A DNA stretch of 64,000 bases from a virus. Below the pieces are notes generated by a model, which was not told the origin of the DNA, searched no databases, and saw only the letters and a list, made by a program, of their open reading frames with translations. The DNA lies in IMG/VR virus record IMGVR_UViG_3300042562_002450, positions 1-64,000 of that record; one strand, given 5' to 3'. The number at the start of each line of letters is the position of its first letter. Positions within the stretch are counted from its first letter, which is position 1. Shown in pieces: positions 1-64,000 of the stretch. Position numbers and translations under genes: made by a program.

Positions 1-1
1 A

Positions 2-229
2 ACAGAAACTGTTACTAAGTATGTAACTTCATATGCTTTAAAGCATTATGTTGAAAGAACATTAGCTATTCAAACTAATAATGAAATTAATTATGTTTCT
101 AATGAAGAAATTATTAAAGCTATGGATTTAGCTGGATTTAAATGTGTTCCTACTTATAAAGGTTCTATTAATTGTCATTTTAATTTGTCTCGTAGAAGTA
201 TGCTTGAAGTTTTTAAATTAGTTATTTAG
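2..229 (+). CDS. C-terminus of an unrecognised protein (5' truncated)
   Basis: An open frame enters from the left edge and runs 75 codons to a TAG. Codons end almost always in T or A, like the next four genes, so it belongs to the same T-rich block. The visible part is mixed alpha/beta-looking, ends in the residues LVI, and contains two cysteines. I recognise no domain and cannot name a function without the missing upstream part. Confidence 0.6.
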   Translation, partial: TETVTKYVTSYALKHYVERTLAIQTNNEINYVSNEEIIKAMDLAGFKCVPTYKGSINCHFNLSRRSMLEVFKLVI

Positions 230-341
230 TTTAAATATTGAATAAATAATTGTTTTTCTTTTTATTCCATATCAATCCTTGTGTTCCTTCCTTTAGGAAG
301 GTTAATAAATCCAATTTTGTTTGGATAACATGGAGGTTTGT

Positions 342-596
342 ATGGGTGATATTAATAAAGATGCTATGTATCCTGAAGGTGTTGATCCTAATCTTGTAGA
401 CGATAGTCATAATGCTAGAGGTCAATGGTCTCCTTATTCTGAAAAACAACGTAAAGCTGCAGCTGTGCTTATTAGGGGATATCAAGCTTCAGGTATGTCT
501 TTGAAGGAAGCTACGGATGAAGCTTTTAAAGTTGTTGGGGAACCTGAGAATATTGATGAAGTTACTCAGGGTAAGCAAAAAAAAGTTAAACATTAA
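342..596 (+). CDS. Hypothetical protein, 84 aa
   Basis: I chose the ATG at 342 rather than 321 because GGAGG at 331-335 lies at ribosome-binding distance from it. The protein is hydrophilic and helical, acidic at its N-terminus, and ends in a lysine-rich tail (KQKKVKH). No signal peptide, membrane segment or known motif is visible. It is the second gene of the T-rich block at the left end; function is unknown. Confidence 0.65.
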   Translation: MGDINKDAMYPEGVDPNLVDDSHNARGQWSPYSEKQRKAAAVLIRGYQASGMSLKEATDEAFKVVGEPENIDEVTQGKQKKVKH

Positions 597-684
597 GTAA
601 TAAGGGTATTAGCTTTACCTTGGTTAATATTAAATGTGAAGGTATAAAATACACGCCCTTTGTTTTAAATATAAAGGATTTTAA

Positions 685-909
685 ATGAATATTTTTAGAA
701 GAAGAAATGGAATTAAAGAGTTTAATGAAGATGGAGATGAAGTTTTACCTTGTGGTGTTTATGATGAATATGGTGTTTTAGATGAAAGAACTGAGGAAGA
801 AGTCAATCGTGATATTGAAAAATTTAATAAAAGTATTCGTGAAAAATATCAAGTAATTTCTATAAATGATAATGTTAAAGAAATTGAAAAAAACAGTTTA
901 ATGAAATGA
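685..909 (+). CDS. Hypothetical acidic protein, 74 aa
   Basis: It begins MNIFRRR and continues with a strongly acidic, charged sequence without membrane segments or cysteine motifs. AAGGA lies just upstream. It follows an 88-base gap with no clear signal and is followed 23 bases later by the next gene, so the two are probably co-transcribed. I do not recognise the family. Confidence 0.6.
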   Translation: MNIFRRRNGIKEFNEDGDEVLPCGVYDEYGVLDERTEEEVNRDIEKFNKSIREKYQVISINDNVKEIEKNSLMK

Positions 910-931
910 ATTATTTAATTTAGGAGATATT

Positions 932-1156
932 ATGTCTAAGTTGACTGCTTCACATCGTGCTGCATTAAGAGATGAAGATTTTGCTTTTCCTAAAGAAAGA
1001 AAGTATCCGATTTATGATAAAGGACATGCTCAATATGCTATTAAAATAGCTTCTATTCATAAAAGTGATGGGAGTATGAGTGTTAGTAAGTATAATACTT
1101 TAATTAAAAAAATAAATGAAAAGTATGGTTGGAAAGCTAAAATAATAAAAATATGA
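932..1156 (+). CDS. Small phage protein with an FAFPxxRxYPIxDxxHA motif, 74 aa
   Basis: AGGAGATATT precedes the ATG. Residues about 15-32 carry the motif FAFP..RKYPIYDKGHA, a signature I have seen in small or terminal domains of many phage proteins, where it is followed by a helix. The second half resembles a short helical repeat ending in basic residues. The role of this motif is not established to my knowledge, so I give no function. Confidence 0.65.
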   Translation: MSKLTASHRAALRDEDFAFPKERKYPIYDKGHAQYAIKIASIHKSDGSMSVSKYNTLIKKINEKYGWKAKIIKI

Positions 1157-1251
1157 TAAATAAATTTTAATGATTTATTTGATTTTTATATTTTAATGTT
1201 TTTAAAAAATTAAAATAAGTTAATGTTTTGTATTTTTTATTAGGAAATATT

Positions 1252-1593
1252 ATGAATATTTTGATTATTGAAGATGATGAATTATTACTTGAAGTTATGT
1301 TGTGTGCTTTTGAGGATAAAGAATGTAAAATTTTTACTTCTTATTCTATAGAAGATGCCTATAGTAAACTTCAAGATATTAATGTTGTTATATGTGATTC
1401 TTTTTTAGGAAAAGAATTTTCATTTATAAATTCTTGTAGAGATAAAGGTATGTATTGTATTTATCATACTGGTCGTGCATATATAACTGATGAAGAATAT
1501 TATGTATTTGATTGTGTTATTGAAAAACCAAATATGTCTTTTTTGTTTAAAAAAGTAAATAGTTTAATTAATGATTTTATGATTTGTGTTTAA
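1252..1593 (+). CDS. Stand-alone response-regulator receiver domain protein, 113 aa
   Basis: I chose the ATG at 1252, preceded by TTAGGAAATATT, over the upstream ATG at 1228. The whole protein is one CheY-like receiver domain: acidic pair D8/D9 (IIEDDE), phospho-acceptor D49 (VVICDS), T73 in the switch position (YHTG) and K92-P93 (IEKP). All five signature positions are present, so phosphorylation is plausible. It has no output domain, and no histidine kinase is visible in the window. It may tap a host phosphorelay or act as a phosphate sink (inference). Confidence 0.8.
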   Translation: MNILIIEDDELLLEVMLCAFEDKECKIFTSYSIEDAYSKLQDINVVICDSFLGKEFSFINSCRDKGMYCIYHTGRAYITDEEYYVFDCVIEKPNMSFLFKKVNSLINDFMICV

Positions 1594-1647
1594 TTTTTTT
1601 ATTTAATATAAGGAATTATAATGAATATTATTAAATATCAAAATACT

Positions 1648-1670
1648 GAGAGTCTTCGACTCTCTTTTTT
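1648..1670 (+). terminator. Rho-independent terminator after the T-rich block
   Basis: A perfect 7-bp stem GAGAGTC/GACTCTC with a TTC loop is followed directly by six T. It lies 55 bases after the receiver gene and inside a spurious-looking reading frame, and so probably ends the left-hand transcription unit. Confidence 0.75.
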
Positions 1671-1673
1671 ATT

Positions 1674-1700
1674 GCAGCCTTTGGCTGCTGTGTTTTGTTT
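1674..1700 (+). terminator. Second tandem terminator
   Basis: Stem GCAGCC/GGCTGC with a TTT loop is followed by a T-rich tract. It comes immediately after the first terminator, so the two form a tandem stop before a 400-base stretch without a convincing gene. Confidence 0.6.
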
Positions 1701-1920
1701 TTTCTTTATTCCATTTAAATCTTTTGGAATTAAAATCTTTTTTGCATTTCTTATAAAAAGTTTTGTGTATTCTTTTATTCTTTTTATTAAAGTTTTATAT
1801 TTTTTATTTCACTTTCTTGTTCAAACTGTTTGGTTAAAATGGTTTTGTAACTTGAATTTGAGATTGAAATTGAATATAAAACTTGATTAAATTTAATTGA
1901 TTTAAGAACTTAATACTTTG

Positions 1921-2025
1921 TTAAGCGTTGGTACCCAACTATGCCCAGGTATTGGAAACTTTGCTAAGCGTTGGTTAGTCATAAAACTGGGAAGCTGTGT
2001 TGGGTTTGGTAAGCGTTGGTACCCC
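1921..2025 (+). repeat. Three GC-rich direct repeats (AAGCGTTGG core)
   Basis: The 9-base core AAGCGTTGG occurs at 1923-1931, 1966-1974 and 2011-2019, at spacings of 43 and 45 bases. Copies 1 and 3 extend to AAGCGTTGGTACCC. Copy 1 also forms the inverted repeat GTTGG-TAC-CCAAC. The surrounding sequence is AT-rich, so the repeats stand out. They could be binding sites for a phage replication or regulatory protein, or parts of a structured leader RNA. Confidence 0.6.
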
Positions 2026-2047
2026 ATATAAATAACGAATAAGTCTA

Positions 2048-2081
2048 TAGGTCATTAAAAGACCTAAGAGCAATTAAGCTC
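2048..2081 (+). promoter_or_regulatory. Two small hairpins in the leader of the 2105 gene
   Basis: TAGGTC/GACCTA (2048-2053 with 2061-2066) and GAGC/GCTC (2068-2071 with 2078-2081) form adjacent short stems just before the ribosome-binding site. Neither has a U-tract, so they are not terminators. They may shape the 5' untranslated region together with the repeats upstream. Confidence 0.35.
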
Positions 2082-2104
2082 AAAATATAAAATAGGAGTA
2101 TTTT

Positions 2105-2536
2105 ATGAAAACGAACACACTACAAACGACGCTACGCCTTATGATGGTTAAAGAGCCACAAGAGATTGAGAACAAGTGGATTACTAAAGATGGTAAAGAG
2201 CATTCACGTATTCGTGAATCACTAGAGGCTTATCTACTAGGCACTGGAGTTCCTTTGACTCTTATTGATTTGAATATCAATAAATTTCAAAATGGTAAGC
2301 ATTATCGCGATGTTAAGTTAACTGATTTGTTTAAGTCATTCATTAAGAATGAAGATGATCTAAAGACAGGTCGCAAGGTTTTGCTTGCTCATGTTGAGCT
2401 TATTCCAGTAAAGAATAACTTTGCTGAGAACGAATCTATTAACAGATTTGAGCCTTATCTTACTGGTTATGATATTGCTGACGCAACGCTAGTTGATACT
2501 CAAGAAGTTGAGAGTATTCGCCAGTTTGTTGGTTAA
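2105..2536 (+). CDS. Hypothetical protein, 143 aa
   Basis: ATAGGAGTATTTT precedes the ATG. It is the first gene after the repeat region and has a more mixed codon usage than the genes to its left. It is soluble-looking, has no cysteine cluster or signal peptide, and ends with acidic residues. Its long structured leader and following hairpin suggest it is transcribed alone and perhaps strongly. I do not recognise the family. Confidence 0.7.
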   Translation: MKTNTLQTTLRLMMVKEPQEIENKWITKDGKEHSRIRESLEAYLLGTGVPLTLIDLNINKFQNGKHYRDVKLTDLFKSFIKNEDDLKTGRKVLLAHVELIPVKNNFAENESINRFEPYLTGYDIADATLVDTQEVESIRQFVG

Positions 2537-2544
2537 TTGATTTT

Positions 2545-2574
2545 GTGGGTTGTTTCGTATAGAATGCAACCCAC
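2545..2574 (+). terminator. Hairpin after the 2105 gene
   Basis: An 8-bp perfect stem GTGGGTTG/CAACCCAC has a 14-base loop and is followed by GACTTTTAATTACTTTT. The U-tract is interrupted, so termination may be weak. Confidence 0.5.
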
Positions 2575-2608
2575 GACTTTTAATTACTTTTAGCCAATGG
2601 AGGTTAAT

Positions 2609-3142
2609 ATGAATTTCTTAACTCTCCTTCTTCTATTCTTTTCAATTCAAACTTATGCAAGTATTGACATGGAAAAGAAAATAGAGAAGGTCTGCCAAAA
2701 AATGCATTACAAAGACTGCTCACTGGTTAAAGCAATCGTAAAGATTGAATCAAACTTTAACCCTTTAAGTATTGGGGCTGATGGAAAAGGGAGTCTTGGT
2801 CTTACACAGATAATGTGCGATACAGCATGGACGCTTGATAGAATTAATGGAAGAAGAAGCATTAACTGCAATAGACTGTTTATACCAGAAGTAAATATTC
2901 AATATGGAATTGAATATTTAAATCACTTGGAAAGTTTGCTTTCTATTAAGCCAAACTTATATGAACTGCTCTCTGCTTATAATGGTGGTTATGCTTTTAA
3001 TAGAAGAACAAAATCATACGAGGTAAAGAGATGCAACGCTATTAGTCGGAAGAAAGGTAGACTTTGTCGACCTGGTGAGCCATTTAATATTGCATATGCA
3101 AAAAAAGTTATTTCAGTTTATTTAAAAATTAAAGGGGATTAA
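2609..3142 (+). CDS. Secreted lytic transglycosylase (SLT family), 177 aa
   Basis: GGAGG overlaps the upstream ATG at 2597, so I take the ATG at 2609. Residues 1-17 form a Sec signal peptide ending TYA. The soluble domain has the goose-lysozyme/SLT pattern: catalytic E47 in KIESNF, then GSLGLTQI, and later LLSAYNGG. It should cleave peptidoglycan glycan strands in the periplasm. It might serve in lysis, in remodelling the wall, or as an entry-related enzyme. Two extra cysteine-containing segments suggest disulfides. Confidence 0.88.
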   Translation: MNFLTLLLLFFSIQTYASIDMEKKIEKVCQKMHYKDCSLVKAIVKIESNFNPLSIGADGKGSLGLTQIMCDTAWTLDRINGRRSINCNRLFIPEVNIQYGIEYLNHLESLLSIKPNLYELLSAYNGGYAFNRRTKSYEVKRCNAISRKKGRLCRPGEPFNIAYAKKVISVYLKIKGD

Positions 3143-3165
3143 TATCCCCTTATAAAGGAGTATTT

Positions 3166-3417
3166 ATGATTAAGCTTATACAAAATAGAACTATAGGATT
3201 ACAGAAAAAAACAATTCAAGATAGTACGACAGTTATTAACTGTAATGCATGTTGTGGAACAGGAATAACCACAATAACATTACCAGCAGGATCTATTCGC
3301 AACCTAAAGGTGAAAAGCCAATTGCTTGTCCTTCAAAATGAATGTGAGAAGTGTGAAAATGGTAAAGTGACTACAAAGCTACGTATTATCAGAAAGAACT
3401 TATTATCTTTGGTTTAA
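3166..3417 (+). CDS. Small DnaJ-like zinc-ribbon protein, 83 aa
   Basis: It follows an AAAGGAG site. Two paired-cysteine knuckles are visible, CNACCGTG near residue 25 and CEKCENG near residue 60, spaced as in half of a DnaJ-type zinc-binding region. The rest is basic. It may stabilise or bind protein or nucleic acid through one zinc ion, but no specific role can be inferred. Confidence 0.7.
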   Translation: MIKLIQNRTIGLQKKTIQDSTTVINCNACCGTGITTITLPAGSIRNLKVKSQLLVLQNECEKCENGKVTTKLRIIRKNLLSLV

Positions 3418-3418
3418 T

Positions 3419-3709
3419 ATGAACGATTCAATATGGAACTATGTAGACTTTAGTAAGTATGATGATTCATTAGAATTTAAAGGTGCATGTTATACATGCG
3501 AGCCAGTAGCTATGCTTAATCTAGAATTAGATAATCAAAATAAGGATCTTCTAGCTGCACTAGATCTTGCTACCGCTCGCCTTTTATCTGCATGTAATCC
3601 TGATATTTTTACAGACCTAATGGAATCTGCAGCAATAGCTAAAGAGCTTAGGTTAACATTCTTTGGAGTTGATAATGGGAAGCAACAGGAAATCAATATT
3701 CTTCACTAG
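3419..3709 (+). CDS. Hypothetical acidic protein, 96 aa
   Basis: The gene begins two bases after the previous stop and its end overlaps the next gene by 35 bases, so it is translationally coupled on both sides. The protein is acidic and mostly helical in its second half, and contains the short motif CYTCEP. I do not recognise it. Confidence 0.65.
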   Translation: MNDSIWNYVDFSKYDDSLEFKGACYTCEPVAMLNLELDNQNKDLLAALDLATARLLSACNPDIFTDLMESAAIAKELRLTFFGVDNGKQQEINILH

Positions 3710-4310
3710 TGACTGGCATATTGGTCATGCAAATTCAATAGTTTTTGATGAAAGACCATTCAAAGATATTCAGGACATGCATAAGGGATTGATCAAAAGA
3801 TTTAATGCTAATGTTCCGCCAGATGGTGTTACGTATTTCCTTGGAGATATGGGTGTCTGTGGTAGTACATTAACCTTTGAAGTTATGAACAAATTAAATG
3901 GAATAAAAGTTCTAGTTTTAGGCAATCATGACAAGCAACATAACGCTATGTATGGTTGTGGTTTTGATGTAGTTTTAAATGGAGCTGTTCTCCAAATTGC
4001 AGGGGAACGTGTGACTATGTCTCACTGTCCTTTGATGGGAGTTTTCAGGGAAGATTTAAGTCACATTCCTATAGAAAAACAAGTAGAAAATGCTAACTGG
4101 CATGGCGAACATAAAAATAAACGATTTTCATTTGAAGATGAAGGTCAATTTCATTTGCATGGGCACATACATTCTAGTAACAAAACTAAAAACAAGAAAC
4201 CTATTTTAGGTAAGCAGTATGATGTTGGGGTTCCAGCTCATAATTACTTGCCTGTTTCAATTAGTCAAATAGAGTCATGGATATCTAAATACAAAAAAGG
4301 AATAAAATGA
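3675..4310 (+). CDS. Calcineurin-like metallophosphoesterase, 211 aa
   Basis: The ATG at 3675 is preceded by GGAG. The metal-binding blocks of the family occur in order: SDWHIGH near the N-terminus, FLGDMG, VLGNHD, then MSHCP and LHGHIHSS. Such enzymes hydrolyse phosphomono- or diesters using two metal ions. The small single-domain form is common in phages, and the substrate is not predictable. It is one of three phosphoesterase paralogues in the window (also 10414 and 43916). Confidence 0.9.
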   Translation: MGSNRKSIFFTSDWHIGHANSIVFDERPFKDIQDMHKGLIKRFNANVPPDGVTYFLGDMGVCGSTLTFEVMNKLNGIKVLVLGNHDKQHNAMYGCGFDVVLNGAVLQIAGERVTMSHCPLMGVFREDLSHIPIEKQVENANWHGEHKNKRFSFEDEGQFHLHGHIHSSNKTKNKKPILGKQYDVGVPAHNYLPVSISQIESWISKYKKGIK

Positions 4311-4531
4311 ATAATAGAATTGCATTCGAAATTAAAATGACACCTGATAAGTTATTGGAAATGCTTCAGTACGCCAAAAGTGCTCAAGAACATATGTGCG
4401 AAGGCCAAACATTTAGACTTGAAGTTTCTTATAATGTTGATTTTGTATTTGCTGGATTAAAGCCATTTAAGTCAAATGTTGGCTCATCTCGAGATTCTGA
4501 GATGCTAAGAGACTTACCGGTAATACAATGA
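4307..4531 (+). CDS. Hypothetical protein, 74 aa
   Basis: Start and stop overlap the neighbouring genes by four bases (ATGA), indicating coupled translation with the phosphoesterase before and the Nudix gene after it. The sequence has an N-terminal helix and a beta-rich second half, and no recognisable motif. Confidence 0.65.
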   Translation: MNNRIAFEIKMTPDKLLEMLQYAKSAQEHMCEGQTFRLEVSYNVDFVFAGLKPFKSNVGSSRDSEMLRDLPVIQ

Positions 4532-4920
4532 AAGATCAATTAACCGTTGTTCTAGCATTAATAAATTCAATAGATGGAAAGCATTTAGTTATCCATCGTT
4601 TAAAAGAAAACGATTATGGCTTCCCTGGTGGTAAGGTTAAAGAAGATGAAAGCTTAATAGATGCATTAGTTAGAGAGGTTCAAGAAGAAACAGGACTTTG
4701 TTTAAATAAGGAAAACTTTATACTAATCAATGGTTTAGTCCGAAATGAAAATAATAAAGAGCTTACTATTTTTACGTATGCTTATACTGATTTAATTTCT
4801 GATTCTGTAAAACTGACAACTGAAGAAAAGCATATAGATCCAATGTTAATGAATCCAGCTCTTTTTTATTCTCTTACTTCTTTTAAAGAATATTATAAAA
4901 ATTTATATTTAGAATGCTAA
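4528..4920 (+). CDS. Nudix hydrolase, 130 aa
   Basis: The full Nudix box lies at residues 34-57 (GGKVKEDES...REVQEETGL), including the REVQEE metal-binding glutamates. The enzyme should hydrolyse a nucleoside diphosphate linked to another group, for example an oxidised or damaged dNTP, in line with the phage's other nucleotide-handling enzymes. It overlaps the previous gene by four bases. Confidence 0.9.
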   Translation: MKDQLTVVLALINSIDGKHLVIHRLKENDYGFPGGKVKEDESLIDALVREVQEETGLCLNKENFILINGLVRNENNKELTIFTYAYTDLISDSVKLTTEEKHIDPMLMNPALFYSLTSFKEYYKNLYLEC

Positions 4921-4931
4921 AAGGATTGACT

Positions 4932-5102
4932 ATGAATTTTAACCCAATATCTTATGTAACACTAAGTAGAATGAAAAAACTTACTGCTTCTGCTAACTAC
5001 AATTTAAACGAAAGCAAAAATAAAGACTCAAGATGTCTTTTTATTTTATCTACAATATTTGCTTTAGTTTGTTTTCTTGTTTCAATGTATTTTAGATCAT
5101 AA
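4932..5102 (+). CDS. Small single-pass membrane protein, 56 aa
   Basis: I chose ATG 4932, with AAAAGGATT upstream. The first half is polar with several lysines. The last 20 residues form one hydrophobic segment (LFILSTIFALVCFLVSMYF) ending RS, so the protein is probably anchored by its C-terminus with the N-terminus in the cytoplasm. Function unknown. Confidence 0.55.
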   Translation: MNFNPISYVTLSRMKKLTASANYNLNESKNKDSRCLFILSTIFALVCFLVSMYFRS

Positions 5103-5114
5103 CAATTATTTAGT

Positions 5115-5191
5115 GGGATTATAGCTCAGTTGGTTAGAGCTCCCGGCTCATAACCGGGTGGTCGTAGGTTCAAGTCCTACTGGTCCCACCA
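5115..5191 (+). tRNA. tRNA with CAT anticodon (Met, or Ile2)
   Basis: A complete cloverleaf is visible: acceptor GGGATTA pairs with TGGTCCC, D arm, anticodon stem CCCGG/CCGGG around a loop with CAT, and T stem GTAGG/CCTAC. CCA is encoded at 5189-5191. Whether it is elongator Met or a lysidine-modified Ile2 cannot be decided by eye. Confidence 0.93.
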
Positions 5192-5225
5192 CTTTACAAT
5201 TAAGACAATCTGCAGGAGATAATAA

Positions 5226-5411
5226 ATGAGCACTACGTATATGCAATTACTTGAATCAAATGAAATCTTAAAAAGAACTTTAGAAGTAGTTGAAAGTTCT
5301 TTAAATAATAAAATAGAAGAACTCCAAGGAAAACTTGAAGAAGAAAAACAATTCTATCAAATCTTATCTGAAGAATACAATAAGATTAAGAAACAAGTAA
5401 AACTGTTTTAA
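5226..5411 (+). CDS. Short coiled-coil protein, 61 aa
   Basis: The gene follows the tRNA with a GGAGATAATAA ribosome-binding site. Nearly the whole protein is a heptad-rich, charged helix with leucines and isoleucines at regular spacing, so it should form a coiled coil. It could act as an oligomeriser or anti-factor, but no function is inferable. Confidence 0.6.
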   Translation: MSTTYMQLLESNEILKRTLEVVESSLNNKIEELQGKLEEEKQFYQILSEEYNKIKKQVKLF

Positions 5412-5453
5412 CTATAATTCAAGTAGAGATACTAAAACTCAAGGAGTTGATTA

Positions 5454-5840
5454 ATGGACTTACCAATGCAGTATCCACCAAAATTTAAAGATGTTGGTGG
5501 AATGGAATGTCCTAAGAACTATTACGCTTATGATCAAACAACAAGAGATTGTTCAGTATGTGGGCAAGCTAAGCTATACCAAAGATGTCATCAATATGAA
5601 GACCGCGCCGCTTGTGCTGGTTGGGTTCATCCAATGTTTGGGCCTTTATCTTGTGAAGCTTATGTTGAGCTAGATATGATGATAGATCAAAAGCCAAAAA
5701 CAGCAGAATGTTCTGAATGTAAAAAAACAATACCTGAAGACTTTATGATTATCAAGACTAATGGATTAGTTTGTTATGACTGTGATGATCCAGATTGGGC
5801 AAAAGACATACCGTCTTTTGAAGAAAGAGGTGCAGTATGA
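5454..5840 (+). CDS. Cysteine-rich zinc-ribbon protein, 128 aa
   Basis: AAGGAGTTGATTA precedes the ATG. Cysteines occur in pairs: CSVCGQ near residue 33, several more to about residue 68, then CSECKK and CYDCDD near residues 82-105. The last four cysteines make a probable treble-clef or zinc-ribbon site. It is one of several small zinc proteins in this part of the genome, and its target is unknown. Confidence 0.7.
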   Translation: MDLPMQYPPKFKDVGGMECPKNYYAYDQTTRDCSVCGQAKLYQRCHQYEDRAACAGWVHPMFGPLSCEAYVELDMMIDQKPKTAECSECKKTIPEDFMIIKTNGLVCYDCDDPDWAKDIPSFEERGAV

Positions 5841-5986
5841 ATGAAGACAAATTAGTAATATATCATTCAGATGAATGGGAACTACTTGTAACTCCACAAT
5901 ATCTTGGATCCTTTTTTGGTTGGCACTCTTGGATTACATGGTCAGTAGATGAAAACATAGCAACAATGAAATGGAGTAAGCTATGA
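5837..5986 (+). CDS. Hypothetical protein, 49 aa
   Basis: This short gene overlaps the preceding stop and the following start by four bases each, a pattern that supports real translation. The product is rich in tryptophan (about six in 49 residues) and has no charge clusters. It is too short for recognition. Confidence 0.5.
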   Translation: MNEDKLVIYHSDEWELLVTPQYLGSFFGWHSWITWSVDENIATMKWSKL

Positions 5987-6171
5987 AAGAATTAAGAAAT
6001 TGTCCATTTTGTGGCAGTGAAGCAGATACTAGTTTAGATCATGGGACACCGCAAGTATTCTGTAAAGAAATAGAAAAATGCGGCATTTTTATGCTTGATT
6101 TTGATAGTCCATTCCTAGATGAAGTTATACTTAAATGGAATAAAAGAGCAAAAGATCTCTACGAGGAATAA
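5983..6171 (+). CDS. Lar-like zinc-ribbon protein, 62 aa
   Basis: The layout matches the restriction-alleviation (Lar) type: NCPFCGSEAD at the start, a second cysteine pair (FCKEIEKCG), and a C-terminal WNKR. In the classical Rac-prophage Lar, such a protein moderates host type I restriction. Many phage homologues share only the zinc fold, so an anti-restriction role is a hypothesis. Confidence 0.7.
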   Translation: MKELRNCPFCGSEADTSLDHGTPQVFCKEIEKCGIFMLDFDSPFLDEVILKWNKRAKDLYEE

Positions 6172-6172
6172 T

Positions 6173-6475
6173 ATGAAATCATATGAATTGAAAATGAGCA
6201 TGTGTGTTAACCGTGAACATTACCTTGAACAACTTGTTCAGTTACTTAAAGAAGAAAAAGAAGAATTCTTTCAATTAATTAAAATTGCTGGAAGTTTCTT
6301 GGAAGATAGTGAAAACAACTATGAGAAACATGCTCCTAATTGTAATTTCAACAATGGCTGGAGCTCTGAAGGTAAATACTGCACATGTGGTGCATCTGAT
6401 TGGATGATGAAAAGAAAAAAGATAATTTCATTTATTAATGAATCTATTGTAAATGAGTCTTCATATCAAACCTGA
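6173..6475 (+). CDS. Hypothetical protein with C-terminal cysteines, 100 aa
   Basis: I chose ATG 6173, with GAGGAATA upstream. A helical, acidic first half is followed by HAPNC and then CTCG, which may form one zinc site. It begins one base after the Lar-like gene ends. Not recognised further. Confidence 0.6.
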   Translation: MKSYELKMSMCVNREHYLEQLVQLLKEEKEEFFQLIKIAGSFLEDSENNYEKHAPNCNFNNGWSSEGKYCTCGASDWMMKRKKIISFINESIVNESSYQT

Positions 6476-6500
6476 ACAAAGCAGTATCAAAAGGATAATT

Positions 6501-6737
6501 ATGTCTTACGAATCTTGGGGCAATGAATGGAAAGATCATGATGAAATCATTAAACTTAGAGCAGAAAGTGAAAAGTTGAAGCTACAAGTTAGAATAGCAA
6601 CGACAGCATTAGAATGCATTGAAGATCCTCGTAAAATGAATCACTCAGAAAAAGACGATTATACCCAGAAGGCATGCCTAATGAATGTAGCCCATGTTGC
6701 ATTAAAGGTTATGAGGGGTGAGTATGTCGAAGTATGA
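6501..6737 (+). CDS. Hypothetical helical protein, 78 aa
   Basis: ATG 6501 follows AAAAGGATAATT. The sequence is helical with a charged middle (KLRAESEKLKLQ) that may be a short coiled coil. Its end overlaps the start of the next small gene. No family recognised. Confidence 0.6.
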   Translation: MSYESWGNEWKDHDEIIKLRAESEKLKLQVRIATTALECIEDPRKMNHSEKDDYTQKACLMNVAHVALKVMRGEYVEV

Positions 6738-6840
6738 AAAGATGCGCCTATGGCTAATTGTAATACAGATAATTATTGGTATATATGCTGTAGTCTTTCA
6801 CTTTAAACCAATGCCAATGGCACAAACAGAATGTAGGTAA
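6724..6840 (+). CDS. Very small membrane protein, 38 aa
   Basis: The frame starts within the previous gene and ends two bases before the next ATG. After a basic start (MSKYEKMR) comes one hydrophobic segment of about 20 residues (LWLIVIQIIIGIYAVVF), typical of a single-pass membrane peptide. It is supported only by context and composition. Confidence 0.45.
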   Translation: MSKYEKMRLWLIVIQIIIGIYAVVFHFKPMPMAQTECR

Positions 6841-6842
6841 TT

Positions 6843-7124
6843 ATGAATCATATAGTACAAGAGATTGTAATTATATTAGAAGAAAATGCTAAATTAAAAA
6901 GTGCCCTCGGCTTTTATGCTTATGAAGCCAGAGATCATGTTGTAATGGAAATGAATGGTCAAAGAATGTCTGGAATTAAATTTGCTGCTGATGCTTGGGG
7001 CGATAAAGCTCGAGAATGTCTAAAAAGCATAGGACTAAACAAGCATGATTACTTTGAAGAAAAACAAAGAAAAGAAGCTATATTGCAGCACATAGCTCCA
7101 GTGCTTGAAATGAAAAGAAAATAA
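6843..7124 (+). CDS. Hypothetical helical protein, 93 aa
   Basis: The protein is alpha-helical and charged, with an ILEENAKLKSALG stretch that may form a coiled coil and a conserved-looking WGDKARECL segment. It is the last gene before an abnormal tRNA. I do not recognise the family. Confidence 0.6.
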   Translation: MNHIVQEIVIILEENAKLKSALGFYAYEARDHVVMEMNGQRMSGIKFAADAWGDKARECLKSIGLNKHDYFEEKQRKEAILQHIAPVLEMKRK

Positions 7125-7164
7125 AAATATTAGATAATCTGTCCAGCCGGTTTCACCATTTTAT

Positions 7165-7237
7165 GGTCTGTAGCTCAACTAGAGCAACGTAACTAATAAT
7201 ACGTAGATGCGAACTTAAGATGTTCGCTAGACCACCA
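7165..7237 (+). tRNA. Atypical tRNA-like gene (possible AAT anticodon)
   Basis: Arms can be drawn: acceptor GGTCTG with TAGACC, D stem GCTC/GAGC, anticodon stem ACGTA/TACGT, T stem CGAAC/GTTCG, and encoded CCA at 7235-7237. It departs from the norm in three ways. The D loop is only five bases without GG, the anticodon loop has eight bases, and the T loop reads TTAAGAT instead of a TTC-type loop. If U33 is the T at 7194 the anticodon would be AAT. It may be degenerate or specialised. Confidence 0.55.
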
Positions 7238-7253
7238 TTTTAAAGGAAATTCT

Positions 7254-7409
7254 ATGCATCCAATATATGGGAAATGCCATAAAGACTACAGTTCTACAGA
7301 TGCTGATAAATGCGAAGAAAAAGAAACAGGTTGTCCGGCTTGTAAAGATAGACCATGTAAACAAGAATGGTGTCCATTCACTAAAAAGGAAGATTCTAAT
7401 GATAAATGA
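7254..7409 (+). CDS. Small cysteine-rich protein, 51 aa
   Basis: AAAGGAAATTCT precedes the ATG. Six cysteines in 51 residues, including CPAC and a second pair CKQEWC, suggest a zinc-binding mini-domain. It overlaps the next gene by 11 bases. Confidence 0.6.
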   Translation: MHPIYGKCHKDYSSTDADKCEEKETGCPACKDRPCKQEWCPFTKKEDSNDK

Positions 7410-7599
7410 TTTACATGAATTATTAAAAAACAAAGAAAACTACTCAGTTACTATTCGGCTTTGGCCTTTGGATGAAGTTGATATTATTATCATGGATCAG
7501 TCTGAAGTCTATGAACCATCAAAACAAATATTTAGCTGCAATGAAGAAAGTTTAGATGATGCTTTAATTAAAACAATAGATTTCTTGGAGAACCTATGA
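7399..7599 (+). CDS. Hypothetical protein, 66 aa
   Basis: The ATG at 7399 is preceded by AAGGAAGATTC. A longer frame in the same phase starts at 7267, but its upstream part is the shadow of the cysteine-rich gene. The protein is acidic, with a beta-like VTIRLWPLDEVDIIIMD core. Its stop overlaps the next ATG. Confidence 0.6.
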   Translation: MINDLHELLKNKENYSVTIRLWPLDEVDIIIMDQSEVYEPSKQIFSCNEESLDDALIKTIDFLENL

Positions 7600-7868
7600 A
7601 TAGAGAAAATATACTAATAGGAATAGAACTACTTAGGTTTGCTGCAAAGATTAATCAACAGATGATTGAATGCGGTGAAGTCTTAACGGGTACACCTTTT
7701 TCAGAAGAAGATGCAAACAAGCTCCAATGCGAAATCATTGCTGCAGTTGAATGTATTGAAATCCTTGAAAACTATATGAAAAATGATATTGCAAAAGAAA
7801 TGATAAAGAATTACATCGGACAGCTATCGCAAGAAGGTGATCATTCAGATCATGACTTTCATGACTAA
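7596..7868 (+). CDS. Hypothetical helical protein, 90 aa
   Basis: It starts with a four-base overlap of the previous gene. The product is an acidic, all-helical protein ending in a histidine/aspartate-rich tail (DHSDHDFHD) that could bind metal. Not recognised. Confidence 0.6.
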   Translation: MNRENILIGIELLRFAAKINQQMIECGEVLTGTPFSEEDANKLQCEIIAAVECIEILENYMKNDIAKEMIKNYIGQLSQEGDHSDHDFHD

Positions 7869-8034
7869 AGAAAAGCCAAGGATAGGTGATATGATTTCTC
7901 TTTTTAATAATGGAACAAAAATAAATGTTACTGTTTACAAAATGTCTGAACATCATATAACATTCACAATGAAAGATAAAAAGTTGTGGTGCATGACTTG
8001 GAGTGATTTTTTTAATAAAAAAGAAGGATATTAA
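7852..8034 (+). CDS. Hypothetical small protein, 60 aa
   Basis: The start is uncertain: GTG 7837, ATG 7852 and ATG 7861 are all possible, and the region overlaps the previous gene. The sequence looks like a small beta-barrel (RIGDMISLFNNGTKINVTVYKM). It is followed directly by thioredoxin. Confidence 0.5.
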   Translation: MTFMTKEKPRIGDMISLFNNGTKINVTVYKMSEHHITFTMKDKKLWCMTWSDFFNKKEGY

Positions 8035-8337
8035 ATGACAACAGAAACTGAAGTAAATAAAACCATTAACAAAGTTGTATTCGTAACTGCTCCATGGTGT
8101 CAACCATGTGCCGCTTATAAGCCAAATATTGATTCTGCATCGGCTTCTATTAAGTCTTATGGATATGCTATTGAATACATTAATGCAGATGAAGATAGAC
8201 AATTTTGCAAAGACTATTTAATTCGTGGTGTTCCTTCAACACTAATCTTCCATGGAGATAAAGTTGTTGAGCAATTTGCAGGTAATAAAACAAAAGAAGA
8301 ATTACTAGAAAAGATATATAAAGTTTCAGAAATCTAG
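8035..8337 (+). CDS. Thioredoxin, 100 aa
   Basis: The thioredoxin fold is clear, with active site WCQPC at residues 21-25 and the cis-proline region GVPST near residue 64. It would reduce disulfides, most obviously as electron donor to the phage class I ribonucleotide reductase encoded at 53-56 kb. The gene starts one base after the previous stop. Confidence 0.92.
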   Translation: MTTETEVNKTINKVVFVTAPWCQPCAAYKPNIDSASASIKSYGYAIEYINADEDRQFCKDYLIRGVPSTLIFHGDKVVEQFAGNKTKEELLEKIYKVSEI

Positions 8338-8407
8338 TGCTTATATTTTTTTAAGTTCTGCTGTAAATGCAGGATACCTTAAAACTTTTATAAGTAATTA
8401 GACCGTC

Positions 8408-8483
8408 TTGGTCACGCGGATACGAACTGCCCGAAAGGGTCTACTCCCCCTCAGCATTGCGTCTCAGGCCATAGTAGGACCAA
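8408..8483 (+). ncRNA. tRNA-sized structured RNA candidate
   Basis: TTGGTC at 8408-8413 pairs with GACCAA at 8478-8483 and encloses 64 bases that include a CCC-GAAA-GGG hairpin at 8430-8439. The segment is clearly richer in GC than its surroundings and has no reading frame. It is 76 bases long but I cannot draw an anticodon or T arm, so it is not called a tRNA. The rest of 8338-8529 holds nothing else that I recognise. Confidence 0.4.
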
Positions 8484-8529
8484 TTTTATTTAAGTATAGA
8501 TGCTAAAAACATCAACGGTTTTATTAAAT

Positions 8530-8680
8530 GGGGGATTAGCTTAGCTGGTAAAGCAACTATGGATGAAAAAAGAAGTGGCGAAATTCGTAAAGTACTCAAG
8601 AGATAGCTTCTCTTAATAGTCGCGGAAAGTTAACTAGTCTGTAGATAAGATCGGAGGTTCGATTCCTCTGTCCCCTGCCA
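8530..8680 (+). tRNA. tRNA-like gene with about 75 extra bases
   Basis: The two ends form an excellent tRNA: acceptor GGGGGAT pairs with GTCCCCT, D stem GCTT/AAGC, T stem GGAGG/CCTCT around TTCGATT, discriminator G and CCA at 8678-8680. Between the D and T arms lie 98 bases instead of about 23. The extra segment contains hairpins such as AAGAGA/TCTCTT, and the 5-mer AACTA is repeated at its two edges. I could not find a convincing anticodon arm. It may contain an intron-like insertion or be a tRNA mimic. Confidence 0.6.
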
Positions 8681-8742
8681 ATAAAAACCCAGTCACTTTG
8701 GCTCTTTGAGTAAAATTAAATCATACAAATTGGAGTCAGGAG

Positions 8743-8907
8743 ATGAGTAAAACGAATATACTAATATTAAAATTAGCTATGTTGGGTTTTGTATTGGGAA
8801 CAATACTAAGTTACATACTGGGGACTCAGCTCTTTAATATCTCTGCCTACATAGCTATTCCAATAGGAATGCTTGCTGGGATTTGTTCACCTTTTATTGG
8901 AGAGTAG
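8743..8907 (+). CDS. Small membrane protein, 54 aa
   Basis: AGTCAGGAG precedes the ATG. Two hydrophobic segments are separated by a short turn (about residues 7-25 and 31-50), so it is probably a two-pass inner-membrane protein with both ends in the cytoplasm. A holin-like or superinfection-related role would be guesswork. Confidence 0.6.
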   Translation: MSKTNILILKLAMLGFVLGTILSYILGTQLFNISAYIAIPIGMLAGICSPFIGE

Positions 8908-8934
8908 TATGAAAAAAATAAATAGGAGAAGAGA

Positions 8935-9228
8935 ATGAGAAAAGGTTGGATAATTACAAAAAATTACTTAGAGTCGCGCAATGAAAAAACATTTACTGAA
9001 GTTTCAATCATTGGACCTTCTCTTACTACTCTTACTAAAGAACAAATAGTACTTGGTCATCCATTCAAAATGTTTGATGATGATGATGTTCTTTGTTATG
9101 AAGGATATCTTTATGCTGATAAAAACTCAGAAGATGGGTTTATGCCATTAGATAACTATGGCACGCCAGATGCTGGGTGTACGTATGTTCAATATAAAAA
9201 TGAAATTGGTGAATGGAAAACATTGTAA
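8935..9228 (+). CDS. Hypothetical acidic protein, 97 aa
   Basis: GGAGAAGAGA precedes the ATG. The sequence alternates beta-like segments with acidic loops (FDDDDVLCYEGYLYAD), suggesting a small soluble beta protein. No signal peptide or known motif is present. Confidence 0.65.
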   Translation: MRKGWIITKNYLESRNEKTFTEVSIIGPSLTTLTKEQIVLGHPFKMFDDDDVLCYEGYLYADKNSEDGFMPLDNYGTPDAGCTYVQYKNEIGEWKTL

Positions 9229-9306
9229 TCTATAGAATACAACGCTAATATTTTAATGTGATATTTTTAAATATGTTAAAATTTTCTCTAGGGGAGAAGT
9301 TTTAAT

Positions 9307-10230
9307 ATGATGACACCTGTCGACATTAAAAATGAATTAGATAAATACGTCATAGGTCATGATGAAGCAAAGAAATATCTTTCTATTGCTGGATACAATC
9401 ATCTTAAGAGAATGAATGGCAATAATATTAAAAAAACAAATGTATTATTAATTGGCCCCACAGGGTCTGGAAAAACCTATATGATTACCATGTTGGCAAA
9501 CATATTAGGTGTAAAGTATTCTTCTTTTGATGCAACTCAGTTCTCAGCAATAGGATATGAAGGCAAAGACGTAGAAGACATAATAACTGATTTAGTAAAT
9601 AATTGTGAAAACAATGAAAAAGAAGCAAGTAGATCTATTGTCTACATAGATGAGATTGATAAGATTAGAAAAAAGAAAGTAAGCGGATCGTTTGATATAA
9701 GTGGACTAGGAGTTCAACAATCACTTTTAAAAGTGCTAGAAGGCTCGGACATACCATACGTTTCAAAGTACTCAAATAATGGACAGTATGATGAAAAACT
9801 TAATACTGAAAATATATTATTTATAGCATCTGGAGCCTTTGTTGATTTAACAGAGGTCAGCACAAAAGGTCTTATAGAATATGGAATGATTCCAGAATTC
9901 CTAGGAAGATTTTCAATCACAGCAAAGCTTGAGGCATTAACTCTATCTCATTATGTTAAAATATTAAAAGATTCGGAAGGCTCTATTATCAAATCATATA
10001 AAGAATGGTTTTTGACAGAAGGCATAGAGCTAGTAATACATGAAAGCGCTATAAACTTTTTAGCCACGGAAGCAATGAAAAGAGATCTAGGGGCTAGAGG
10101 CTTACATATTGCACTAGAAGAAGCATTGATAAATGCTCAATTCGAAGCACCCAGTATGGTAATCAAGCCTAAGCAAATAATTCTAAACTCAATAAATATT
10201 AAGACAAAAATTCCTTTCTGGGTTTTTTAA
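9307..10230 (+). CDS. ClpX/HslU-like AAA+ ATPase, 307 aa
   Basis: The AAA+ core is complete: Walker A GPTGSGKT at residues 50-57, Walker B SIVYIDEIDKI near 110-120, the GLGVQQSLLKVLEG segment, MIPEFLGRF, and the sensor-2 DLGARGL. It is shorter than ClpX because the N-terminal zinc domain is absent, and by eye the loop that carries the ClpP-binding IGF tripeptide is also missing. It is likely an unfoldase, and a partner protease could be the ClpP-like protein at 29951, although the missing loop argues against standard docking. Confidence 0.88.
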   Translation: MMTPVDIKNELDKYVIGHDEAKKYLSIAGYNHLKRMNGNNIKKTNVLLIGPTGSGKTYMITMLANILGVKYSSFDATQFSAIGYEGKDVEDIITDLVNNCENNEKEASRSIVYIDEIDKIRKKKVSGSFDISGLGVQQSLLKVLEGSDIPYVSKYSNNGQYDEKLNTENILFIASGAFVDLTEVSTKGLIEYGMIPEFLGRFSITAKLEALTLSHYVKILKDSEGSIIKSYKEWFLTEGIELVIHESAINFLATEAMKRDLGARGLHIALEEALINAQFEAPSMVIKPKQIILNSINIKTKIPFWVF

Positions 10231-10296
10231 TATAATCTTTATTCCAATTTAATATTTTTTATTTTATAATAGCTTTAACAATACAAAGGAAAACTT

Positions 10297-10404
10297 ATGT
10301 GTTCTTTTTGTATTAAGCCTTGTGGCAATAATTGGTATTTTCATACAGAAAGAAATTCTATGGAAAATGTACACTATAAAAGCATAGGGTATCTTTTTAT
10401 TTAA
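10297..10404 (+). CDS. Very small protein with CxxC start, 35 aa
   Basis: The frame has a good site (CAAAGGAAAAC) and a TATAAT hexamer 26 bases upstream (10265-10270), suggesting its own promoter although no clear -35 box is seen. The peptide starts MCSFCIKPCG. It is the only candidate gene in the gap between the ATPase and the phosphoesterase. Confidence 0.4.
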   Translation: MCSFCIKPCGNNWYFHTERNSMENVHYKSIGYLFI

Positions 10405-10413
10405 AGGTAAGTT

Positions 10414-11145
10414 ATGATACGTTGTATGCACATAAGCGACACTCATCAAGAGAATATCGCAGATATTGTAGTGACTGATCTCAAGACTGAATCTTTTGGG
10501 ACATTAGATCTATTATTTATTTCGGGTGACTTAACCTATAGAGGAGACATTGATAAGCTTAAAAAATGCGCTGATCAGTGTGAAGATTTAGTTAAATACG
10601 GTTACGTTAAAGATATTGTAATAACTCCTGGTAATCATGATAAAACATTTCACAAAGCAAAAATAATAAATGACAAGCCTAGCAATTGGGAAACTCCAGA
10701 AAGAGCCCGCGAATGCTTTGCTCACAAAAAAGGCATACATCTTTTAATTCATCAAGCTATTGAGTTACATGGAATTAAAATATTTGGAAGTCCTTGGACT
10801 CCTGAATTCTGTAATTGGGCATATAACTACTACTGGTATGAAGCAAAATCATTATGGAATCTTATTCCTAATGACACACAAGTATTAATGACACATGGTC
10901 CTCCTGAATTCATCTTAGATGAAGTTCATGAATATATGAAAATTAAATATTGTGGATGCCCTGAGTTAGCAAGACAAATCATAAACAGACCAAGTATTAC
11001 TCATCATTTATTTGGCCATATCCATGAAGGATACGGAACTATAATAAAGAATGGGGTTACTTATATGAATAGTTCCATTATGGATGGATCATACAAACCA
11101 ACAAACAGACCTCAATATTTTGAATTTAACCCAAAGGCAACATGA
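10414..11145 (+). CDS. Calcineurin-like metallophosphoesterase, 243 aa
   Basis: The family blocks appear in order: HISDTHQ at the N-terminus, FISGDLTYRGD, ITPGNHD, MTHGPP, and HHLFGHIHEG. The HGPP and GHIHEGYG motifs resemble the small UPF0046/MPPED-type phosphodiesterases. It likely cleaves a phosphodiester with two metal ions, but its substrate is unknown. Its stop overlaps the start of a secreted protein. Confidence 0.9.
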   Translation: MIRCMHISDTHQENIADIVVTDLKTESFGTLDLLFISGDLTYRGDIDKLKKCADQCEDLVKYGYVKDIVITPGNHDKTFHKAKIINDKPSNWETPERARECFAHKKGIHLLIHQAIELHGIKIFGSPWTPEFCNWAYNYYWYEAKSLWNLIPNDTQVLMTHGPPEFILDEVHEYMKIKYCGCPELARQIINRPSITHHLFGHIHEGYGTIIKNGVTYMNSSIMDGSYKPTNRPQYFEFNPKAT

Positions 11146-11480
11146 AAACAATTATTTTTACAGTTTTACTCCTCTTATCTTTCAATGGATACTCACAAGA
11201 ATGCAGTGAGAGATATGAAAAAGGCATAGACCTTACAGCTAAAAGCTTAACAATTACTCTTCAATGCAATAATAAAGAAGCAGTGAGAATAAGCGTAGAT
11301 AAATTTGCTAAAAAATTAAAGTTCTGTCAGAAAGGCCCAATCTGTATGATTGTTGGTAAGGCTGGCGTTTATATTGTTCAAAAACAGATCCCATTAGAAT
11401 GGGAATGTAATCCGCAAATTGCCATGAAAGTCCTAGAGTTCGCACTAACTAAAACATGTGAGAAGCTTACAGGACTCTAA
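11142..11480 (+). CDS. Secreted small protein, 112 aa
   Basis: Residues 1-18 are a Sec signal peptide (MKTIIFTVLLLLSFNGYS) followed by a mature domain with six cysteines, consistent with disulfide bonds in the periplasm. It overlaps the phosphoesterase gene by four bases. No family is recognised. Confidence 0.65.
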   Translation: MKTIIFTVLLLLSFNGYSQECSERYEKGIDLTAKSLTITLQCNNKEAVRISVDKFAKKLKFCQKGPICMIVGKAGVYIVQKQIPLEWECNPQIAMKVLEFALTKTCEKLTGL

Positions 11481-11488
11481 GGAGTCTC

Positions 11489-11854
11489 ATGAAAATCTTT
11501 GCATATCGAAACCTTAATCGCAAAGGTGTAGTGTGGTCATTAAAAGATACTAAAACAAATCTAGTAATAGATAGAGTTAACGTAGCTTATTTTAAAAATG
11601 TGGAATTAAAAGTATCTGAAGCTGGAAGGCAAAGAGTACTTAGGAATAAAAAGAAAAATGTACACGCAGGCGTTAAAGGTCAGCGAATAAAACACATGCC
11701 TAAAGGCATGATCTGGGTACAAGCTAGTTATAATCCTTATAAGCAAAAAGCATTTACAGACCTTAATGGAAATGAAATCCATAAAGCTGACTATGCTATT
11801 TTAAATGTATTTGGATTATCTGTAGCAATAAAGAAGCCGTCTGAAGAGGTATAA
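11489..11854 (+). CDS. Hypothetical basic protein, 121 aa
   Basis: AAGGAGTCTC precedes the ATG. The protein is rich in lysine and arginine, particularly around residues 50-75 (RQRVLRNKKKNVHAGVKGQR), suggesting contact with nucleic acid. It lies directly before a long structured intergenic region. I do not recognise the family. Confidence 0.65.
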   Translation: MKIFAYRNLNRKGVVWSLKDTKTNLVIDRVNVAYFKNVELKVSEAGRQRVLRNKKKNVHAGVKGQRIKHMPKGMIWVQASYNPYKQKAFTDLNGNEIHKADYAILNVFGLSVAIKKPSEEV

Positions 11855-11869
11855 TATAGATAGTGCTCA

Positions 11870-12180
11870 GTTAGGTGAGAACAAGATTCGGATGCCTTGA
11901 CCCAAAAAGTCCTAAACAAGTGGTGATGGTATGCTCCCCTGTTGTCAGTACGGTTGCTGAATGTAACGTAGGCTATTAACGGTTGAATTCCTTAGTGCAC
12001 CTTAAGTGGTTTTTAACTAACTATTCAACGTTCTGCTAATAGGTAAACTGACCCTGTCGACATGTAACATATGGTTCTAGTAGTAATAGAGCAAGTTGTT
12101 AGGTGGCAACGGCTACGTTGCATTCTAAATGAAAAAATAAGCCTATGCGAGTTAAAATCTCGCGGAGTCCAACAATACAT
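11870..12180 (+). ncRNA. Long structured RNA candidate, about 310 nt
   Basis: This gene-free stretch is GC-rich for the window and full of short stems. Examples are CTTGAC/GTC..CAAG near 11900 and a tRNA-like 3' end with GTTG/CAAC, GGCT/AGCC and GCGAG/CTCGC around TTAAAAT. No CCA follows, and no acceptor strand pairs with the sequence after the last stem. TATAAT at 11852-11857 could be its -10 box. It may be a stand-alone RNA or a highly interrupted tRNA-like element. Confidence 0.45.
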
Positions 12181-12192
12181 TAAAGGTTATAT

Positions 12193-12537
12193 ATGAAATT
12201 TGATTACATGAAGCATAGGACTTGCAGATATGATGGATGTCGTATTGCTCTTAGTTATGTAGAAATATCTAAAATTAAAGAACTTAAAAATAGATATTAT
12301 TGTAGCCATGAGTGTCTTGAGAATCAGTACAAAAGCTTAGGTTTTGATGGAGCTATACATTTAGTACATCAGAAGTTTGGGTCTTTACATCCAGTAACTA
12401 AAAAGATACAAGAGATGAGAGAAGAGCTTGCAACACTTAGAAAAGATACAGACTATGATGAGCGAGCTACAAAGGGTCGAATAAAAGAAGAACAAAATTT
12501 TGCTCGTCTATTAAAAACAAGTGAAAAATGCTTATAA
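12193..12537 (+). CDS. Zinc-finger protein, 114 aa
   Basis: A treble-clef-like site is formed by CRYDGC near residue 11 and YCSHEC near residue 37. The remainder is a charged helix that may form a coiled coil. AAAGG lies upstream. Possibly a nucleic-acid or protein-binding adaptor; no specific family recognised. Confidence 0.65.
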   Translation: MKFDYMKHRTCRYDGCRIALSYVEISKIKELKNRYYCSHECLENQYKSLGFDGAIHLVHQKFGSLHPVTKKIQEMREELATLRKDTDYDERATKGRIKEEQNFARLLKTSEKCL

Positions 12538-12546
12538 GGATTAATT

Positions 12547-13014
12547 ATGAATATCGAATCTATTGTTACAGATACTACAGATGATATATGGAATAAAACA
12601 AATACATCATACCTAGCTTTTAAGCTTGGACGAAAAGCTGATTCCTATAATAGAGCAAGACCTGCAGTGTCTAATGGTAAGATATTTGATGGTCTTGATT
12701 GTGTAGCTTCAAATATTACTTTTGATGGTAATTCAGCTAAAGAAGAAGATCAGGGCCCTGATGGACTAATCCCTAAGATTGGTTCTTGCGTGGCTCTTTA
12801 TGCTTCTAAGTTTAATTCAGGAAACTCATTTTTAAGAACCAGTAATATTCAAGACTTTTATATTCATGGGAATTATGAGGCTTCTAAAGATAAAATTATC
12901 TTAAAGCCAGAAAATGCTGATCTTCTTAAAGGGATTGATTTTCAAGATGGAGATATCCTTCTTAATACAATGAATAGTCTTTATTACTTAAAAGCAATTA
13001 AGAACAATAGATGA
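12547..13014 (+). CDS. Hypothetical protein, 155 aa
   Basis: AAGGATTAATT precedes the ATG. The protein is soluble with no signal peptide, has many glycines and asparagines, and looks beta-rich towards its C-terminus. The stop overlaps the start of the small lipoprotein gene. Not recognised. Confidence 0.65.
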   Translation: MNIESIVTDTTDDIWNKTNTSYLAFKLGRKADSYNRARPAVSNGKIFDGLDCVASNITFDGNSAKEEDQGPDGLIPKIGSCVALYASKFNSGNSFLRTSNIQDFYIHGNYEASKDKIILKPENADLLKGIDFQDGDILLNTMNSLYYLKAIKNNR

Positions 13015-13145
13015 AAACAATATTCTTTTTATTCTTTCTTACTTCTTGTTCAACTATGACTTTTCATGAGCAATCTGCTTATGCATTAAAGACTATGGAT
13101 CCAAACTTTGCATTGGAAGGAGAATCAGATGACACAAGAAGATAA
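13011..13145 (+). CDS. Small putative lipoprotein, 44 aa
   Basis: A short frame with an N-terminal hydrophobic stretch ends in the lipobox LTSC, so cysteine 13 would be lipidated. It overlaps the stop of the previous gene by four bases and the start of the next gene by 17 bases. The arrangement resembles small Rz1-type outer-membrane spanins, but nothing proves that role. Confidence 0.45.
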   Translation: MKTIFFLFFLTSCSTMTFHEQSAYALKTMDPNFALEGESDDTRR

Positions 13146-13395
13146 AGATAAAATTATTAAAATAGCTAAAGATTGCTATGACAAAATAGATATTTTAAGA
13201 GTTGAAGATATTGGAATCGAAAAGAAAGCTCAAGCAATTTATGCAGAGCTTCCTGGTATTTATAGGAAACTAGAAGAGATTAAAGTTTTACCTGAGAAGG
13301 TTAACTTCCAAGTCTTTATGGAACTTGTAACTACTAGACTTCAAATTGCAGCTCAAGAAGCACAAATGTTTAGAAACTTTAATGGTTTTGCTTAG
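13129..13395 (+). CDS. Hypothetical helical protein, 88 aa
   Basis: I chose ATG 13129, with GGAAGGAGAATC upstream. It is a soluble, all-helical, highly charged protein. It converges with the minus-strand nuclease gene, whose stop overlaps its own by four bases. Confidence 0.6.
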   Translation: MTQEDKDKIIKIAKDCYDKIDILRVEDIGIEKKAQAIYAELPGIYRKLEEIKVLPEKVNFQVFMELVTTRLQIAAQEAQMFRNFNGFA

Positions 13396-14084
13396 AAATC
13401 ATTAATAGTATTAACAAGACTTGGATCATCAATAAATGGATTTGTATTCCCTTGAATCTCTTTAATTTTTAGATTTCTAATAATTTCAAAAGAATCAACT
13501 GGATCAGATTCATGCCACTTGCGAAATGTAGCTTCTTGCATTGGATCTATACGCATCTTGTAACGTACAGAAAAATAGAACATTGCTCTAGCAACATTAC
13601 CTTTGTGGTGACTTGGTGGTTGAAATGCAGTAATATCTGTATTTGGAATCTTTCCTTTAAAGGATGTCCCACAAACAGTATCTCCATTTTTAATTATAGA
13701 AAAAGGATGATTACCTCTTGCTGAATTAGCAAAAGAAGCAGTTGGATAGAGATGATGAAGATCGGTTTTTTTAATAGCAATTTCATGAGGACCAAATTTT
13801 GATTGAGGCCACGTATGTTCGCAATTAACAAAATTAGGATCTGGTATCTTTCCCTGGCCAACACCATGGCTTGCATTGTAATTATTGTCGCAATAAACGT
13901 CGGTTACAATTCCGTTGTTATAATGAAGTATGCCGAAAAGATATTGTCTCGCAAGAGTATAAGAGACGATTGGAACATGAACTTGAATGACTGAATCATT
14001 TAGATTTTCTTTTTCACTTATCGGTTTACCACAAGCTCCAATAGAAAAGATTAATAAAAGAAATAAGACTAATGTTTTAATCAT
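13392..14084 (-). CDS. EndA/Dns-type endonuclease, lipoprotein, 230 aa
   Basis: The start at 14084 is preceded by GGAGTTAATT on the minus strand. An N-terminal lipobox (SIGAC, Cys18) follows a signal segment. The Endonuclease I core is clear: CEHTWPQS with H90, then DLHHLYP and ARGNHPF. The enzyme should cut DNA non-specifically outside the cytoplasm, anchored to a membrane. It could degrade competing or host-derived DNA. It is the only minus-strand gene in the first 45 kb, which suggests separate acquisition. Confidence 0.9.
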   Translation of the reverse strand: MIKTLVLFLLLIFSIGACGKPISEKENLNDSVIQVHVPIVSYTLARQYLFGILHYNNGIVTDVYCDNNYNASHGVGQGKIPDPNFVNCEHTWPQSKFGPHEIAIKKTDLHHLYPTASFANSARGNHPFSIIKNGDTVCGTSFKGKIPNTDITAFQPPSHHKGNVARAMFYFSVRYKMRIDPMQEATFRKWHESDPVDSFEIIRNLKIKEIQGNTNPFIDDPSLVNTINDF

Positions 14085-14143
14085 AATTAACTCCAATGTA
14101 TAGTTGAATTATAGCTTACTCAAAAACAAACAGGAAACTAAAA

Positions 14144-14446
14144 ATGAATATATCTGACAAAACTGCTCAGCCTGTGACGCTAAAGCAACTAACTGATTTT
14201 ATTAAAGAAAACTTACATTTAACTTGGTTTCTTGGAGATGGTGGTTGTTTTAAGGCAGTGGGTCAAGAGAAAAAAGGTAGACCAGTTTTCAAGTATTTTT
14301 ATCCAAGTATTGATACAAGAACAATGGATATTTTTCATATTAAAACTGATAGGTATGAAGTTGATTTCAGAGAAGAGTTCGATGGGACAATACTTGATTT
14401 ACTTATATTTAAATATAAAAAAGAATTTGAAAATGAAGATAAATGA
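14144..14446 (+). CDS. Hypothetical protein, 100 aa
   Basis: AGGAAACTAAAA precedes the ATG. It is soluble and mixed alpha/beta, with an aromatic, basic middle. It starts about 60 bases downstream of the divergent EndA start, so the spacer probably contains both promoters, although I see no consensus boxes. Confidence 0.6.
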   Translation: MNISDKTAQPVTLKQLTDFIKENLHLTWFLGDGGCFKAVGQEKKGRPVFKYFYPSIDTRTMDIFHIKTDRYEVDFREEFDGTILDLLIFKYKKEFENEDK

Positions 14447-14522
14447 ATGCAAGATTTGCTTAGGAATAAGCTATCCTGATTGCAAAACAGAAGATATAAA
14501 AGAGGAGAAAGAAGATGAGTAA
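14433..14522 (+). CDS. Tiny cysteine-containing protein, 29 aa
   Basis: This short frame bridges two genes and overlaps both. It starts MKINECKICLG and has a third cysteine (YPDCK), then an acidic tail. Translation is supported only by position and cysteine spacing. A longer reading of the same frame overlaps the previous gene and is probably spurious. Confidence 0.3.
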   Translation: MKINECKICLGISYPDCKTEDIKEEKEDE

Positions 14523-15066
14523 ATGCTTATTGTTAGTTGGTCCTATTTGTAGTGGGAAAACAATGTTAGCTGAAACATTAATGCAAAGAGGCTTTCTTAG
14601 AAATAGAAGTAACTTTTATGGGATTGAACAATCTAGAAAACTCCTATCTGACGGAACAATGGCCGGAGAGCTTGATGCTTGGGCTGGATTCCTAAGACAG
14701 ATACAATCACCCTCACCTAATGATAATGCCATATACGAGTTCTCAGGAACTGGTAGGCATGTTTATAGTGTCTCATGGGCAATTGGGCATTCAATAAAAG
14801 ACGATCCAAATACACAATGGATTATAGCTTATTGTTTAGCTCCAGAAACTACCATTAGAGAACGATTCCCTAAAAAGGTCTATGACTCTCCTATGCCTTT
14901 TGCAATGGGAAGTCCTCTTAACTCTTTAGCTTTTATGAATGGTGAACTAGAGAAGTCTTATGGCAACTCAAGAGAATGGAATGGCTCAATGAAAATGAAA
15001 TTTAATATGAATGTTGAAAACTATGATGGGATTGCAGATCAAATATCTGCAGCCTTTATTAATTAA
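14515..15066 (+). CDS. P-loop kinase-like protein, 183 aa
   Basis: GAGGAGAAAGAAG precedes the ATG. Walker A GPICSGKT lies at residues 9-16. The length and N-terminal layout suit small nucleotide or polynucleotide kinases. An arginine-rich lid (TTIRERF) is seen near residue 120. It probably phosphorylates a nucleoside monophosphate or a small substrate, but the classical dNMP-kinase motifs are not complete. Confidence 0.7.
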   Translation: MSKCLLLVGPICSGKTMLAETLMQRGFLRNRSNFYGIEQSRKLLSDGTMAGELDAWAGFLRQIQSPSPNDNAIYEFSGTGRHVYSVSWAIGHSIKDDPNTQWIIAYCLAPETTIRERFPKKVYDSPMPFAMGSPLNSLAFMNGELEKSYGNSREWNGSMKMKFNMNVENYDGIADQISAAFIN

Positions 15067-15075
15067 GGAGTATCT

Positions 15076-15450
15076 ATGTACGAAGCATTACAAGTCTTGG
15101 TTCGCAAGCCTGGTCAATCTGAAAAAGGTTTACCTGAAGAAGTTACTATTGAAACAAAAGAAAATGGCGTTTTGATCGTCTCATCTGTTGATGGAAAATT
15201 TGAAACTGATATTTCAATTTTAGATGCCTTCTATGATATCAAAGAAGAAGTAACTAGTCAGAACCTGCCTATTGTTACAATTAAAGCTCTTGATGAGATA
15301 ATTGGCTTATTTGACGCATATGCTTCAAGCCCAATGCCTTTGCTTGGACTTCAAGTTAAAAACAAACTTGTTGGCTTAAAAGGTACAGTAAATAAGGTTA
15401 GCGGTAATACGCTTGGAGTTCATTCAATCCTTGGTCGTAAGATCAGCTAA
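15076..15450 (+). CDS. Hypothetical protein, 124 aa
   Basis: AAGGAGTATCT precedes the ATG. The protein looks like a compact alpha/beta domain without cysteines or membrane segments. It is the last gene before a 97-base spacer that contains a palindrome. Not recognised. Confidence 0.65.
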   Translation: MYEALQVLVRKPGQSEKGLPEEVTIETKENGVLIVSSVDGKFETDISILDAFYDIKEEVTSQNLPIVTIKALDEIIGLFDAYASSPMPLLGLQVKNKLVGLKGTVNKVSGNTLGVHSILGRKIS

Positions 15451-15514
15451 TATTTCCTTACATTACTTTCAAAAGATAGACTCCCAGTAATATTATGGCA
15501 TTATATATGTAATA

Positions 15515-15526
15515 CACTATATAGTG
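15515..15526. promoter_or_regulatory. 12-bp palindrome, possible operator
   Basis: CACTATATAGTG is a perfect palindrome located 21 bases before the secreted metalloprotease start, next to TTATATATGTAAT. Its position suggests a repressor or activator site, or part of a promoter. It occurs once in this form as far as I can see. Confidence 0.35.
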
Positions 15527-15547
15527 CACTTTATTTTGGGGGTTTAT

Positions 15548-16429
15548 ATGAAAGAATTAATAGTTTTAATTTTTATGGTTTTCTGCATATCTGCACAGAG
15601 TAGTTCTCATTTTTGTTTTCCTCAAAATACGAGATATAATCCAGTAGGATCTAAGTCTGTTAACTCTATAAATAAAGAAGAATTCGCTGACTCTATTGCT
15701 CAAGCAAAAGCAGTTTACTCTCCTATCTTTAAAGAAAAATATAATGCTGAATTAGTTGTTGAAGAAAAATGGGATGACAATACAGTTAATGCCTATGCTC
15801 AGCAATCTGGGAAAAGCTGGAAAGTAACAATGTTTGGTGGGCTTGCAAGAGATCCACTAGTAACAAAAGATGGGTTCACAGCTGTTATCTGTCATGAAAT
15901 CGGTCATCATGTTGGTGGAGCTCCTCGTAAACCAGGTTTTATTGGAACGTGGGCTTCTAATGAAGGTCAATCAGATTACTTCGCAACTTCAAAGTGTCTA
16001 AGAAAGATCTTTGAAAATGAATCTGAATTAAATTTAAAAGTATACAAATCAGAGCTTACTGAAGATCAGAAGCTTGCAAAGAATGCCTGTGAAGGCGTAT
16101 ACAAGAGTGAAGCTGAGGCTGCTCTTTGTTTCAGATTGGCAATGGCTGGTGAATCATTGGCTAAATTATTAGGTTCATTAGGTGGTAATGCAAATGTTAA
16201 GTTTGGTACTCCTGATGTAACAATTGCACCTAAAACAAATCACAATCACCCTAAAGGTCAGTGCCGTATGGATACTTACTTTCAAGGGGCATTGTGCGAT
16301 AAAGATCATGTTGTTTGGCCATCAAGCTCAGATGCTTCTGAAGGCTACTGCACAAGTAAAGAAAATTTCAAAATTGGATTAAGACCACTTTGCTGGTTTA
16401 CTCCATCAGAATATGATTTGAAACGTTAA
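15548..16429 (+). CDS. Secreted zinc metalloprotease, 293 aa
   Basis: ATG 15548 follows GGGGGTTTAT. A signal peptide spans about residues 1-20. The zinc site HEIGHH (H116, E117, H120) is followed by NEGQSDYFA, which supplies a likely third ligand near E139, as in gluzincins. The C-terminal region has many cysteines, indicating disulfides. It should act in the periplasm or outside the cell. The cysteine-rich tail and the large size for a phage protease are notable. Confidence 0.82.
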   Translation: MKELIVLIFMVFCISAQSSSHFCFPQNTRYNPVGSKSVNSINKEEFADSIAQAKAVYSPIFKEKYNAELVVEEKWDDNTVNAYAQQSGKSWKVTMFGGLARDPLVTKDGFTAVICHEIGHHVGGAPRKPGFIGTWASNEGQSDYFATSKCLRKIFENESELNLKVYKSELTEDQKLAKNACEGVYKSEAEAALCFRLAMAGESLAKLLGSLGGNANVKFGTPDVTIAPKTNHNHPKGQCRMDTYFQGALCDKDHVVWPSSSDASEGYCTSKENFKIGLRPLCWFTPSEYDLKR

Positions 16430-16456
16430 ATTCGAATCGTAAATATACTCCTAGAA

Positions 16457-16480
16457 AAGCCCCAGAAATGGGGCTTTTTT
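16457..16480 (+). terminator. Rho-independent terminator after the metalloprotease
   Basis: Stem AAGCCCC/GGGGCTT with a short loop is followed by TTTTT. It ends the transcription unit 28 bases after the stop. Confidence 0.85.
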
Positions 16481-16498
16481 ATTTCCTAAAAGGCTAAT

Positions 16499-16726
16499 AT
16501 GATTAATATATTTTCAGGTGATGTTAAGAAAGATAGTTTGATGTATGGGCAGATTTTTACATTAAAAGGTATTGGCGAAGCGGGTATTGACTTAAGAGGA
16601 AAATTCACCGATATTACGGTTAGTGGTGAAGGTATCAAGTATTATGTATTTAAGATTACTAGTCACAATTCCGAATATGATGAATTCTCAACAGCAATTC
16701 CTAATAATGGAGATATAGTAAAATGA
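16499..16726 (+). CDS. Hypothetical protein, 75 aa
   Basis: AAAAGGCTAAT precedes the ATG. The sequence is a likely small beta-barrel (FTLKGIGEAGIDLRGKFTDITV). It overlaps the lipoprotein gene that follows by four bases. Confidence 0.6.
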   Translation: MINIFSGDVKKDSLMYGQIFTLKGIGEAGIDLRGKFTDITVSGEGIKYYVFKITSHNSEYDEFSTAIPNNGDIVK

Positions 16727-17670
16727 AATATTTAGTAGCATTATTTTTGTTAGTTATAATTGGGTGCACAACACCTCAAGATATGACTCCACCTCCTATT
16801 AATCATAACAAGATGACATTAGAAATGGCAGCTTGTGATAAGCAGGAAGTTGGATTACTTGGATGTTTCTATAATCAAGACTTAAGCAAAAATTTAAGAA
16901 TCCCTCTTTGGTATAAAGGTGAGTATCAGATTCGATCAGAAAGATGTAACTTTTTTGAAAATAGTAGATATGAAAATTCTGAAGAATTAGAATTTACATA
17001 TGAAAAGCTACTTGCGAATAAACCAGAAAATGAAAAAACATGTCTATTTAATATAAAAGTATTTATAGATAAATTCGATAATGGGTTTCAAGGTTTTTTT
17101 CTTTTAAGTGAAGGGAATATTAAGCCACTAGAATTCAACCTAAGCAATCAAAATTACTTAGGTTATGCAGGAATTCAGATTAAAGAAGGACAGACATTAC
17201 TTCCAAACATTGCTATTAAAGCAAAAACTAAAGGATTAGTTTTCTGGGAAGGTTGTAGAGTTCGTGGCGAAAAGAAGTATCAATCAAACCCAGTAATTAA
17301 CATCTCTGAGATTATAGGTGATATTGCTTTTCCTCTAGATACTTGTATCTTAACTATTGGTTTAATTCCTAATGATGTGCAATTACCAGTAGAGTTAGCT
17401 AAGATTCATATTAATATCTTTGAAAAAGTTATCGTATCTCTGCCGCAGCCATTTTTAGAATATAAAAATGAAAAACTAAAAGTGAATGCAGATAAAATTG
17501 TTGCCGCAATTGGGATAGGAAATAACCTTTCCATTGAACATGGTAATAGGAAAAAAAGCTACAAGAGAAGTGTAAAAGAAAATGAAGAAGTTGATGTTAG
17601 AATAATGACATCTAATGGACGCTTCATGTTATTGAAAGTTAAAAATGGAGAAATCTTATGGATGAAATAA
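16723..17670 (+). CDS. Putative lipoprotein, 315 aa
   Basis: Residues 1-15 are a lipoprotein signal with the lipobox VIIGC. The mature part is a large beta-rich domain with five or so cysteines. It is followed immediately by a small membrane protein with an overlapping start, which suggests that the two work together at the envelope. I do not recognise the family. Superinfection exclusion or surface remodelling would be plausible but unproven. Confidence 0.65.
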   Translation: MKYLVALFLLVIIGCTTPQDMTPPPINHNKMTLEMAACDKQEVGLLGCFYNQDLSKNLRIPLWYKGEYQIRSERCNFFENSRYENSEELEFTYEKLLANKPENEKTCLFNIKVFIDKFDNGFQGFFLLSEGNIKPLEFNLSNQNYLGYAGIQIKEGQTLLPNIAIKAKTKGLVFWEGCRVRGEKKYQSNPVINISEIIGDIAFPLDTCILTIGLIPNDVQLPVELAKIHINIFEKVIVSLPQPFLEYKNEKLKVNADKIVAAIGIGNNLSIEHGNRKKSYKRSVKENEEVDVRIMTSNGRFMLLKVKNGEILWMK

Positions 17671-17906
17671 TGCCTACGATTAAAACAATACTGAAAGGTG
17701 TTGAGAATCCTTGGAAAGCTGGGATCGGAGCTGCACTTGCTTTGTTTGTTTATTTTTTTATTCTTACAATGAAAGGTAAGCTTAGAACAAAAAAAGCAGA
17801 CAACGAAAAAGATGAACAAAAGACTGAATCAAATATAGAACTTGAGAATTCAAATGCAGAAGCCGATATATCGGTATTAGATCGCCTTAATAGGAGATCA
17901 GAATAA
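17658..17906 (+). CDS. Small membrane protein, 82 aa
   Basis: It overlaps the lipoprotein gene by 13 bases. One hydrophobic helix (AALALFVYFFILTM) around residues 28-42 is followed by a positively charged and then an acidic tail, so the C-terminus probably faces the cytoplasm. Function unknown. Confidence 0.6.
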   Translation: MDEIMPTIKTILKGVENPWKAGIGAALALFVYFFILTMKGKLRTKKADNEKDEQKTESNIELENSNAEADISVLDRLNRRSE

Positions 17907-17918
17907 AGTCTAACTTTT

Positions 17919-17947
17919 AGCTCCTCTTCATGAGGAGCTTTTTTTTT
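17919..17947 (+). terminator. Strong rho-independent terminator
   Basis: Perfect 8-bp stem AGCTCCTC/GAGGAGCT followed by nine T. It separates the lipoprotein unit from the GroES-GroEL unit, whose first gene has its ribosome-binding site immediately after the T-run. Confidence 0.9.
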
Positions 17948-17956
17948 GGAGGAATC

Positions 17957-18442
17957 TTGAAACTCAATAAAGTCTTACCAAAATTTAGTAAAAGATGGGA
18001 AAAAGAAAGAGAATTATCTGGTATCCGAAGTATAGACAATGGTATATACTTAATACTTGAAAATGATAAAATGACAAGTGGTCACGAATCAATTAATCTT
18101 CGAGCATATATGCAATTAAAAGGAGAGGTTGGAAGTAACTACTTCTTTGAACTCTTTAAGTATTTAAAAAGATATCAATCATATTTAATAATGGAGATCG
18201 TTGTACGCCATAAATTTCTTAATACAAAAAAAGAAGTAAGAAATGCAATCAAAGTTCATCTTGTTAAGAATTTTCATAAAATAAAAATTAATGAAACAAA
18301 AGAAAATAAAATTCCCACCTTAACATATTATCTAAAACTTGTAGATGAATGCTTAGATCAAATTGATAGGCATACCAAAATCTCTCTTGTTTTTCAGAAA
18401 AAAATTGGTTATAAGTATTATGAAAATGTCAGATATTATTAG
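17957..18442 (+). CDS. Hypothetical basic protein with TTG start, 161 aa
   Basis: The only start with a proper site is TTG 17957, seven bases after GGAGG. An ATG at 17930 in the same frame lies inside the terminator and is not credible. The protein is basic and helical, with several lysine-rich stretches, and may bind nucleic acid. It is the first gene of the unit leading into GroES and GroEL. Confidence 0.6.
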   Translation: MKLNKVLPKFSKRWEKERELSGIRSIDNGIYLILENDKMTSGHESINLRAYMQLKGEVGSNYFFELFKYLKRYQSYLIMEIVVRHKFLNTKKEVRNAIKVHLVKNFHKIKINETKENKIPTLTYYLKLVDECLDQIDRHTKISLVFQKKIGYKYYENVRYY

Positions 18443-18450
18443 GAGATAAG

Positions 18451-18720
18451 ATGAAGATCCATGCGACAACAAATAATGTAATTTTAAAAGTTCCCAAGAA
18501 AGTTAAAAGTATAGATGAGTTACTAATTGAAACTGGAGAACAGGAACAAATCCTAATTGGTCATATTGTATCAGTAGGTCCAGATTCTACTGTTTTGGCA
18601 AATTCAGAATGTCTTGCTTGTGCTTACCTTAATAGGGTAGCTTTATTGCCTTGGGCAACAGAGACGGATACATACTATGTTGTAAAAGAAGAAAATATCT
18701 ATGGCATCTTGGAGGCTTAA
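18451..18720 (+). CDS. groES: GroES-like co-chaperonin, 89 aa
   Basis: AGGAGATAAG precedes the ATG. Length and pattern fit a divergent GroES: an N-terminal strand (NNVILKVPKK), a central segment where the mobile loop would lie, GHIVSVGP, and a C-terminal strand ending GILEA. Its stop directly abuts the GroEL start, the classical groES-groEL order. The mobile loop that contacts GroEL is altered, which fits pairing with the divergent phage GroEL. Confidence 0.82.
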   Translation: MKIHATTNNVILKVPKKVKSIDELLIETGEQEQILIGHIVSVGPDSTVLANSECLACAYLNRVALLPWATETDTYYVVKEENIYGILEA

Positions 18721-20316
18721 ATGAGTAAATTAATTGAAATAAAAGATACAAGATCTGTAATACTTAAACCTGTTAAAGAAATGGAAGAGATTGTCTGTTC
18801 AACTATGGGACCACATGGTCAAAACGTAATGCTTCGTAATGAAGCAGATTCTCCTGTGATTACTAAAGATGGTGTTACTGTTGCAAAGTCTGTAAATTCA
18901 GATGATGCATTTGAACAATTGATCTTTGACATATTAAAGCAAGCTGCTGAAAGAACAAACAGTGAAGCTGGAGATGGGACTACAACTGCAACTTCTATTG
19001 CAGCGAATACATTTAAAGAAGGTTTTAAACTTATATCTGCAGATGTTGATCCAATGTCCATTAAAAGAGAAATCGATCTCTTTTTAGAAACATATAAAGA
19101 TGAACTTAAAAAACATCGAGTAATATTTAAAGATAATAGTGACAAGGAAATTCAAGATACTTTATATAAGATAGCAATGATATCAACAAATGGTGATATT
19201 GAAATGTCTAAAGTTATCTCTGAAGCAACTGCTCGGGCTGGACTAAGTGGAATCATTAACATTAAACAAGCAACAGGTGACTATGGCATTACTCAAAGTA
19301 AAGGTGTTAAAATTCCTAATGCTGGTGTTGTTAACTATGATTTTGTTAAAGGCACAGTCGATAAAAAAGTCACTCTTAAAAATGTTTACGTCTTACTGAC
19401 AACTTATGAGCTTGAAAATCCAAGCTTACTAACTGATCTTAAACCAACATTTGAACATATTGGAAAGAATGGATCACTCCTTATTATTTCAAAGAAAGTA
19501 GACAAGGGCTTTTTAGCTCACTTATTGCAATGGAATGCAACTGGTCAACTTAAGAATGCTGCTGTTAGAGCTCCATATTTTGGTGCTGTTGGTAGGGAAA
19601 TGATGGACGATCTAGCCGCCTATCTTGGAACTGTTGTTATTGAGGAAGATAAGAAGCATTCTTTTGCTAAGCTTGAAGCCAATATGCTTGGGCGTGTAGA
19701 AGAAGCTGATGTGACTCCACACTATACAATTTTACGTGGTGTAAATCCAGACAAGGTGCGATTAGCTCAAAGAATTAAACTTCTTGAAGATAAGCTAGAA
19801 ACAATTAAAGATAAACAAAGTGACCCAGATAAAACCCTAGAAAGACTATCGTTACTTAATGGTAAAGTATTTACTATATCTGTTCCTTCTATCTCAGAGA
19901 TTGAAGATAAAGAAAGAATGGATAGAATAGATGATGCTATCAATGCCTGCAAAGGTGCATTGAAGTATGGATATATTCCTGGTGGTGGTATTACACTAGC
20001 TCGTATAGGTAGAGATAGTAAATCTTCTCTTATTCAAAAAATCTTAACAAGTCCATTAAGTAAGATATTAAGCAATGCAGGAAAATCAGAGCATCAAGCT
20101 ATTTGTCTTCTTGAAGATGAACAAGATGTATCTACTTCTTACGACTTAAGAAATGGTATTGAAGGTGATGCGTTAGAGATTGGAGTAATTGATCCTTATA
20201 AAGTAGCTGAGTGTGCAGTAATTAATGGCTTATCTGTTGGCTCAATGTTGCTAACTACAAAAGCAATTATATTGCCAAAACAAACAAAAGAAACCGCATT
20301 CGATATGTCTTACTAA
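18721..20316 (+). CDS. groEL: GroEL-like chaperonin, 531 aa
   Basis: This is a full-length group I chaperonin. The ATP site motifs MGPHGQNV and AGDGTTTA (D85) are intact, and so is the PGGGI region near residue 420. The C-terminus lacks the usual GGM repeats. It would fold phage or host proteins in an ATP-driven chamber. Phage-encoded GroELs are known in a few giant phages (for example EL), some of which work without GroES; here both partners are present. Confidence 0.95.
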   Translation: MSKLIEIKDTRSVILKPVKEMEEIVCSTMGPHGQNVMLRNEADSPVITKDGVTVAKSVNSDDAFEQLIFDILKQAAERTNSEAGDGTTTATSIAANTFKEGFKLISADVDPMSIKREIDLFLETYKDELKKHRVIFKDNSDKEIQDTLYKIAMISTNGDIEMSKVISEATARAGLSGIINIKQATGDYGITQSKGVKIPNAGVVNYDFVKGTVDKKVTLKNVYVLLTTYELENPSLLTDLKPTFEHIGKNGSLLIISKKVDKGFLAHLLQWNATGQLKNAAVRAPYFGAVGREMMDDLAAYLGTVVIEEDKKHSFAKLEANMLGRVEEADVTPHYTILRGVNPDKVRLAQRIKLLEDKLETIKDKQSDPDKTLERLSLLNGKVFTISVPSISEIEDKERMDRIDDAINACKGALKYGYIPGGGITLARIGRDSKSSLIQKILTSPLSKILSNAGKSEHQAICLLEDEQDVSTSYDLRNGIEGDALEIGVIDPYKVAECAVINGLSVGSMLLTTKAIILPKQTKETAFDMSY

Positions 20317-20391
20317 TCAGAATATCATTAGACAAAAATCCTAATCAAGCTCATCATATATGTACAGTATAAGAGGGGAAAAAGGAGAATT

Positions 20392-20652
20392 ATGTTATAT
20401 CTTATTTTGATTGTAGAAATATTCTTATTTGGCTTAGTCTTTTATAGACTTGTAACAACTAATCATTGGACAATTGGTAAGAAATTACTTGTTGGTTTAA
20501 GTGCAGGGATTCTAGTAGAAGGATTGGGCTTTATTGCTGCAATGCTTTTTTCTTCAAATCCCATGACTTTAGTATTTATAAAAATACCTAAAATGATCTG
20601 CGGTGCCATTATGGTATATTTCTTTTATCGACATGAGCATGTGGTTCACTAA
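20392..20652 (+). CDS. Membrane protein, 86 aa
   Basis: AAAAGGAGAATT precedes the ATG. Three hydrophobic segments are visible (about residues 1-20, 32-50 and 57-78). It is followed 12 bases later by another membrane-anchored gene. The pair resembles phage holin or spanin-like sets only in size and order, so no function is assigned. Confidence 0.65.
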   Translation: MLYLILIVEIFLFGLVFYRLVTTNHWTIGKKLLVGLSAGILVEGLGFIAAMLFSSNPMTLVFIKIPKMICGAIMVYFFYRHEHVVH

Positions 20653-20664
20653 AAGGTAGATGAA

Positions 20665-20955
20665 ATGGAATTCATAACTCAGATTCTTGCAACAACTGGG
20701 CCAATTGGTTTCGGTGTTGGATTAGTCTTCTTACTGATGGTACTGGCTCTTAAAGTGGTCTGGGAAAGTCAGAAAGAAGAAAGAGAAGCTAGGATTAAAT
20801 CCCTAGATAATAATAATGAGAAGTATGAGAATGTAGTTAGGCAAATGTTTGAGGTAGTAAATGCTAACACTCAAGCCCTAACTGCCCACACGGAAGTATC
20901 AAAAGAATTAAAGAAAAGTATGCGGGAGCTACGGCTCCCGTCCATTCAGAAATAG
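20665..20955 (+). CDS. Membrane-anchored coiled-coil protein, 96 aa
   Basis: An N-terminal hydrophobic segment (residues 12-33) is followed by a charged helix (SQKEEREARIKSLDNNNEKYE) that should form a coiled coil. The layout is like that of an inner-membrane spanin or a holin-associated protein, but there is no direct evidence. Confidence 0.6.
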   Translation: MEFITQILATTGPIGFGVGLVFLLMVLALKVVWESQKEEREARIKSLDNNNEKYENVVRQMFEVVNANTQALTAHTEVSKELKKSMRELRLPSIQK

Positions 20956-20957
20956 CA

Positions 20958-21120
20958 TGTCTATACTCTGAGGCAATAGAGGTGTTGCTTAGGATGTCAC
21001 GGGAAGAAGGTTGTTCGACTGTCACGGACGCAATGTCCAAGGTTGTCTAGTCACTTGGCACTAGAGAGAATGCTCCCAGCCAGAGAGAACTCAAAAGGTG
21101 TCTGGTTTAAAACTTAAATT
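20958..21120 (+). ncRNA. Structured RNA candidate, about 160 nt
   Basis: The gap has no good reading frame and is GC-rich for the window. Stems include AGGCAA/TTGCTT, GGAC/GTCC around GCAAT, CCAAG/CTTGG, CTAGT/ACTAG and CCAGA/TCTGG. The 8-mer TGTCACGG occurs twice 30 bases apart. A clear terminator follows. These features fit a small non-coding RNA or a long regulatory leader for the PRTRC unit. Confidence 0.45.
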
Positions 21121-21134
21121 AAGTCCTCAAACAT

Positions 21135-21159
21135 AGGAAGCTTTTAGCTTCCTTTTTTT
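21135..21159 (+). terminator. Rho-independent terminator before the PRTRC unit
   Basis: Stem AGGAAGC/GCTTCCT followed by seven T. It ends the structured RNA or the membrane-protein unit just before the gene at 21174. Confidence 0.85.
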
Positions 21160-21173
21160 ATTTTGGAGTACAT

Positions 21174-21530
21174 ATGTCTGAAAATGTTAAACAGAAAAAA
21201 GTAGTAAAAAAAACTGTACAAGTCGGTGGGCAAAAAGTGCCTATGTACATTTGTCCTCCAGGAATGTCTGGTCTAGGTTTAGATCTAGAAAAGCATTTTA
21301 ATCAAGAAGACAAAGAAGAAGCTATCTTCGAAGTTATTGATAACTCACAAGCAGCAGAACTTGTACTTACAGAGGATTATGCTTTTGTAAGAGCTTATCA
21401 AAAATATTGCGATGATGGTGAAGTCGACAATGCAATGGTTGAGGACTTTGTTAATTATAAACAAATAAACAAGTACTATGACCCTGAAAGTGATTTAAAC
21501 AAAGATTTGGTATCAATATTCAATAACTAA
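21174..21530 (+). CDS. Hypothetical protein, first gene of the PRTRC-like unit, 118 aa
   Basis: TTTGGAGTACAT precedes the ATG. The N-terminus is lysine-rich (KQKKVVKKTVQ) and the rest acidic and helical. It lies directly upstream of the ubiquitin-like gene cluster. In known PRTRC cassettes a gene called E occupies a similar place, but I cannot establish homology by eye. Confidence 0.6.
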   Translation: MSENVKQKKVVKKTVQVGGQKVPMYICPPGMSGLGLDLEKHFNQEDKEEAIFEVIDNSQAAELVLTEDYAFVRAYQKYCDDGEVDNAMVEDFVNYKQINKYYDPESDLNKDLVSIFNN

Positions 21531-21570
21531 AGAACGTGGGGTTCTTTAGCTTTTAATCAAGGAGATTTCT

Positions 21571-21921
21571 ATGTCAACGCTCAAAACTGGAATGGTTTAT
21601 CAACGTACTCTTAAGGGACCAAATTATCTTTGTCTCGGTAAGGCTAGTGTCAATGGTAAGACCATGGTTATTTCTGTAAAAAACGGAAATATTAATGCAA
21701 ATGGTAAGTCACGCACGTTATCAAAAGCTGATGGTGGTGTAGTTATATTTGCTCACATGCCTGAAGACATTGCTCGCGTTCATCAAATTCGTAAAGTAGA
21801 TGTTGGATCTGTCTTTACAAAAGGTGCTGCAAGTACTGCTATTCAAACAACACTTAAACGTCTACTAACTCAAGGTATTGAAACAGCTGGGGAGCTGCCA
21901 TCTCTCGCAGAGCTTCGATAG
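21571..21921 (+). CDS. Hypothetical protein upstream of the ubiquitin-like gene, 116 aa
   Basis: AAGGAGATTTCT precedes the ATG. A beta-rich, basic N-terminal half (YQRTLKGPNYLCLGKASVNGK) is followed by a helical C-terminus. The next gene, the ubiquitin-like protein C, starts 35 bases later with its own strong site. It may be an accessory PRTRC component. Confidence 0.6.
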   Translation: MSTLKTGMVYQRTLKGPNYLCLGKASVNGKTMVISVKNGNINANGKSRTLSKADGGVVIFAHMPEDIARVHQIRKVDVGSVFTKGAASTAIQTTLKRLLTQGIETAGELPSLAELR

Positions 21922-21955
21922 TCAAACAAACAAACACTCTAACGAGGAGAAAAAC

Positions 21956-22135
21956 ATGTCTCAAAAAAGAATTATTTTCGGTGAAACATCAGTACCTGTA
22001 CCTGATGCTGTAACTTCAGTAGAACAAGCTCGCGGATTCGCTGCTGCATTCCTTCCAGGTCTTTCAGATTCTGAAGGTTTCATCAATGAAGATGGCGATT
22101 ATGAATTTCGTAAAAAAGCTGGAACTAAAGGTTAA
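21956..22135 (+). CDS. PRTRC protein C, ubiquitin-like, 59 aa
   Basis: I chose ATG 21956, preceded by GAGGAGAAAAAC. The sequence has the PRTRC-C pattern: an N-terminal strand, PVPDAVTSVEQAR, a helix leading to FLPGLSDSEGF, a strand, and the C-terminus KKAGTKG. PRTRC C proteins have been linked to the prokaryotic ubiquitin-like fold, and the glycine end is where an E1 would adenylate. The conserved GTKG tail supports the call strongly. A terminator follows directly, so this gene may be expressed more than those downstream. Confidence 0.8.
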   Translation: MSQKRIIFGETSVPVPDAVTSVEQARGFAAAFLPGLSDSEGFINEDGDYEFRKKAGTKG

Positions 22136-22152
22136 TCTTTAGGTCTGAATCC

Positions 22153-22175
22153 AAGGGGGCTTCGGCCCCCTTTTT
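22153..22175 (+). terminator. Strong terminator after the ubiquitin-like gene
   Basis: Stem GGGGGC/GCCCCC with a TTCG tetraloop is followed by five T. It sits between the ubiquitin-like gene and the rest of the cassette, so downstream genes may depend on read-through or another promoter. Confidence 0.9.
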
Positions 22176-22187
22176 AAAAGGCCATAT

Positions 22188-22475
22188 ATGTTAAAGATAG
22201 AAAGACTTGAAAATCATAAGAACTTAGAATCAGTTCTTGAATCAAAAAAAAAGATATTTAATTTAATGGTAAAAGTGAATGGTTCAATGAATACATTTCA
22301 CAAAGAAATTAAAACACTAAGAGAAATCGAAGTGCTTGCCGAAGATTACTTTATTTCAAAAGAAGAAATAAAAGCATTAAAAGAAAAATCTTTTGGCCTA
22401 AATGAATCGTCAGTAATCGAAAAATTAAAAAATATAAAAAATAGTAAAATAGCTGTCTCAATAGACTTTATTTAA
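22188..22475 (+). CDS. Hypothetical helical protein in the PRTRC cassette, 95 aa
   Basis: AAAAGGCCATAT precedes the ATG. The protein is almost entirely alpha-helical and lysine-rich. It lies between the ubiquitin-like gene and the probable F gene. It has no counterpart that I recognise in known PRTRC sets. Confidence 0.55.
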   Translation: MLKIERLENHKNLESVLESKKKIFNLMVKVNGSMNTFHKEIKTLREIEVLAEDYFISKEEIKALKEKSFGLNESSVIEKLKNIKNSKIAVSIDFI

Positions 22476-22486
22476 AAGGTAAATAT

Positions 22487-23410
22487 ATGGATCAGTTAGT
22501 TATAGAAACAGATATACAAAGAGCTCCTAGTTTTATTAATAGCTCAGAAAATATATTTTTTGATTTAGACTATAGTTATCTCCTTAACTTTTGGTATACA
22601 TCTAAAGTAAATAAAGAAAATAATTATATAAAAAGAAATGGATTACATCCATATTTTCTGTTCAATGAAAACTTAAATTCAAACTCATTTATTACTTCTA
22701 ATGCAGAGGGTAACAGTGTTAATTTGAAAACAGTTTTTTACACTGTATTTAAAATATTCCTTGAGAATGTATTTAAAGATTTTAAAATAAGTAAAACAAG
22801 AGATGTTGAAGAATGGAAACTTTTATTTCCAGCAGATAAGAATGGTTTAGACTCTGAGCAATATCTTAAGTTTAGTTATTGTGAGCATCGTGAACTTAAT
22901 CTATATCCATTAATGCTACAAAGCATAAGGCCAAGATATGGTGTCACTCACCTTCCATCATTTAAAGTTCTTTTAAATAAAAAAGACATTTTACAATCTA
23001 AAGAAATATTTAATTGTTTTAATCAAATAGATGAGGAAGTATCTTCTACTATTGATGAAGGCTTAAAAAGTGTTCTTAATTCTTTACTTGAGCAAATGAT
23101 TTACAGAGATATATTTAAAGTTCCACAAACTTTGATAGCTGAAACAGTTCAGGCGGAAATGGATGCCGACATGGATGATAATGAAGATACAGAAGAATAC
23201 CTCGAGATAGTTGAAGAAAGGGTTCATCGTCTTCTTCCTGTTTGGTCAGCGATTCAAGCAAATGTCCCAGCAATGATTGCAGGGCGGGCTCGTTTTAGCT
23301 TTCTTCTTGCTTATGCTAAAGCGCAACAACCTTCTTTGTTTGATAATATTCAAGACTCAGATGAGAACTATGACGGTATCTCTAGACTAATAAATAATTT
23401 TGCCGCATAG
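22487..23410 (+). CDS. Putative PRTRC protein F, 307 aa
   Basis: AAAAGGTAAATAT precedes the ATG. No catalytic motif is visible. The C-terminal third, with RVHRLLPVWSAIQANVPAMIAGRARF, and the position between proteins C and B match the slot of PRTRC protein F. I therefore assign it mainly on gene order, with modest sequence resemblance. Its role in these cassettes is not known. Confidence 0.55.
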   Translation: MDQLVIETDIQRAPSFINSSENIFFDLDYSYLLNFWYTSKVNKENNYIKRNGLHPYFLFNENLNSNSFITSNAEGNSVNLKTVFYTVFKIFLENVFKDFKISKTRDVEEWKLLFPADKNGLDSEQYLKFSYCEHRELNLYPLMLQSIRPRYGVTHLPSFKVLLNKKDILQSKEIFNCFNQIDEEVSSTIDEGLKSVLNSLLEQMIYRDIFKVPQTLIAETVQAEMDADMDDNEDTEEYLEIVEERVHRLLPVWSAIQANVPAMIAGRARFSFLLAYAKAQQPSLFDNIQDSDENYDGISRLINNFAA

Positions 23411-23419
23411 GAGGATCTT

Positions 23420-24223
23420 ATGATTAATATTAAAGTTTTAAAAGACTTTGCAGAAGTTAGCTATCAGATCTCAGGATCACAAAAAAAAGAGACAAAGATA
23501 GTAGGTCTTTCCGAAATTCCATTGCTTTTTGATACAAAGATTTCTTTTGATTCTGGTATCTTACCTCTTTTTGGTAATGAGAATGCTTTGGGTATTCAAA
23601 GATTGGTACAGCGAGATAATTACTATTATGTTTTGGTTCAAGGTATTAATCCTTTTCTTAACACAAGACATGTTGCAGGTAATGTTTTTACAGATAAAGA
23701 TTTGAAAAATTTTAAACTGAATCATATTGAGAATACTGATCTTTTGATATCCAAGAAGGGTGATGTGTATGAATATAAGAATGTTTATTATCCAAATCTA
23801 TTAATGTCTTTGATGCTTAAAAAAGAAACAAAGGGCAGTCTTAAAATTGAAAAATCAGGAATACTTGCTTATTCAGATCATTTCATTTCAGAAGATACTC
23901 AACTTTATGAATTTCCATTTTCAAATACACATTCTGGTTCTGTTTATGGACAGATTTGTTGGGGTGGACAAGGGGCTCCACAGCTTGGATCTTTAGCTCA
24001 AAGTGTTGCTATAATGCAAAGTTTCTTAGGTTCAACAATGAATCATGACCTTTACAAGAAGGCATATGTTAATGGACATGCATTAGAAACCTCTTCTGAC
24101 TTACTGACATATTTGTCTTTAAAATCATCAGAGCTTAGTGCATTTCCTTACAAAGATATAGAGATGAAAAAGATAATTAAATACAATGACTTGATGTCTT
24201 ACCTTAATCAAAATTGGAAATAA
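23420..24223 (+). CDS. PRTRC protein B, E2-like, 267 aa
   Basis: GGAGGATCTT precedes the ATG. PRTRC B proteins are classed with a prokaryotic E2 (ubiquitin-conjugating) family that keeps a catalytic cysteine. Here the segment SVYGQICWGGQG contains C180, the only cysteine in the protein and therefore the obvious thioester candidate. Location between F and A is as expected. It would accept the ubiquitin-like protein from the ThiF protein and pass it to a target. Confidence 0.75.
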   Translation: MINIKVLKDFAEVSYQISGSQKKETKIVGLSEIPLLFDTKISFDSGILPLFGNENALGIQRLVQRDNYYYVLVQGINPFLNTRHVAGNVFTDKDLKNFKLNHIENTDLLISKKGDVYEYKNVYYPNLLMSLMLKKETKGSLKIEKSGILAYSDHFISEDTQLYEFPFSNTHSGSVYGQICWGGQGAPQLGSLAQSVAIMQSFLGSTMNHDLYKKAYVNGHALETSSDLLTYLSLKSSELSAFPYKDIEMKKIIKYNDLMSYLNQNWK

Positions 24224-24225
24224 AA

Positions 24226-25557
24226 ATGAGACTACCAAATCCTAAACATTTATCAGAAAATGTACAAGAAAAGCATTTAAATGGTCAGCAAGAAATGTCA
24301 TTACTTGAAAGAGTAAACAAAATAAGAAAACCAGAAACTGCTGTAGTTTCAGTTCAGGATCAGATGAATTTCTGGAACTATCTTAATGATATTCAATATG
24401 GCGCACTTAATAAAGACTTACTAACTAAAGCAAATACTTGGTTGTTAACTAAGGATTCAACATTCCTTATTCAAAAAAATAATACTGGATTCTATGCTGT
24501 TAAGAAAAGTGATGCAGGAATTCCAACATTACCTAAAATCGATTATCCAGATGCCTTCTTTGAATTAGCATATGGTCAAATTCCAAATTCTATTTTAGAA
24601 CAAATCATTGGCTTTTTTAGAGAGATCATGAAGCGTCATAATGATGCAGAAGCTTTCATTCAAGTTTATTGGGATAAGCAAGATAGTCAATATATTGTAA
24701 ACATTCCTAAACAAAGAATCTCAAAAGCATCAGTTAATTATGATGCAACAGAGAACTTAAATTTGAAAGATCCTGCAAGATATTTATTTGCCTATGAGTG
24801 TCATAGTCATAATTCTATGAAAGCTTTTTGGTCAGGTACGGATAATGCAGATGAAAAAGAACTAAGAGTCTATGGTGTGTTCGGTGAGTTAGATAAAGAT
24901 AACTATGCTTCAAAGCATCGCTTCTTTGTTGGAGAAGAGCAAATTGATTGTAACATAAAAGCTATTTTTGATATGCCTAAAGAAGAAGAGAAAAAGTATG
25001 TAGTCACTCATAAGAATAAACAATATTTTGTTTCTGGAAATAAACTACAGCTTGATGAAACTCCTAAGTATATCCTTGAAACAGAAGCAGGCGAAAAGCA
25101 CTATGTTCCATTGGATGGTGTTGTGCTTCATCGTAATGAGGTTGCCTTTCCTGAAACATGGTTTGCTAATATCAATGTTCCTCTTCCAGCTCAAACTCGT
25201 GAAAGATCAAATAACATATCTACTGTCTGGGATCTTGACTTTCCATCATATGGAAAAAAAGATAAAAAGAACGGTCCAAAAGATTTCTTTAATAAAGATC
25301 TTGTTAATCCTTTTTATAGTAGAGACTTTGATACTTTTGATGCTGAGTGGGATTACACTATGGAGCTTGAGCAAATGTCTGAAGAGATTGATGCGATTCT
25401 TGATAGAACAAATGGATTTGAAGATGAAGCATCTACACAGATGTTCCTTGAAAATCTTGAGTTTAAATCTTCTCTAAAAGAACTAGAACTCGCTATTCAT
25501 AATTATCATGTCACTGCCCGTGAAGCAGAGAAGGGGCCATCTGATGGAAGATACTAA
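24226..25557 (+). CDS. PRTRC protein A, JAB/JAMM metallopeptidase, 443 aa
   Basis: ATG 24226 is preceded by TTGGAAATAAAA. The JAMM zinc motif HxHx7Sx2D is perfect: H193, H195, S203, D206 in a sequence reading ECHSHNSMKAFWSGTD. Such domains cleave isopeptide or peptide bonds after ubiquitin-like proteins, so the protein may process or remove protein C. The C-terminal 200 residues have no recognised domain. Its 3' end overlaps the ThiF gene by 14 bases. Confidence 0.85.
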   Translation: MRLPNPKHLSENVQEKHLNGQQEMSLLERVNKIRKPETAVVSVQDQMNFWNYLNDIQYGALNKDLLTKANTWLLTKDSTFLIQKNNTGFYAVKKSDAGIPTLPKIDYPDAFFELAYGQIPNSILEQIIGFFREIMKRHNDAEAFIQVYWDKQDSQYIVNIPKQRISKASVNYDATENLNLKDPARYLFAYECHSHNSMKAFWSGTDNADEKELRVYGVFGELDKDNYASKHRFFVGEEQIDCNIKAIFDMPKEEEKKYVVTHKNKQYFVSGNKLQLDETPKYILETEAGEKHYVPLDGVVLHRNEVAFPETWFANINVPLPAQTRERSNNISTVWDLDFPSYGKKDKKNGPKDFFNKDLVNPFYSRDFDTFDAEWDYTMELEQMSEEIDAILDRTNGFEDEASTQMFLENLEFKSSLKELELAIHNYHVTAREAEKGPSDGRY

Positions 25558-26449
25558 TCTAGATATTCTTGCTAAGTTATTGCCAGTAGATAAAAAGTTA
25601 TTTGATAAATTAAATAACAAACAGAATAAATTTCAGTCTGTTCTTAATCTGCCATTAACTAGAATAGCTGAAGTTGATACTTACCATTCTAATGTAGATT
25701 TAAATGCCACTCCTATCCAGATCAATATAATTGGTGCTGGAGGGACTGGTGGTTATCTAGTTAGGGATCTTTCTCGTTTTATTTATTCAATAGAAAAAAG
25801 AACAAGTAAGTCTAATATCTCAATTACAATCTTTGATGGTGATAATGTTGAAGAGAAGAATATCTTAAGACAGAATTTTCTTCCTCATGATATTGGCCAA
25901 AACAAAGCTGAAGTATTAGCTCTCCGTCATGTGCGAGCCTTTGGAACAAATATTAACTATGTCCCCGAAATGTTTGAATCAGTTCATACTAGTTCACAGA
26001 AATGGCGTGGATTTAATAATAGCGAAAAAGGTACAATCATCTATGTAGGCTGTGTTGACAATAATGCAGCTCGTAGAGAAATCGCAAAGACAATGGAAAA
26101 CTTCAGGACAGAGAATTGGGGAAGACAATCTCAAGAAATTTGGTGGATCGATTCAGGGAATGAAAGGAAAACTGGACAAGTAATAGCTGGCTCAAATTAC
26201 CTGATGGATGTTACTGACTTTTATCCTGAGATATTACTTCCTGAGTATGATTCTAAAGAAGTTATTAGTTGTGCAGATCGCATGATGGAAGATGAACAAA
26301 ACATGTTTGTTAACCTTACAGCATCTAATCTTATTCTTAATTATTTAAGAAAAATAATTTTAAATGAGCCTATGATCACTAACGGATCTGTCTTTAATAT
26401 CGACAATAAAGTAGACAACTATTACATTTTAAAAGATAACAAAGGTTAA
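25544..26449 (+). CDS. PRTRC ThiF-family E1-like enzyme, 301 aa
   Basis: The start at 25544, with AAGGGGCC upstream, lies inside the end of protein A. E1 hallmarks are all visible: nucleotide loop IIGAGGTGG (residues 62-70), acidic D98 with EEKNILRQNF as in adenylating E1s, YVGCVDNNAARRE near residue 170, and a candidate catalytic C243 in VISCADRM. It should adenylate the C-terminal glycine of protein C. Confidence 0.88.
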   Translation: MEDTNLDILAKLLPVDKKLFDKLNNKQNKFQSVLNLPLTRIAEVDTYHSNVDLNATPIQINIIGAGGTGGYLVRDLSRFIYSIEKRTSKSNISITIFDGDNVEEKNILRQNFLPHDIGQNKAEVLALRHVRAFGTNINYVPEMFESVHTSSQKWRGFNNSEKGTIIYVGCVDNNAARREIAKTMENFRTENWGRQSQEIWWIDSGNERKTGQVIAGSNYLMDVTDFYPEILLPEYDSKEVISCADRMMEDEQNMFVNLTASNLILNYLRKIILNEPMITNGSVFNIDNKVDNYYILKDNKG

Positions 26450-26455
26450 GGGTAT

Positions 26456-26788
26456 ATGATCAGAGGACAAAAAGTATTAGCAGCAAATTTGAAAAAGACT
26501 TTTCTTAAAACTGAAATAAATAGTGCAATATCTATAGTTTCAAAAGACAACAAGACTTTTGCAATAAACATAGCTTCTAATCAAGTTGAAAGATCCGATG
26601 GTCTTATCCCTAATTCAGTAATCTTAACTGAGAAACCTATAGAAAACTTTAAAGTAATTTGTAGAGTTTTAACTGAGAATGTAATGTCTACAAGTGTCTT
26701 TGATGGTAACTGCAGAATTATAGCAAATTCAAGAATAGATAAGCTAAAGAGCTATGCAATCCTTAAGGAATTAAAAGATTGCATATAA
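26456..26788 (+). CDS. Hypothetical protein between E1 and reverse transcriptase, 110 aa
   Basis: It starts six bases after the ThiF gene and ends ten bases before the reverse transcriptase. The protein is basic and beta-rich with a charged N-terminus (MIRGQKVLAANLKKT). Its position links the ubiquitin-like genes and the reverse transcriptase in one operon. I do not recognise it. Confidence 0.6.
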   Translation: MIRGQKVLAANLKKTFLKTEINSAISIVSKDNKTFAINIASNQVERSDGLIPNSVILTEKPIENFKVICRVLTENVMSTSVFDGNCRIIANSRIDKLKSYAILKELKDCI

Positions 26789-26797
26789 GGAATGTCC

Positions 26798-27643
26798 ATG
26801 AAAACTTTCAAAACAATCAATGGGATAAGCTATCATTACATGAAATTTTTCCAAATTAAAAAGAATGGCAAGAAACGCGAAATCAACTCCCCTTGTGACG
26901 CATTAAAAGCCAAACAGAATAATCTTAAAGTTCTTCTAGAACAAGAGATCGATTCCGTACTTCCTCCTTATGTTGTTGGGTTTCGTAAATCCTATAACTT
27001 AAAAAAGAATGGAGATAGTCATTTGGGAAAAAAATGGGTTATAAACCTAGATGTAAAAGATTTTTTTCCAAGTATCAATAAAAAGATACTAGAAAAAGAA
27101 ATGATTGTTTTTAAAGATCTCTTAGAGAAGAATGGATATCTCTTTAGTGACTTTCTTGAATACGTTATTTTAAATAGGGCAATTCCGCAAGGAAGTCCAA
27201 TCAGCCCATTGCTTTCAAATTATATTGGTTACATCAGAATAGATCAAAAGGTTTATCCCTATCTATTAGAAAAATATGGAACAGAGCTATCTTATACAAG
27301 ATATGCAGATGACATAACATTATCTTTTAATTCTTTTTTAAAAAGAGAAGAAGTAATAGAAATGGTAAATGAAGTAATAAAAATAGTTGAAAGTGATGGG
27401 CTCTTTAAAATCAATCCAAAGAAAATCCAAATCATGCATAACTCTCAAAAACAAGTTGTGACTGGTGTGGTAGTTAATCAAAAGACATCATTAGGTAAAA
27501 AAGAAAAATTAAGATATCGGGCGATTGCACACAAACTTAAAAATAAGCAAATCGATATGACAGATGTCCTGCAAGGGAAATTGGCATATATCAATTCAAT
27601 TGATCCCGAATATTATCAAAAACTTAAAAGGAGTTTTTTATGA
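26798..27643 (+). CDS. Retron-like reverse transcriptase, 281 aa
   Basis: ATG 26798 is used because AAGGA at 26787-26791 is at proper distance. RT motifs occur in order: LDVKDFFPS (D85), IPQGSPISPLLSN, and YADD at 169-172. Features typical of retron RTs are present: a NAxxH-like NGDSH at 71-75 and VTG at 221-223. There is no maturase, protease or endonuclease domain. It should make cDNA from a cognate RNA. Its start overlaps no other RNA gene, so the template may lie downstream. Confidence 0.88.
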   Translation: MKTFKTINGISYHYMKFFQIKKNGKKREINSPCDALKAKQNNLKVLLEQEIDSVLPPYVVGFRKSYNLKKNGDSHLGKKWVINLDVKDFFPSINKKILEKEMIVFKDLLEKNGYLFSDFLEYVILNRAIPQGSPISPLLSNYIGYIRIDQKVYPYLLEKYGTELSYTRYADDITLSFNSFLKREEVIEMVNEVIKIVESDGLFKINPKKIQIMHNSQKQVVTGVVVNQKTSLGKKEKLRYRAIAHKLKNKQIDMTDVLQGKLAYINSIDPEYYQKLKRSFL

Positions 27644-27981
27644 AAGTTACAGAACTAAAAGTCTATCCAGTAAAAACAGCAGCTGGAAAAGTAAAAGCCA
27701 ATGGCGTTGTCACATTTGAAGAAGCTGTAGATCTTAAGTTCATCGTTATGGCAGGTCCAAAGGGTGACTTTATTTCTTGGGCTGGTGGTAAGGCTTATAA
27801 AAAGAAAGATGGGACTAATGGTTGGGATTCTCCAATTTTCATTAAAGACAAATCTCTTAATGATGATCTTACAGGACAAATCCTAGCAAAATTAAAGGCT
27901 TACTCTTCTGGCAATAACAATAATGCATCAATAGGTCAAACTAATGACGCATCGTTTGCTTCAGATGATATTCCGTTCTAA
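27640..27981 (+). CDS. SpoVG-like protein with SSB-like tip, 113 aa
   Basis: It overlaps the RT gene by four bases. The start VTELKVYPVKTAAGKVKANGVVTFEEAV matches the SpoVG fold, known as a nucleic-acid-binding protein in Firmicutes. After an asparagine-rich linker it ends SDDIPF, the tip that SSB proteins use to recruit partners. This combination suggests a single-stranded nucleic-acid binder that works with replication or repair proteins, and possibly with the RT product. Confidence 0.75.
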   Translation: MKVTELKVYPVKTAAGKVKANGVVTFEEAVDLKFIVMAGPKGDFISWAGGKAYKKKDGTNGWDSPIFIKDKSLNDDLTGQILAKLKAYSSGNNNNASIGQTNDASFASDDIPF

Positions 27982-27999
27982 ATAAAAAAATGTGGGGAT

Positions 28000-28148
28000 A
28001 CAGTCGCATTGAATCATATAAGCCGACTTGCTGGGTATCTTAAATGTTAAGCTGAATATGCCCACTTTTAAATAAAACAATAGCTTAAAGCTCCACTTTG
28101 AAACTTAATACTTACTTTATGTTTCAGTGGGGCTAAGTTCTTGTTTTT
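28000..28148 (+). ncRNA. Structured RNA downstream of the reverse transcriptase
   Basis: Domain 1: GTGGG (28002) closes with CCCAC (28061-28065) around two hairpins (GATAC/GTATC extended by AGTCG/CGACT, then CTTAA/TTAAG). Domain 2: a long hairpin in which AGCTCCACT..GAAAC pairs with GTTTC..AGTGGGGCT, extended outward by AAAACAA/TTGTTTT. Two domains in this order resemble a retron msr-msd RNA, although a retron RNA usually lies upstream of its RT. The U-run at the end could also terminate transcription. Confidence 0.5.
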
Positions 28149-28237
28149 ACTATGAAAAGTCTTAAATTAGATAATTGAATTATTTCAGGTTTATCTGTAT
28201 ATTAGTTGTAGAACTATATACACAAGTAAGGTTTCTT

Positions 28238-28831
28238 ATGACAGTACATAAAGGAATCACTTCTCAAAAACGAGCAGATAAGATATCAAAAATCTTAAAG
28301 TATGCTAATCAGATATTGAATATCGAAGTTGAGTTTGTTGATCAAAAAAAATTAGGATCGGATGCCGGTGGCTATGTTGCGCCTAAAGGTCAATGTAAAG
28401 GTAAGATAACAATATCAAACGAATACAATGGTCTTACTACAATATTAATTTTATTACATGAGATAGGACATCATATTGATTTCCTTAAACGTGGATATGT
28501 TGAAGATGAAGATGCAGCTTATCAATACTATCCTGATGTAAGAAATACTTATTGTCCATTAAAGCATAGAAGACTAATTAGAAGTGTAGAAAATTATGCA
28601 ATCAAATATGCATATGAGCTTTCTATTTTTCTAGATTTAAAACTTCCAGCTTTAGCATATTTAAAAGATGAAATTTATACAAAATCATCCTTAGAGCTTA
28701 TCTTTAAAAATGGACCATTGAATAAAGATGAGATGCGTAAATTAAAAAAGAAATCAAAAAAACAAGCTCGCTTATTGCTTCGAACAGAATATGGTAATAA
28801 AAAAATACTACCTTTAATTAAAAAAAGTTAG
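28238..28831 (+). CDS. Putative zinc metallopeptidase, 197 aa
   Basis: ATG 28238 is chosen because GTAAGGTTTCTT lies just upstream; the longer frame begins at 28175 without a site. The zinc motif HEIGHH (H74, E75, H78) is clear, with an acidic stretch (YVEDEDAAYQYY) after it that could hold the third ligand. No signal peptide is visible, so it may act in the cytoplasm. Confidence 0.7.
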   Translation: MTVHKGITSQKRADKISKILKYANQILNIEVEFVDQKKLGSDAGGYVAPKGQCKGKITISNEYNGLTTILILLHEIGHHIDFLKRGYVEDEDAAYQYYPDVRNTYCPLKHRRLIRSVENYAIKYAYELSIFLDLKLPALAYLKDEIYTKSSLELIFKNGPLNKDEMRKLKKKSKKQARLLLRTEYGNKKILPLIKKS

Positions 28832-28910
28832 TTCCCAAGGACATTAAATCGAAACGATTATTTATTGTGCAATAATATTAATTATTATTAATAGAATATT
28901 AAGGTGAGCA

Positions 28911-29225
28911 ATGATAGAAAAATATTATATTTATTTTTTTCCAGAAAGAGATAAAGAAAATCCTGCAATCAAAATTGGTTACAGTAAACATCCACAAAAA
29001 AGAATTAAACAATTACAGACTGGTCATCCAACTAAGATTGGATGTGAAGGTTGGATAGAAGTTGATAGTGAAGATAGTGCTCAAAAACTTGAAGCTAAGT
29101 ATCATGCAACTTTCATTAAAGAAAGAATTAGAAAAAATGGTGAATGGTTTAGATATACAGAAAACATAAAAGTATTCTTAGATCAATTAAGAACACATCC
29201 AAAATTTACAAGATATTATCATTGA
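28911..29225 (+). CDS. GIY-YIG-like T5orf172-domain protein, 104 aa
   Basis: The sequence follows the T5orf172/MUG113 pattern: YYIYFFP near the start, VKIGYS-like AIKIGYSKHPQKR, LQTGHP, an E in LEAKYHATF, and GEWFRYT. This family belongs to the GIY-YIG nuclease superfamily and may cut DNA. AAGGTGAGCA precedes the ATG. A selfish or defence role is possible, but activity is not proven. Confidence 0.8.
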   Translation: MIEKYYIYFFPERDKENPAIKIGYSKHPQKRIKQLQTGHPTKIGCEGWIEVDSEDSAQKLEAKYHATFIKERIRKNGEWFRYTENIKVFLDQLRTHPKFTRYYH

Positions 29226-29319
29226 CGAAAACATAATATTTTACTAGAATAATAGAACGCAAACGCAATGTTTGTTAACTATTTTTAGGGCAAAATTATC
29301 AGCCCGCTATGGAGTTTTA

Positions 29320-29784
29320 ATGTCTACAGTTAAGTATCCCGAGTCTGTTTCTTTTTACAAAAAATCAGCTGAATTACAAGTCAAATTGAAAAAACCAGAG
29401 ACAGATGCCGATGGAAGAATCATTAAAGGCAAAGAAGGCTGTATGTTTTTCGAAGCAGCAAGAGCAATTCCTGGTGATCCAGATGGTCGAATTGATTGGC
29501 CAAGTAAAATCATTATGAAAATTGGCGTTAATGACATTGGGCAATTAGTTGCTTTTTTGTCAGGAAGAGCTGATTCTTGTAAGTTGTTTCACAAAAATGC
29601 ATCAGGTGCATCCTCAACTCTTGAGCTATCAGCTGGAGAGAAAGGTTCAGTCGGAGTTCGTATCGGGAAAAAGCTAGGTGAAAATCAGCAAGTTAGTTCG
29701 GCTCAACTATATTTAAGTGGTCCTGATTCTATCATTTTAGAAGAACTATTAAAAGCATCACTTCCAATCGTACTAGGATACTAA
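29320..29784 (+). CDS. Hypothetical protein, possible ssDNA-binding fold, 154 aa
   Basis: ATG 29320 has GGAGTTTTA upstream. The protein is soluble and beta-rich: SVSFYKKSAELQVKL, then SKIIMKIGVNDIGQLVAFL, then a GEKGSVGVRI strand pair. The layout is reminiscent of Whirly/MRP-like ssDNA-binding folds, but no signature settles it. It stands between the GIY-YIG-like gene and a structured RNA. Confidence 0.55.
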   Translation: MSTVKYPESVSFYKKSAELQVKLKKPETDADGRIIKGKEGCMFFEAARAIPGDPDGRIDWPSKIIMKIGVNDIGQLVAFLSGRADSCKLFHKNASGASSTLELSAGEKGSVGVRIGKKLGENQQVSSAQLYLSGPDSIILEELLKASLPIVLGY

Positions 29785-29793
29785 TCTAAAACA

Positions 29794-29929
29794 AACTGCC
29801 GCTAGGATAAAGCTTAATTGCCCAATATAACTAGCAGTAAACTGAGCTATGGATGCAGAGATCTCGCAAAGAGCGGGGCAAACTGGCATGGGTAGTTAAT
29901 AATAGGGTTACAACCTATTAAGGGCAGTT
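29794..29929 (+). ncRNA. Structured RNA candidate, 136 nt
   Basis: AACTGCC (29794-29800) pairs with GGCAGTT (29923-29929) and closes the whole segment. Inside, a perfect 7-bp stem TAATAGG/CCTATTA holds a GTTACAA loop that resembles a tRNA T arm, placed at the correct 3' side. There is no CCA end or clear anticodon arm. The segment separates two genes and has no reading frame of note. Confidence 0.45.
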
Positions 29930-29950
29930 CTATATCTAAAAGGGATATAA

Positions 29951-30703
29951 ATGAAATACAATTTGAATTACTGGATGAGTCCAAAAAAGCAACAGAATGT
30001 AAATCCTCGTATTCATGAATATGAAGAAGAGAAAGAATCAGCTCCAATGATTGCTTCATTAAGTCAGAACACACATCCAATTTTCTCAAGAGCAATTCTT
30101 TTTGATCAAGAGATTAATGAAATGACTTCAACTGCATTAAGAGCAGAAGTCCTAGCTAAAAGTGCAGAAGACCCATCGGCTCCTATCTATTTATTCTTGG
30201 GATCTCCAGGTGGTGGACTTTACGAATCATTAGCTATCTATGATACGTTCCAATTGATTTCAAATCCTATCATTGCTATCTGCTCAGGCAAGGTTATGTC
30301 GGGTGGTATCTTGATTCTACTTGGTTGTGATATTCGATTATCAACACCAAATAATACTTTCATGATTCACCATGGTCACACAATGCTTAGTGGAAATGTT
30401 GTTCAATTAAAAGAACAGCATAATGAGATTGAATCTTTAAATGATCGTATGCTTGATATCATTATTAAGAAAACTGATATTAGCCGTGAGCAATTAAAGA
30501 CTTGGTTGGTTAAAGATCATTACATGAATCCTGAAGCTGCTTTAAAATATGGATTGATTCATCATCAGATCAGTTCTCTAGATGAAATCATCATTGAAAA
30601 AGAACCAATTCCTGTAGATGCTATTCTAGATAGCGCTGTTCAAAAGCCAAAGAAAAAAGCAGCTAAGAAGATTTCAAAAAAGAAAGTAACAAAGAAAAAA
30701 TAA
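29951..30703 (+). CDS. ClpP-like serine protease with lysine-rich tail, 250 aa
   Basis: The ClpP fold is evident: FLGSPGGGLYESLAIYD, then catalytic Ser117 (KVMSGG), His140 (MIHHGH) and Asp189 (KDHYMNPEAA). All three catalytic residues are present. Unlike classical ClpP there is an N-terminal extension of about 40 residues and a C-terminal tail of lysine blocks (KKISKKKVTKKK). It could form a proteolytic ring with the ClpX/HslU-like ATPase at 9307 or with host unfoldases. The basic tail may bind nucleic acid or membranes. Confidence 0.9.
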   Translation: MKYNLNYWMSPKKQQNVNPRIHEYEEEKESAPMIASLSQNTHPIFSRAILFDQEINEMTSTALRAEVLAKSAEDPSAPIYLFLGSPGGGLYESLAIYDTFQLISNPIIAICSGKVMSGGILILLGCDIRLSTPNNTFMIHHGHTMLSGNVVQLKEQHNEIESLNDRMLDIIIKKTDISREQLKTWLVKDHYMNPEAALKYGLIHHQISSLDEIIIEKEPIPVDAILDSAVQKPKKKAAKKISKKKVTKKK

Positions 30704-30720
30704 AACAATAGGGGTACAAA

Positions 30721-31143
30721 ATGAATCAACAAAAACTTGAAAATATTGTATCCCATATTGATTATTTAATCTCAGAATTAAAGCATGTAAAAAGTAAGCT
30801 AACACAAGATGAAGGCTTACACTTAAATGTTATTAGTGATGAAATATTTGCTATTGAACTATGGGACACAGATCTTCTGGAACCAAGAATGCTTTGCTAC
30901 AAGCCCGAACCCAAAGCAATTGAGAACTTTGACTATATCAAAGAATGCCAAAAAGCTTTAGATACAATCTTAACTCCAAGGGCTTATAGTAAAACAATCT
31001 ACTGGAATAGTGACATCCCATGGGAAAGTCTAACAGAGCATTATCAAAAACTAGATCAACTATTTAAATTTGAAAAACGAGAGTTAGATGATAATTTAAA
31101 GAGTGTGGTAAAAGGACGAATCGATGCTTTATATAATCTGTGA
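30721..31143 (+). CDS. Hypothetical protein, 140 aa
   Basis: AGGGGTACAAA precedes the ATG. The protein is soluble and acidic, with helices at both ends. Its 3' end overlaps the following gene by 20 bases. Not recognised. Confidence 0.6.
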   Translation: MNQQKLENIVSHIDYLISELKHVKSKLTQDEGLHLNVISDEIFAIELWDTDLLEPRMLCYKPEPKAIENFDYIKECQKALDTILTPRAYSKTIYWNSDIPWESLTEHYQKLDQLFKFEKRELDDNLKSVVKGRIDALYNL

Positions 31144-31654
31144 GAATAGTAATCAGTATTCAGATACAATAAAAACTATTTGTGAACAAAAATTAAATAT
31201 TTTTGATTATGAACTTTTGGATCCAAGGACTCATAAGCTAGATAGTAGTTTTTCTACTGTTTTGGTTTTAGGTAAGCTTCCAACAAGCCTTAAGATTGAT
31301 GCTAACAAAATATTTGAAACAAAAGCCCCAGATTCAACACTTGGCGCTGAGGACAAAAAAGCTATCTTTGCAAAATTCAAAGAAGCAGTTGATTTTAGTA
31401 GAAATAATTCTTTTAAAAAAGAAATATTAAATACAGACATCCCAAGGCTTGCTGATCTCCAGCAATTCCTAGAGGGTTTTAAAGGTCAAGTAATGGAGCT
31501 AAAGATGATGGATGGCAGATACCTTGGTATCTACCCAGATGGTCAAAAGTTACCTTCAAAGTATTCTTCTGAGTATCATGTCTCTACAATCCTCAATCTA
31601 GCTAAGCTTCAGGGTATATTTAATTTTACCAAACTATCGGTTAAAGATTTATGA
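31124..31654 (+). CDS. Hypothetical protein, 176 aa
   Basis: AAAAGGACGAATCG precedes the ATG, which lies inside the previous gene. The N-terminal half looks like a Rossmann-type alpha/beta domain (STVLVLGKLP) that in phages is sometimes a nucleic-acid or metabolite binder. It overlaps the next gene by four bases. No family recognised. Confidence 0.6.
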   Translation: MLYIICENSNQYSDTIKTICEQKLNIFDYELLDPRTHKLDSSFSTVLVLGKLPTSLKIDANKIFETKAPDSTLGAEDKKAIFAKFKEAVDFSRNNSFKKEILNTDIPRLADLQQFLEGFKGQVMELKMMDGRYLGIYPDGQKLPSKYSSEYHVSTILNLAKLQGIFNFTKLSVKDL

Positions 31655-31956
31655 TGATAAATCCTGTTGAAATGGTTCTTAAAACAGCTATAAACTATAT
31701 TGCATTTAAAGGTGTAAAAAGTGGAGTAGATTACGTTTGGGATAAAGAAAGAGAACAGTACCAAAACGTTAGAGCAGCTCAGTGTTGCTTCTGTATGAAT
31801 ATCTGGGCTAATAATCCTACTAACTGTCCTCATTGTAACTGCAGGATACTTAAGAAGTTATTTAGAGAATTTGATTACTTTAAAAAACAAGAAGATGAAA
31901 GTCATTTTAATCTTAATCCAAACTTAACAATGGGAGGTAGGAATGGAGCTTACTGA
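31651..31956 (+). CDS. Zinc-ribbon protein, 101 aa
   Basis: A four-cysteine zinc ribbon is visible (CCFCMN, then CPHCNC about 20 residues on). The N-terminal part is a hydrophobic-to-basic helix. It overlaps both neighbours slightly. Likely a small nucleic-acid or protein adaptor. Confidence 0.6.
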   Translation: MMINPVEMVLKTAINYIAFKGVKSGVDYVWDKEREQYQNVRAAQCCFCMNIWANNPTNCPHCNCRILKKLFREFDYFKKQEDESHFNLNPNLTMGGRNGAY

Positions 31957-32491
31957 AAGACTACAAGAAAATGAGGCGGAAGTCATTGCGATGGAAGTCA
32001 ATAGAGCTTTAGAATCTGTTGATCTTATTCATTTTGAAATAGAACGAATTGCAAACAATAGAATGCTTTATGGTAAAACTGCAAATCAATGGATTGAGTG
32101 GTTTAATGTAGAAATACATCCACAGCCTGATCCATTACAAATACAAACATATTGCTCTCTCCTTAATCAGCGCTTTAATGAAGCTTATAAGCTAAAGGCC
32201 AAGACCTTGAATCATTTCGCGACTTTTAAAGCAAGTTATGAGGAAGAAAAGGCAAAAGAGATAAGTCGTATAGCCATGAGAAAAGACCGAAAGGTTGTTC
32301 CTTCAGCTGATACCTTGGAGCTTGTCGCAGATAGTCAATTAGGCAATCGCAAAATAATGTATGACCAGTACCAACTTTATATTGATTTTTGGCAGAACAT
32401 CATATATAAATTAAAGGACACGTTAGAACTAATTAGGATTGCTGGTATGAGCAACGGAACTTTATACAAAGCAGAAAGAGGGAGTTATTAA
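31943..32491 (+). CDS. Hypothetical helical protein, 182 aa
   Basis: GGGAGGTAGG precedes the ATG within the end of the zinc-ribbon gene. The sequence is almost entirely alpha-helical and rich in charged residues, with a likely coiled coil. It overlaps the next gene by one base. No family recognised. Confidence 0.6.
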   Translation: MELTERLQENEAEVIAMEVNRALESVDLIHFEIERIANNRMLYGKTANQWIEWFNVEIHPQPDPLQIQTYCSLLNQRFNEAYKLKAKTLNHFATFKASYEEEKAKEISRIAMRKDRKVVPSADTLELVADSQLGNRKIMYDQYQLYIDFWQNIIYKLKDTLELIRIAGMSNGTLYKAERGSY

Positions 32492-32766
32492 TGACGAACG
32501 AGACAGAAGTAGAAAAAACAACAAGCGAACCAGTAAGAGAATATGGGTTTACTGTAATGGTTGAGAAAGATGGGAACATCAAACTTACACCACACAATCT
32601 TGTTAATGACTTTGAATTTGTAGGCCTAGCAGAGTATGTTAATCAAAAGAAATCAGATGTTGTAAAAACCATCGGTGTTTCAATTGAAACAAGAACTCTA
32701 CATTCAATTGGTCTATTAGCAAAAGCATTAGCAGGAGCAGCCCAGAACGATCTTAAGGTCCAATAA
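32491..32766 (+). CDS. Hypothetical protein, 91 aa
   Basis: GGGAGTTATT precedes the ATG. An acidic N-terminus is followed by a beta/alpha domain ending in an alanine-rich helix. Function unknown. Confidence 0.6.
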   Translation: MTNETEVEKTTSEPVREYGFTVMVEKDGNIKLTPHNLVNDFEFVGLAEYVNQKKSDVVKTIGVSIETRTLHSIGLLAKALAGAAQNDLKVQ

Positions 32767-32780
32767 TGAAGTAGGACGAT

Positions 32781-33059
32781 GTGAGCCCTGAAGCGAATTT
32801 GCTTTTTGCAATTTTTAAACAAACAATTTTGGACTATATAAAATTAGATCCCGATAGTGATTGTATTTCTGCTGACTTTTATGAGTCAGAGGGTGAAGAC
32901 TACAAAACTGCTGAAAATATAATTTTTAACAGTGGGAAAATATACTACGGGAATCTAATTTTTACATTTCATGATCTTTGTGAATTATTTCAAGAAGTTA
33001 TTCACTTAAGTCCTCGTCAATTAAAATCAGAGATTATTCAAAAAGCTATTCACTTTTAA
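32781..33059 (+). CDS. Hypothetical protein with GTG start, 92 aa
   Basis: GTAGGACGAT lies before the GTG. It is acidic in its first half and ends in a helix. It is the last gene before the recA leader. Not recognised. Confidence 0.5.
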   Translation: MSPEANLLFAIFKQTILDYIKLDPDSDCISADFYESEGEDYKTAENIIFNSGKIYYGNLIFTFHDLCELFQEVIHLSPRQLKSEIIQKAIHF

Positions 33060-33119
33060 AAAAATATTAAGATATCTATATAGAAAATTATATATAGAAT
33101 TCTATATAAAGGAGAACTA

Positions 33120-34166
33120 ATGGCTAAAAACGTGGCACCTCAAACTGGTGAAAAGAACAAAGCATTAGACTTAGCCTTAGCCGCAATTGAAAAACAATTT
33201 GGCAAAGGTACTGTTATGCGTATGGATCCAACTCAAATCGTGGCTGTGCCCCTACTGAGTTCTGGAATTCCAAGTGTCGATCTAGCTCTTTCAGGTAAAT
33301 ACCCAGGTGGTATTCCCAAAGGAAGGATTGTCGAAATCTATGGACCTGAGTCGTCAGGTAAAACAACTTTAACCCTTCACTTTGCTGCTGAATGCCAACG
33401 TAATGGTGGAACTGTTGCTTTTATCGATGCAGAACATGCACTAGACCCAGTCTATGCTGGTAAGCTCGGTGTTGATGTTCCTAAAATGCTTATCTCTCAA
33501 CCAGATAACGGGGAACAGGCACTAGAGATTGCTGACATGCTTGTAAGCTCAGGATCTATAGATCTCCTTATTATTGATTCAGTTGCTGCTCTAACTCCTA
33601 AAAAGGAATTAGAAGGAGACATGGGTGACTCACATATGGGCTTGCAAGCTCGCATGATGTCACAAGGTCTTCGTAAGCTTACTGGAAATATCTCAAGGAC
33701 AAATTGTACTGTGATTTTCATTAACCAACTTCGTATGAAAATTGGAGTAATGTTTGGAAATCCTGAGACAACTACTGGTGGAAATGCACTTAAGTTTTAT
33801 GCTTCATGTCGTATGGATATCCGTAGAACTGGCCAAATCAAAGATGGAGAAGAAGTTGTTGGAGCTACTAGTAGAATAAAAGTAGTTAAAAATAAAGTCT
33901 TTCCTCCTTTCAGAGAAGCCGAACCAAGCATCATGTATGCTCAAGCAGGATTTGATGTAGTCTCCGACTTACTTGATATTGCAGCCGATAAGGGTGTAGT
34001 TGAAAAAGCTGGAGCTTGGTATAAGTATAAAGGAACGAATATTGGTCAAGGTAAAGCAAATACTGCTCAATTCTTAAGAGATACTCCTCAAGAATTAGAT
34101 AAGATTAAAGCTGACTTGTCCGTCTTTTTTTCGCCAGCTAGCCCTGGTGAGTTACCTCTAGACTAA
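33120..34166 (+). CDS. recA: RecA recombinase, 348 aa
   Basis: AAGGAGAACTA precedes the ATG. It is a full-length RecA: Walker A GPESSGKT (residues 75-82), [10 protein letters not shown], the L1/L2 region with [36 protein letters not shown], and a conserved C-terminal domain. It binds ssDNA and promotes strand exchange. A 60-base leader with repeated TATATA elements precedes it and could carry its promoter. Confidence 0.97.
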
Positions 34167-34171
34167 AGCAC

Positions 34172-34188
34172 ATAGGGTCATGCCCTAT
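34172..34188 (+). other. Hairpin between recA and tRNA-Arg
   Basis: ATAGGG/CCCTAT forms a 6-bp stem with a TCATG loop. A second stem (GTGAG/CTCAC) follows around 34216-34230. There is no U-tract, so these may be processing or structural elements of the tRNA precursor rather than a terminator. Confidence 0.4.
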
Positions 34189-34235
34189 CCGACGAGTGGT
34201 AATCGTGACAAGGGGTGAGAGAGCCTCACATTTTA

Positions 34236-34312
34236 GGGCGAGTAGCTCAACTGGATAGAGCACCGTCTTTCTAAGGCGGGGGTTTCAGGTTCGATTCCTG
34301 ACTTGCCCGCCA
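34236..34312 (+). tRNA. tRNA-Arg (TCT)
   Basis: Complete cloverleaf: acceptor GGGCGAG pairs with the 3' strand TTGCCC-type, D arm GCTC/GAGC, anticodon stem CCGTC/GGCGG around TTTCTAA, T arm CAGGT/ACCTG-type with a TTCGATT loop, and CCA at 34310-34312. It reads AGA, a common codon in this AT-rich genome. Confidence 0.95.
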
Positions 34313-34376
34313 TTCTTTATAGTATCTATAAAGACAATAATACTTTTAAAACCACCGCTCACTGCCGTTACGTGTC

Positions 34377-34586
34377 GTGCCTAACTACACTAACGTTCAC
34401 TTAGGTTTTAAAACATGCGACAGCATATTTTTGTTAATTGTATTAAGAGACCCAGTCGACGGTACATACAATAACATAATCAATATAAATGGTTCGCAAA
34501 ACGTTGCACTTGTCCTTAGGACATTTGCTCACCAATCAATGGGGGACAGTGATGTTCCCCAATATGATTTCAAATTAAATAACTAA
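34377..34586 (+). CDS. Possible small protein with GTG start, 69 aa
   Basis: This is the only frame in the 288-base gap after tRNA-Arg. It starts with GTG, lacks a clear ribosome-binding site, and contains a GGGGGAC/GTTCCCC hairpin near its 3' end. The amino-acid composition is reasonable, so it may be real, but the region could equally be untranslated RNA. Confidence 0.3.
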   Translation: MPNYTNVHLGFKTCDSIFLLIVLRDPVDGTYNNIININGSQNVALVLRTFAHQSMGDSDVPQYDFKLNN

Positions 34587-34599
34587 ACAAAAGGTCTAT

Positions 34600-34929
34600 A
34601 TGAAAATTATCGTCACAGGCGGTAGGGATTATTCAGATGCTACCAAAGTCTATTCAACTTTGGATCACTTCAACCCAGATATCATTATTCATGGAGATTG
34701 CAGTGGAGCAGATACTCTTGCTTCAAAATGGGCTAAAAAAAATAACAAACAAGAAATTCCTTATCCATATCCTGGTGAATATGGACGAGCCGGTGGACCT
34801 ATACGTAATAGGCAAATGTGTGAAGAACATCCTGATGCATTACTTCTCGCCTTTCCAGGTGGTAGCGGTACAGCATCTTGTAAAAGAGAAGCAAAATCAT
34901 TAGGCTTAAAAATATATGAGGTACTTTAA
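34600..34929 (+). CDS. SLOG/YspA-like Rossmann protein (DUF2493), 109 aa
   Basis: The sequence matches the YspA-like family: MKIIVTGGRDY at the start, IIHGDCSGAD, ASKWAKKN, then AGGPIRNRQM and AFPGGSGTASC. Members are nucleotide-binding Rossmannoid proteins of the SLOG superfamily, suspected in nucleotide or ADP-ribose-type signalling. A second frame over the same region is a shadow. Confidence 0.85.
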   Translation: MKIIVTGGRDYSDATKVYSTLDHFNPDIIIHGDCSGADTLASKWAKKNNKQEIPYPYPGEYGRAGGPIRNRQMCEEHPDALLLAFPGGSGTASCKREAKSLGLKIYEVL

Positions 34930-35187
34930 ATGAGTGGGTGTAGTTATGAAACGAGTTGTCCAAATTGTAATAATGAAGTTAGTGAATATAGCGACCATAA
35001 GCCATTCGGTGTTACTATCATCGGACCCTGCCTCAATTGCGGCTTCTATACAACTGTAGATGTTCATTACTTAAATCTTGAAGAGCTAAATGAAGCACGG
35101 GATCAATACAATATAGATTTTGAATATGAGGGAGAAGATATGCTTCTTCCGTTAGTGGAATTACCAGAACAGGATAAAGAATTATGA
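34930..35187 (+). CDS. Zinc-ribbon protein, 85 aa
   Basis: The gene starts directly after the previous stop. Four cysteines in two pairs (CPNCNN and CLNCGF, about 25 residues apart) form a zinc ribbon. An acidic helical tail follows. Its stop overlaps the next start. Confidence 0.6.
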   Translation: MSGCSYETSCPNCNNEVSEYSDHKPFGVTIIGPCLNCGFYTTVDVHYLNLEELNEARDQYNIDFEYEGEDMLLPLVELPEQDKEL

Positions 35188-35555
35188 AAGTAGTGATCAA
35201 TAGATGTCATGGTGGTTTTGGTCTAAGTAATGAAGCATTTGAATGGCTCATTCAAAGTAAAGGCTGGAAGGTAACTAATTATTCAAAAGACGACAAAGTA
35301 TATGAAGACCCTACTGCTCAACTAGTAAATGCTGATAGTTCATTTGGTAATAAGTATTACATGGTTGATAACCATTCCGATAATGAAACAAGAACAAATC
35401 CCGACATCATAGAAGTAGTTGAAACCCTTGGCAAAGCTGCTAATGGAATGTACGCTTCGCTAGGCATCACAGATGTGCCTGATGATGTTGAGTGGGAAAT
35501 AGGAGAATATGATGGAAGCGAATGGGTCCAAGAGCTTCATAGAAAATGGAGCTAA
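35184..35555 (+). CDS. Hypothetical protein, 123 aa
   Basis: It begins MKVVINRCHGGFGLSNEAFEWL, a start seen in a family of small phage and bacterial proteins of unknown role. The rest is acidic with a repeated tyrosine/aspartate pattern. It overlaps the next gene by 47 bases. Confidence 0.7.
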   Translation: MKVVINRCHGGFGLSNEAFEWLIQSKGWKVTNYSKDDKVYEDPTAQLVNADSSFGNKYYMVDNHSDNETRTNPDIIEVVETLGKAANGMYASLGITDVPDDVEWEIGEYDGSEWVQELHRKWS

Positions 35556-35751
35556 ATGTATTCATGCTAACCTAGAGCCTTCTTATGGGTTTGCAGGATC
35601 TAGTGGTTGGAGAGGAATTGGTGTTGGTTACTGGTGTGCAGATTGTCATGCCGTGCCTAGGTTTTATGATGATACCGAGCTATGCTCAAAAGATGAAATT
35701 GAATATAACAAGAATAAACGAGAAAGCACTTTAGAAATAAAGGCTTCTTAA
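35509..35751 (+). CDS. Cysteine-containing protein, 80 aa
   Basis: AGGAGAATA precedes two successive ATGs; I take the first. The gene lies partly inside the previous one. A possible zinc site is made by C17 (AKCIHAN) and CADCHA near residue 48. Function unknown. Confidence 0.55.
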   Translation: MMEANGSKSFIENGAKCIHANLEPSYGFAGSSGWRGIGVGYWCADCHAVPRFYDDTELCSKDEIEYNKNKRESTLEIKAS

Positions 35752-35767
35752 TTAAAAGGAATTGGTT

Positions 35768-36151
35768 ATGATTTTTTTAGAAATAGTTGCAGTATTACTG
35801 GCGGTTGCCGCTGCATTCTCTATTGCTGTTTATGTATTTAGTAAAAAAAGAAAGAGCTATGATCAAGCAGAAGATATTCTTGAAACTGATCTTCCATGGA
35901 CTATTGTTAAAGCAGCAGAAGAGCGTTTAGGAGAAGTTGTTAGTTTTGAATATGATGACATTAAAGGATGGATCCAAAACTACCCACCGATACCTGAGAT
36001 CAAACAAAAAGAAGTTAGTAAAAAAAAAGTTAGTAAAAAAAAAGTTTCTAAGAAAAAAGTTACAAAAAAAATAAGTAAAAAAGTTTCTAAGAAAAAAGTT
36101 ACAAAAAAAATAAGTAAAAAAGCTTCTAAGAAAAAAGTGAGTAAAAAATGA
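35768..36151 (+). CDS. Membrane protein with lysine-rich repeat tail, 127 aa
   Basis: ATG 35768 is preceded by AAAGGAATTGGTT. An N-terminal membrane helix (about residues 3-24) is followed by an acidic segment and then a 45-residue tail of the repeats SKKKV and TKKIS. The tail closely resembles the end of the ClpP-like protein at 30646-30700. The repeated nucleotide unit suggests expansion by slippage. The basic tail could bind DNA or acidic lipids near the membrane. Confidence 0.65.
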   Translation: MIFLEIVAVLLAVAAAFSIAVYVFSKKRKSYDQAEDILETDLPWTIVKAAEERLGEVVSFEYDDIKGWIQNYPPIPEIKQKEVSKKKVSKKKVSKKKVTKKISKKVSKKKVTKKISKKASKKKVSKK

Positions 36152-36333
36152 ATTTTTTTACATTGCTAGCAGTCCTATTTATAGGATTAAAATTAACTAA
36201 TTTCATTACATGGTCGTGGTGGCTCGTTCTATTACCGCTTTATGGTGGACTTGGAATTGCTTTTGGCATTATGTTTTTTGGCTTTATTGTTACAGTAATT
36301 TTTGGAAAACCTTCATATAAATTTAAAAGGTAA
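36148..36333 (+). CDS. Small membrane protein, 61 aa
   Basis: It overlaps the previous gene by four bases and has two hydrophobic segments (about residues 2-25 and 31-52). It may act with the lysine-tailed membrane protein before it. Function unknown. Confidence 0.6.
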   Translation: MNFFTLLAVLFIGLKLTNFITWSWWLVLLPLYGGLGIAFGIMFFGFIVTVIFGKPSYKFKR

Positions 36334-36335
36334 AA

Positions 36336-36653
36336 ATGCATTCTTTAGTTGATCTTGTTTTAATGAGAGATAGAACTTTGAAAAGAGATGAAGTTCAAAA
36401 CATCTTAACACTAACGACTGAGGTTGTTCGTGAAAATTTGCAAGAAGGAAGGGATGTTCTTTGGGTTGATCTTTGTACTTTTACTTGGAAAGTTAAAGCT
36501 AAAACAAAGAAAGAGCTTGCTCTTTTTGCAGAAAATCCAGAACTTGCTAGATGTGACAAGATAAGAATTCAGCCCGCTGAAGGCATGGAATCTCTTGATG
36601 CTTTTGGTGGAGTAATCAAAGAATCAAAACGTAAAGTTAAAAAAGTCGAATGA
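36336..36653 (+). CDS. HU/IHF-like DNA-binding protein (putative), 105 aa
   Basis: The sequence follows the size and layout of HU-type proteins: two N-terminal helices (LVLMRDRTLKRDEVQNILTL and VVRENLQEGRDV), a beta-pair WVDLCTFTWKVKAK, then a basic C-terminus. The central arm typical of HU is not obvious, so the assignment is moderate. It would compact or bend DNA. Confidence 0.55.
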   Translation: MHSLVDLVLMRDRTLKRDEVQNILTLTTEVVRENLQEGRDVLWVDLCTFTWKVKAKTKKELALFAENPELARCDKIRIQPAEGMESLDAFGGVIKESKRKVKKVE

Positions 36654-36689
36654 TCATGACAAGAAGTCATAAAACAAAATGGAGGACAT

Positions 36690-36971
36690 ATGGTTAGACA
36701 ACCGAAACCACGAAAACGCTCAAGAGCTGACTTACTAAGAGATGCTTGCCAAGAAAACTATGATGGATACACTCAGGATTCAACTAAAGAAGAAATTGCA
36801 CGATTAAGCAAAGTTAACTTCTCACTAGTTGAAGACAAGAAAGCTGTAACAAAAAGTATGAATGAAGTAATTAAAGACAATCAAATGAAAGTTGAATATT
36901 TAGTTGAAAAACTAGATGCTTTACGTCATGACGTTGCTGTTGCTTATCATTTAGAACAAGCTGAGTCTTAA
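36690..36971 (+). CDS. Hypothetical coiled-coil protein, 93 aa
   Basis: GGAGGACAT precedes the ATG. A basic N-terminus (PKPRKRSRADLL) is followed by a long charged helix, as in a DNA-associated coiled coil. Not recognised. Confidence 0.6.
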   Translation: MVRQPKPRKRSRADLLRDACQENYDGYTQDSTKEEIARLSKVNFSLVEDKKAVTKSMNEVIKDNQMKVEYLVEKLDALRHDVAVAYHLEQAES

Positions 36972-37166
36972 GTGTCTCAACTCTTATTGTTCCCAGAAAT
37001 GGGAACAAGAGACTTTGTCTCAATAAATAAAGAATATGCCTTAGAGTCTGCAGTTCAATTAATTGAAGATTGCATTATTGGTTTTGATGATTGGAATGAA
37101 TATTACAAAACAGATGAGCTCTATAGAATTATTAATAAACTTAAAGAGTTAAAAAAAGATGACTAA
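36972..37166 (+). CDS. Hypothetical protein with GTG start, 64 aa
   Basis: The GTG start directly follows the previous stop and overlaps no other ATG with a better site. The product is acidic and helical, and overlaps the next gene by eight bases. Confidence 0.5.
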   Translation: MSQLLLFPEMGTRDFVSINKEYALESAVQLIEDCIIGFDDWNEYYKTDELYRIINKLKELKKDD

Positions 37167-37482
37167 AAATGATTATCTAGAATACCACAGGTCTATGTGT
37201 AATAAGATGGTGGAAATTGCTAAAGCAAAAAATGCTGATTACACTGGCGCAATCGAAGACCCCTTTGCAAATTTTAGTAGAGTTAATATTCTTGGAATAT
37301 GTTCTACAGAACAAGGGTTTCTTGTAAGAATGAATGATAAGTTCTCGCGGATTATTTCATTTGTTCAAAAAGGTATTTTTGAAGTAAAAGATGAAAGTGT
37401 CGAAGATACTTTATTAGACTTAGCTAACTATGCCATTTTAATGGCTGGTTATATTAAGTCACAAAAGCAAAAAGCTCATTAA
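37159..37482 (+). CDS. DUF1599-type nucleotide-modification-associated protein, 107 aa
   Basis: It contains the pattern typical of this family: KNADYTGAIEDPFANF, then RMNDKFSRI and a C-terminal DTLLDLANYAILM. The family is associated with genes for modified nucleotides and is related to MazG-like all-alpha pyrophosphatases. A dNTP-processing role is probable. It is the last gene before a long structured region. Confidence 0.8.
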   Translation: MTKNDYLEYHRSMCNKMVEIAKAKNADYTGAIEDPFANFSRVNILGICSTEQGFLVRMNDKFSRIISFVQKGIFEVKDESVEDTLLDLANYAILMAGYIKSQKQKAH

Positions 37483-37520
37483 TGGGCTTCATTGAAGTTT
37501 TCTTTAATGACTAATAAAAG

Positions 37521-37819
37521 ATGTATGTTTAACTTCCTGTCCTACGGCAGTTCATTAAACATACATGTAATCTTGTGCTGGGCTCTTCGGTACCTTAGGC
37601 CTCTAAGGATACACGGGTTCCGGGATCCTGATCCAGGAAGAATAACTTGCAACTATTAGAAATTAATAGAAGCGATGTCTATCGATTTTGCCTGGTAGCA
37701 TGCGACTGCAGGTGTATGCAATTGGAGCTGGAGACGGCGTGCGGGCGGAGCTGCGCGAGCGCTTCGTACGAGATTACATTCTGAAACTATCAGGGGGAGA
37801 AATCCCCCAAATAGTTTTT
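37521..37819 (+). ncRNA. GC-rich structured RNA, about 300 nt, with own terminator
   Basis: The 5' part is a strong hairpin, ATGTATGTTTAA (37521-37532) pairing perfectly with its complement at 37555-37566. The 3' part is very GC-rich for this genome (around 37720-37780) and ends in a terminator whose stem is AAACTAT..GGGGGA/TCCCCC..ATAGTTT, followed by TTT. There is no convincing reading frame. The high GC, foldability and dedicated terminator support a non-coding RNA. Confidence 0.6.
37784..37819 (+). terminator. Terminator of the 37.5-kb RNA
   Basis: GGGGGA (37793-37798) pairs with TCCCCC (37803-37808), extended by AAACTAT/ATAGTTT, with a short T-run at the end. It ends the structured RNA. 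Confidence 0.85.
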
Positions 37820-37955
37820 ATTAGAATTTAGGAAACAATATGTTAGTAACTAGCATATCAGTAAAATTTTCATTCCTTACAACTTTTTGGAAGTGTCTGT
37901 TATAAAAGAAGTTTTATAACATACTCTTCTTCTAGAGGATGTAGGGGGAATAGCT

Positions 37956-38022
37956 ACTACCTGACAAATTTCGCGATGGAGATAGGAATACGTTTCTATC
38001 TCCTAAGGTAGTATTTTTTTTT
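37956..38022 (+). promoter_or_regulatory. Terminator-like leader hairpin before the SPL gene
   Basis: GGAGATAG (37978-37985) pairs with CTATCTCC (37996-38003), and an outer stem ACTACC/GGTAGT closes the element. About ten T follow. It stands 17 bases before the start codon of the photoproduct-lyase-like gene. It may terminate upstream transcription or act as an attenuator for this gene. Confidence 0.65.
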
Positions 38023-38038
38023 TAAAAAAGGTGGTTAT

Positions 38039-39100
38039 ATGAATGTAAATTTTAAAACAATTTTTTATGAAGAATTGATTGATACAAATTCAGAATATAA
38101 AAAAACAGCAGAAGAAACTATATCAAAGTTTCCAAATGCAAAAATAATAAAAGTAAAATCTCATAATAAAATTAAAGAATTATACGAGATAAATCCCCAA
38201 GAGTGGATTAAATCAAAAAAAGATTATTTAGTTCTTGGTATAAAAAAAGATCTAAAACATCAAGCAAATACAAAGTCCTCAGACTTTATAGCAGCATCAC
38301 ATACTACTGGATGCTTGGCATCTTGTCAGTATTGCTATGTTGCAAGAAATTCCGGCGGATCAAATGTCGCCAAATCTTATGTTAATATAAAAGAAATAAC
38401 TAATTCTATAGATAGTCATCAAAAAGAAATAGGTAAAAAAACGATAAGCAATCAGCAAGACTCAGATTTTTGGGTCTATGATATTGGATGCAATAATGAT
38501 AACAGTCTTGATGCATTCTATTCAAACAATTCAGTTAATTTAATAAATGCGTTTGCAGAAATGAAAAATGCAAAAGCATCTTTTGCTACAAAGTTTGTAA
38601 ATGAAGAAGCTTGGCTATCTGTTGACCCCAAAGGGAAAACAAGGATTAGGTATAGTCTAATGCCTCAAGAGGTATCTAAGTACGTAGATATTAGAACTAG
38701 TCCGATCTCTGATCGTATTAAGTCTATGAATAACTTGGTTGATGCAGGATACGAGGTTCATGCAAACTTTAGTCCTGTTATTGTTTATGGTGGAGACCAG
38801 TGGGCAAAAGACTGGAAAAAACTTTGGGAAGAGATGAATGATGTCTTAAATCAAAAAGTTAAAAATCAGCTAAAGTCAGAAGTTATATTCCTTACACATA
38901 GCCAAAAGCTTCATGAGCTTAATATGGAATGGAATCCAAAAGGTGAAGAATTCCTTTTTGGTCAAATTCATCAACATGAAAAATACAATAAGCCGGATGT
39001 GCTTGTTTATGATTATGCAGAAAAAAAGAAACTAGTAGAGCGATTTACTAATGGTATGAATAAATATATTCCTTATTGCAAGATAAGGTACATTTTTTAA
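38039..39100 (+). CDS. Spore photoproduct lyase-like radical SAM enzyme, 353 aa
   Basis: AAGGTGGTTAT precedes the ATG. The radical-SAM cluster motif CxxxCxxC is C92, C96, C99 within the SPL-type TTGCLASCQYCYV. Downstream RIRYSLMPQEVSKYVD also matches the SplB family. Spore photoproduct lyase reverses a UV-induced thymine dimer in spores. In this phage it might repair UV damage or a different thymine modification. No spore-forming host is indicated. Confidence 0.85.
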   Translation: MNVNFKTIFYEELIDTNSEYKKTAEETISKFPNAKIIKVKSHNKIKELYEINPQEWIKSKKDYLVLGIKKDLKHQANTKSSDFIAASHTTGCLASCQYCYVARNSGGSNVAKSYVNIKEITNSIDSHQKEIGKKTISNQQDSDFWVYDIGCNNDNSLDAFYSNNSVNLINAFAEMKNAKASFATKFVNEEAWLSVDPKGKTRIRYSLMPQEVSKYVDIRTSPISDRIKSMNNLVDAGYEVHANFSPVIVYGGDQWAKDWKKLWEEMNDVLNQKVKNQLKSEVIFLTHSQKLHELNMEWNPKGEEFLFGQIHQHEKYNKPDVLVYDYAEKKKLVERFTNGMNKYIPYCKIRYIF

Positions 39101-39114
39101 TTATAGGAGCACAA

Positions 39115-39282
39115 ATGAATACAGATGAAGCATTTAATAATATAGCAATTGTCATGAATGATTGCTATGATGCAGCCGAAAGACTATATAATAATGATCT
39201 TGGTTGGGATGCTGATGCTTACAATGCTATGGGCGATTTATTAAAAAGTGTATTAGAAAAATATTTTCACGCAGAGGTATAG
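39115..39282 (+). CDS. Small acidic protein, 55 aa
   Basis: ATG 39115 follows TAGGAGCACAA. It is an acidic helical protein that begins 15 bases after the SPL gene and ends two bases before the polymerase gene. Not recognised. Confidence 0.55.
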   Translation: MNTDEAFNNIAIVMNDCYDAAERLYNNDLGWDADAYNAMGDLLKSVLEKYFHAEV

Positions 39283-39283
39283 C

Positions 39284-41980
39284 ATGGATTTCGTTCATCT
39301 TCACTTGCACACAGATTACTCAATGATGGATGGTTGTCAAAAGCCTGACATGGTTTTTGAGCGTCTTAAAGAGTTAGGAATGAATAAGGTTGCTATTACT
39401 AATCATGGTAATGTAATCAACATGCCTTACATAATTGAGAAAGGCGCAAAAGCCGGAATACAAGTTATTCCTGGATGTGAGTTTTATATCTGCTGGGATC
39501 ACTCAGCATTAATAAAAGATACAGACCATAAAAAGGTATATCACATGGTTGTTCTTGCAATGAACAATGTGGGGTATAAAAATTTACTAAAGTTATCTTC
39601 TTTAGGATATTTAGTAGGCAAGTATCATAAGCCAAGAATAGATAGAGAGATGCTTGAGAAGCACTCAGAAGGTCTTATTATTCTTACAGCATGTCTTAAT
39701 GGTACATTGGCTAATCAGATAGGCAAGCAAGGTAAGTGCCCTACAGATCTAAATGCTGATGTTGAATGGTTGAAGGAAGTATTTGGAGATAGGGCATATC
39801 TTGAAATCCAAAGACATCCAGAATTACCTGAAAATGACGTTGCATGTAATGGGATAATTGAACTAAGTAGAATTCATAATGTACCGTTAGTGGTAACCTG
39901 TGATGCTCATTATAGTAGAAAAGAACATTTTAATGCATGGCAATCAATGATGCTGCTCCAGACAAACTTTCGGTTTGGTCATGATCTTCAGAATGATTAC
40001 TATATTAAAAGTGCCGATCAGATGTATGCGCTTTTTCCTGATTATCCAGAAGCTGTTGAAGAAACAGTTAGAATTGGAAATCGTTGTGAGCCTATCACAT
40101 TTGATAAAAGCATTAAGTATCCTGCTTTTAATACAGGAGGCATGAGTCCTCATGAGTATCTAAAAAATCTTTCATATTCTGGATTGGAATCTAGAATAGC
40201 AAAAGGTCAAATTAAAGAAAAAAGAATAAATGAATACAAAGAGAGATTAGAATATGAATGTAATATTTTGGCTGAAAAGAATTTTAGTACATACATGCTC
40301 ATTGTTGCCGATTTCATTACCTGGGCGAAAGATCAAGGAATACGTGTTGGCCCCGGTCGTGGTTCGGGCGCAGGTAGCTTAGTTGCATATCTCACAAGAA
40401 TCACAGAGGTAGACCCACTTAAAGAAAAGTATGATCTAATCTTTGAGCGTTTTATTAATCCTGAAAGAGATAGCTTTCCAGATATTGATACAGATTTTGA
40501 TGATTTACTTCGTACGAAGGTCATTGATTATATGTATGAAAAATATGGAGCAGAGTATGTTTGCAGAATTTTAACTATTGTTGGTATTGCAGCTAAGGGA
40601 GCAATTCGTGAAATTGCTCGTAGATATGAAGTATCACCTGTTGAAGTTAATGCATTATCGAAAATGATACCAGGTCCAATCAGAGGACGGCCCACCGCGT
40701 TAAAAGATGCTGCGGCTTTAAGTGATGATTTTCGAAAAAAAATAGAGAGCGATTCTAAGTATAAGCTAATTTATGATACAGCTCTGGTAATTGAAAACAT
40801 GGCAAAGAGTACAGGTACTCATGCTGCTGGTGTTATCTTGTCTGATGACAAGCCTTTAACAGAACATGTCGGACAGATGATAGATAAAAATGGCAACAGA
40901 ACTTCTTCTGATGACATGAAAGTTCTTGAAAATCTTGGTTTTATTAAGTTTGATTTCTTAGGATTGAAAACTCTTTCTATTATATCAAATACAATTAAGC
41001 GTATAAAAGAAAATCACAAGATAGATATCGATCTAGACATGATTGACTTAGATGACAAAGCTGTTTATAAAGAAATCTTTTCTGTTGGTAAGCTTGCTGG
41101 TGTTTTTCAATTATCTGGGTCAAGTGGATTTAAGAATGTAACTATTCTTTTTAATCCTCGTGATGTTGCAGAAATTTCTGATATCAATGCTGTTTATCGT
41201 CCAGGTCCATTAGATAATGGTTTTGTTGAAAAGTATGCAGAAAATAAACAGAGACTACTGCGCGGGTCGCCACTTGATTATATGATGAAAGTTGATAATC
41301 CGATTAAACAAAAAGAAATTGAGATAATACTCAAACCAACTTATGGTGTTTGTTTATATCAAGAGCAAATTCAATTTATTGCTCAGCGTGTTGCTGGTTA
41401 TACTTTGGGCGGGGCAGACTTGCTTCGTCGAGCTATTGGTAAAAAAAAACCAGAAGAGATGGAAATTCAAAAGAAAGTTTTTGTTAATGGTTGCTTAGCT
41501 AATGGTATCAGTGAAAAATCAGCAGTAGATTTATTTACACAAATTGAAAAATTTGCTGATTACTGTTTTAACAAGTCTCACTCAATTGCATATAGTATAA
41601 TTACTTATCAAACTGCTTGGTTAAAATACTACTATCCTGCTGAGTTTTATGCTGCAAATCTTACATCTGTATCAAATGAAAGAGATAAAACAATTCAATT
41701 TCTCTCTTCATGTAAAGAAGAAGGCATTGTAATTCTTCCTCCTTCAATACAGAGCTCTGCACTGGATTACACTACAACACCAGAAGGTATTCGTTTTGGT
41801 CTTAATGCTATTAAAGGTATTGGATCTTCAGTTATTAACCCTATCGTTAAAGAAAGAACAGAAAATGGTAAGTTTACAAGTTTCTATAATTTCATGCATA
41901 GGGTTCAAGGCAAAGGCGTAGATAAAGCAAGTATAACCGCATTAATTGAGTCAGGTGCATTTTCTGAGCTTGTAGCATGA
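39284..41980 (+). CDS. dnaE: DNA polymerase III alpha subunit, N-terminal part (split), 898 aa
   Basis: The PHP domain starts at the N-terminus (FVHLHLHTDYSMMDG) and seems to keep its metal-binding histidines. The catalytic PDIDTDFDD lies at residues 399-407, with GPGRGSGAGS before it and STGTHAAGV and the fingers after it. The protein ends at ALIESGAFSELVA, the helix-hairpin-helix region, and so lacks the OB-fold and tail. These are encoded separately at 43191-43919. It should be the replicative polymerase. Confidence 0.93.
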   Translation: MDFVHLHLHTDYSMMDGCQKPDMVFERLKELGMNKVAITNHGNVINMPYIIEKGAKAGIQVIPGCEFYICWDHSALIKDTDHKKVYHMVVLAMNNVGYKNLLKLSSLGYLVGKYHKPRIDREMLEKHSEGLIILTACLNGTLANQIGKQGKCPTDLNADVEWLKEVFGDRAYLEIQRHPELPENDVACNGIIELSRIHNVPLVVTCDAHYSRKEHFNAWQSMMLLQTNFRFGHDLQNDYYIKSADQMYALFPDYPEAVEETVRIGNRCEPITFDKSIKYPAFNTGGMSPHEYLKNLSYSGLESRIAKGQIKEKRINEYKERLEYECNILAEKNFSTYMLIVADFITWAKDQGIRVGPGRGSGAGSLVAYLTRITEVDPLKEKYDLIFERFINPERDSFPDIDTDFDDLLRTKVIDYMYEKYGAEYVCRILTIVGIAAKGAIREIARRYEVSPVEVNALSKMIPGPIRGRPTALKDAAALSDDFRKKIESDSKYKLIYDTALVIENMAKSTGTHAAGVILSDDKPLTEHVGQMIDKNGNRTSSDDMKVLENLGFIKFDFLGLKTLSIISNTIKRIKENHKIDIDLDMIDLDDKAVYKEIFSVGKLAGVFQLSGSSGFKNVTILFNPRDVAEISDINAVYRPGPLDNGFVEKYAENKQRLLRGSPLDYMMKVDNPIKQKEIEIILKPTYGVCLYQEQIQFIAQRVAGYTLGGADLLRRAIGKKKPEEMEIQKKVFVNGCLANGISEKSAVDLFTQIEKFADYCFNKSHSIAYSIITYQTAWLKYYYPAEFYAANLTSVSNERDKTIQFLSSCKEEGIVILPPSIQSSALDYTTTPEGIRFGLNAIKGIGSSVINPIVKERTENGKFTSFYNFMHRVQGKGVDKASITALIESGAFSELVA

Positions 41981-42153
41981 AAGATGACTTAGATACAAAA
42001 AAAATATTACAAATAATGGGCATCGTAACTGGTGCCTTTGTAATCATAAAAGGAATTATTGATGGCGAATATCCAATCAAAGAAGTTTCCAGTTTTATAC
42101 AAGAAGACTTCGACTGGCAAAATCCAGACATGGGAGATATGGGTTACAGATAA
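41977..42153 (+). CDS. Doubtful small frame overlapping the ligase gene, 58 aa
   Basis: The frame starts with a four-base overlap of the polymerase gene but its last 92 bases lie inside the ligase gene. One short hydrophobic stretch is visible. The ligase frame is certain, so this one is either an overlapping gene or merely a spacer frame. Confidence 0.25.
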   Translation: MKDDLDTKKILQIMGIVTGAFVIIKGIIDGEYPIKEVSSFIQEDFDWQNPDMGDMGYR

Positions 42154-43183
42154 CGTAATGCATTCTGAGTCTGGACAACTAGATGGTAAGAAGATCAAAT
42201 CTGAAGATACAATTAAAGAAGGAAAGAATATTGGCAGAGCCAATCAAACAACTCCCGAAGAACAAGCCATACTAGAAGCAGAAGCTCGTTGGACTGCTAA
42301 GACAAAGAAAGGATATACAATCACTCAAATAGGTGCTGCAGCTGGAAAAGTTGAAGACGTTATTGAGGGTGGGATTAATCCTATGCTTGCTAAGTCTTAT
42401 TCAGATCAAGGAGAAAAGATTCTATTCCCTTGTGCAGTACAGCCTAAGCTAGATGGCATTCGATGTGTTGCTATGGGTTCGAGTCTTTGGACAAGAACTC
42501 GTAAATCGATTAGAAGTGTTCCACACATTGCAAACGCTTTAGATGCACTTGATCTTGGTAAATTAGTTTTAGATGGTGAACTATATAATCATGATTTCAG
42601 AAATGACTTCGAAAAGATAACCACAATTGTTGGTCAAAAAAAAGATGTCGATCCTAATCATAAATTATGCCAGTATCATATCTACGACATGCCGTGTGAT
42701 GGCAACTTTAATCATAGACGTTTTCAGCTTCACAAACTATTCAGTAAGCTTCCAAAGAACTCTCCATTAAAATTGGTAGAGACTATTGAGGTAGCAGATG
42801 AAGTTGAACTAGATGCGGCTTTTGAAAAATTTAAAGCTGAAGGATACGAAGGTGCAATGGTTCGTAACTTAGACTCACCATATGAATATAAGCGATCTAA
42901 TCATCTTCAAAAGATGAAAGAATTTGAAGATGCTGAATTCAAGATCATTGGCGTAGAAGAAGGTCGCGGTAAACTTCAAGGGCACGCTGGTGCTTTTGTC
43001 TGTGTAACAGATAATGGTAATGAATTTAAAGCTAAGATGGCTGGAGAAATCAAACACCTTAAGGATTACTGGACTAATAAACATCAATACATTGGTCAAA
43101 TCCTTACAGTTAAATTTCAAGGCCTTACAAGTGGTAAGGTCCCAAGATTTCCAGTAGGTAAGGCTATAAGAGATTACGAATAG
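42062..43183 (+). CDS. ATP-dependent DNA ligase, 373 aa
   Basis: AAAGGAATTATTG precedes ATG 42062. The adenylation motif KLDGIRCV, with the active-site lysine, is near residue 129. Motif III (LDGELYNH), EGAMVR and LQKMKEF follow in order. The N-terminus with FPVLYKKTSTGK and GQLDGKK is seen in several phage ligases. It joins nicks, for example between Okazaki fragments. It is placed between the two halves of the polymerase. Confidence 0.93.
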   Translation: MANIQSKKFPVLYKKTSTGKIQTWEIWVTDNVMHSESGQLDGKKIKSEDTIKEGKNIGRANQTTPEEQAILEAEARWTAKTKKGYTITQIGAAAGKVEDVIEGGINPMLAKSYSDQGEKILFPCAVQPKLDGIRCVAMGSSLWTRTRKSIRSVPHIANALDALDLGKLVLDGELYNHDFRNDFEKITTIVGQKKDVDPNHKLCQYHIYDMPCDGNFNHRRFQLHKLFSKLPKNSPLKLVETIEVADEVELDAAFEKFKAEGYEGAMVRNLDSPYEYKRSNHLQKMKEFEDAEFKIIGVEEGRGKLQGHAGAFVCVTDNGNEFKAKMAGEIKHLKDYWTNKHQYIGQILTVKFQGLTSGKVPRFPVGKAIRDYE

Positions 43184-43190
43184 GATTAAT

Positions 43191-43919
43191 ATGTCAAAGA
43201 TAAACAAGAGTGAAGCAATACATGCTCTTAGCAGTATTGTGGAATTGCAAAAGAAGAAAGATGACTTTATTATCTTCATACCTTCTAAAGAAAACCTCTC
43301 CGAAGATGAAATGATGATAAAAGAATTTGAACTTCTAGGTTATTATTTGACTAAGCATCCATTAGATAATTATAAATCCAAACTTGCATCTGTTACCAAG
43401 ATTGGAGATTTGGCAGAATATCCAAGTAGTAAAAGTGTTGTGGTGTGCGGCATTATAGTGGAAAGTAAAGTTATTCAAACAAAAGCAGGAAAGACAATGG
43501 CTTTTTTGCAGCTTGAAGATCTGACAGGCAGAACGGAAATCGTTATCTTTCCATCTACTTATGAAAAGTATAAAACTTACATTTCAAACAATGGGCTGAT
43601 AGAACTAGTAGGCAAAGTTGAAGTTGAGGAGTCCGAATCTGAAAATGAGGATGAGCTACCAGTTAAGACTGCAAAGATACTAGCATCAGGCATTCGACCA
43701 CTGGAAGAAATGTGTAAGATAAGAGAACTTAGATTAAAGTTAAATTGCAAAGAGAATCTAGAACAAATAGCAAGTATTCTTAAATATGAAAGTGGTAATA
43801 TTCCAATTCTTATTGAGTATAGTGATTTTTTACTAGAAACTTCGTTTAGAATATCGCAAAATATAGATATTCTAAATCAATTAAGAGAACTTTGTCTTAT
43901 AAAGGAAATAAAAGAATGA
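43191..43919 (+). CDS. DNA polymerase III alpha, C-terminal OB-fold part (split), 242 aa
   Basis: The sequence resumes where the N-terminal part stops: LLGYYLTKHPL matches the conserved LLGFYLSGHPL of DnaE. It then has the OB-fold VVVCGIIVESKVI..AGKTMAFLQLEDLTG..VIFPSTY, and ends after a tau-binding-like tail. AGGATTAAT gives its own start. The two products must associate for full activity (inference). No intein signature is seen at the break. Confidence 0.88.
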   Translation: MSKINKSEAIHALSSIVELQKKKDDFIIFIPSKENLSEDEMMIKEFELLGYYLTKHPLDNYKSKLASVTKIGDLAEYPSSKSVVVCGIIVESKVIQTKAGKTMAFLQLEDLTGRTEIVIFPSTYEKYKTYISNNGLIELVGKVEVEESESENEDELPVKTAKILASGIRPLEEMCKIRELRLKLNCKENLEQIASILKYESGNIPILIEYSDFLLETSFRISQNIDILNQLRELCLIKEIKE

Positions 43920-45055
43920 AAATTACTAGTACAACGATTACTGGACGAAAGAACATTAAACGTGAGCAACCGTATCGAGCTGACAAAAAAGCAAAGAAAG
44001 TAGCACACGTAGTAAAAAAAGTTCGACCAAACAATGTTGAAGACACAGACCTTATCGACCTGACAAATGAAGTTGATCTAGTTGCACTTAGTTTTGAGGG
44101 AAAAGTAAAACATTCCCCTAAAGATAAAGAAGCTAGAAGAGATGTAGTAAGGATGATGCTTACTGAAATCCAAGAAGCAGCTAAGAAGTATAAGCCTCTT
44201 AGTCTTGGTAAGAAAGCTCCACAAAAGAAAAATGGTGAAAGCCTATGTATGCTTTTTTCAGATTGGCATGTTGGGAAAGTAATCAAAACAAGAAGTGGCA
44301 AACATATCTTTGATAGCGAAATTGCTATTAATCGAATTATGAATGAGATTCCACAACAGTTTGAAGATTATATTTCAAATAGAGTCAGTTCTAAAAACAT
44401 TGAAGAAATTGTAATCTTCTTTGCTGGAGATGTTGTAGACAATGACATTATCTATCCTGGTCAAAGACTTCATGTAGATAATGGTGTTGCTGTTCAATTC
44501 AGAGATGCTATTAATGCAATTCATACAATGATTAGAAAATTCAGAGTAGCTGCAGACAAGCATATTGGAAAAAATATTCCGATTCGTGTTGAATGCATTA
44601 CTGGTAATCATGGTCGTGCTGGTAAAGATTCTGAGACTCCAATTTGTTCATGGGATACTGCGGCTTATGCTGCCTTAGACTTAACAATGAGAGCTTCAGG
44701 AGTTAAAGATATTGAAATTGGTTATTCACTTGAAGATCAAAGAGTAACAAACGTAAGAGGACTAAGAGCTCTTATGATTCATCATCTTCCACCAACTACA
44801 GAAGGCCCATCAGCTAAGAAAACATTCGGTGGTCTCTATGAGATTTTCGATTATGATTTTTGTGTTTACGGTGACTTGCACCATTGGGGTGTTGGTTGCT
44901 GGCAAGGTAAGCCATGTATGATGAATGGATCATTATGTGGTTATGACGATTATGCAATTTCATTAGCACTAAGAGATGACTGGTCACAATTAATGTGGAT
45001 CGTTAAAGACAACGAACCAGTAGAAGAACTAACCCGTTTTAAAAGGATCACATAA
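43916..45055 (+). CDS. Metallophosphoesterase, phage type, 379 aa
   Basis: ATG 43916 is preceded by AAAGGAAATAAAAG and overlaps the previous stop. Phosphoesterase motifs occur in order: LFSDWHVGK, FAGDVVDND, CITGNHGR, MIHHLPP, YGDLHH. The first 100 residues are basic and probably flexible. It resembles the large phage phosphoesterases that may cut DNA ends (SbcD-like or otherwise), but no partner ATPase is next to it. Confidence 0.85.
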   Translation: MKITSTTITGRKNIKREQPYRADKKAKKVAHVVKKVRPNNVEDTDLIDLTNEVDLVALSFEGKVKHSPKDKEARRDVVRMMLTEIQEAAKKYKPLSLGKKAPQKKNGESLCMLFSDWHVGKVIKTRSGKHIFDSEIAINRIMNEIPQQFEDYISNRVSSKNIEEIVIFFAGDVVDNDIIYPGQRLHVDNGVAVQFRDAINAIHTMIRKFRVAADKHIGKNIPIRVECITGNHGRAGKDSETPICSWDTAAYAALDLTMRASGVKDIEIGYSLEDQRVTNVRGLRALMIHHLPPTTEGPSAKKTFGGLYEIFDYDFCVYGDLHHWGVGCWQGKPCMMNGSLCGYDDYAISLALRDDWSQLMWIVKDNEPVEELTRFKRIT

Positions 45056-45241
45056 GTGATAACAATTTATAATACGAAAGTATTAAATGCAAATGATGTA
45101 AGAGAAGACTCAACTGTCATTCATGGACAAGTCTACTCATTACTTTGTAAAGATACTGCTGGAAATGAATTTGAAGTAGAGACAAACAAAGATACCTTTG
45201 TTCAAGTCTCTAATTTCTTATATAAAATTAAAGAAGTCTAA
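45056..45241 (+). CDS. Hypothetical protein with GTG start, 61 aa
   Basis: It starts with GTG one base after the preceding stop and is beta-rich, resembling a small SH3- or OB-like barrel. It overlaps nothing and ends ten bases before the next ATG. Confidence 0.55.
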   Translation: MITIYNTKVLNANDVREDSTVIHGQVYSLLCKDTAGNEFEVETNKDTFVQVSNFLYKIKEV

Positions 45242-45251
45242 AGGAGAAATC

Positions 45252-45659
45252 ATGACTACACCAGAAAGCCCATTAGAAAAAAAAGAATCTAGTGATGAGC
45301 GACCACTAACTGCAGATGAACGCATTAGTCGTCTAGAGATTGCTTTAGAGAATGCATATAATGTATTAGCTAGAGAAAATCATCGAATTCAAATGAAAGT
45401 TGAAGAAGACAATGGGATACTGCAAGGTGATCTCACTCGAACTTTAACTCTAATGAATATGAGTACACTTCAAAATATTGTTTCAATAAGAGTACTAGCA
45501 CAAGAACTTGTAGCTAAAGGATTATTGGATCAAAAAGATATTGAAGCAAAAGTTGCAGCTGAACTAAACACAGCTGTTGAAGCACAACAAAAAGTTATGC
45601 AAGAAGCTAGAGATGCTGCTCAGAAAGCTGCGACTGAGCCAACTGCTGTAGCTCAATAA
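45252..45659 (+). CDS. Hypothetical coiled-coil protein, 135 aa
   Basis: ATG 45252 follows AAAGGAGAAATC. An acidic start (TPESPLEKKESSDE) is followed by a long helical, alanine- and glutamine-rich C-terminus. Its end overlaps the end of the convergent minus-strand gene by seven bases. Confidence 0.65.
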   Translation: MTTPESPLEKKESSDERPLTADERISRLEIALENAYNVLARENHRIQMKVEEDNGILQGDLTRTLTLMNMSTLQNIVSIRVLAQELVAKGLLDQKDIEAKVAAELNTAVEAQQKVMQEARDAAQKAATEPTAVAQ

Positions 45660-46210
45660 TATGATGCTTGGGATATATCAACTGGAAGTAATTCTAGTTG
45701 GTATATCTCTTTTAATTTCTTTATTAAATAATTATATCTCAATCCATATTTTGCTTTTAAATCTTCAAAATCATAACCATAATAAAAATAATCCCTAGCA
45801 AAGCTAATAGAGGCGGGAGTTAATTTGGATTTCAACTCATAGCCATAGATGTATTCTGGAGACACATTAGTCTCAAGATAATTAACATCATCATCAATAT
45901 AGACATGTAGACTTAAGCTAGTGACTAGTTTGAACAGACTGTCTTCATAACTTTTTTTTGATTTATCTTTATTTAATAAATGATTTATTTTAAAATATTG
46001 ATACAAGTCATCATCATGAAAGTAACTTCTAACTTGAAGTAGTTTCACTGCAACCTTTCCATACATCATATTCCAATGACTGGAATATCTAAAAATAAAA
46101 TTAGAACTAAATATTAGATCTAAAAAGTCTTTATCTTTTGCTTTCTCAAATAGATCAGAGTAATGAACAACTGACTGATTAAGTCTTTTTTTCTTTTTCT
46201 TCATAACCAT
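45653..46210 (-). CDS. Hypothetical protein, 185 aa
   Basis: It is the last of three minus-strand genes and overlaps the resolvase gene upstream of it by 32 bases. A basic start (MKKKKKRLNQ) is followed by an aromatic- and tyrosine-rich domain with many aspartates. The C-terminal part resembles a helix-turn-helix (YDFEDLKAKYGLRYNYLIKKLKE), so a DNA-binding role is conceivable. Confidence 0.55.
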   Translation of the reverse strand: MVMKKKKKRLNQSVVHYSDLFEKAKDKDFLDLIFSSNFIFRYSSHWNMMYGKVAVKLLQVRSYFHDDDLYQYFKINHLLNKDKSKKSYEDSLFKLVTSLSLHVYIDDDVNYLETNVSPEYIYGYELKSKLTPASISFARDYFYYGYDFEDLKAKYGLRYNYLIKKLKEIYQLELLPVDISQASYY

Positions 46211-46634
46211 AAATTTCTATAAGAATTTTGGGTTCATTCTTTACGTAGTGTTTAAAGCGATGATCTTCAATTATTTGAGAATCATCTTTATATATGATGC
46301 CATTAAAAGCATCGAATTCAAGTTTCCCACAGTTCTGAACATCTTTCTTACGAAGAGTTCCGAAAGTCCAATGACTAACAATTTTAACTGGCCCAGTATA
46401 TGGCTCAGAATCTCCCCCCACAGCTTTGATTGCAAGGTCTATGAGCTTTTGCTTATAGGCTTTGTAGTCGGCTTTCATAAACATACCTTTAAATCCTTTG
46501 CCTGTATTGGCTGATCTAAAGTATGCATTGTTTGGATTCTTAGCTTCTTCATTGTGCTCAATTCGAGCCAATAAGACTTCAGCATATTCAAGTCCATCAT
46601 CGGCAGTAATTACTTTTTCTTTTGCTTTAGCCAT
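46179..46634 (-). CDS. rusA: RusA-like Holliday junction resolvase, 151 aa
   Basis: The RusA core is visible: NPNNAYF at the N-terminus, KKDVQNCGKLEFDAFNG with the acidic residues of the active site, and IYKDDSQIIEDHRFKHY. RusA enzymes cut Holliday junctions using magnesium. It follows the endonuclease gene by overlapping 25 bases, so the minus-strand genes are co-expressed. Confidence 0.85.
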   Translation of the reverse strand: MAKAKEKVITADDGLEYAEVLLARIEHNEEAKNPNNAYFRSANTGKGFKGMFMKADYKAYKQKLIDLAIKAVGGDSEPYTGPVKIVSHWTFGTLRKKDVQNCGKLEFDAFNGIIYKDDSQIIEDHRFKHYVKNEPKILIEIYGYEEKEKKT

Positions 46635-47347
46635 TGTTTCTGCTTTTCGTATTGTTCTTTACGATATATCTTTTGTTTTTCTTTTAAGGAGTTCTTAAAT
46701 GCTTTGCTACTATCTGATTCTAATTTTATTGTTTTTGGCTTATATAGTACCGTCGATTGCCGTTCCCTGTGTTGCTTTTGCTTCAGCTTATTCTTTGCTT
46801 CTTTTTTTTCCTGAAAAGTTAAAAGCGATTCATCTGCAACTAAGCCACTACCGTAACCAATTGAAGAAATTATTTCGTTCAAAGAAAAAACAGAAATGTT
46901 CAAATTGTCAATGCGGATAAGGTTTATTCCTCTATTTGCTAAAAGGATATCTTTTCTTGAATCTCTATTTTTAGATTCATTAAATCCTCCTTTGCTTCCA
47001 TGGAAGAAAGAAGAATAATTGTTGTGTTGAGAGCCATCATATTCAAATGCTAAATTGAATGGAGAACTAATAACAAAATCAACTCTAAGCTTTTCACCCA
47101 ATGGGAATTCTTTATGAATCTTATCATAAGGAAAGATTTCTTTTAATAAATACTCTAACTTAGTTCCGCCTTTAGAATACTCTTTAACTATATTCTGTTT
47201 GGAATTAGAATAAAATTTATTTATATGGTATCTAATTTGGTTATCAGTATAAATATTATCTAGTAGACTGACAATATCTTGTAAGGTAAAAGTCTTCTTA
47301 GATATTAATGATTCAATTTTTTTTGAATGCTCATCTGTTATTTTCAT
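46610..47347 (-). CDS. Endonuclease-like protein (DUF559/VSR type), 245 aa
   Basis: I chose the inner start MKITDEH at 47347; an upstream ATG at 47383 adds only 12 hydrophobic residues. The core has a PD-(D/E)XK pattern, RVDFVISS followed by FEYDGSQHN, and RDILLANRG-like KDILLANRGINLIRI, as in VSR and DUF559 endonucleases. The C-terminus is lysine-rich. It may nick or cut DNA, like a free-standing homing endonuclease. Confidence 0.7.
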   Translation of the reverse strand: MKITDEHSKKIESLISKKTFTLQDIVSLLDNIYTDNQIRYHINKFYSNSKQNIVKEYSKGGTKLEYLLKEIFPYDKIHKEFPLGEKLRVDFVISSPFNLAFEYDGSQHNNYSSFFHGSKGGFNESKNRDSRKDILLANRGINLIRIDNLNISVFSLNEIISSIGYGSGLVADESLLTFQEKKEAKNKLKQKQHRERQSTVLYKPKTIKLESDSSKAFKNSLKEKQKIYRKEQYEKQKQWLKQKKK

Positions 47348-47392
47348 TACAGTTATAATATAAAATAAAAACAATAAACACAAGGAGCTTGT

Positions 47393-48370
47393 ATGACTTT
47401 TTCTTTATTAGCAAAAGTACAAGAAGAACTAAGAAGAAAGCGCACACGATCACTTGTGAGTAAGAATACACTCTGGCCATCGCAGGCTTCAGTCGTTGGA
47501 GTTAATGGAGACATTATAGGTAGATGCTTAAGGGCGTCATATTATACAAAGACGGGTGAATCTGAAACTAATCCAGTAAGTGATTCTGTAGTTGCGATGG
47601 GATACATGGGGACTAAGATTGAAGATGGTTTAATTGAACTACTTAAAAATCAAGGACTTTGGGAAGCTAATAATATCAAATGGCAAGCTTATGGTATTTC
47701 TGGTGAAGTTGATATTCTAATCAGAACACTAGACACTACCGTTAGTCCACCCCAAGAAAAGAAATATGTTGTTGAGTGTAAGTCTTGCTCTGGCTATTAT
47801 GTAAATAAAGAACTTTTTGGTTACGGTCAAGGTACTGGTGCTAATCGTGTTTACATTAAAGGTAAACCTAAAGATAAGCATTTACTGCAATCGGTTCTCT
47901 ATGCTCATGTAGCTAGAGAAACTGGATTTGAAGGAACTATTCTTTTTTATGTATCTCGCGACGAATCAAAAATGACTGAGTTTTTAGTTACAGTAAATGA
48001 TAATGGTGACATTTTCATTAATGGTGAGATCGAAACTCGCTTTAAAGTTCAAGATATATTATTACGTTATGAGGTATTGCAGTCTGCTATTGACGCAAAA
48101 GCACTGCCTGACAGAGACTACAAGCCATCGTATACAGATGCAGAAGTTGCTCATTTTTATGACACTAAGCTAATATCAAAAGCAGCTCATGATAATCACA
48201 ATAGTAGAAAAGCTTTGTATTGCGATACGGAATGTAATTATTGTGAATTTAAGTTACTATGTTTAGATCAAAAAGTTATTCCTCAGAATCAAACTGAGAA
48301 TCTTTTTAAGACTACAGAACTACCTTCGAACTCAGAAGTACCAGACTATATTGCCTTTGGAAGTTTTTAA
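47393..48370 (+). CDS. PD-(D/E)XK exonuclease with Fe-S-type cysteines, 325 aa
   Basis: AAGGAGCTTGT precedes the ATG. A nuclease core is present (SGEVDILI ... KKYVVECKSCSG ... LLQSVLYAHV), and cysteines at RCLRA and near the C-terminus (CDTECNYCEFKLLC) match the Cas4/AddB-type iron-sulfur pattern. It should resect or trim DNA ends in replication or recombination. Divergent transcription from the minus-strand genes starts in the 45-base gap. Confidence 0.88.
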   Translation: MTFSLLAKVQEELRRKRTRSLVSKNTLWPSQASVVGVNGDIIGRCLRASYYTKTGESETNPVSDSVVAMGYMGTKIEDGLIELLKNQGLWEANNIKWQAYGISGEVDILIRTLDTTVSPPQEKKYVVECKSCSGYYVNKELFGYGQGTGANRVYIKGKPKDKHLLQSVLYAHVARETGFEGTILFYVSRDESKMTEFLVTVNDNGDIFINGEIETRFKVQDILLRYEVLQSAIDAKALPDRDYKPSYTDAEVAHFYDTKLISKAAHDNHNSRKALYCDTECNYCEFKLLCLDQKVIPQNQTENLFKTTELPSNSEVPDYIAFGSF

Positions 48371-48392
48371 TATTTAATTGGGGAAGAGAAAA

Positions 48393-50801
48393 ATGATTAA
48401 AAATTATGAAGAGGTAATCGAGAAGCTTAAAGAAAAGCTAACCGACTACCTTGAAGATAAAGGGATTAACACAAAAAGAAATTTCTTTTGTTTAAATCCT
48501 AAGCATGAAGACCATCATGCGTCTATGGGGCTTGTGCCTCAATCTAACTTTACAAAAGCTCATTGCTTTTCTTGTGGTCATTTTGCTGATATCTTTGATG
48601 CAGCATATGTCCTAGAAGGAAAACCAAAGAATGGCCCTAATCATATAACTGAAACAGTAATGTATTTAGCAAACAAATATGATATTGCAGTTGAAATGAA
48701 AGAGCTAACTGAAGAAGAAAAATACAGAATAGAAATATTCAATGCTTATAAAGAAGCAGCACACTATATTGCATCTAATCCAAGTAGTTCTGTAATCGAA
48801 GCGATTACGGCAAGAGGTTGGAATCTAGACCAATGCAAAGAAAGACTTATTGGTGGTGTTCCGTCATTCATTGAATATAAGACTCATATGAAAACTCTAG
48901 GGTTCCCTATTGCTTTCCTTGAGGGTATTGATCTTCTTAATGAGAAGATGTTTAATGAAAATACTTTAATATTTACAATAGGAGATCAACACGGAAGGCC
49001 TTGTGGCTTTAGTGCTAGGAACCTTAGGTTTGATCCTAATTCAGATTCTGATATTAAATATCTTAATACTTCTGCTCGTTGTCCTATCTATGAGAAATCA
49101 AAAAGACTCTATAACATACATAATGCCAAAATGGATAAAGGAACAATTTATCTAACTGAAGGCTGTGCTGATACTGAGGGTATGATTCAAGCCGGTGTTA
49201 CCAACACTATTGGAATTTGTGGAACTGGTTTTACTGATAATCATGTTGCTGAATTGGCTCGCTCTGGAAAGACTAATATTACATTAGTTATGGATGGGGA
49301 TAAGCCTGGGATTAAAGCAACAGAAAGAATAATAGAAAAACTTTCAGACCATAGAGACTTTTCTATATATGTTATTAATTTTCCTGATGAATTAGATCCA
49401 GATGATTTCATGAGACAGAGAGGAGTTGATGAATTCTTTAAGCTTAGAAAGTGGACTGCTTTTGAATGGAAATTAGAAACATATGATGACTCTATTGAGG
49501 TATCATTAATTCGTAAAGAAATAATTCCAATCATTGCTAGTGAGACATCTCCAATTGAAAGAGAGAAGATGATTGATACTCTATCTGAAAAGATAGATAT
49601 CTCATTCGATGCAATCAAAGAAGAAGTTCAAAACTTACTTAATGCAAATGAACAGAAAAGAAAGAAGGAAAGAGATAATGTTTTAACTGCATTAATTTCT
49701 GATCTTCGAGCTGATCCAAATAGTTGGAAACACACTTTCTCAGAAGCTCAAGCTAACCTTGAAGCTTTATCTGAAAAGCATGGAGAAGATTCGTTCTCTG
49801 CTAATGTATTTCTTAGTGAAGTGCTACACTTTAAAGAGAAAGAAGAAGCAATAGAGAACTCTACTATGACTTGTAATTTTCACAAGTGGAGAGAGTTCCA
49901 GGAAGCCATTGATGGTAACCACGGATCAACGCTTAATGTTGTTGGCGGTGGTGCTAACTGTGGTAAGACTGCAATGATGTCGAACATGGCTGCAATGCTT
50001 GCTGATATTCCTGAGTCTTTTGATGAAGACTACTTTGTCCTCTTTCATAGTATCGATGATACCTTGGAGCAATTTACTAATAGAATTGTAACTAATTTTG
50101 CAGTTGAGAAATATGCTGGAATTACCTTGAATAAAATCAAGCGTCCATCTAAGTTTCAAGATGCTAAAAGAATCAACGAAGCTAGAGAGTTTGCTTATAA
50201 GAAACTAGAAAAACTAATTAGAGAACAAAGAATTTTAATCAGAGGCGGTGAGAGTGGACGCACTGCTGCTACGCTAACCTATGCTGATGAGATGATTCGT
50301 TTTGCTAAAAAGGTACGCCCAAATTCTAAGATTGTATATTTTGGAGATAACTTTCATCGGTATCGTGATTTCTCGGGAGAGAAAGATGAACGTAATAGAT
50401 TTAAGAAACTTTCAAATGCTGCTAAAGATATGGCTAAGAGACATGACATTCCGGTTTGGTGTACTATGGAATACAATAAGACTGTAGGAACTGGTCGCCC
50501 AACAAATAATTCGATCTCTGAATCTATTGCAATGGAGTATGATGCAAATCTTATTATGCATTTGTATAATGACCTACATGTTAAGAATCAACTAGGTGAA
50601 GATCCAGATCTTTACTTTACGAGACAAGACAGCGAAGGTCGTTCTATTAAGTGTCCACGAATTGAAGCTATTATTGGAAAGAATAAACTGAATTCATTTA
50701 AGGGTTCATTGTATTTTGACTTCTATGCTGATCAATCAAGAATGCAACCAGTTAGTGCCTTTCAAGTTCAGCAAGACTTAGAAACAAAGAAGACGAGATG
50801 A
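48393..50801 (+). CDS. Primase-helicase fusion (T7 gp4-like), 802 aa
   Basis: GGGGAAGAGAAAA precedes ATG 48393. Domains in order: zinc-binding primase module (C33, H38, C58, C61), TOPRIM core (YLTEGCADTEG near residue 252, then VMDGDKPG), and a RecA-like helicase with Walker A GGANCGKT near 518-525. It should unwind DNA and lay primers at the fork, acting with the polymerase at 39-44 kb. Confidence 0.93.
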   Translation: MIKNYEEVIEKLKEKLTDYLEDKGINTKRNFFCLNPKHEDHHASMGLVPQSNFTKAHCFSCGHFADIFDAAYVLEGKPKNGPNHITETVMYLANKYDIAVEMKELTEEEKYRIEIFNAYKEAAHYIASNPSSSVIEAITARGWNLDQCKERLIGGVPSFIEYKTHMKTLGFPIAFLEGIDLLNEKMFNENTLIFTIGDQHGRPCGFSARNLRFDPNSDSDIKYLNTSARCPIYEKSKRLYNIHNAKMDKGTIYLTEGCADTEGMIQAGVTNTIGICGTGFTDNHVAELARSGKTNITLVMDGDKPGIKATERIIEKLSDHRDFSIYVINFPDELDPDDFMRQRGVDEFFKLRKWTAFEWKLETYDDSIEVSLIRKEIIPIIASETSPIEREKMIDTLSEKIDISFDAIKEEVQNLLNANEQKRKKERDNVLTALISDLRADPNSWKHTFSEAQANLEALSEKHGEDSFSANVFLSEVLHFKEKEEAIENSTMTCNFHKWREFQEAIDGNHGSTLNVVGGGANCGKTAMMSNMAAMLADIPESFDEDYFVLFHSIDDTLEQFTNRIVTNFAVEKYAGITLNKIKRPSKFQDAKRINEAREFAYKKLEKLIREQRILIRGGESGRTAATLTYADEMIRFAKKVRPNSKIVYFGDNFHRYRDFSGEKDERNRFKKLSNAAKDMAKRHDIPVWCTMEYNKTVGTGRPTNNSISESIAMEYDANLIMHLYNDLHVKNQLGEDPDLYFTRQDSEGRSIKCPRIEAIIGKNKLNSFKGSLYFDFYADQSRMQPVSAFQVQQDLETKKTR

Positions 50802-51511
50802 GATTAGATATCGCAGACATTAATCGAATTAATACCTGTGGTATCCTCAAGAAGAATAATTGGGATTACGAACAAGAAAATAGTAGTAATCCCTCTTATT
50901 TGCTTGGTATGAAAGAGATAATTAGATGGCATTATAAAAGGAATAGACCAATTGATACTGTTAACTTTATGGCTTTTATCAGTAAGCTTTACTTAAGAGT
51001 AAAGATAAGTCATGAAGAAAAAATTCAGTTAGAAAAAGCGTTTAGAGAATTTATTAATTCTGCTTTTTATCAAAGAATGAATCAAGTCTTTATTAATTAT
51101 AGTTCTGATATTAAGATTAACAAGCAAGACTATCTTGAATATCAGATACCTGTTTTTATAAATAATAAAGATGAACCTACATTCCTTTATTACAATTTAG
51201 GGAATGAATCTAAAAATTTATTCTTACAGAGATATGAGATAATGCACAATGCTATCTGGTCCTTTTATCATTTAAATAGATTGCCTGTTTTTGTTAATGT
51301 TTGGTTTGATGGAAAGAAAATCAAACATGAGACTATAAAGGTTAATGAAAAGTATATTCAAAAATCCAAAAAAAACCTAATCATTATAGGTAATAATTTA
51401 GATATATTTATCACACCCCCTATTCAAAGATGTATTAGTTGCAGTAAGATAGTAGAGTGTGAACGCTTTAATGAAAAGAAGAGAGGCCGCAATGACCAAA
51501 GATCAAATTAA
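50798..51511 (+). CDS. Hypothetical protein with C-terminal cysteine motif, 237 aa
   Basis: The start overlaps the primase-helicase stop. The protein ends with CISCSKIVECERF, which could bind zinc or an iron-sulfur cluster. The middle part resembles a PD-(D/E)XK fold only vaguely. Position after the primase suggests a role at the replication fork, but no family is recognised. Confidence 0.55.
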   Translation: MRLDIADINRINTCGILKKNNWDYEQENSSNPSYLLGMKEIIRWHYKRNRPIDTVNFMAFISKLYLRVKISHEEKIQLEKAFREFINSAFYQRMNQVFINYSSDIKINKQDYLEYQIPVFINNKDEPTFLYYNLGNESKNLFLQRYEIMHNAIWSFYHLNRLPVFVNVWFDGKKIKHETIKVNEKYIQKSKKNLIIIGNNLDIFITPPIQRCISCSKIVECERFNEKKRGRNDQRSN

Positions 51512-51719
51512 AAATAAGACAAAAGAAAATCTTCAGAAGAATGCTTATGCTCGTAAGATTGGCAATCAATATGAGTTTTTAAAAAAATGGGATAGTGGTG
51601 CCATGACTGGAATCGAATGCATTGAAGCTATCGAAATGGAAGGTCAAATCTTTAGGATAGATAATGATTTAATTAATTTAAATAAATTTCCACCAATTAA
51701 CCTTCCAAAGAGTACATGA
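51492..51719 (+). CDS. Hypothetical basic protein, 75 aa
   Basis: ATG 51492 with AGAGAGGCCGC upstream is preferred over the earlier ATGs at 51459 and 51471. The gene overlaps the previous one by 20 bases. It is a basic helical protein with no recognised motif. Confidence 0.5.
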   Translation: MTKDQIKNKTKENLQKNAYARKIGNQYEFLKKWDSGAMTGIECIEAIEMEGQIFRIDNDLINLNKFPPINLPKST

Positions 51720-51871
51720 TGGATGAAATTATCTTTAAAGATATATTAGGTAAAACTAAGATGAAAATAAAAGGTGAAGACCTAATCATCATAGAAGATT
51801 TGAAAAAAAAGAAAAAAGAAAAAGAAAAAAAAGAAGAGAAAAAAGATGAAAACAAAAGTAGTGAAGGCTAA
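51719..51871 (+). CDS. Small protein with lysine/glutamate tail, 50 aa
   Basis: It starts with a one-base overlap of the previous stop. After an N-terminal beta-like part (MDEIIFKDILGKTKMKIK) comes a low-complexity lysine/glutamate tail. The next gene begins inside it. Supported by position and composition only. Confidence 0.45.
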   Translation: MDEIIFKDILGKTKMKIKGEDLIIIEDLKKKKKEKEKKEEKKDENKSSEG

Positions 51872-52295
51872 GTATTATGCTGAAACTGGTGACATCATTC
51901 CTCTAGATCCTCAACCCGTTAGGGTGCAAGGGTTATATAGCTATGCCAGATCAGGAACTGATGAGGCTGGTGAATATGTTGTGATTGATTTTATGACAGA
52001 AGAAGATGTTTACTTCGGATACGATGCAGCAAATCAATTAACTAGTCAACCTTTAGAAATAAATATCACAGAGGACGAATGGAACAAACCAGTGGAAAAC
52101 GATACAGAAACTATGGATATGCAAAACCAAGGAAATGCGGGAAATGCGAATCCACCTACTTTACAAAAGTCTCCTATAATCAATTTAAAGATGAGTCCTC
52201 AGACCTCCTTAACGGTGATAGGGAAATCGACCCCGACCATAAAGCAACGCTTCTCAAATGTTTGGGATGCGATAACCTCGAACTTCCTTCGATAA
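51846..52295 (+). CDS. Hypothetical protein overlapping the next gene, 149 aa
   Basis: The first 77 residues look like a normal small beta-rich protein (KAKYYAETGDIIPLDPQP, then DFMTEEDVYFGYD). From about residue 78 on, the sequence overlaps the following gene in another frame and becomes low-complexity, rich in N, P, S and T. The natural end may once have been near 52080. Confidence 0.5.
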   Translation: MKTKVVKAKYYAETGDIIPLDPQPVRVQGLYSYARSGTDEAGEYVVIDFMTEEDVYFGYDAANQLTSQPLEINITEDEWNKPVENDTETMDMQNQGNAGNANPPTLQKSPIINLKMSPQTSLTVIGKSTPTIKQRFSNVWDAITSNFLR

Positions 52296-52378
52296 CTTAT
52301 GGCTACGCTAGTGGACTAGAGTTAGAGATAGCAAATGACGTAAGTAAGATACTTGAAAAACGTAAGGCAAAAGTGTAA
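52079..52378 (+). CDS. Zinc-ribbon-like protein, 99 aa
   Basis: CAGAGGACGA precedes the ATG. The sequence contains paired cysteines KCGKCES and CLGCDN, forming a probable zinc site, plus a helical C-terminus. It overlaps the previous frame by 217 bases. Because the cysteine pattern is coherent, I regard this frame as the real one in the shared segment. Confidence 0.6.
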   Translation: MEQTSGKRYRNYGYAKPRKCGKCESTYFTKVSYNQFKDESSDLLNGDREIDPDHKATLLKCLGCDNLELPSITYGYASGLELEIANDVSKILEKRKAKV

Positions 52379-52382
52379 CTAA

Positions 52383-52673
52383 ATGGAACTTATTTATCCA
52401 ACAGCTAAGAACAATACTTTTCAGAACTTAAAAGAACTTCCATCCATAAGGGGTGGAGGTTCTAATTACTTCATGCTCTCAACTGTTAAGTCAGGGCTTG
52501 ATATGTATATCTGTTTCTGTAACGCAGAAAGAGATAAAGTTTATATTGAAAAGACTACTTACCTTAATCCTAACAGATACTTGTGTATGGAAGACCTTAC
52601 CTTCGTGGAAAACGAAGAAGAATTCAAACGAATTCATAATTTTTTAATTGAAAAAGGGATACTAGATGGGTAA
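52383..52673 (+). CDS. Hypothetical protein, 96 aa
   Basis: It starts five bases after the previous stop. The sequence is mixed alpha/beta, with an ELPSIRGGG loop and a C-terminal helix. It overlaps the next gene by eight bases. Not recognised. Confidence 0.6.
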   Translation: MELIYPTAKNNTFQNLKELPSIRGGGSNYFMLSTVKSGLDMYICFCNAERDKVYIEKTTYLNPNRYLCMEDLTFVENEEEFKRIHNFLIEKGILDG

Positions 52674-52893
52674 TATAGAGTTCTTTAAGAAAGAGATAAC
52701 ACAGGAATTTAAGAATCATGTTAAAAAAGAGCTAGGGTCTAAAGCCTTAACTTTTATAAAGGATGAAATTAACATCTTTTTAAATAAAAAAATAGAAGAA
52801 CTAAAGAAACCAAAAAATGATTACACAGTCCAGCCACAATACACTAATAGAAAGGATAAAAATCCTAACCAATCTCAATGGGTTAGAGAATAG
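52666..52893 (+). CDS. Hypothetical charged helical protein, 75 aa
   Basis: A lysine- and glutamate-rich helix fills residues 1-50, and the tail is rich in asparagine and proline. Its 3' end overlaps the next gene by 77 bases, so one of the two ends could be mis-assigned. Confidence 0.5.
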   Translation: MGNIEFFKKEITQEFKNHVKKELGSKALTFIKDEINIFLNKKIEELKKPKNDYTVQPQYTNRKDKNPNQSQWVRE

Positions 52894-53218
52894 ATCTGGT
52901 CTATTGTGTGATGTTACAGAATTTCTGTATAGACTAAAATCATTTGATGACTATCAGAGCATGTCAATGCCTGATAATATTTCAGCAGATAACTTTGATA
53001 ATTCAATTACATTTGAATGGATAAAGAAAGACAAACTTAAAATAGATACGCTACTCGTTACATTTCATGGAAATCAGTCTATACAAATAGAAGCGAGCTA
53101 TCCACGAGTGGATCTCAAGCTTGAGAATAGCTTTCCTCTGAATGAAGACATGGCAAACCTTGTTACAACTCACTTAGATAATTTTAAACAACCATTAAAA
53201 AAGAAACGCTACAAGTAA
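52817..53218 (+). CDS. Hypothetical protein, 133 aa
   Basis: It starts inside the preceding gene with ATGATTACACAG; an alternative start lies closer to 52890. The protein is soluble, mixed alpha/beta, ending in basic residues (KKKRYK). It is the last gene before the RNR genes. Confidence 0.55.
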   Translation: MITQSSHNTLIERIKILTNLNGLENRSGLLCDVTEFLYRLKSFDDYQSMSMPDNISADNFDNSITFEWIKKDKLKIDTLLVTFHGNQSIQIEASYPRVDLKLENSFPLNEDMANLVTTHLDNFKQPLKKKRYK

Positions 53219-53310
53219 GAATCAAGACGTTCCTTATTATTACTAGATAGTCCTACATTTACTTGTAGTAGATTATTTAATTGCTTTTAAAAATTCAACA
53301 AGGTTTAGAT

Positions 53311-54276
53311 ATGGAAAGAATACTAGAGAAAAATGACAAGCGACTCGTCGCGCTACCTATATTGCATCAAGACCTATGGGATATGTATAAGAAATGCATA
53401 GATACTATTTGGTTTGCAGAAGAATTAGATTTAGAGTCCGACAGGACAGATTGGAATAAGCTCAATGATAAAGAGCAATATTTCATTAAAAATATATTAG
53501 CTTTCTTTGCCGCCAGCGATGGAATTGTTAATGAAAATCTTTGTAGTAGATTTGCAAATGAGATTCAACTATATGAAGCCCGATCATTTTATCATCTTCA
53601 GATGACAATGGAAGATATTCATAGTGAAACTTATGCTTTGCTAATTGATACATACATCAAAGACACACAAGAGAAAGAAAGACTTTTCAATGCTATTTCA
53701 ACAATACCATGTGTTAAAGAAAAAGCAGACTGGGCTTTCAAGTGGATAACATCTTCAGAATCCTTTGCTCAGAGATTAATAGCCTTTGCCATAGTGGAAG
53801 GTGTATTCTTCTCAGGCTCATTCTGTGCGATCTACTGGTTAAAAAAACGTGGGTTAATGCCAGGCCTCTGTACATCAAATGAATTTATCTCAAGAGATGA
53901 AGGAATGCATACTGACTTTGCAGCACTTCTTTATAGAAACTATATAGAAAATAAGCTATCAGAGTCTGAAGTTCATTCTATGTTTGCACAAGCAATTGAA
54001 ATTGAAAAAAAATTCATCACAGAATCAATACCAGTATCTCTTATCGGTATGAACTCAGAACTAATGGGTCAGTACTTAGAATTTACTGCAGACTTGCTTC
54101 TTAGGGACTTAGGATACAGATCACTTTTTAATTCTAAAAACCCATTTGAATGGATGGAATTAATTGCACTTGAAGGTAAAACTAATTTCTTTGAAAAAAA
54201 AGTATCAGAATATAAAAAACCAGGCATCGGAGTTGAAGCATCTCAGAATGCTTTTGCCTTAGATGCTGACTTTTAG
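53311..54276 (+). CDS. nrdB: Ribonucleotide reductase small subunit (class I), 321 aa
   Basis: ATG 53311 with AAGG upstream is preferred to TTG 53281. Iron/manganese ligands and the tyrosyl-radical region are conserved: WFAEELDLESD, then MEDIHSETY with the radical tyrosine, and SRDEGMHTDFA. It makes the radical used by NrdA. The order nrdB-nrdA is the reverse of the usual one. Confidence 0.95.
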   Translation: MERILEKNDKRLVALPILHQDLWDMYKKCIDTIWFAEELDLESDRTDWNKLNDKEQYFIKNILAFFAASDGIVNENLCSRFANEIQLYEARSFYHLQMTMEDIHSETYALLIDTYIKDTQEKERLFNAISTIPCVKEKADWAFKWITSSESFAQRLIAFAIVEGVFFSGSFCAIYWLKKRGLMPGLCTSNEFISRDEGMHTDFAALLYRNYIENKLSESEVHSMFAQAIEIEKKFITESIPVSLIGMNSELMGQYLEFTADLLLRDLGYRSLFNSKNPFEWMELIALEGKTNFFEKKVSEYKKPGIGVEASQNAFALDADF

Positions 54277-54286
54277 GGGAAAATAA

Positions 54287-56635
54287 ATGTCTTACGTTAT
54301 GAAACGAGATGGAAAGAAAGAGTCAATTAAGTTTGATAAGATTACTTCCCGTATAAAGAAGCAATGCTACAATCTTTCTTCACATATTGATCCCTATATA
54401 GTTGCTAAAAAAGTAATTGAAGGTGTATTCGAAGGGATTAGCACATATGAAATAGATACCCTAGCATCTGAGACAGCTGCTTATATGTCTACTAATCATC
54501 CTGACTACTCTTTGTTGGCAGGTCGTATTGCAATCTCTAATCTTCACAAGCAATGGTCTAAAAAGTTTAGTGATTGCATTGAAGATCTATATAACTATAT
54601 TAATCCAAAAAATAATAAGAGTTCACCTTTAATTTCTAATGAAGTTTATGCTATTGTTCAGCAGCACAAAGACCTACTTGATGCTAGCATTATTCATGAT
54701 CGAGATCTTGAGTATGACTTTTTTGGATACAGAACTTTAGAGAAATCTTATTTACTAAGAACTAATGGAACTCCAAGAGAAACCCCTCAATTTATGATAA
54801 TGAGAGTTGCTCTCGGTATCCATGGAAACAATATTCAAAAAGTATTAGAAACTTATGAGTGGATGTCTCAAGGGTTCTTTACCCATGCAACTCCTACTTT
54901 ATTTAATGCAGGCACACCAAAGCCTCAGATGTCTTCATGCTTTCTTCTTGCAATGAAAGAAGACTCAATTACAGGTATCTATGATACTCTTAAGGATTGT
55001 GCTCTTATCTCTCAGAGTGCAGGTGGGATTGGTGTTCACATTCACAACGTAAGAGCCAAAGGGTCATATATTGCTGGAACAAATGGATCATCTAATGGAA
55101 TACTTCCAATGCTTAGAGTCTATAATGCAACTGCTAGATATGTTGATCAAGGGGGCGGTAAACGAAAAGGTTCGTTTGCTATGTATCTTGAGCCATGGCA
55201 TGCAGACATTCTAGACTTCCTAGATGCTAGAAAGAATTCAGGTAAAGATGAAGTAAGAGCAAGGGATTTATCTTATGCTTTATGGATACCTGATCTATTT
55301 ATGAAAAGAGTTGAGACAAGTTCTCATTGGACATTAATGTGTCCAAATGAATGCCCAGGATTATCAGATGCATATGGTCGAGAATTTGAAACACTTTACA
55401 TGAAATATGAAGCTGAAGGTAAAGGCAAAAAAGTTGAAGCTAGAGACCTTTGGTTCTCTGTTTTAGATTGTCAAATTGAAACTGGTTATCCTTATATGCT
55501 TTATAAAGATTCCATTAATCATAAAACTAATCAGAAGAACTTAGGTACAATCAAGTCTTCAAACCTTTGTACAGAAATAATGCAGTATACTTCTCAAAAA
55601 GAAATTGCTGTTTGTAATTTAGCTTCAATCGCCTTACCTCGTTTTGTCGAGACAGTTAAAGGTGTATCTAAATTCAATTATGAAAAGTTCATGAACTGTG
55701 TTGAAGTTGCCACCTATAACCTAAATCAAGTTATAGATCGTAACTTCTATCCTGTAAAAGAAGCTGAGTATTCCAACAAAAGGCATCGCCCGATTGGACT
55801 TGGTGTTCAAGGATTAGCAGATGTATTTGCAATTATTCGTGTGAGCTTTGATAGCGCAGAAGCTAAAGATTTAAATAAGAAAATATTTGAAGCTCTTTAC
55901 TTTGCTGCATTAAAGCAGTCATTAGAGATTGCAAAAAAAGAAGGTAAGTATGAAAGCTTTGATGGCTCTCCTGCCTCTAATGGTGAACTTCAGTTCGACC
56001 TCTGGGGAGTAGAACCAACACTTGGTCTTGAATGGGATAAACTAAAAAAAGATATTATTAAGCATGGGCTTCGTAACTCTCTATTAGTTGCTCCTATGCC
56101 TACTGCGTCTACTGCTCAGATTCTAGGAAACAATGAATGCTTTGAGCCATTTACGTCTATGATGTATTCTCGACGCGTTCTTTCTGGAGAATTTGCAGTT
56201 GTAAATAAATACTTAGTTAAAGATTTGGTTGGATTAGAACTATGGAATGAATCTCTCAAGAATAAAATCATTGCAGAGAAAGGATCCGTACAGAATATTC
56301 CAGAAATACCTGACTCACTAAAAAGTATTTACAAAACTGTTTGGGAAATTTCAATGAAAGATATTCAGCAAATGGCAGCAGATCGTGGTGCGTTTATTGA
56401 TCAGTCTCAATCAATGAATCTTTGGATAAAAGACCCTAACTATGCGAAATTAAGCTCAATGCATTTCAATGGATGGAAGCTTGGACTTAAGACTGGAATG
56501 TATTACTTAAGAACAAAAGCTTCAACTGCTGCACGATCTATTTTTAGAGAAGATGAAGCGGTTAAGACTGAAGCAGTAGATCAAATCTCTTGCTCTTTAG
56601 ATGCTCCAGAAGATTGCATGGCATGTGGCAGTTAG
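54287..56635 (+). CDS. nrdA: Ribonucleotide reductase large subunit (class I), 782 aa
   Basis: The N-terminus is an ATP-cone ([12 protein letters not shown]). The catalytic barrel follows with [29 protein letters not shown] and APMPTAST. The C-terminal CMACGS supplies the redox cysteines that thioredoxin (gene at 8035) re-reduces. The enzyme makes dNDPs from NDPs. It begins ten bases after nrdB. Confidence 0.96.
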
Positions 56636-56637
56636 TA

Positions 56638-56665
56638 TTGACTCATGCTTACTTATTAGTATAAA
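56638..56665 (+). promoter_or_regulatory. Sigma-70-like promoter after nrdA
   Basis: TTGACT and TATAAA are separated by 16 bases, close to a consensus sigma-70 promoter. It lies three bases after the nrdA stop and 55 bases before a terminator hairpin, so it probably starts a short leader or RNA upstream of the gene at 56775. Confidence 0.55.
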
Positions 56666-56719
56666 CTATAACTCAGATTTACTTCTTCCCGTAACTTAGT
56701 GAATCTTTCAACACCTCTA

Positions 56720-56757
56720 GCCTCTGGCGTTTACCTCCTTTTCGTCAGAGGCCTTTT
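56720..56757 (+). terminator. Terminator after nrdA
   Basis: GCCTCTG (56720-56726) pairs with CAGAGGC (56746-56752), with a 19-base loop and a short T-run. It may end nrdA transcription or act as an attenuator for the next gene. Confidence 0.65.
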
Positions 56758-56774
56758 AAATTCAAGGAAATTTT

Positions 56775-57212
56775 ATGACAGAAAAAAATCAATTTGATTT
56801 AAAGATTAATCTATTGCATCAAAAAATTTCAGAACTTCAGAAAGAAGTTGAAAAAACTGAAATTGAAAGAAGAGATAATTATAAAAATTTTAAATCAAAA
56901 GCAAGAGAACAACAACTAAAGCTGTACTCTGAAACCGTAGATGAACTAATTGGTGAACGCTATGGAGATTCTTATTTCGTAACTGCTCTGGCTAAAGTTC
57001 CAGAAGAATGTAGTAATGAAAATGGAGATCACTATACAACTCTTGCCTCTCTTAATTTAAGTAAAGAACAAACAATTAAACTTGTTTATCGACTTGATAG
57101 TTTATTGGTTGCTCATCAAAATGAAGAGGCTGTAGAATCTCAACCAGTTTCTCTATTTAATTTTATGAAGATGTTTAACTTGCCACCTCAAAAAGGCGTT
57201 AAGGCATCTTGA
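56775..57212 (+). CDS. Hypothetical coiled-coil protein, 145 aa
   Basis: AAGGAAATTTT precedes the ATG. A heptad-rich charged helix spans about residues 10-50, followed by a compact C-terminal domain. It overlaps the thymidylate synthase start. Not recognised. Confidence 0.6.
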   Translation: MTEKNQFDLKINLLHQKISELQKEVEKTEIERRDNYKNFKSKAREQQLKLYSETVDELIGERYGDSYFVTALAKVPEECSNENGDHYTTLASLNLSKEQTIKLVYRLDSLLVAHQNEEAVESQPVSLFNFMKMFNLPPQKGVKAS

Positions 57213-58093
57213 TGAAAAGTAATAAAAATGAACTTGAATATCTTAATGCCTTATCCACAATAAGAAATAAAGGTATTCTTGAACCAGACAGAACTGGCAC
57301 TGGGACATTTCGATATCCTGGCATAACAATGAAGTTTGACCTTCAAGACGGCTTCCCTTTACTAACAACAAAGAAGATACTATTTTATCCGATGACAGTC
57401 GAACTACTATGGTTTCTTCAAGGTCGTAATGATCTTAAATGGTTACAAGAAAGGAACTGCAATATCTGGAATTCATGGCATGATGAAAATCATTCTATTG
57501 GAAGAGGATATGGAGTTCAATGGAGAAGATGGGCTAAAGGTGCAATACATTTTGTTGATCAGTTAAAAGAAGTGATCACTACACTTCGGACTAATCCTCA
57601 ATCTCGTCGCATTATAGTCTCAGCTTGGAATGTTGGTGAAATAGAACAAATGGTCTTACCACCTTGTCACTTTGCACATCAATACATTGCCATTAATGGT
57701 ACATTACATATGATAATGCATCAAAGAAGTGGTGATTTTTTTCTTGGTGTTCCTTTTAATATCGCTTCTTATGCTTTACTGTTGCATATTATAGCCAAAG
57801 AAGTTGGAATGAAAGTCGGAACACTAACTCACACTGTTGGTGATGCTCACATATACTCTAATCATATCGATCAAGTAGATGAGCAACTCTCTAGAGAACC
57901 ACTAACACCTCCTGAGTTAATCTTGAGTGATGGTATGTTCTCTCAATCTTGGACAGATAGTAAAGATGAAGCAGGTCTCCTGTGGTGGCTTTTAAATAAA
58001 GCTAGTGAGATCAGTCTTGAAGAAATAAAAGACATGATAAAGTTAGATAACTATCAATGTCATTCTTTCATTAAAGCTCCAGTAGCTGTGTAA
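57212..58093 (+). CDS. thyA: Thymidylate synthase, 293 aa
   Basis: I take ATG 57212, which overlaps the previous stop (TGATG). Family motifs are intact: RTGTGTF at the N-terminus, the active-site cysteine in LPPCHF, RSGDFFLGVPFN, and DAHIYSNH. It methylates dUMP to dTMP using methylenetetrahydrofolate. With dUTPase and RNR it completes the dTTP route. Confidence 0.97.
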   Translation: MKSNKNELEYLNALSTIRNKGILEPDRTGTGTFRYPGITMKFDLQDGFPLLTTKKILFYPMTVELLWFLQGRNDLKWLQERNCNIWNSWHDENHSIGRGYGVQWRRWAKGAIHFVDQLKEVITTLRTNPQSRRIIVSAWNVGEIEQMVLPPCHFAHQYIAINGTLHMIMHQRSGDFFLGVPFNIASYALLLHIIAKEVGMKVGTLTHTVGDAHIYSNHIDQVDEQLSREPLTPPELILSDGMFSQSWTDSKDEAGLLWWLLNKASEISLEEIKDMIKLDNYQCHSFIKAPVAV

Positions 58094-58122
58094 GAAAAAG
58101 TTAGCCTCTAAAACTTTTACGG

Positions 58123-58182
58123 CCTCCCCGATCTATGTGATTATTATTATAAGTAGTCATATGAATCTGGGGAGGTTTTTTT
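58123..58182 (+). promoter_or_regulatory. Terminator-like hairpin overlapping the next ribosome-binding site
   Basis: CCTCCCC (58123-58129) pairs with GGGGAGG (58169-58175), extended by GAT/ATC, and seven T follow. GGGGAGG is also the ribosome-binding site of the gene that starts at 58183. The element may therefore both terminate thyA transcripts and hide the translation start. Confidence 0.75.
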
Positions 58183-58395
58183 ATGGCAAAGTCCAGAAAG
58201 TGCAGATGCAATACAATTGCACGAGACGAGGATCGTGACTTCTTACTAACAAACCATCACCCGCAATGTCCAGTGTTCAATCCAGCATCAGAACTTTTTG
58301 ATCTTGAAATGCAATGCCGAAAATTCATGGGCATTATCATAGAGCTTAAAGGTAAGATTAGCGAGATGCAGAATATTGCTGATCGGGTTGATTAA
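58183..58395 (+). CDS. Zinc-binding small protein, 70 aa
   Basis: The ATG follows the GGGGAGG of the hairpin. Cysteines at KCRCN, then HHPQC and MQCRK, suggest a metal site. The C-terminal half is a helix. Function unknown. Confidence 0.6.
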   Translation: MAKSRKCRCNTIARDEDRDFLLTNHHPQCPVFNPASELFDLEMQCRKFMGIIIELKGKISEMQNIADRVD

Positions 58396-58655
58396 TGAAA
58401 AAAATATTACTCTATGTGTTTTTGATAGTTATATCTGATCCATATAGAGGAATTAACTATAATCAAATTAATGTCTATGATGTGAATTACTGTAGTAATT
58501 ATTGCTATAACCAAAACGATAAAGACTATGCATATTTTGACAATGAAGATGTTGAAGAAATAGAAGATGACTATAGAGATGGAGAGGACTCAGAAGATTC
58601 AGAAGACAATATGCCTTTAATCTTTAATCTTGACGATTGGTTGAAAAAAAAATAA
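58395..58655 (+). CDS. Acidic secreted or membrane-anchored protein, 86 aa
   Basis: An N-terminal hydrophobic stretch (MKKILLYVFLIVISD) looks like a signal or anchor. The rest is tyrosine- and asparagine-rich, then highly acidic (EEIEDDYRDGEDSEDSED). It shares one base with the previous gene. Confidence 0.55.
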   Translation: MKKILLYVFLIVISDPYRGINYNQINVYDVNYCSNYCYNQNDKDYAYFDNEDVEEIEDDYRDGEDSEDSEDNMPLIFNLDDWLKKK

Positions 58656-58729
58656 AATTCAGATGTATGGTTCAGACCGTCCACTAGATTTTATTCATAT
58701 TAGTCACATGAAAATACTTCTATGATTCT

Positions 58730-58803
58730 GGATTAGGTATCAGTTACTCTTAGGAATGACTAATCCTTTGGCTCGATAGCAGATATTAGATACCCACGCG
58801 AGC
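58730..58803 (+). other. Hairpins upstream of tRNA-Asp
   Basis: GGATTAG (58730-58736) pairs perfectly with CTAATCC (58760-58766), and GCTCG (58771-58775) with CGAGC (58799-58803). This 175-base gap has no gene. The elements are probably parts of the tRNA-Asp precursor or a small RNA. Confidence 0.45.
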
Positions 58804-58829
58804 GTCTGTAATAGAGCACTTTCAATTTT

Positions 58830-58906
58830 GGTCCCAGGGTCTGCTTGGTGAAGACGCCGGCCTGTCACGCTGGAGATGCCCGGTTCGAATCCGGGTGGGA
58901 CCGCCA
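58830..58906 (+). tRNA. tRNA-Asp (GTC)
   Basis: Cloverleaf with acceptor GGTCCCA and 3' TGGGACC, anticodon stem CCGGC/GCTGG around CTGTCAC, T stem CCCGG/CCGGG with TTCGAAT, and CCA at 58904-58906. Reads GAC and GAT. Confidence 0.95.
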
Positions 58907-58922
58907 TTTTTTAAAGGTATTA

Positions 58923-59132
58923 ATGAAACACATAGATGGTAAAGTTAGAATCCTTCACACTGAAGGAGCAGATGTAATTCTTAAAACTGATTCAGGTTTT
59001 AAATTTCCAGTTCCACTTAATGTTATCATTGGTCTTTTAGATAAAGGCTATGAAGCAATTACTTACAAGAGCTATATAAGAAAAGAATTAATTAAATTAA
59101 ATGTTTTTACCCCACCAGCAGATTTAGTATAA
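58923..59132 (+). CDS. Hypothetical protein, 69 aa
   Basis: ATG 58923 with AAAGGTATTA upstream is used; the longer frame runs back through the tRNA and is not credible. The protein is beta-rich and basic. Not recognised. Confidence 0.6.
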   Translation: MKHIDGKVRILHTEGADVILKTDSGFKFPVPLNVIIGLLDKGYEAITYKSYIRKELIKLNVFTPPADLV

Positions 59133-59162
59133 TCTAAATCAAATAAAAAAAAAGGACTAGAA

Positions 59163-60032
59163 ATGAAAAAGACTTTATGTCTATTGCTATTGCTATGTAG
59201 TATGTTTGCTTTCGGAACTACAAAGCAAGTAGATGTCATCTACGGAAAAGATAACAGAAAAGATCTCTATGAAGTTACATCAGAGTTATATCTTGAGCTA
59301 GCAAGAAGCACAGCAGGAATGATCTCTCATAGTGCAATTCAACCATTAGCTAATGAGACTTACAAGATTTCAGGAGATCCACTTACTTCTCGTGGTATCT
59401 GTGCTAAAGAAAAATTCTCAAATCAAATCTCAGCTGCTAACTGCTCTGGTTTTTTAGTTGGAGAAGACCTCCTTGCTACTGCTGGTCATTGTATTAGAAA
59501 TGCTACAGACTGTGCATCTTATTCTTGGGTCTTTGATTATGCTTTAACTAGTTCCTCTCAAAAAGAAATTACAGTTCCAAAGAGTAGTATCTACAAATGC
59601 AAAGAAGTCATTAGAACAATTGTGAATCCAACAGATATGATGGATTATGCATTAATTAGACTAGATCGAAAAGCTACAAATCGAAAGCCACTTGAATTTA
59701 GAAAAGCAGGTAGCCCAAAAGTTGGAGACAATCTAGTTGTTATTGGATGCCCTACTGGTATACCCCTTAAAGTTGCAGATGCTGCAAAAGTAAGATCTTT
59801 AAAAGGAACCCACTTTGTTACAAACCTAGATACTTATGGTGGCAATTCTGGTTCTCCTGTCTTCAATGCTGATACTGGTTTAGTAGAAGGCATTTTGGTT
59901 CGTGGTGAAACAGACTACGTTAGAGACCCTTCTGGTTGTGCAGTCTCAAATGTTTGTGCAGATACAGGATGTCGCGGTGAAGATGTAAGCTATTCAAATG
60001 ATCTTAAGAATTTAATTAAGAATACAAAGTAA
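59163..60032 (+). CDS. Secreted trypsin-like serine protease, 289 aa
   Basis: AAGGACTAGAA precedes the ATG. A signal peptide covers about residues 1-19. The triad is clear: H109 in TAGHC, D161 in DYALIRL, and S229 in GGNSGSP. Several cysteine pairs suggest disulfides. It should act in the periplasm or outside the cell, and may cut envelope or surface proteins. Such proteases are rare in phages. Confidence 0.9.
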   Translation: MKKTLCLLLLLCSMFAFGTTKQVDVIYGKDNRKDLYEVTSELYLELARSTAGMISHSAIQPLANETYKISGDPLTSRGICAKEKFSNQISAANCSGFLVGEDLLATAGHCIRNATDCASYSWVFDYALTSSSQKEITVPKSSIYKCKEVIRTIVNPTDMMDYALIRLDRKATNRKPLEFRKAGSPKVGDNLVVIGCPTGIPLKVADAAKVRSLKGTHFVTNLDTYGGNSGSPVFNADTGLVEGILVRGETDYVRDPSGCAVSNVCADTGCRGEDVSYSNDLKNLIKNTK

Positions 60033-60041
60033 AGAGGCTAT

Positions 60042-60740
60042 ATGTTAAATGAAAATGACTTAGAAATAGAAATCAATAATGCTTTTAATAGTAAAGAAAA
60101 CCTCAGACCTAAAGTCGAGTCTATGTTTGCTATGCAAGATGCATTAAATACTCTAATTGATCCTGATTGGACTTCTCATCAACATTGGGACTTTCAACGT
60201 GCGACTATGGTTGAACTTGTAGAGCTAATGGATCATTATGGTTATAAGTGGTGGAAGAAACAAGAACCTAACTTAGAGCAATGTAAGTTAGAAATTATCG
60301 ATATTGCTCACTTTCATATTTCTTATCTTATTCAGAAATCAATAAGAGAAGGAAATCAATATGACTTTTGTGTTGATGACTTTTTAAGTAAACTTACACC
60401 TATTCAGTATGAAATTAATCCTGAAGTTGTTCGTAGTGTTATTGATGAAGCGGTTTACTTTGCTTCGGTTAAAGAGTTTAGTACAGAAGTCTTAGCTCTT
60501 CTTATGAATGTCTTTGAAATTACGCCTGAAGTATTATGTAATCATTACATTGTAAAGAATACATTAAATATTTTTAGAGCCAAAAATGGATATAAATCAG
60601 GAAGCTATATTAAGACATGGAATGGTAAAGAAGATAATGAAGTATTGCTAGAAGTTTATTCAACAACGAATCAATCTTCTTCAACTCTTGCTGATGATCT
60701 TTATTCTAAACTTGAGGAAGCTTACAAAGAAGTAGCATAA
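60042..60740 (+). CDS. Dimeric dUTPase-like (MazG-related), 232 aa
   Basis: The pattern MFAMQDALN, then DFQRATMVELVELMDHYGYKWWKK, then LEIIDIAHFHIS matches dimeric all-alpha dUTPases, which have acidic metal-binding helices. It should hydrolyse dUTP or dUDP and feed dUMP to ThyA. The C-terminal third includes a second helical repeat, also as in the family. Confidence 0.85.
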   Translation: MLNENDLEIEINNAFNSKENLRPKVESMFAMQDALNTLIDPDWTSHQHWDFQRATMVELVELMDHYGYKWWKKQEPNLEQCKLEIIDIAHFHISYLIQKSIREGNQYDFCVDDFLSKLTPIQYEINPEVVRSVIDEAVYFASVKEFSTEVLALLMNVFEITPEVLCNHYIVKNTLNIFRAKNGYKSGSYIKTWNGKEDNEVLLEVYSTTNQSSSTLADDLYSKLEEAYKEVA

Positions 60741-60742
60741 GT

Positions 60743-61318
60743 ATGTTCTATCTTTTAGATAATCTTTTCAATAAAGAAGAAGCAAGTGTAATAATAAAAG
60801 AACATTGTGGAGAAGGGAACATTGGGAATAATGAAATCCTAACTTCACAAATTATTTTAAATACTCCACTTGATATTTTGTTAAAGAAACTTAATATTCA
60901 TTTTAAGGATTTAAAATCTGATATTAAAAGAGAGATGTACTACGATAAAGTAATAGCAATAAAGAATCCAAATACAGAAGGGCAAACTCACCCTATGCAT
61001 TTTGATCAATCTGTTAGTCTATATCCTAATGAAGTAGCACTCTCTGCTTTTGTATCTTTAGTCTACTTATCGGGTAGCGAAGACTTTAAGGGTGGACAAC
61101 TCTATTTTCCTTTTCAAAAAAAGATTATAGAACCAGAGGTAGGAAGGATGATTACTTTCCCATCTGGACCACTTTACCCTCATAAGATTTTACCTTTTCA
61201 AGGAAATCCAAGATATCTATTAAGGATCTTTCACATCTTTAATTCTGAACTAGAAATTGATGATAGAGAAGATCTAACAACTGCACTACAAATTAAACAA
61301 GAGAAAAAAGAATTATGA
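60743..61318 (+). CDS. 2-oxoglutarate/Fe(II)-dependent oxygenase, 191 aa
   Basis: The 2OG-Fe(II) core is visible: HxD at H86/D88, then LVYLSGSEDFKGGQLYFP, then the third ligand H147 and the 2OG-binding R157. This is the prolyl-4-hydroxylase-like type. It could hydroxylate a protein or a base; next to dUTPase, a nucleotide-related role is conceivable but unproven. Confidence 0.85.
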   Translation: MFYLLDNLFNKEEASVIIKEHCGEGNIGNNEILTSQIILNTPLDILLKKLNIHFKDLKSDIKREMYYDKVIAIKNPNTEGQTHPMHFDQSVSLYPNEVALSAFVSLVYLSGSEDFKGGQLYFPFQKKIIEPEVGRMITFPSGPLYPHKILPFQGNPRYLLRIFHIFNSELEIDDREDLTTALQIKQEKKEL

Positions 61319-61581
61319 AAAATCTAATTATTGCCTTTATTGCCTTTGTTGCTTTTAGTACTTACGCAAGCACAGCAGCAATTCCAGTTCAGTGTCGAAT
61401 GAATCTAAGATACGGTGGTATCTTTTATGTTCAATGTCCACGAACAATGGTAGCTCAGGGAACTGACATCTGGATTAGTCCAGGTCCATATCCTAATGCT
61501 CAAGTAAGAGTGCAATGTGCAATACCTGAAATTGTTTGTAATGATTTAACTAAAAAAGATTTGCAAAACAAAAGAAACTAG
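61315..61581 (+). CDS. Small secreted protein, 88 aa
   Basis: A Sec signal peptide (MKNLIIAFIAFVAFSTYAS) is followed by a small domain with four cysteines, probably forming two disulfides. It overlaps the oxygenase gene by four bases. Function unknown. Confidence 0.65.
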   Translation: MKNLIIAFIAFVAFSTYASTAAIPVQCRMNLRYGGIFYVQCPRTMVAQGTDIWISPGPYPNAQVRVQCAIPEIVCNDLTKKDLQNKRN

Positions 61582-61704
61582 TTTAATATATTCTTTATGA
61601 ACAAATCACATACACAATCGCAGATCTATTCGGATAATACTGATTATCAATCTGGGGTAAAGTTGTTTGTTTAGAACTAGAATATAAAACAAAAAACTAA
61701 CAAG

Positions 61705-61733
61705 AACCCAGAATAAAATCTGGGTTTTTTTTT
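61705..61733 (+). terminator. Strong terminator before tRNA-Ser
   Basis: Stem AACCCAGA/TCTGGGTT with an ATAAAA loop and nine T. It closes the nucleotide-metabolism unit. The 123 bases between the last gene and this element show no other feature. Confidence 0.92.
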
Positions 61734-61742
61734 GCTTAAAGC

Positions 61743-61832
61743 GGAAGATTGGCCGAGTGGTTTAAGGCAGCAGTTTTGAAAACTGCCATCGGTGAAAGCC
61801 GGTCCTGGGTTCAAATCCTAGATCTTCCGCCA
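61743..61832 (+). tRNA. tRNA-Ser (TGA)
   Basis: Acceptor GGAAGAT/ATCTTCC, anticodon stem GCAGT/ACTGC around TTTGAAA, a long variable arm (ATCGGTGAAAGCCGGT region), a T arm with TTCAAAT, discriminator G and CCA at 61830-61832. It reads UCA and neighbouring serine codons. Confidence 0.95.
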
Positions 61833-61835
61833 TTG

Positions 61836-61902
61836 TTTAACTTGTCACATATGATTAATTAAGGCTGTTTTTGGCTTTAACTTGTCATATATGCTTAATT
61901 AA
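61836..61902 (+). repeat. Two tandem 27-bp repeats
   Basis: Two 27-bp copies starting TTTAACTTGTCA begin at 61836 and 61876, exactly 40 bases apart, and differ at two positions. Each ends in TTAATTAA. They lie directly between tRNA-Ser and the gene at 61913, and could be paired promoter or operator elements. Confidence 0.6.
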
Positions 61903-61912
61903 TAAAGGTATT

Positions 61913-62086
61913 ATGATTAGATTTCAAAAGATTAAAGACAAGGATAATGAGTTTGATAATACCGATGTTTTAATAGAAACAATATCTATAACTGTAACTG
62001 ACCTTTTAGAAGACTTTAAGCATTTTTTAAATGCTTGTGGTTATATTATTAATGGGACTTTAGTAGTTGAACCAGATGAAGAATAA
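61913..62086 (+). CDS. Hypothetical acidic protein, 57 aa
   Basis: ATG 61913 follows AAAGGTATT. It is an acidic protein of mixed structure. The longer upstream frame crosses the repeats and is not used. Not recognised. Confidence 0.6.
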   Translation: MIRFQKIKDKDNEFDNTDVLIETISITVTDLLEDFKHFLNACGYIINGTLVVEPDEE

Positions 62087-62173
62087 ATAAAAACAAGGAA
62101 TAAATTATGTTTATAAATTGTAAAAGTTGGAGAACAGGTGTTGATTAAGTAACTTATTACTTAGGAGACAGAC

Positions 62174-62725
62174 ATGTGGATCAACACAGAAGATTACTGC
62201 AGTGATAAGCAGTATAAAAAAATTCAAGAAACTTGGATCAAACATTACCAAGCTGAATTAGAGAAGAGATCCTATTACGAATCTTCTCATGTTCGCTTTG
62301 TAAGAATTCAAGAGTTATATTTTGATGGCAGAATGCGTAAGCGTCTTGAGCTAATGGATTTTAAACAATTCCAAAAGCGGCTGACAAGAAATGAATACAA
62401 CTATTATTACTATAAACGTTGGAATCATAATTGCTTACGTAACCACATTAAATATAATGTACATGGTAGAAAACATCCGGTTGATTATTCTGAAAAGAAA
62501 ATTTTAACGGAAGATCAAATTGCAAAACGTGAGTGGCGCAATAAAGTTAAAGATCCTAGAGATCAGAAGTTTCCGAAGAACTATCGTGGAGCTGTTTCAG
62601 CTTTTAAGCATGACACAAGAAGACTACATAGAGCTTTTGAAAAGCACTGTTTGGTAAATAACCAAGTTGACAAGCTTCATCAACGCACTTGGAAACAAAT
62701 GGCTGATTGGTGGAGTTATGATTAA
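62174..62725 (+). CDS. Hypothetical basic protein, 183 aa
   Basis: ACTTAGGAGACAGAC precedes the ATG. It is highly basic and rich in tyrosine and arginine, suggesting nucleic-acid binding. No domain is recognised. An AT-rich 87-base spacer lies before it. Confidence 0.6.
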   Translation: MWINTEDYCSDKQYKKIQETWIKHYQAELEKRSYYESSHVRFVRIQELYFDGRMRKRLELMDFKQFQKRLTRNEYNYYYYKRWNHNCLRNHIKYNVHGRKHPVDYSEKKILTEDQIAKREWRNKVKDPRDQKFPKNYRGAVSAFKHDTRRLHRAFEKHCLVNNQVDKLHQRTWKQMADWWSYD

Positions 62726-62734
62726 TAAAAAGAT

Positions 62735-62795
62735 AGTGTCACCTACGACGAGCCTCATCTTAGTGGCCGTGCCTAGTGGTGAGTGAGGGGACGCT
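62735..62795 (+). other. Small structured element before tRNA-Gln
   Basis: AGTGTC (62735-62740) pairs with GACGCT (62790-62795), with CCTCA/TGAGG inside. GC-rich for the window and gene-free. Possibly a processing signal or a small RNA. Confidence 0.4.
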
Positions 62796-62812
62796 GCAGC
62801 GAACATATAAAT

Positions 62813-62890
62813 AGGGGTATCGGCAAGTTGGCTTAAGCCAGTGGATTTTGATTCCACGATTCGGTGGTTCAAATCCATCTACCCCTACCA
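62813..62890 (+). tRNA. tRNA-Gln (TTG)
   Basis: Acceptor AGGGGTA/TACCCCT, D stem GGC/GCC, anticodon stem GTGGA/TCCAC around TTTTGAT, T arm GGTGG/CCATC with TTCAAAT, discriminator A and CCA at 62888-62890. It closely follows the usual bacterial tRNA-Gln layout. Confidence 0.95.
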
Positions 62891-62892
62891 AT

Positions 62893-62978
62893 GGTGTGGT
62901 ATGCAAGTGGTTAAAGCGCGCAGACTGTAAATCTGTTCTCTTCGGGGTTCGTAGGTTCAAATCCTACCCGCACCACCA
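62893..62978 (+). tRNA. tRNA-Tyr (GTA)
   Basis: Acceptor GGTGTGG/CCGCACC, anticodon stem GCAGA/TCTGT around CTGTAAA, long variable arm, T stem GTAGG/CCTAC with TTCAAAT, CCA at 62976-62978. It begins two bases after tRNA-Gln, so the two are processed from one transcript. Confidence 0.95.
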
Positions 62979-62998
62979 TTCTCTAAAGGAGATAAGTT

Positions 62999-63343
62999 AT
63001 GTTGAAACAAGAATATATTTACAATGCTTTAATTACAAATGTTGTAGACGGTGATACAGTGGATCTAATGGTCGACTTGGGCTTCGGGACATATCGACAA
63101 GACAGATTTAGATTAGCAAGAATCAATACTGCTGAATTAAACTCTAAAATTGAAGATGAAAAAAAGCTTGCACAAGATGCTAAGAATTGGATGATGGCTT
63201 TTCTTAATCAGAAAGTTATATTTAAAAGTATGAGAAAAGATAAGTATGGAAGATACTTAGCTGAATTATATTTACCAGATCAAACAGTATCTCTTAATCA
63301 AAGACTTATTGATAGTGGACTAGCTCAATTATATATAGGCTAA
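62999..63343 (+). CDS. Staphylococcal-nuclease-like thermonuclease, 114 aa
   Basis: AAAGGAGATAAGTT precedes the ATG. The SNase core is visible: VVDGDTVDLMVDLGFGTYRQDRFRLARINTAE, then DKYGRYLAELY. It should cut DNA or RNA with calcium. No signal peptide is present. The loop before the third catalytic region is short. Confidence 0.9.
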   Translation: MLKQEYIYNALITNVVDGDTVDLMVDLGFGTYRQDRFRLARINTAELNSKIEDEKKLAQDAKNWMMAFLNQKVIFKSMRKDKYGRYLAELYLPDQTVSLNQRLIDSGLAQLYIG

Positions 63344-63394
63344 CAGGGCGCAGGCTCAAAACCTGTATATCCGAACATTTTATAAAAGGAAAGT

Positions 63395-64000
63395 ATGAGC
63401 GAAAAATTAGTTATCAAAGTTAATAAACAGGATGGATTCAGTGATGAGCAATTTAAAAAATACTTAAATGCTATTGAGCTAACTCAGAAAGTTATTAATG
63501 CAAAACGCTTTGAAGAAAAGCTAATGAAATTAAAACTTACTAATACTAATGGATTAACAAATGAAGAAATTTTTAGTAAAATGAGATCAGGTGCTGAAAA
63601 TCTTGATCCTGTAGTGGATAATGAGGTTGATGTTTTTATAACTATGTATTATAAAAATAACAGTACTGTTGGATATACATTTCCTTCAGTTAAGGATACG
63701 TGGGTTAATAGCAAGTTCTTTAACTCATATGAGCCTGCTGATATAGGTTGTAACTTGATTCATGAATGGTTACATAAGCTTGGGTTCGATCATGCTTCTG
63801 CCAAGGAACATACAAGTGTTCCTTACGCAGTAGGGTATTTGGTTGAAGAGTGCATTAGAGAAATGGAGAAAAGTCCTCATCTTTATGATGATGAAATTTC
63901 GCCTCCAGTTTCTAGTCCAGAGACTAAGCCATTACCTACTCCTCTTCCTGAACCTGTGCCAGAACCTGAACAAGTTAAGAAGAAAGTATGTAAAAGATTA
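63395..64000 (+). CDS. Putative metzincin-type metallopeptidase (3' truncated)
   Basis: AAAAGGAAAGT precedes the ATG; the frame is open to the right edge (202 codons). The motif HEWLHKLGFDH at residues 123-133 fits HExxHxxGxxH, the metzincin zinc site. A proline- and glutamate-rich linker occupies residues about 168-192, so a further domain probably follows outside the window. There is no signal peptide at the N-terminus. Confidence 0.75.
   Translation, partial: MSEKLVIKVNKQDGFSDEQFKKYLNAIELTQKVINAKRFEEKLMKLKLTNTNGLTNEEIFSKMRSGAENLDPVVDNEVDVFITMYYKNNSTVGYTFPSVKDTWVNSKFFNSYEPADIGCNLIHEWLHKLGFDHASAKEHTSVPYAVGYLVEECIREMEKSPHLYDDEISPPVSSPETKPLPTPLPEPVPEPEQVKKKVCKRL

Follow-up and report, generated by a model that had tools for sequence, protein, structure and literature searches.

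The question raised by this locus is what a bacterial virus does with a run of genes that resemble those for a ubiquitin-like modifier, its activating and conjugating enzymes and a JAMM protease. The stretch of DNA analysed here, referred to as the window, comprises 64,000 nucleotides and is part of a viral record of 198,626 bp (G000) that belongs to a tailed phage and encodes a large terminase. Within it, the initial annotation had recognised a cassette with the proteins C, B, A and ThiF, all of which are present at the coordinates it gave, together with an F-like protein between C and B (22487-23410) that it had overlooked. The cassette spans positions 21956-26449 in the order C, F-like, B, A, ThiF, on the plus strand, as do all features described below between 21571 and 27643. 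Judging from the comparisons of sequence and predicted structure set out here, it is likely to be a phage ubiquitin-like conjugation and deconjugation set and a ParB-less relative of the PRTRC systems of plasmids.

The putative modifier C (21956-22135) is a protein of 59 aa that ends in AGTKG without an extension past the glycine, and its gene carries the ribosome-binding site gaggag immediately 5' of the ATG. No public HMM library contained a match to C: Prok_Ub (PF14454) was not matched in the search of its own record, and the PRTRC-C model TIGR03738 (cut-off 45.95 bits) found nothing in G000 up to E=1; it scores at most 19.6 bits in the other phages and 48-76 bits in three plasmids. A profile of the other C proteins, built without the C of the window, found this protein as its sole significant match (E=1e-6) among the 828 open reading frames of the window, so that of the significant HMM matches anticipated for C and B, the one for C came from a family-specific profile and not from the public models. 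The AlphaFold2 model of C (pLDDT 86) has the order strand-strand-helix-strand-strand with a free GTKG tail, and these four strands and one helix correspond to a predicted beta-grasp-like fold. Its nearest neighbours in the PDB, among them Smt3 and protein G B1, do not reach significance. The C of ME3 ends in GNKAA and a C candidate from Alteromonas in DSNG, which means that a GTKG-type tail is not universal. Trypsin cleaves after the lysine of GTKG and leaves a single glycine remnant (+57.02) that is isobaric with alkylation by iodoacetamide, and the mass-spectrometric test proposed earlier therefore needs to be changed.

Directly 3' of C lies an intrinsic terminator (22153-22176), recognised by its sequence, AAGGGGGC-TTCG-GCCCCCTTTTT, and by the folding of the segment (-16.2 kcal/mol). 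Terminator-like hairpins occur after C in 19 of 54 distinct genes (the C of the window and 18 of 53 others), as opposed to 1 of 51 F genes and 5 of 74 B genes, a distribution consistent with the production of more mRNA for C than for the enzymes, as would suit a tag needed in excess. A search of Rfam near the cassette found nothing, and the open reading frame of 95 aa between C and the F-like gene (22188-22475) has no library match over the cut-off.

In many relatives of the cassette, C is encoded as 2-6 tandem units, each ending in G[T/V]KG. Several of these units are identical in 52 of 52 residues, yet 25-34 of the 52 codons are synonymously changed, and at the level of sequence such synonymous-only divergence is a signature of polyubiquitin. 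Given these tandem precursors, C is far more likely to be a tag that is processed and conjugated than to be a sulphur carrier. This polyubiquitin-like organisation belongs to the relatives; the C of the window phage is present as a single copy in the whole record, with no head-to-tail repeat in its reading frame. A restriction of tandem C to phages was considered and rejected, since the Bacillus plasmid pAD3 (four copies) and a Cytobacillus plasmid (two copies) encode it, and two copies are also found in two Anaerolineae genomes.

Most C-B loci have an open reading frame of at least 110 aa between the two genes, and the F-like protein of the window (307 aa) occupies this position, which is that of PRTRC F. 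It does not match TIGR03742 and is very divergent across loci; possibly it acts as an adaptor or an E3-like specificity factor. No E3 was identified, which we count against the conjugation reading. The E2-like protein B (23420-24223, 267 aa) reaches the cut-off of the Pfam family Prok-E2_D (PF14460; 25.3 bits, cut-off 25) and scores far lower than required against TIGR03737 (E=3e-4, 20.1 bits, cut-off 131). Its single cysteine, C180, is located within ICWGG and preceded by an HPN-like motif (FSN-x10-C). This candidate catalytic residue is kept in 80 of 80 distinct relatives, P125, N169 and C180 are invariant among 49 aligned sequences, and the catalytic residues are still essentially invariant in relatives that share merely 14-23% identity with the B of the window. 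Foldseek found no significant match to the model of B in the PDB, perhaps on account of an extra N-terminal domain, and this result was counted neither way.

Protein A (24226-25557) is a predicted JAMM metalloprotease with a C-terminal extension, whose zinc site consists of HSHNSMKAFWSGTD (HxHx7SxxD) and an upstream glutamate. All five residues (E142, H193, H195, S203 and D206) are present in each of the 73-74 distinct relatives compared. A matches TIGR03735 with E=2.3e-12 (46.9 bits, cut-off 101.8) and Prok-JAB weakly, below the cut-off. The predicted E1-like adenylating enzyme ThiF (25544-26449) is a clear homologue of the PRTRC protein, just under the cut-off of TIGR03736 (E=1.2e-39, 136.1 bits, cut-off 144.75), and matches Pfam ThiF well over the cut-off (8e-12). 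It contains the motif GAGGTGG and the candidate catalytic C243, which is found in 80 of 80 distinct relatives, with GxGG, DxD, N..RQ, K and D nearly invariant. The best PDB matches of its profile are the E1 enzymes of NEDD8, ubiquitin and SUMO, ahead of bacterial ThiF.

Relatives of the cassette were found in about 80 viral contigs, many of them larger than 100 kb, and in eight deposited phage records, so that the description of such cassettes as occurring mostly on plasmids understates their carriage by phages. The viral contigs were found by a scan with the JAMM alignment; the same scan with a single ThiF protein as query found nothing. The gene order C-B-A-ThiF on one strand was seen in all 65 four-gene loci, which come from named phages, viral contigs and plasmids, and the catalytic residues of the cassette proteins are essentially invariant over 74-83 distinct sequences. 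Downstream of ThiF, an open reading frame of 110 aa (26456-26788; no library match over the cut-off) is followed by a retron-type reverse transcriptase (26792-27643; RVT_1, 1e-22; retron St85 RT, 1e-51, below the cut-off) with the motifs QGSPIS, YADD and VTG. A reverse transcriptase is located close downstream of ThiF in seven diverged relatives and is thus a recurrent neighbour that may be functionally coupled to the cassette. Reverse transcriptases of about 600 aa near the cassettes of Bacillales resemble group II intron proteins and were left out of this count.

Taken together, these features suggest the following cycle. ThiF would adenylate the C-terminal glycine of C and probably carry C as a thioester on C243, from where C would be transferred to C180 of the E2-like B. 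B would then join C to an amine of the target, perhaps guided by the F-like protein, and A would take C off again. In relatives with tandem or tailed C, A would also free the mature C; the C of the window already ends at its glycine, and here the conserved active site of A points to deconjugation. Our leading guess for the target in the window phage is some phage or host protein, which cannot be named from the sequence.

As to the purpose of such a modification, it is possible, and our most favoured option, that C is put on and off structural proteins during morphogenesis. In a terminase-linked clade, the C gene adjoins the large terminase gene in divergent orientation in 14 viral contigs and in Salmonella phage Arash, where the terminase domain lies 50-1,100 bp from C in 13 of the contigs and 4.3 kb away in the remaining one, and phage late proteins involved in virion assembly are the leading guess for the targets of C in this clade. 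In Arash, the products of B (gp248c) and of ThiF (gp246c), like those of many genes there, bear the label 'structural protein', which looks like it originates from virion mass spectrometry, and in the window groEL lies about 2 kb upstream of the cassette. However, a distance of at least about 49 kb separates the cassette from the terminase in the tree neighbourhood of the window (the window, L014, L017 and L062). Rather unlikely, in our estimation, is a role in counter-defence or host takeover, in which C on a host protein would disable a defence or redirect host functions. Bacterial E1/E2/JAB systems do take part in the arms race with phages, for instance Cap2 of CBASS (PMC10097602), and fast divergence such as that of the F-like protein is expected of a host-facing factor; against this, no target or link to defence was found, PADLOC reporting generic weak E1-E2 matches of ThiF alone.

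The use of C as a degradation tag for the phage Clp protease, comparable to ubiquitin and the proteasome, appears quite improbable. Among the genes of the phage are those for a ClpX-like ATPase (9307-10230; ClpX, 1e-85, below the cut-off) and for ClpP (29951-30703), and ClpP is also found near the cassette in L014 and L017, but it is present in just 7 of 40 cassette records, which led us to reject a coupling to ClpXP as a general rule, and ClpP-like proteins double as prohead proteases. That C and ThiF act as a sulphur carrier pair like ThiS-ThiF or MoaD-MoeB is very improbable: the ThiF fold, the terminal glycine of C and weak matches to sulphur-carrier adenylyltransferases would fit, whereas the E2-like B with its invariant cysteine and the JAMM protein A beside ThiF in nearly all loci, the tandem precursors, a tail of GTKG rather than GG, the resemblance of ThiF to E1s of ubiquitin-like proteins and the fact that no sulphur-transfer gene was noticed nearby argue against it. 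A plasmid-type PRTRC maintenance or partition module taken up by a phage is the least probable reading, for which the gene order and the AU test given below leave some room and against which stand the missing ParB and D and a PRTRC ThiF clade without the window protein.

A conjugation and deconjugation set remains the preferred reading. Its wider form, in which large tailed phages in general would possess their own ubiquitin-type system of polyubiquitin-like precursors, E1, E2-like protein and JAMM protease, is put forward tentatively, at somewhat less than even chances; during infection, this system would modify proteins of the virion or the host in a reversible manner, and it may be coupled to a neighbouring retron-type reverse transcriptase. 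Known bacterial ubiquitin-like systems have mostly been interpreted as belonging to host defence or to plasmids, and here bacterial viruses carry a complete set. Since cultured phages such as Salmonella phage Arash and Bacillus phage KLEB27-3, the latter with a tandem C, carry it, its function is testable in the laboratory. Polyubiquitin-like phage genes under constraint at the protein level, as in eukaryotic polyubiquitin, are relevant to the question of where, and by what route, this organisation arises. In the open literature searched, which excludes subscription papers and preprints, we found no description of tandem precursors of C or of C-F-B-A-ThiF cassettes in phages, and priority is not established.

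Among the closest known systems are the PRTRC cassettes of plasmids (TIGR03734-03742), represented by that of the Rhodoferax ferrireducens T118 plasmid. The order C-F-B-A-ThiF matches that of Rhodoferax, including the position of F, and both share the GTKG of C, the cysteines of B and ThiF and the JAMM site. The relationship of the phage set to PRTRC C, B, A and ThiF is thus borne out by sequence. Strict membership, by contrast, does not hold: none of the PRTRC models for these four proteins reaches its cut-off in G000, and the absence of ParB and D noted for the window extends to the whole record. The ParB-related protein that gives the cassette its name (TIGR03734) was absent from all 13 phage records searched, G000 among them, and was recovered from the Rhodoferax plasmid as positive control; D (TIGR03739) and canonical F (TIGR03742) were likewise found in none of the 13, by models that stay silent in two and three of four plasmid controls, respectively. 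Upstream of C, a protein of 116 aa (21571-21921) has a homologue in the equivalent position of the closest relative (L014:6045-6413; 39% identity, E=3e-11) and no significant library match; it is a possible candidate for a counterpart of PRTRC-E. None of the loci retrieved contains a homologue of the open reading frame at 21174, and the protein E model TIGR03741 matched neither of these two. In the best tree, the ThiF of the window falls outside a fully supported clade made up of the PRTRC ThiFs; this phylogenetic exclusion is not upheld by the AU test, in which grouping them was not rejected (p=0.15). Its carriage by tailed phages and the tandem C of many relatives are further differences. 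The missing ParB, D and canonical F lead us to class the cassette, by its sequences, as PRTRC-like and not PRTRC.

With respect to the families Prok-E2_D, ThiF, Prok-JAB and Prok_Ub, B lies at the cut-off, ThiF well over it, A matches weakly and C is unmatched. CBASS with Cap2 and Cap3 shares the use of bacterial E1/E2-type conjugation in the conflict between phage and host; there, conjugation is reversed by a JAB protein. Cap2, however, is an E1-E2 fusion that acts on a cGAS-like enzyme, with no separate ubiquitin-like protein, and the profile match to it is generic and weak. The tail assembly proteins TAPI and TAPK of lambda and T1 combine a phage ubiquitin-like protein with a JAB/NlpC protein predicted to process it (PMC1779556), in a gene cluster that, as described, has no E1 or E2 and consists of other families. 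Bacterial multi-Ubl operons encode a polyUbl with two to three repeats, an E2-like protein and a JAB protein (Iyer 2006, PMC1779556); in the operons reviewed in PMC11354881, the E2-like protein is inactive. The multi-Ubl operons have tandem ubiquitin-like units with a co-encoded JAB protein in common with the phage cassettes, which differ in their C family, in their up to six repeats and in a B that retains its active-site cysteine.

The window covers bases 1-64,000 of a virus record of 198,626 bp. The record's gene content, with a large terminase (at 171 kb) alongside DNA polymerase III alpha, primase-helicase, RecA, genes resembling those for ribonucleotide reductase and thymidylate synthase, and six tRNAs, is that of a large tailed phage. 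A spore photoproduct lyase family protein is also encoded (38039-39100, E=5e-113, below cut-off). The cassette lies on one strand at 21956-26449 and comprises C, a ubiquitin-like protein of 59 aa ending in AGTKG, a 95-aa ORF, an F-like protein of 307 aa, the E2-like B, the JAMM metalloprotease A and the E1-like ThiF. A good ribosome-binding site precedes C, and a strong intrinsic terminator comes directly after it (~22153-22176). Across distinct genes, a terminator-like hairpin follows C in 19/54, F in 1/51 and B in 5/74 (Fisher p ~8e-6 against F and ~6e-5 against B, optimistic values given the shared ancestry).

The initial annotation called this gene set PRTRC-type, which is right as to relationship but not as to strict membership. 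NCBIfam models matched ThiF (1e-39), A (2e-12) and, weakly, B (3e-4), every score lying under the curated PRTRC cut-off, and Pfam recognised ThiF (8e-12) and, right at the cut-off, B as Prok-E2_D. The family match anticipated for C was missing from the profile libraries, yet a profile of the C proteins of three plasmids and three other phages, with the window's C left out, retrieved it as the sole significant match among 828 ORFs (E=1e-6; runner-up E=1.4). ParB and D, already noted as missing from the window, were also absent by model search from 13 phage records, as was any match to the F model; the ParB model detected its positive control, a Rhodoferax plasmid. In the ThiF tree, the canonical PRTRC ThiFs form one clade with 100% support and the window's ThiF groups with that of the related locus L014, while joining it with the PRTRC ThiFs was not rejected (AU test, p=0.15). 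With the ParB, D and F models silent and the PRTRC cut-offs unreached, the window's cassette is best classed as a PRTRC-like phage variant outside PRTRC membership.

Of 50,697 deposited records, 8 carry the cassette, namely Bacillus phage KLEB27-3, Salmonella phage Arash, Vibrio phages D69, D148 and D181, Acinetobacter phage ME3 (two records) and one faecal contig. Scanning IMG/VR with a JAMM alignment gave at least 94 relatives, 80 of which were kept, and a terminase was matched in 29 of 40 cassette records, a set made up of four named phages and 36 virus records, the window's among them. Mapping a profile of each of the four proteins onto 94 loci showed all four genes in 65, always in the order C-B-A-ThiF (65/65); 80 more loci, taken from genomes of bacteria and a few archaea, were mapped too. 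Three circular Bacillales "plasmids" of 215-240 kb with phage-like cassettes (L096, L097, L011), two with tandem C and one with a terminase, are possibly phage-plasmids.

The catalytic residues are kept in distinct relatives: in B the cysteine (80/80) and N169 (79/80); in A the E (74/74), both H (74/74 and 73/73), S (73/73) and D (74/74); and in ThiF GxGG, DxD, N and K (81-83/83), D (82/82) and C243 (80/80). Conservation of the A histidines is partly by construction, because they belonged to the search pattern, a bias that leaves E, S and D of A and all B and ThiF residues free. The B consensus, PFPNxYxxGxxC, is similar to the HPNxxxxGxxC segment of E2 enzymes. In ME3 (L005 5164-7187), an insert of ~2 kb that includes an annotated tRNA-Met interrupts gene A exactly where the JAMM motif is encoded, much as an intron or a mobile insertion within the active site would. 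A or ThiF genes also look split in cassettes from Bacillales and cyanobacteria (L133, L149, L157, L162, L163), several with a ~600-aa RT between the pieces; these are probably group II introns. In Vibrio D69 (L004 7929-8186), the annotated start of ThiF is placed so far downstream that the ATP-binding motif is lost.

AF2 modelled C (49 sequences) with pLDDT 86 as strand-strand-helix-strand-strand with a free tail; a significant fold match in the PDB was lacking, the nearest entries including protein G B1 and Smt3. B (pLDDT 85) likewise had no significant PDB fold match, and the ThiF profile ranked the NEDD8, ubiquitin and SUMO E1s best among PDB sequences.

Many relatives encode 2 to 6 C units per ORF (six in the L041 group, five in L056, four in KLEB27-3, L054, L068 and L069, three in D69, two in several), the units terminating in G[T/V]KG, often with a short tail after the last. 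Units 5 and 6 of L041 are the same over 52 residues despite 34 differing codons; the codon differences number 30 between units 2 and 3 of KLEB27-3 and 25 between the L019 units. Such old duplications, unchanged at the protein level, lead us to infer that each unit would act as a released, equivalent product. The units of the D69 and L056 arrays have diverged from one another, and single versus multiple C requires at least seven state changes on the ThiF tree. This evidence concerns the family and not directly the window's phage, because the latter has a single C. In eleven loci (L057, L070, L072, L074, L078, L080, L081, L085, L091, L156, L164), C extends ~80-110 aa beyond GTKG or GEKG and ends in GF. 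In Arash (L003 102-320), gp251c is called over the C gene in another frame.

GroEL, cassette, retron-type RT and ClpP follow the same order in L014 and the window, where GroEL (18721-20316, below the NCBIfam cut-off) is preceded by a small GroES-like ORF without library match. The RT (26792-27643; YADD, VTG) stands just after the cassette. An RT lies within ~1.2 kb after ThiF in the window, L014, L017, L058, L015, L062, L073 and L104, with only 17-35% identity, and in another six lineages it is ~4.6-6.4 kb further along; that seven relatives, though highly diverged, have an RT in the same place as the window hints at a possible functional link with the cassette. The phage also encodes a ClpX-like ATPase (9307-10230) and a ClpP-like protease (29951-30703), ClpP being found in 7/40 cassette records. 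In 14 viral contigs and Arash, C adjoins the divergently transcribed large terminase gene, an arrangement absent in the window and its nearest relatives; together with the label "structural protein" on Arash B and ThiF, it provides a lead to virion assembly.

The claim that a phage carries a complete set of genes for putative tagging and removal holds, as C, B, A and ThiF are all encoded on the same strand and catalytic residues are kept in relatives. The cassette's anatomy supports a putative pathway of activation by ThiF, transfer via B and removal by A. For A in the window's phage, deconjugation is the favoured role, because it retains its active site though C here would require no trimming. 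As candidate substrates, virion or late phage proteins rank slightly above a host target. Descriptions of phage C-F-B-A-ThiF cassettes were not found among the open-access papers searched. CBASS conjugation is treated in PMC10097602. Bacterial Ubl/E1/E2/JAB operons and the lambda TAPI-TAPK pair are described by Iyer et al. (2006; PMC1779556), whose tandem Ubl proteins have two to three repeats, whereas the tandem C of the phage relatives reaches up to six units.
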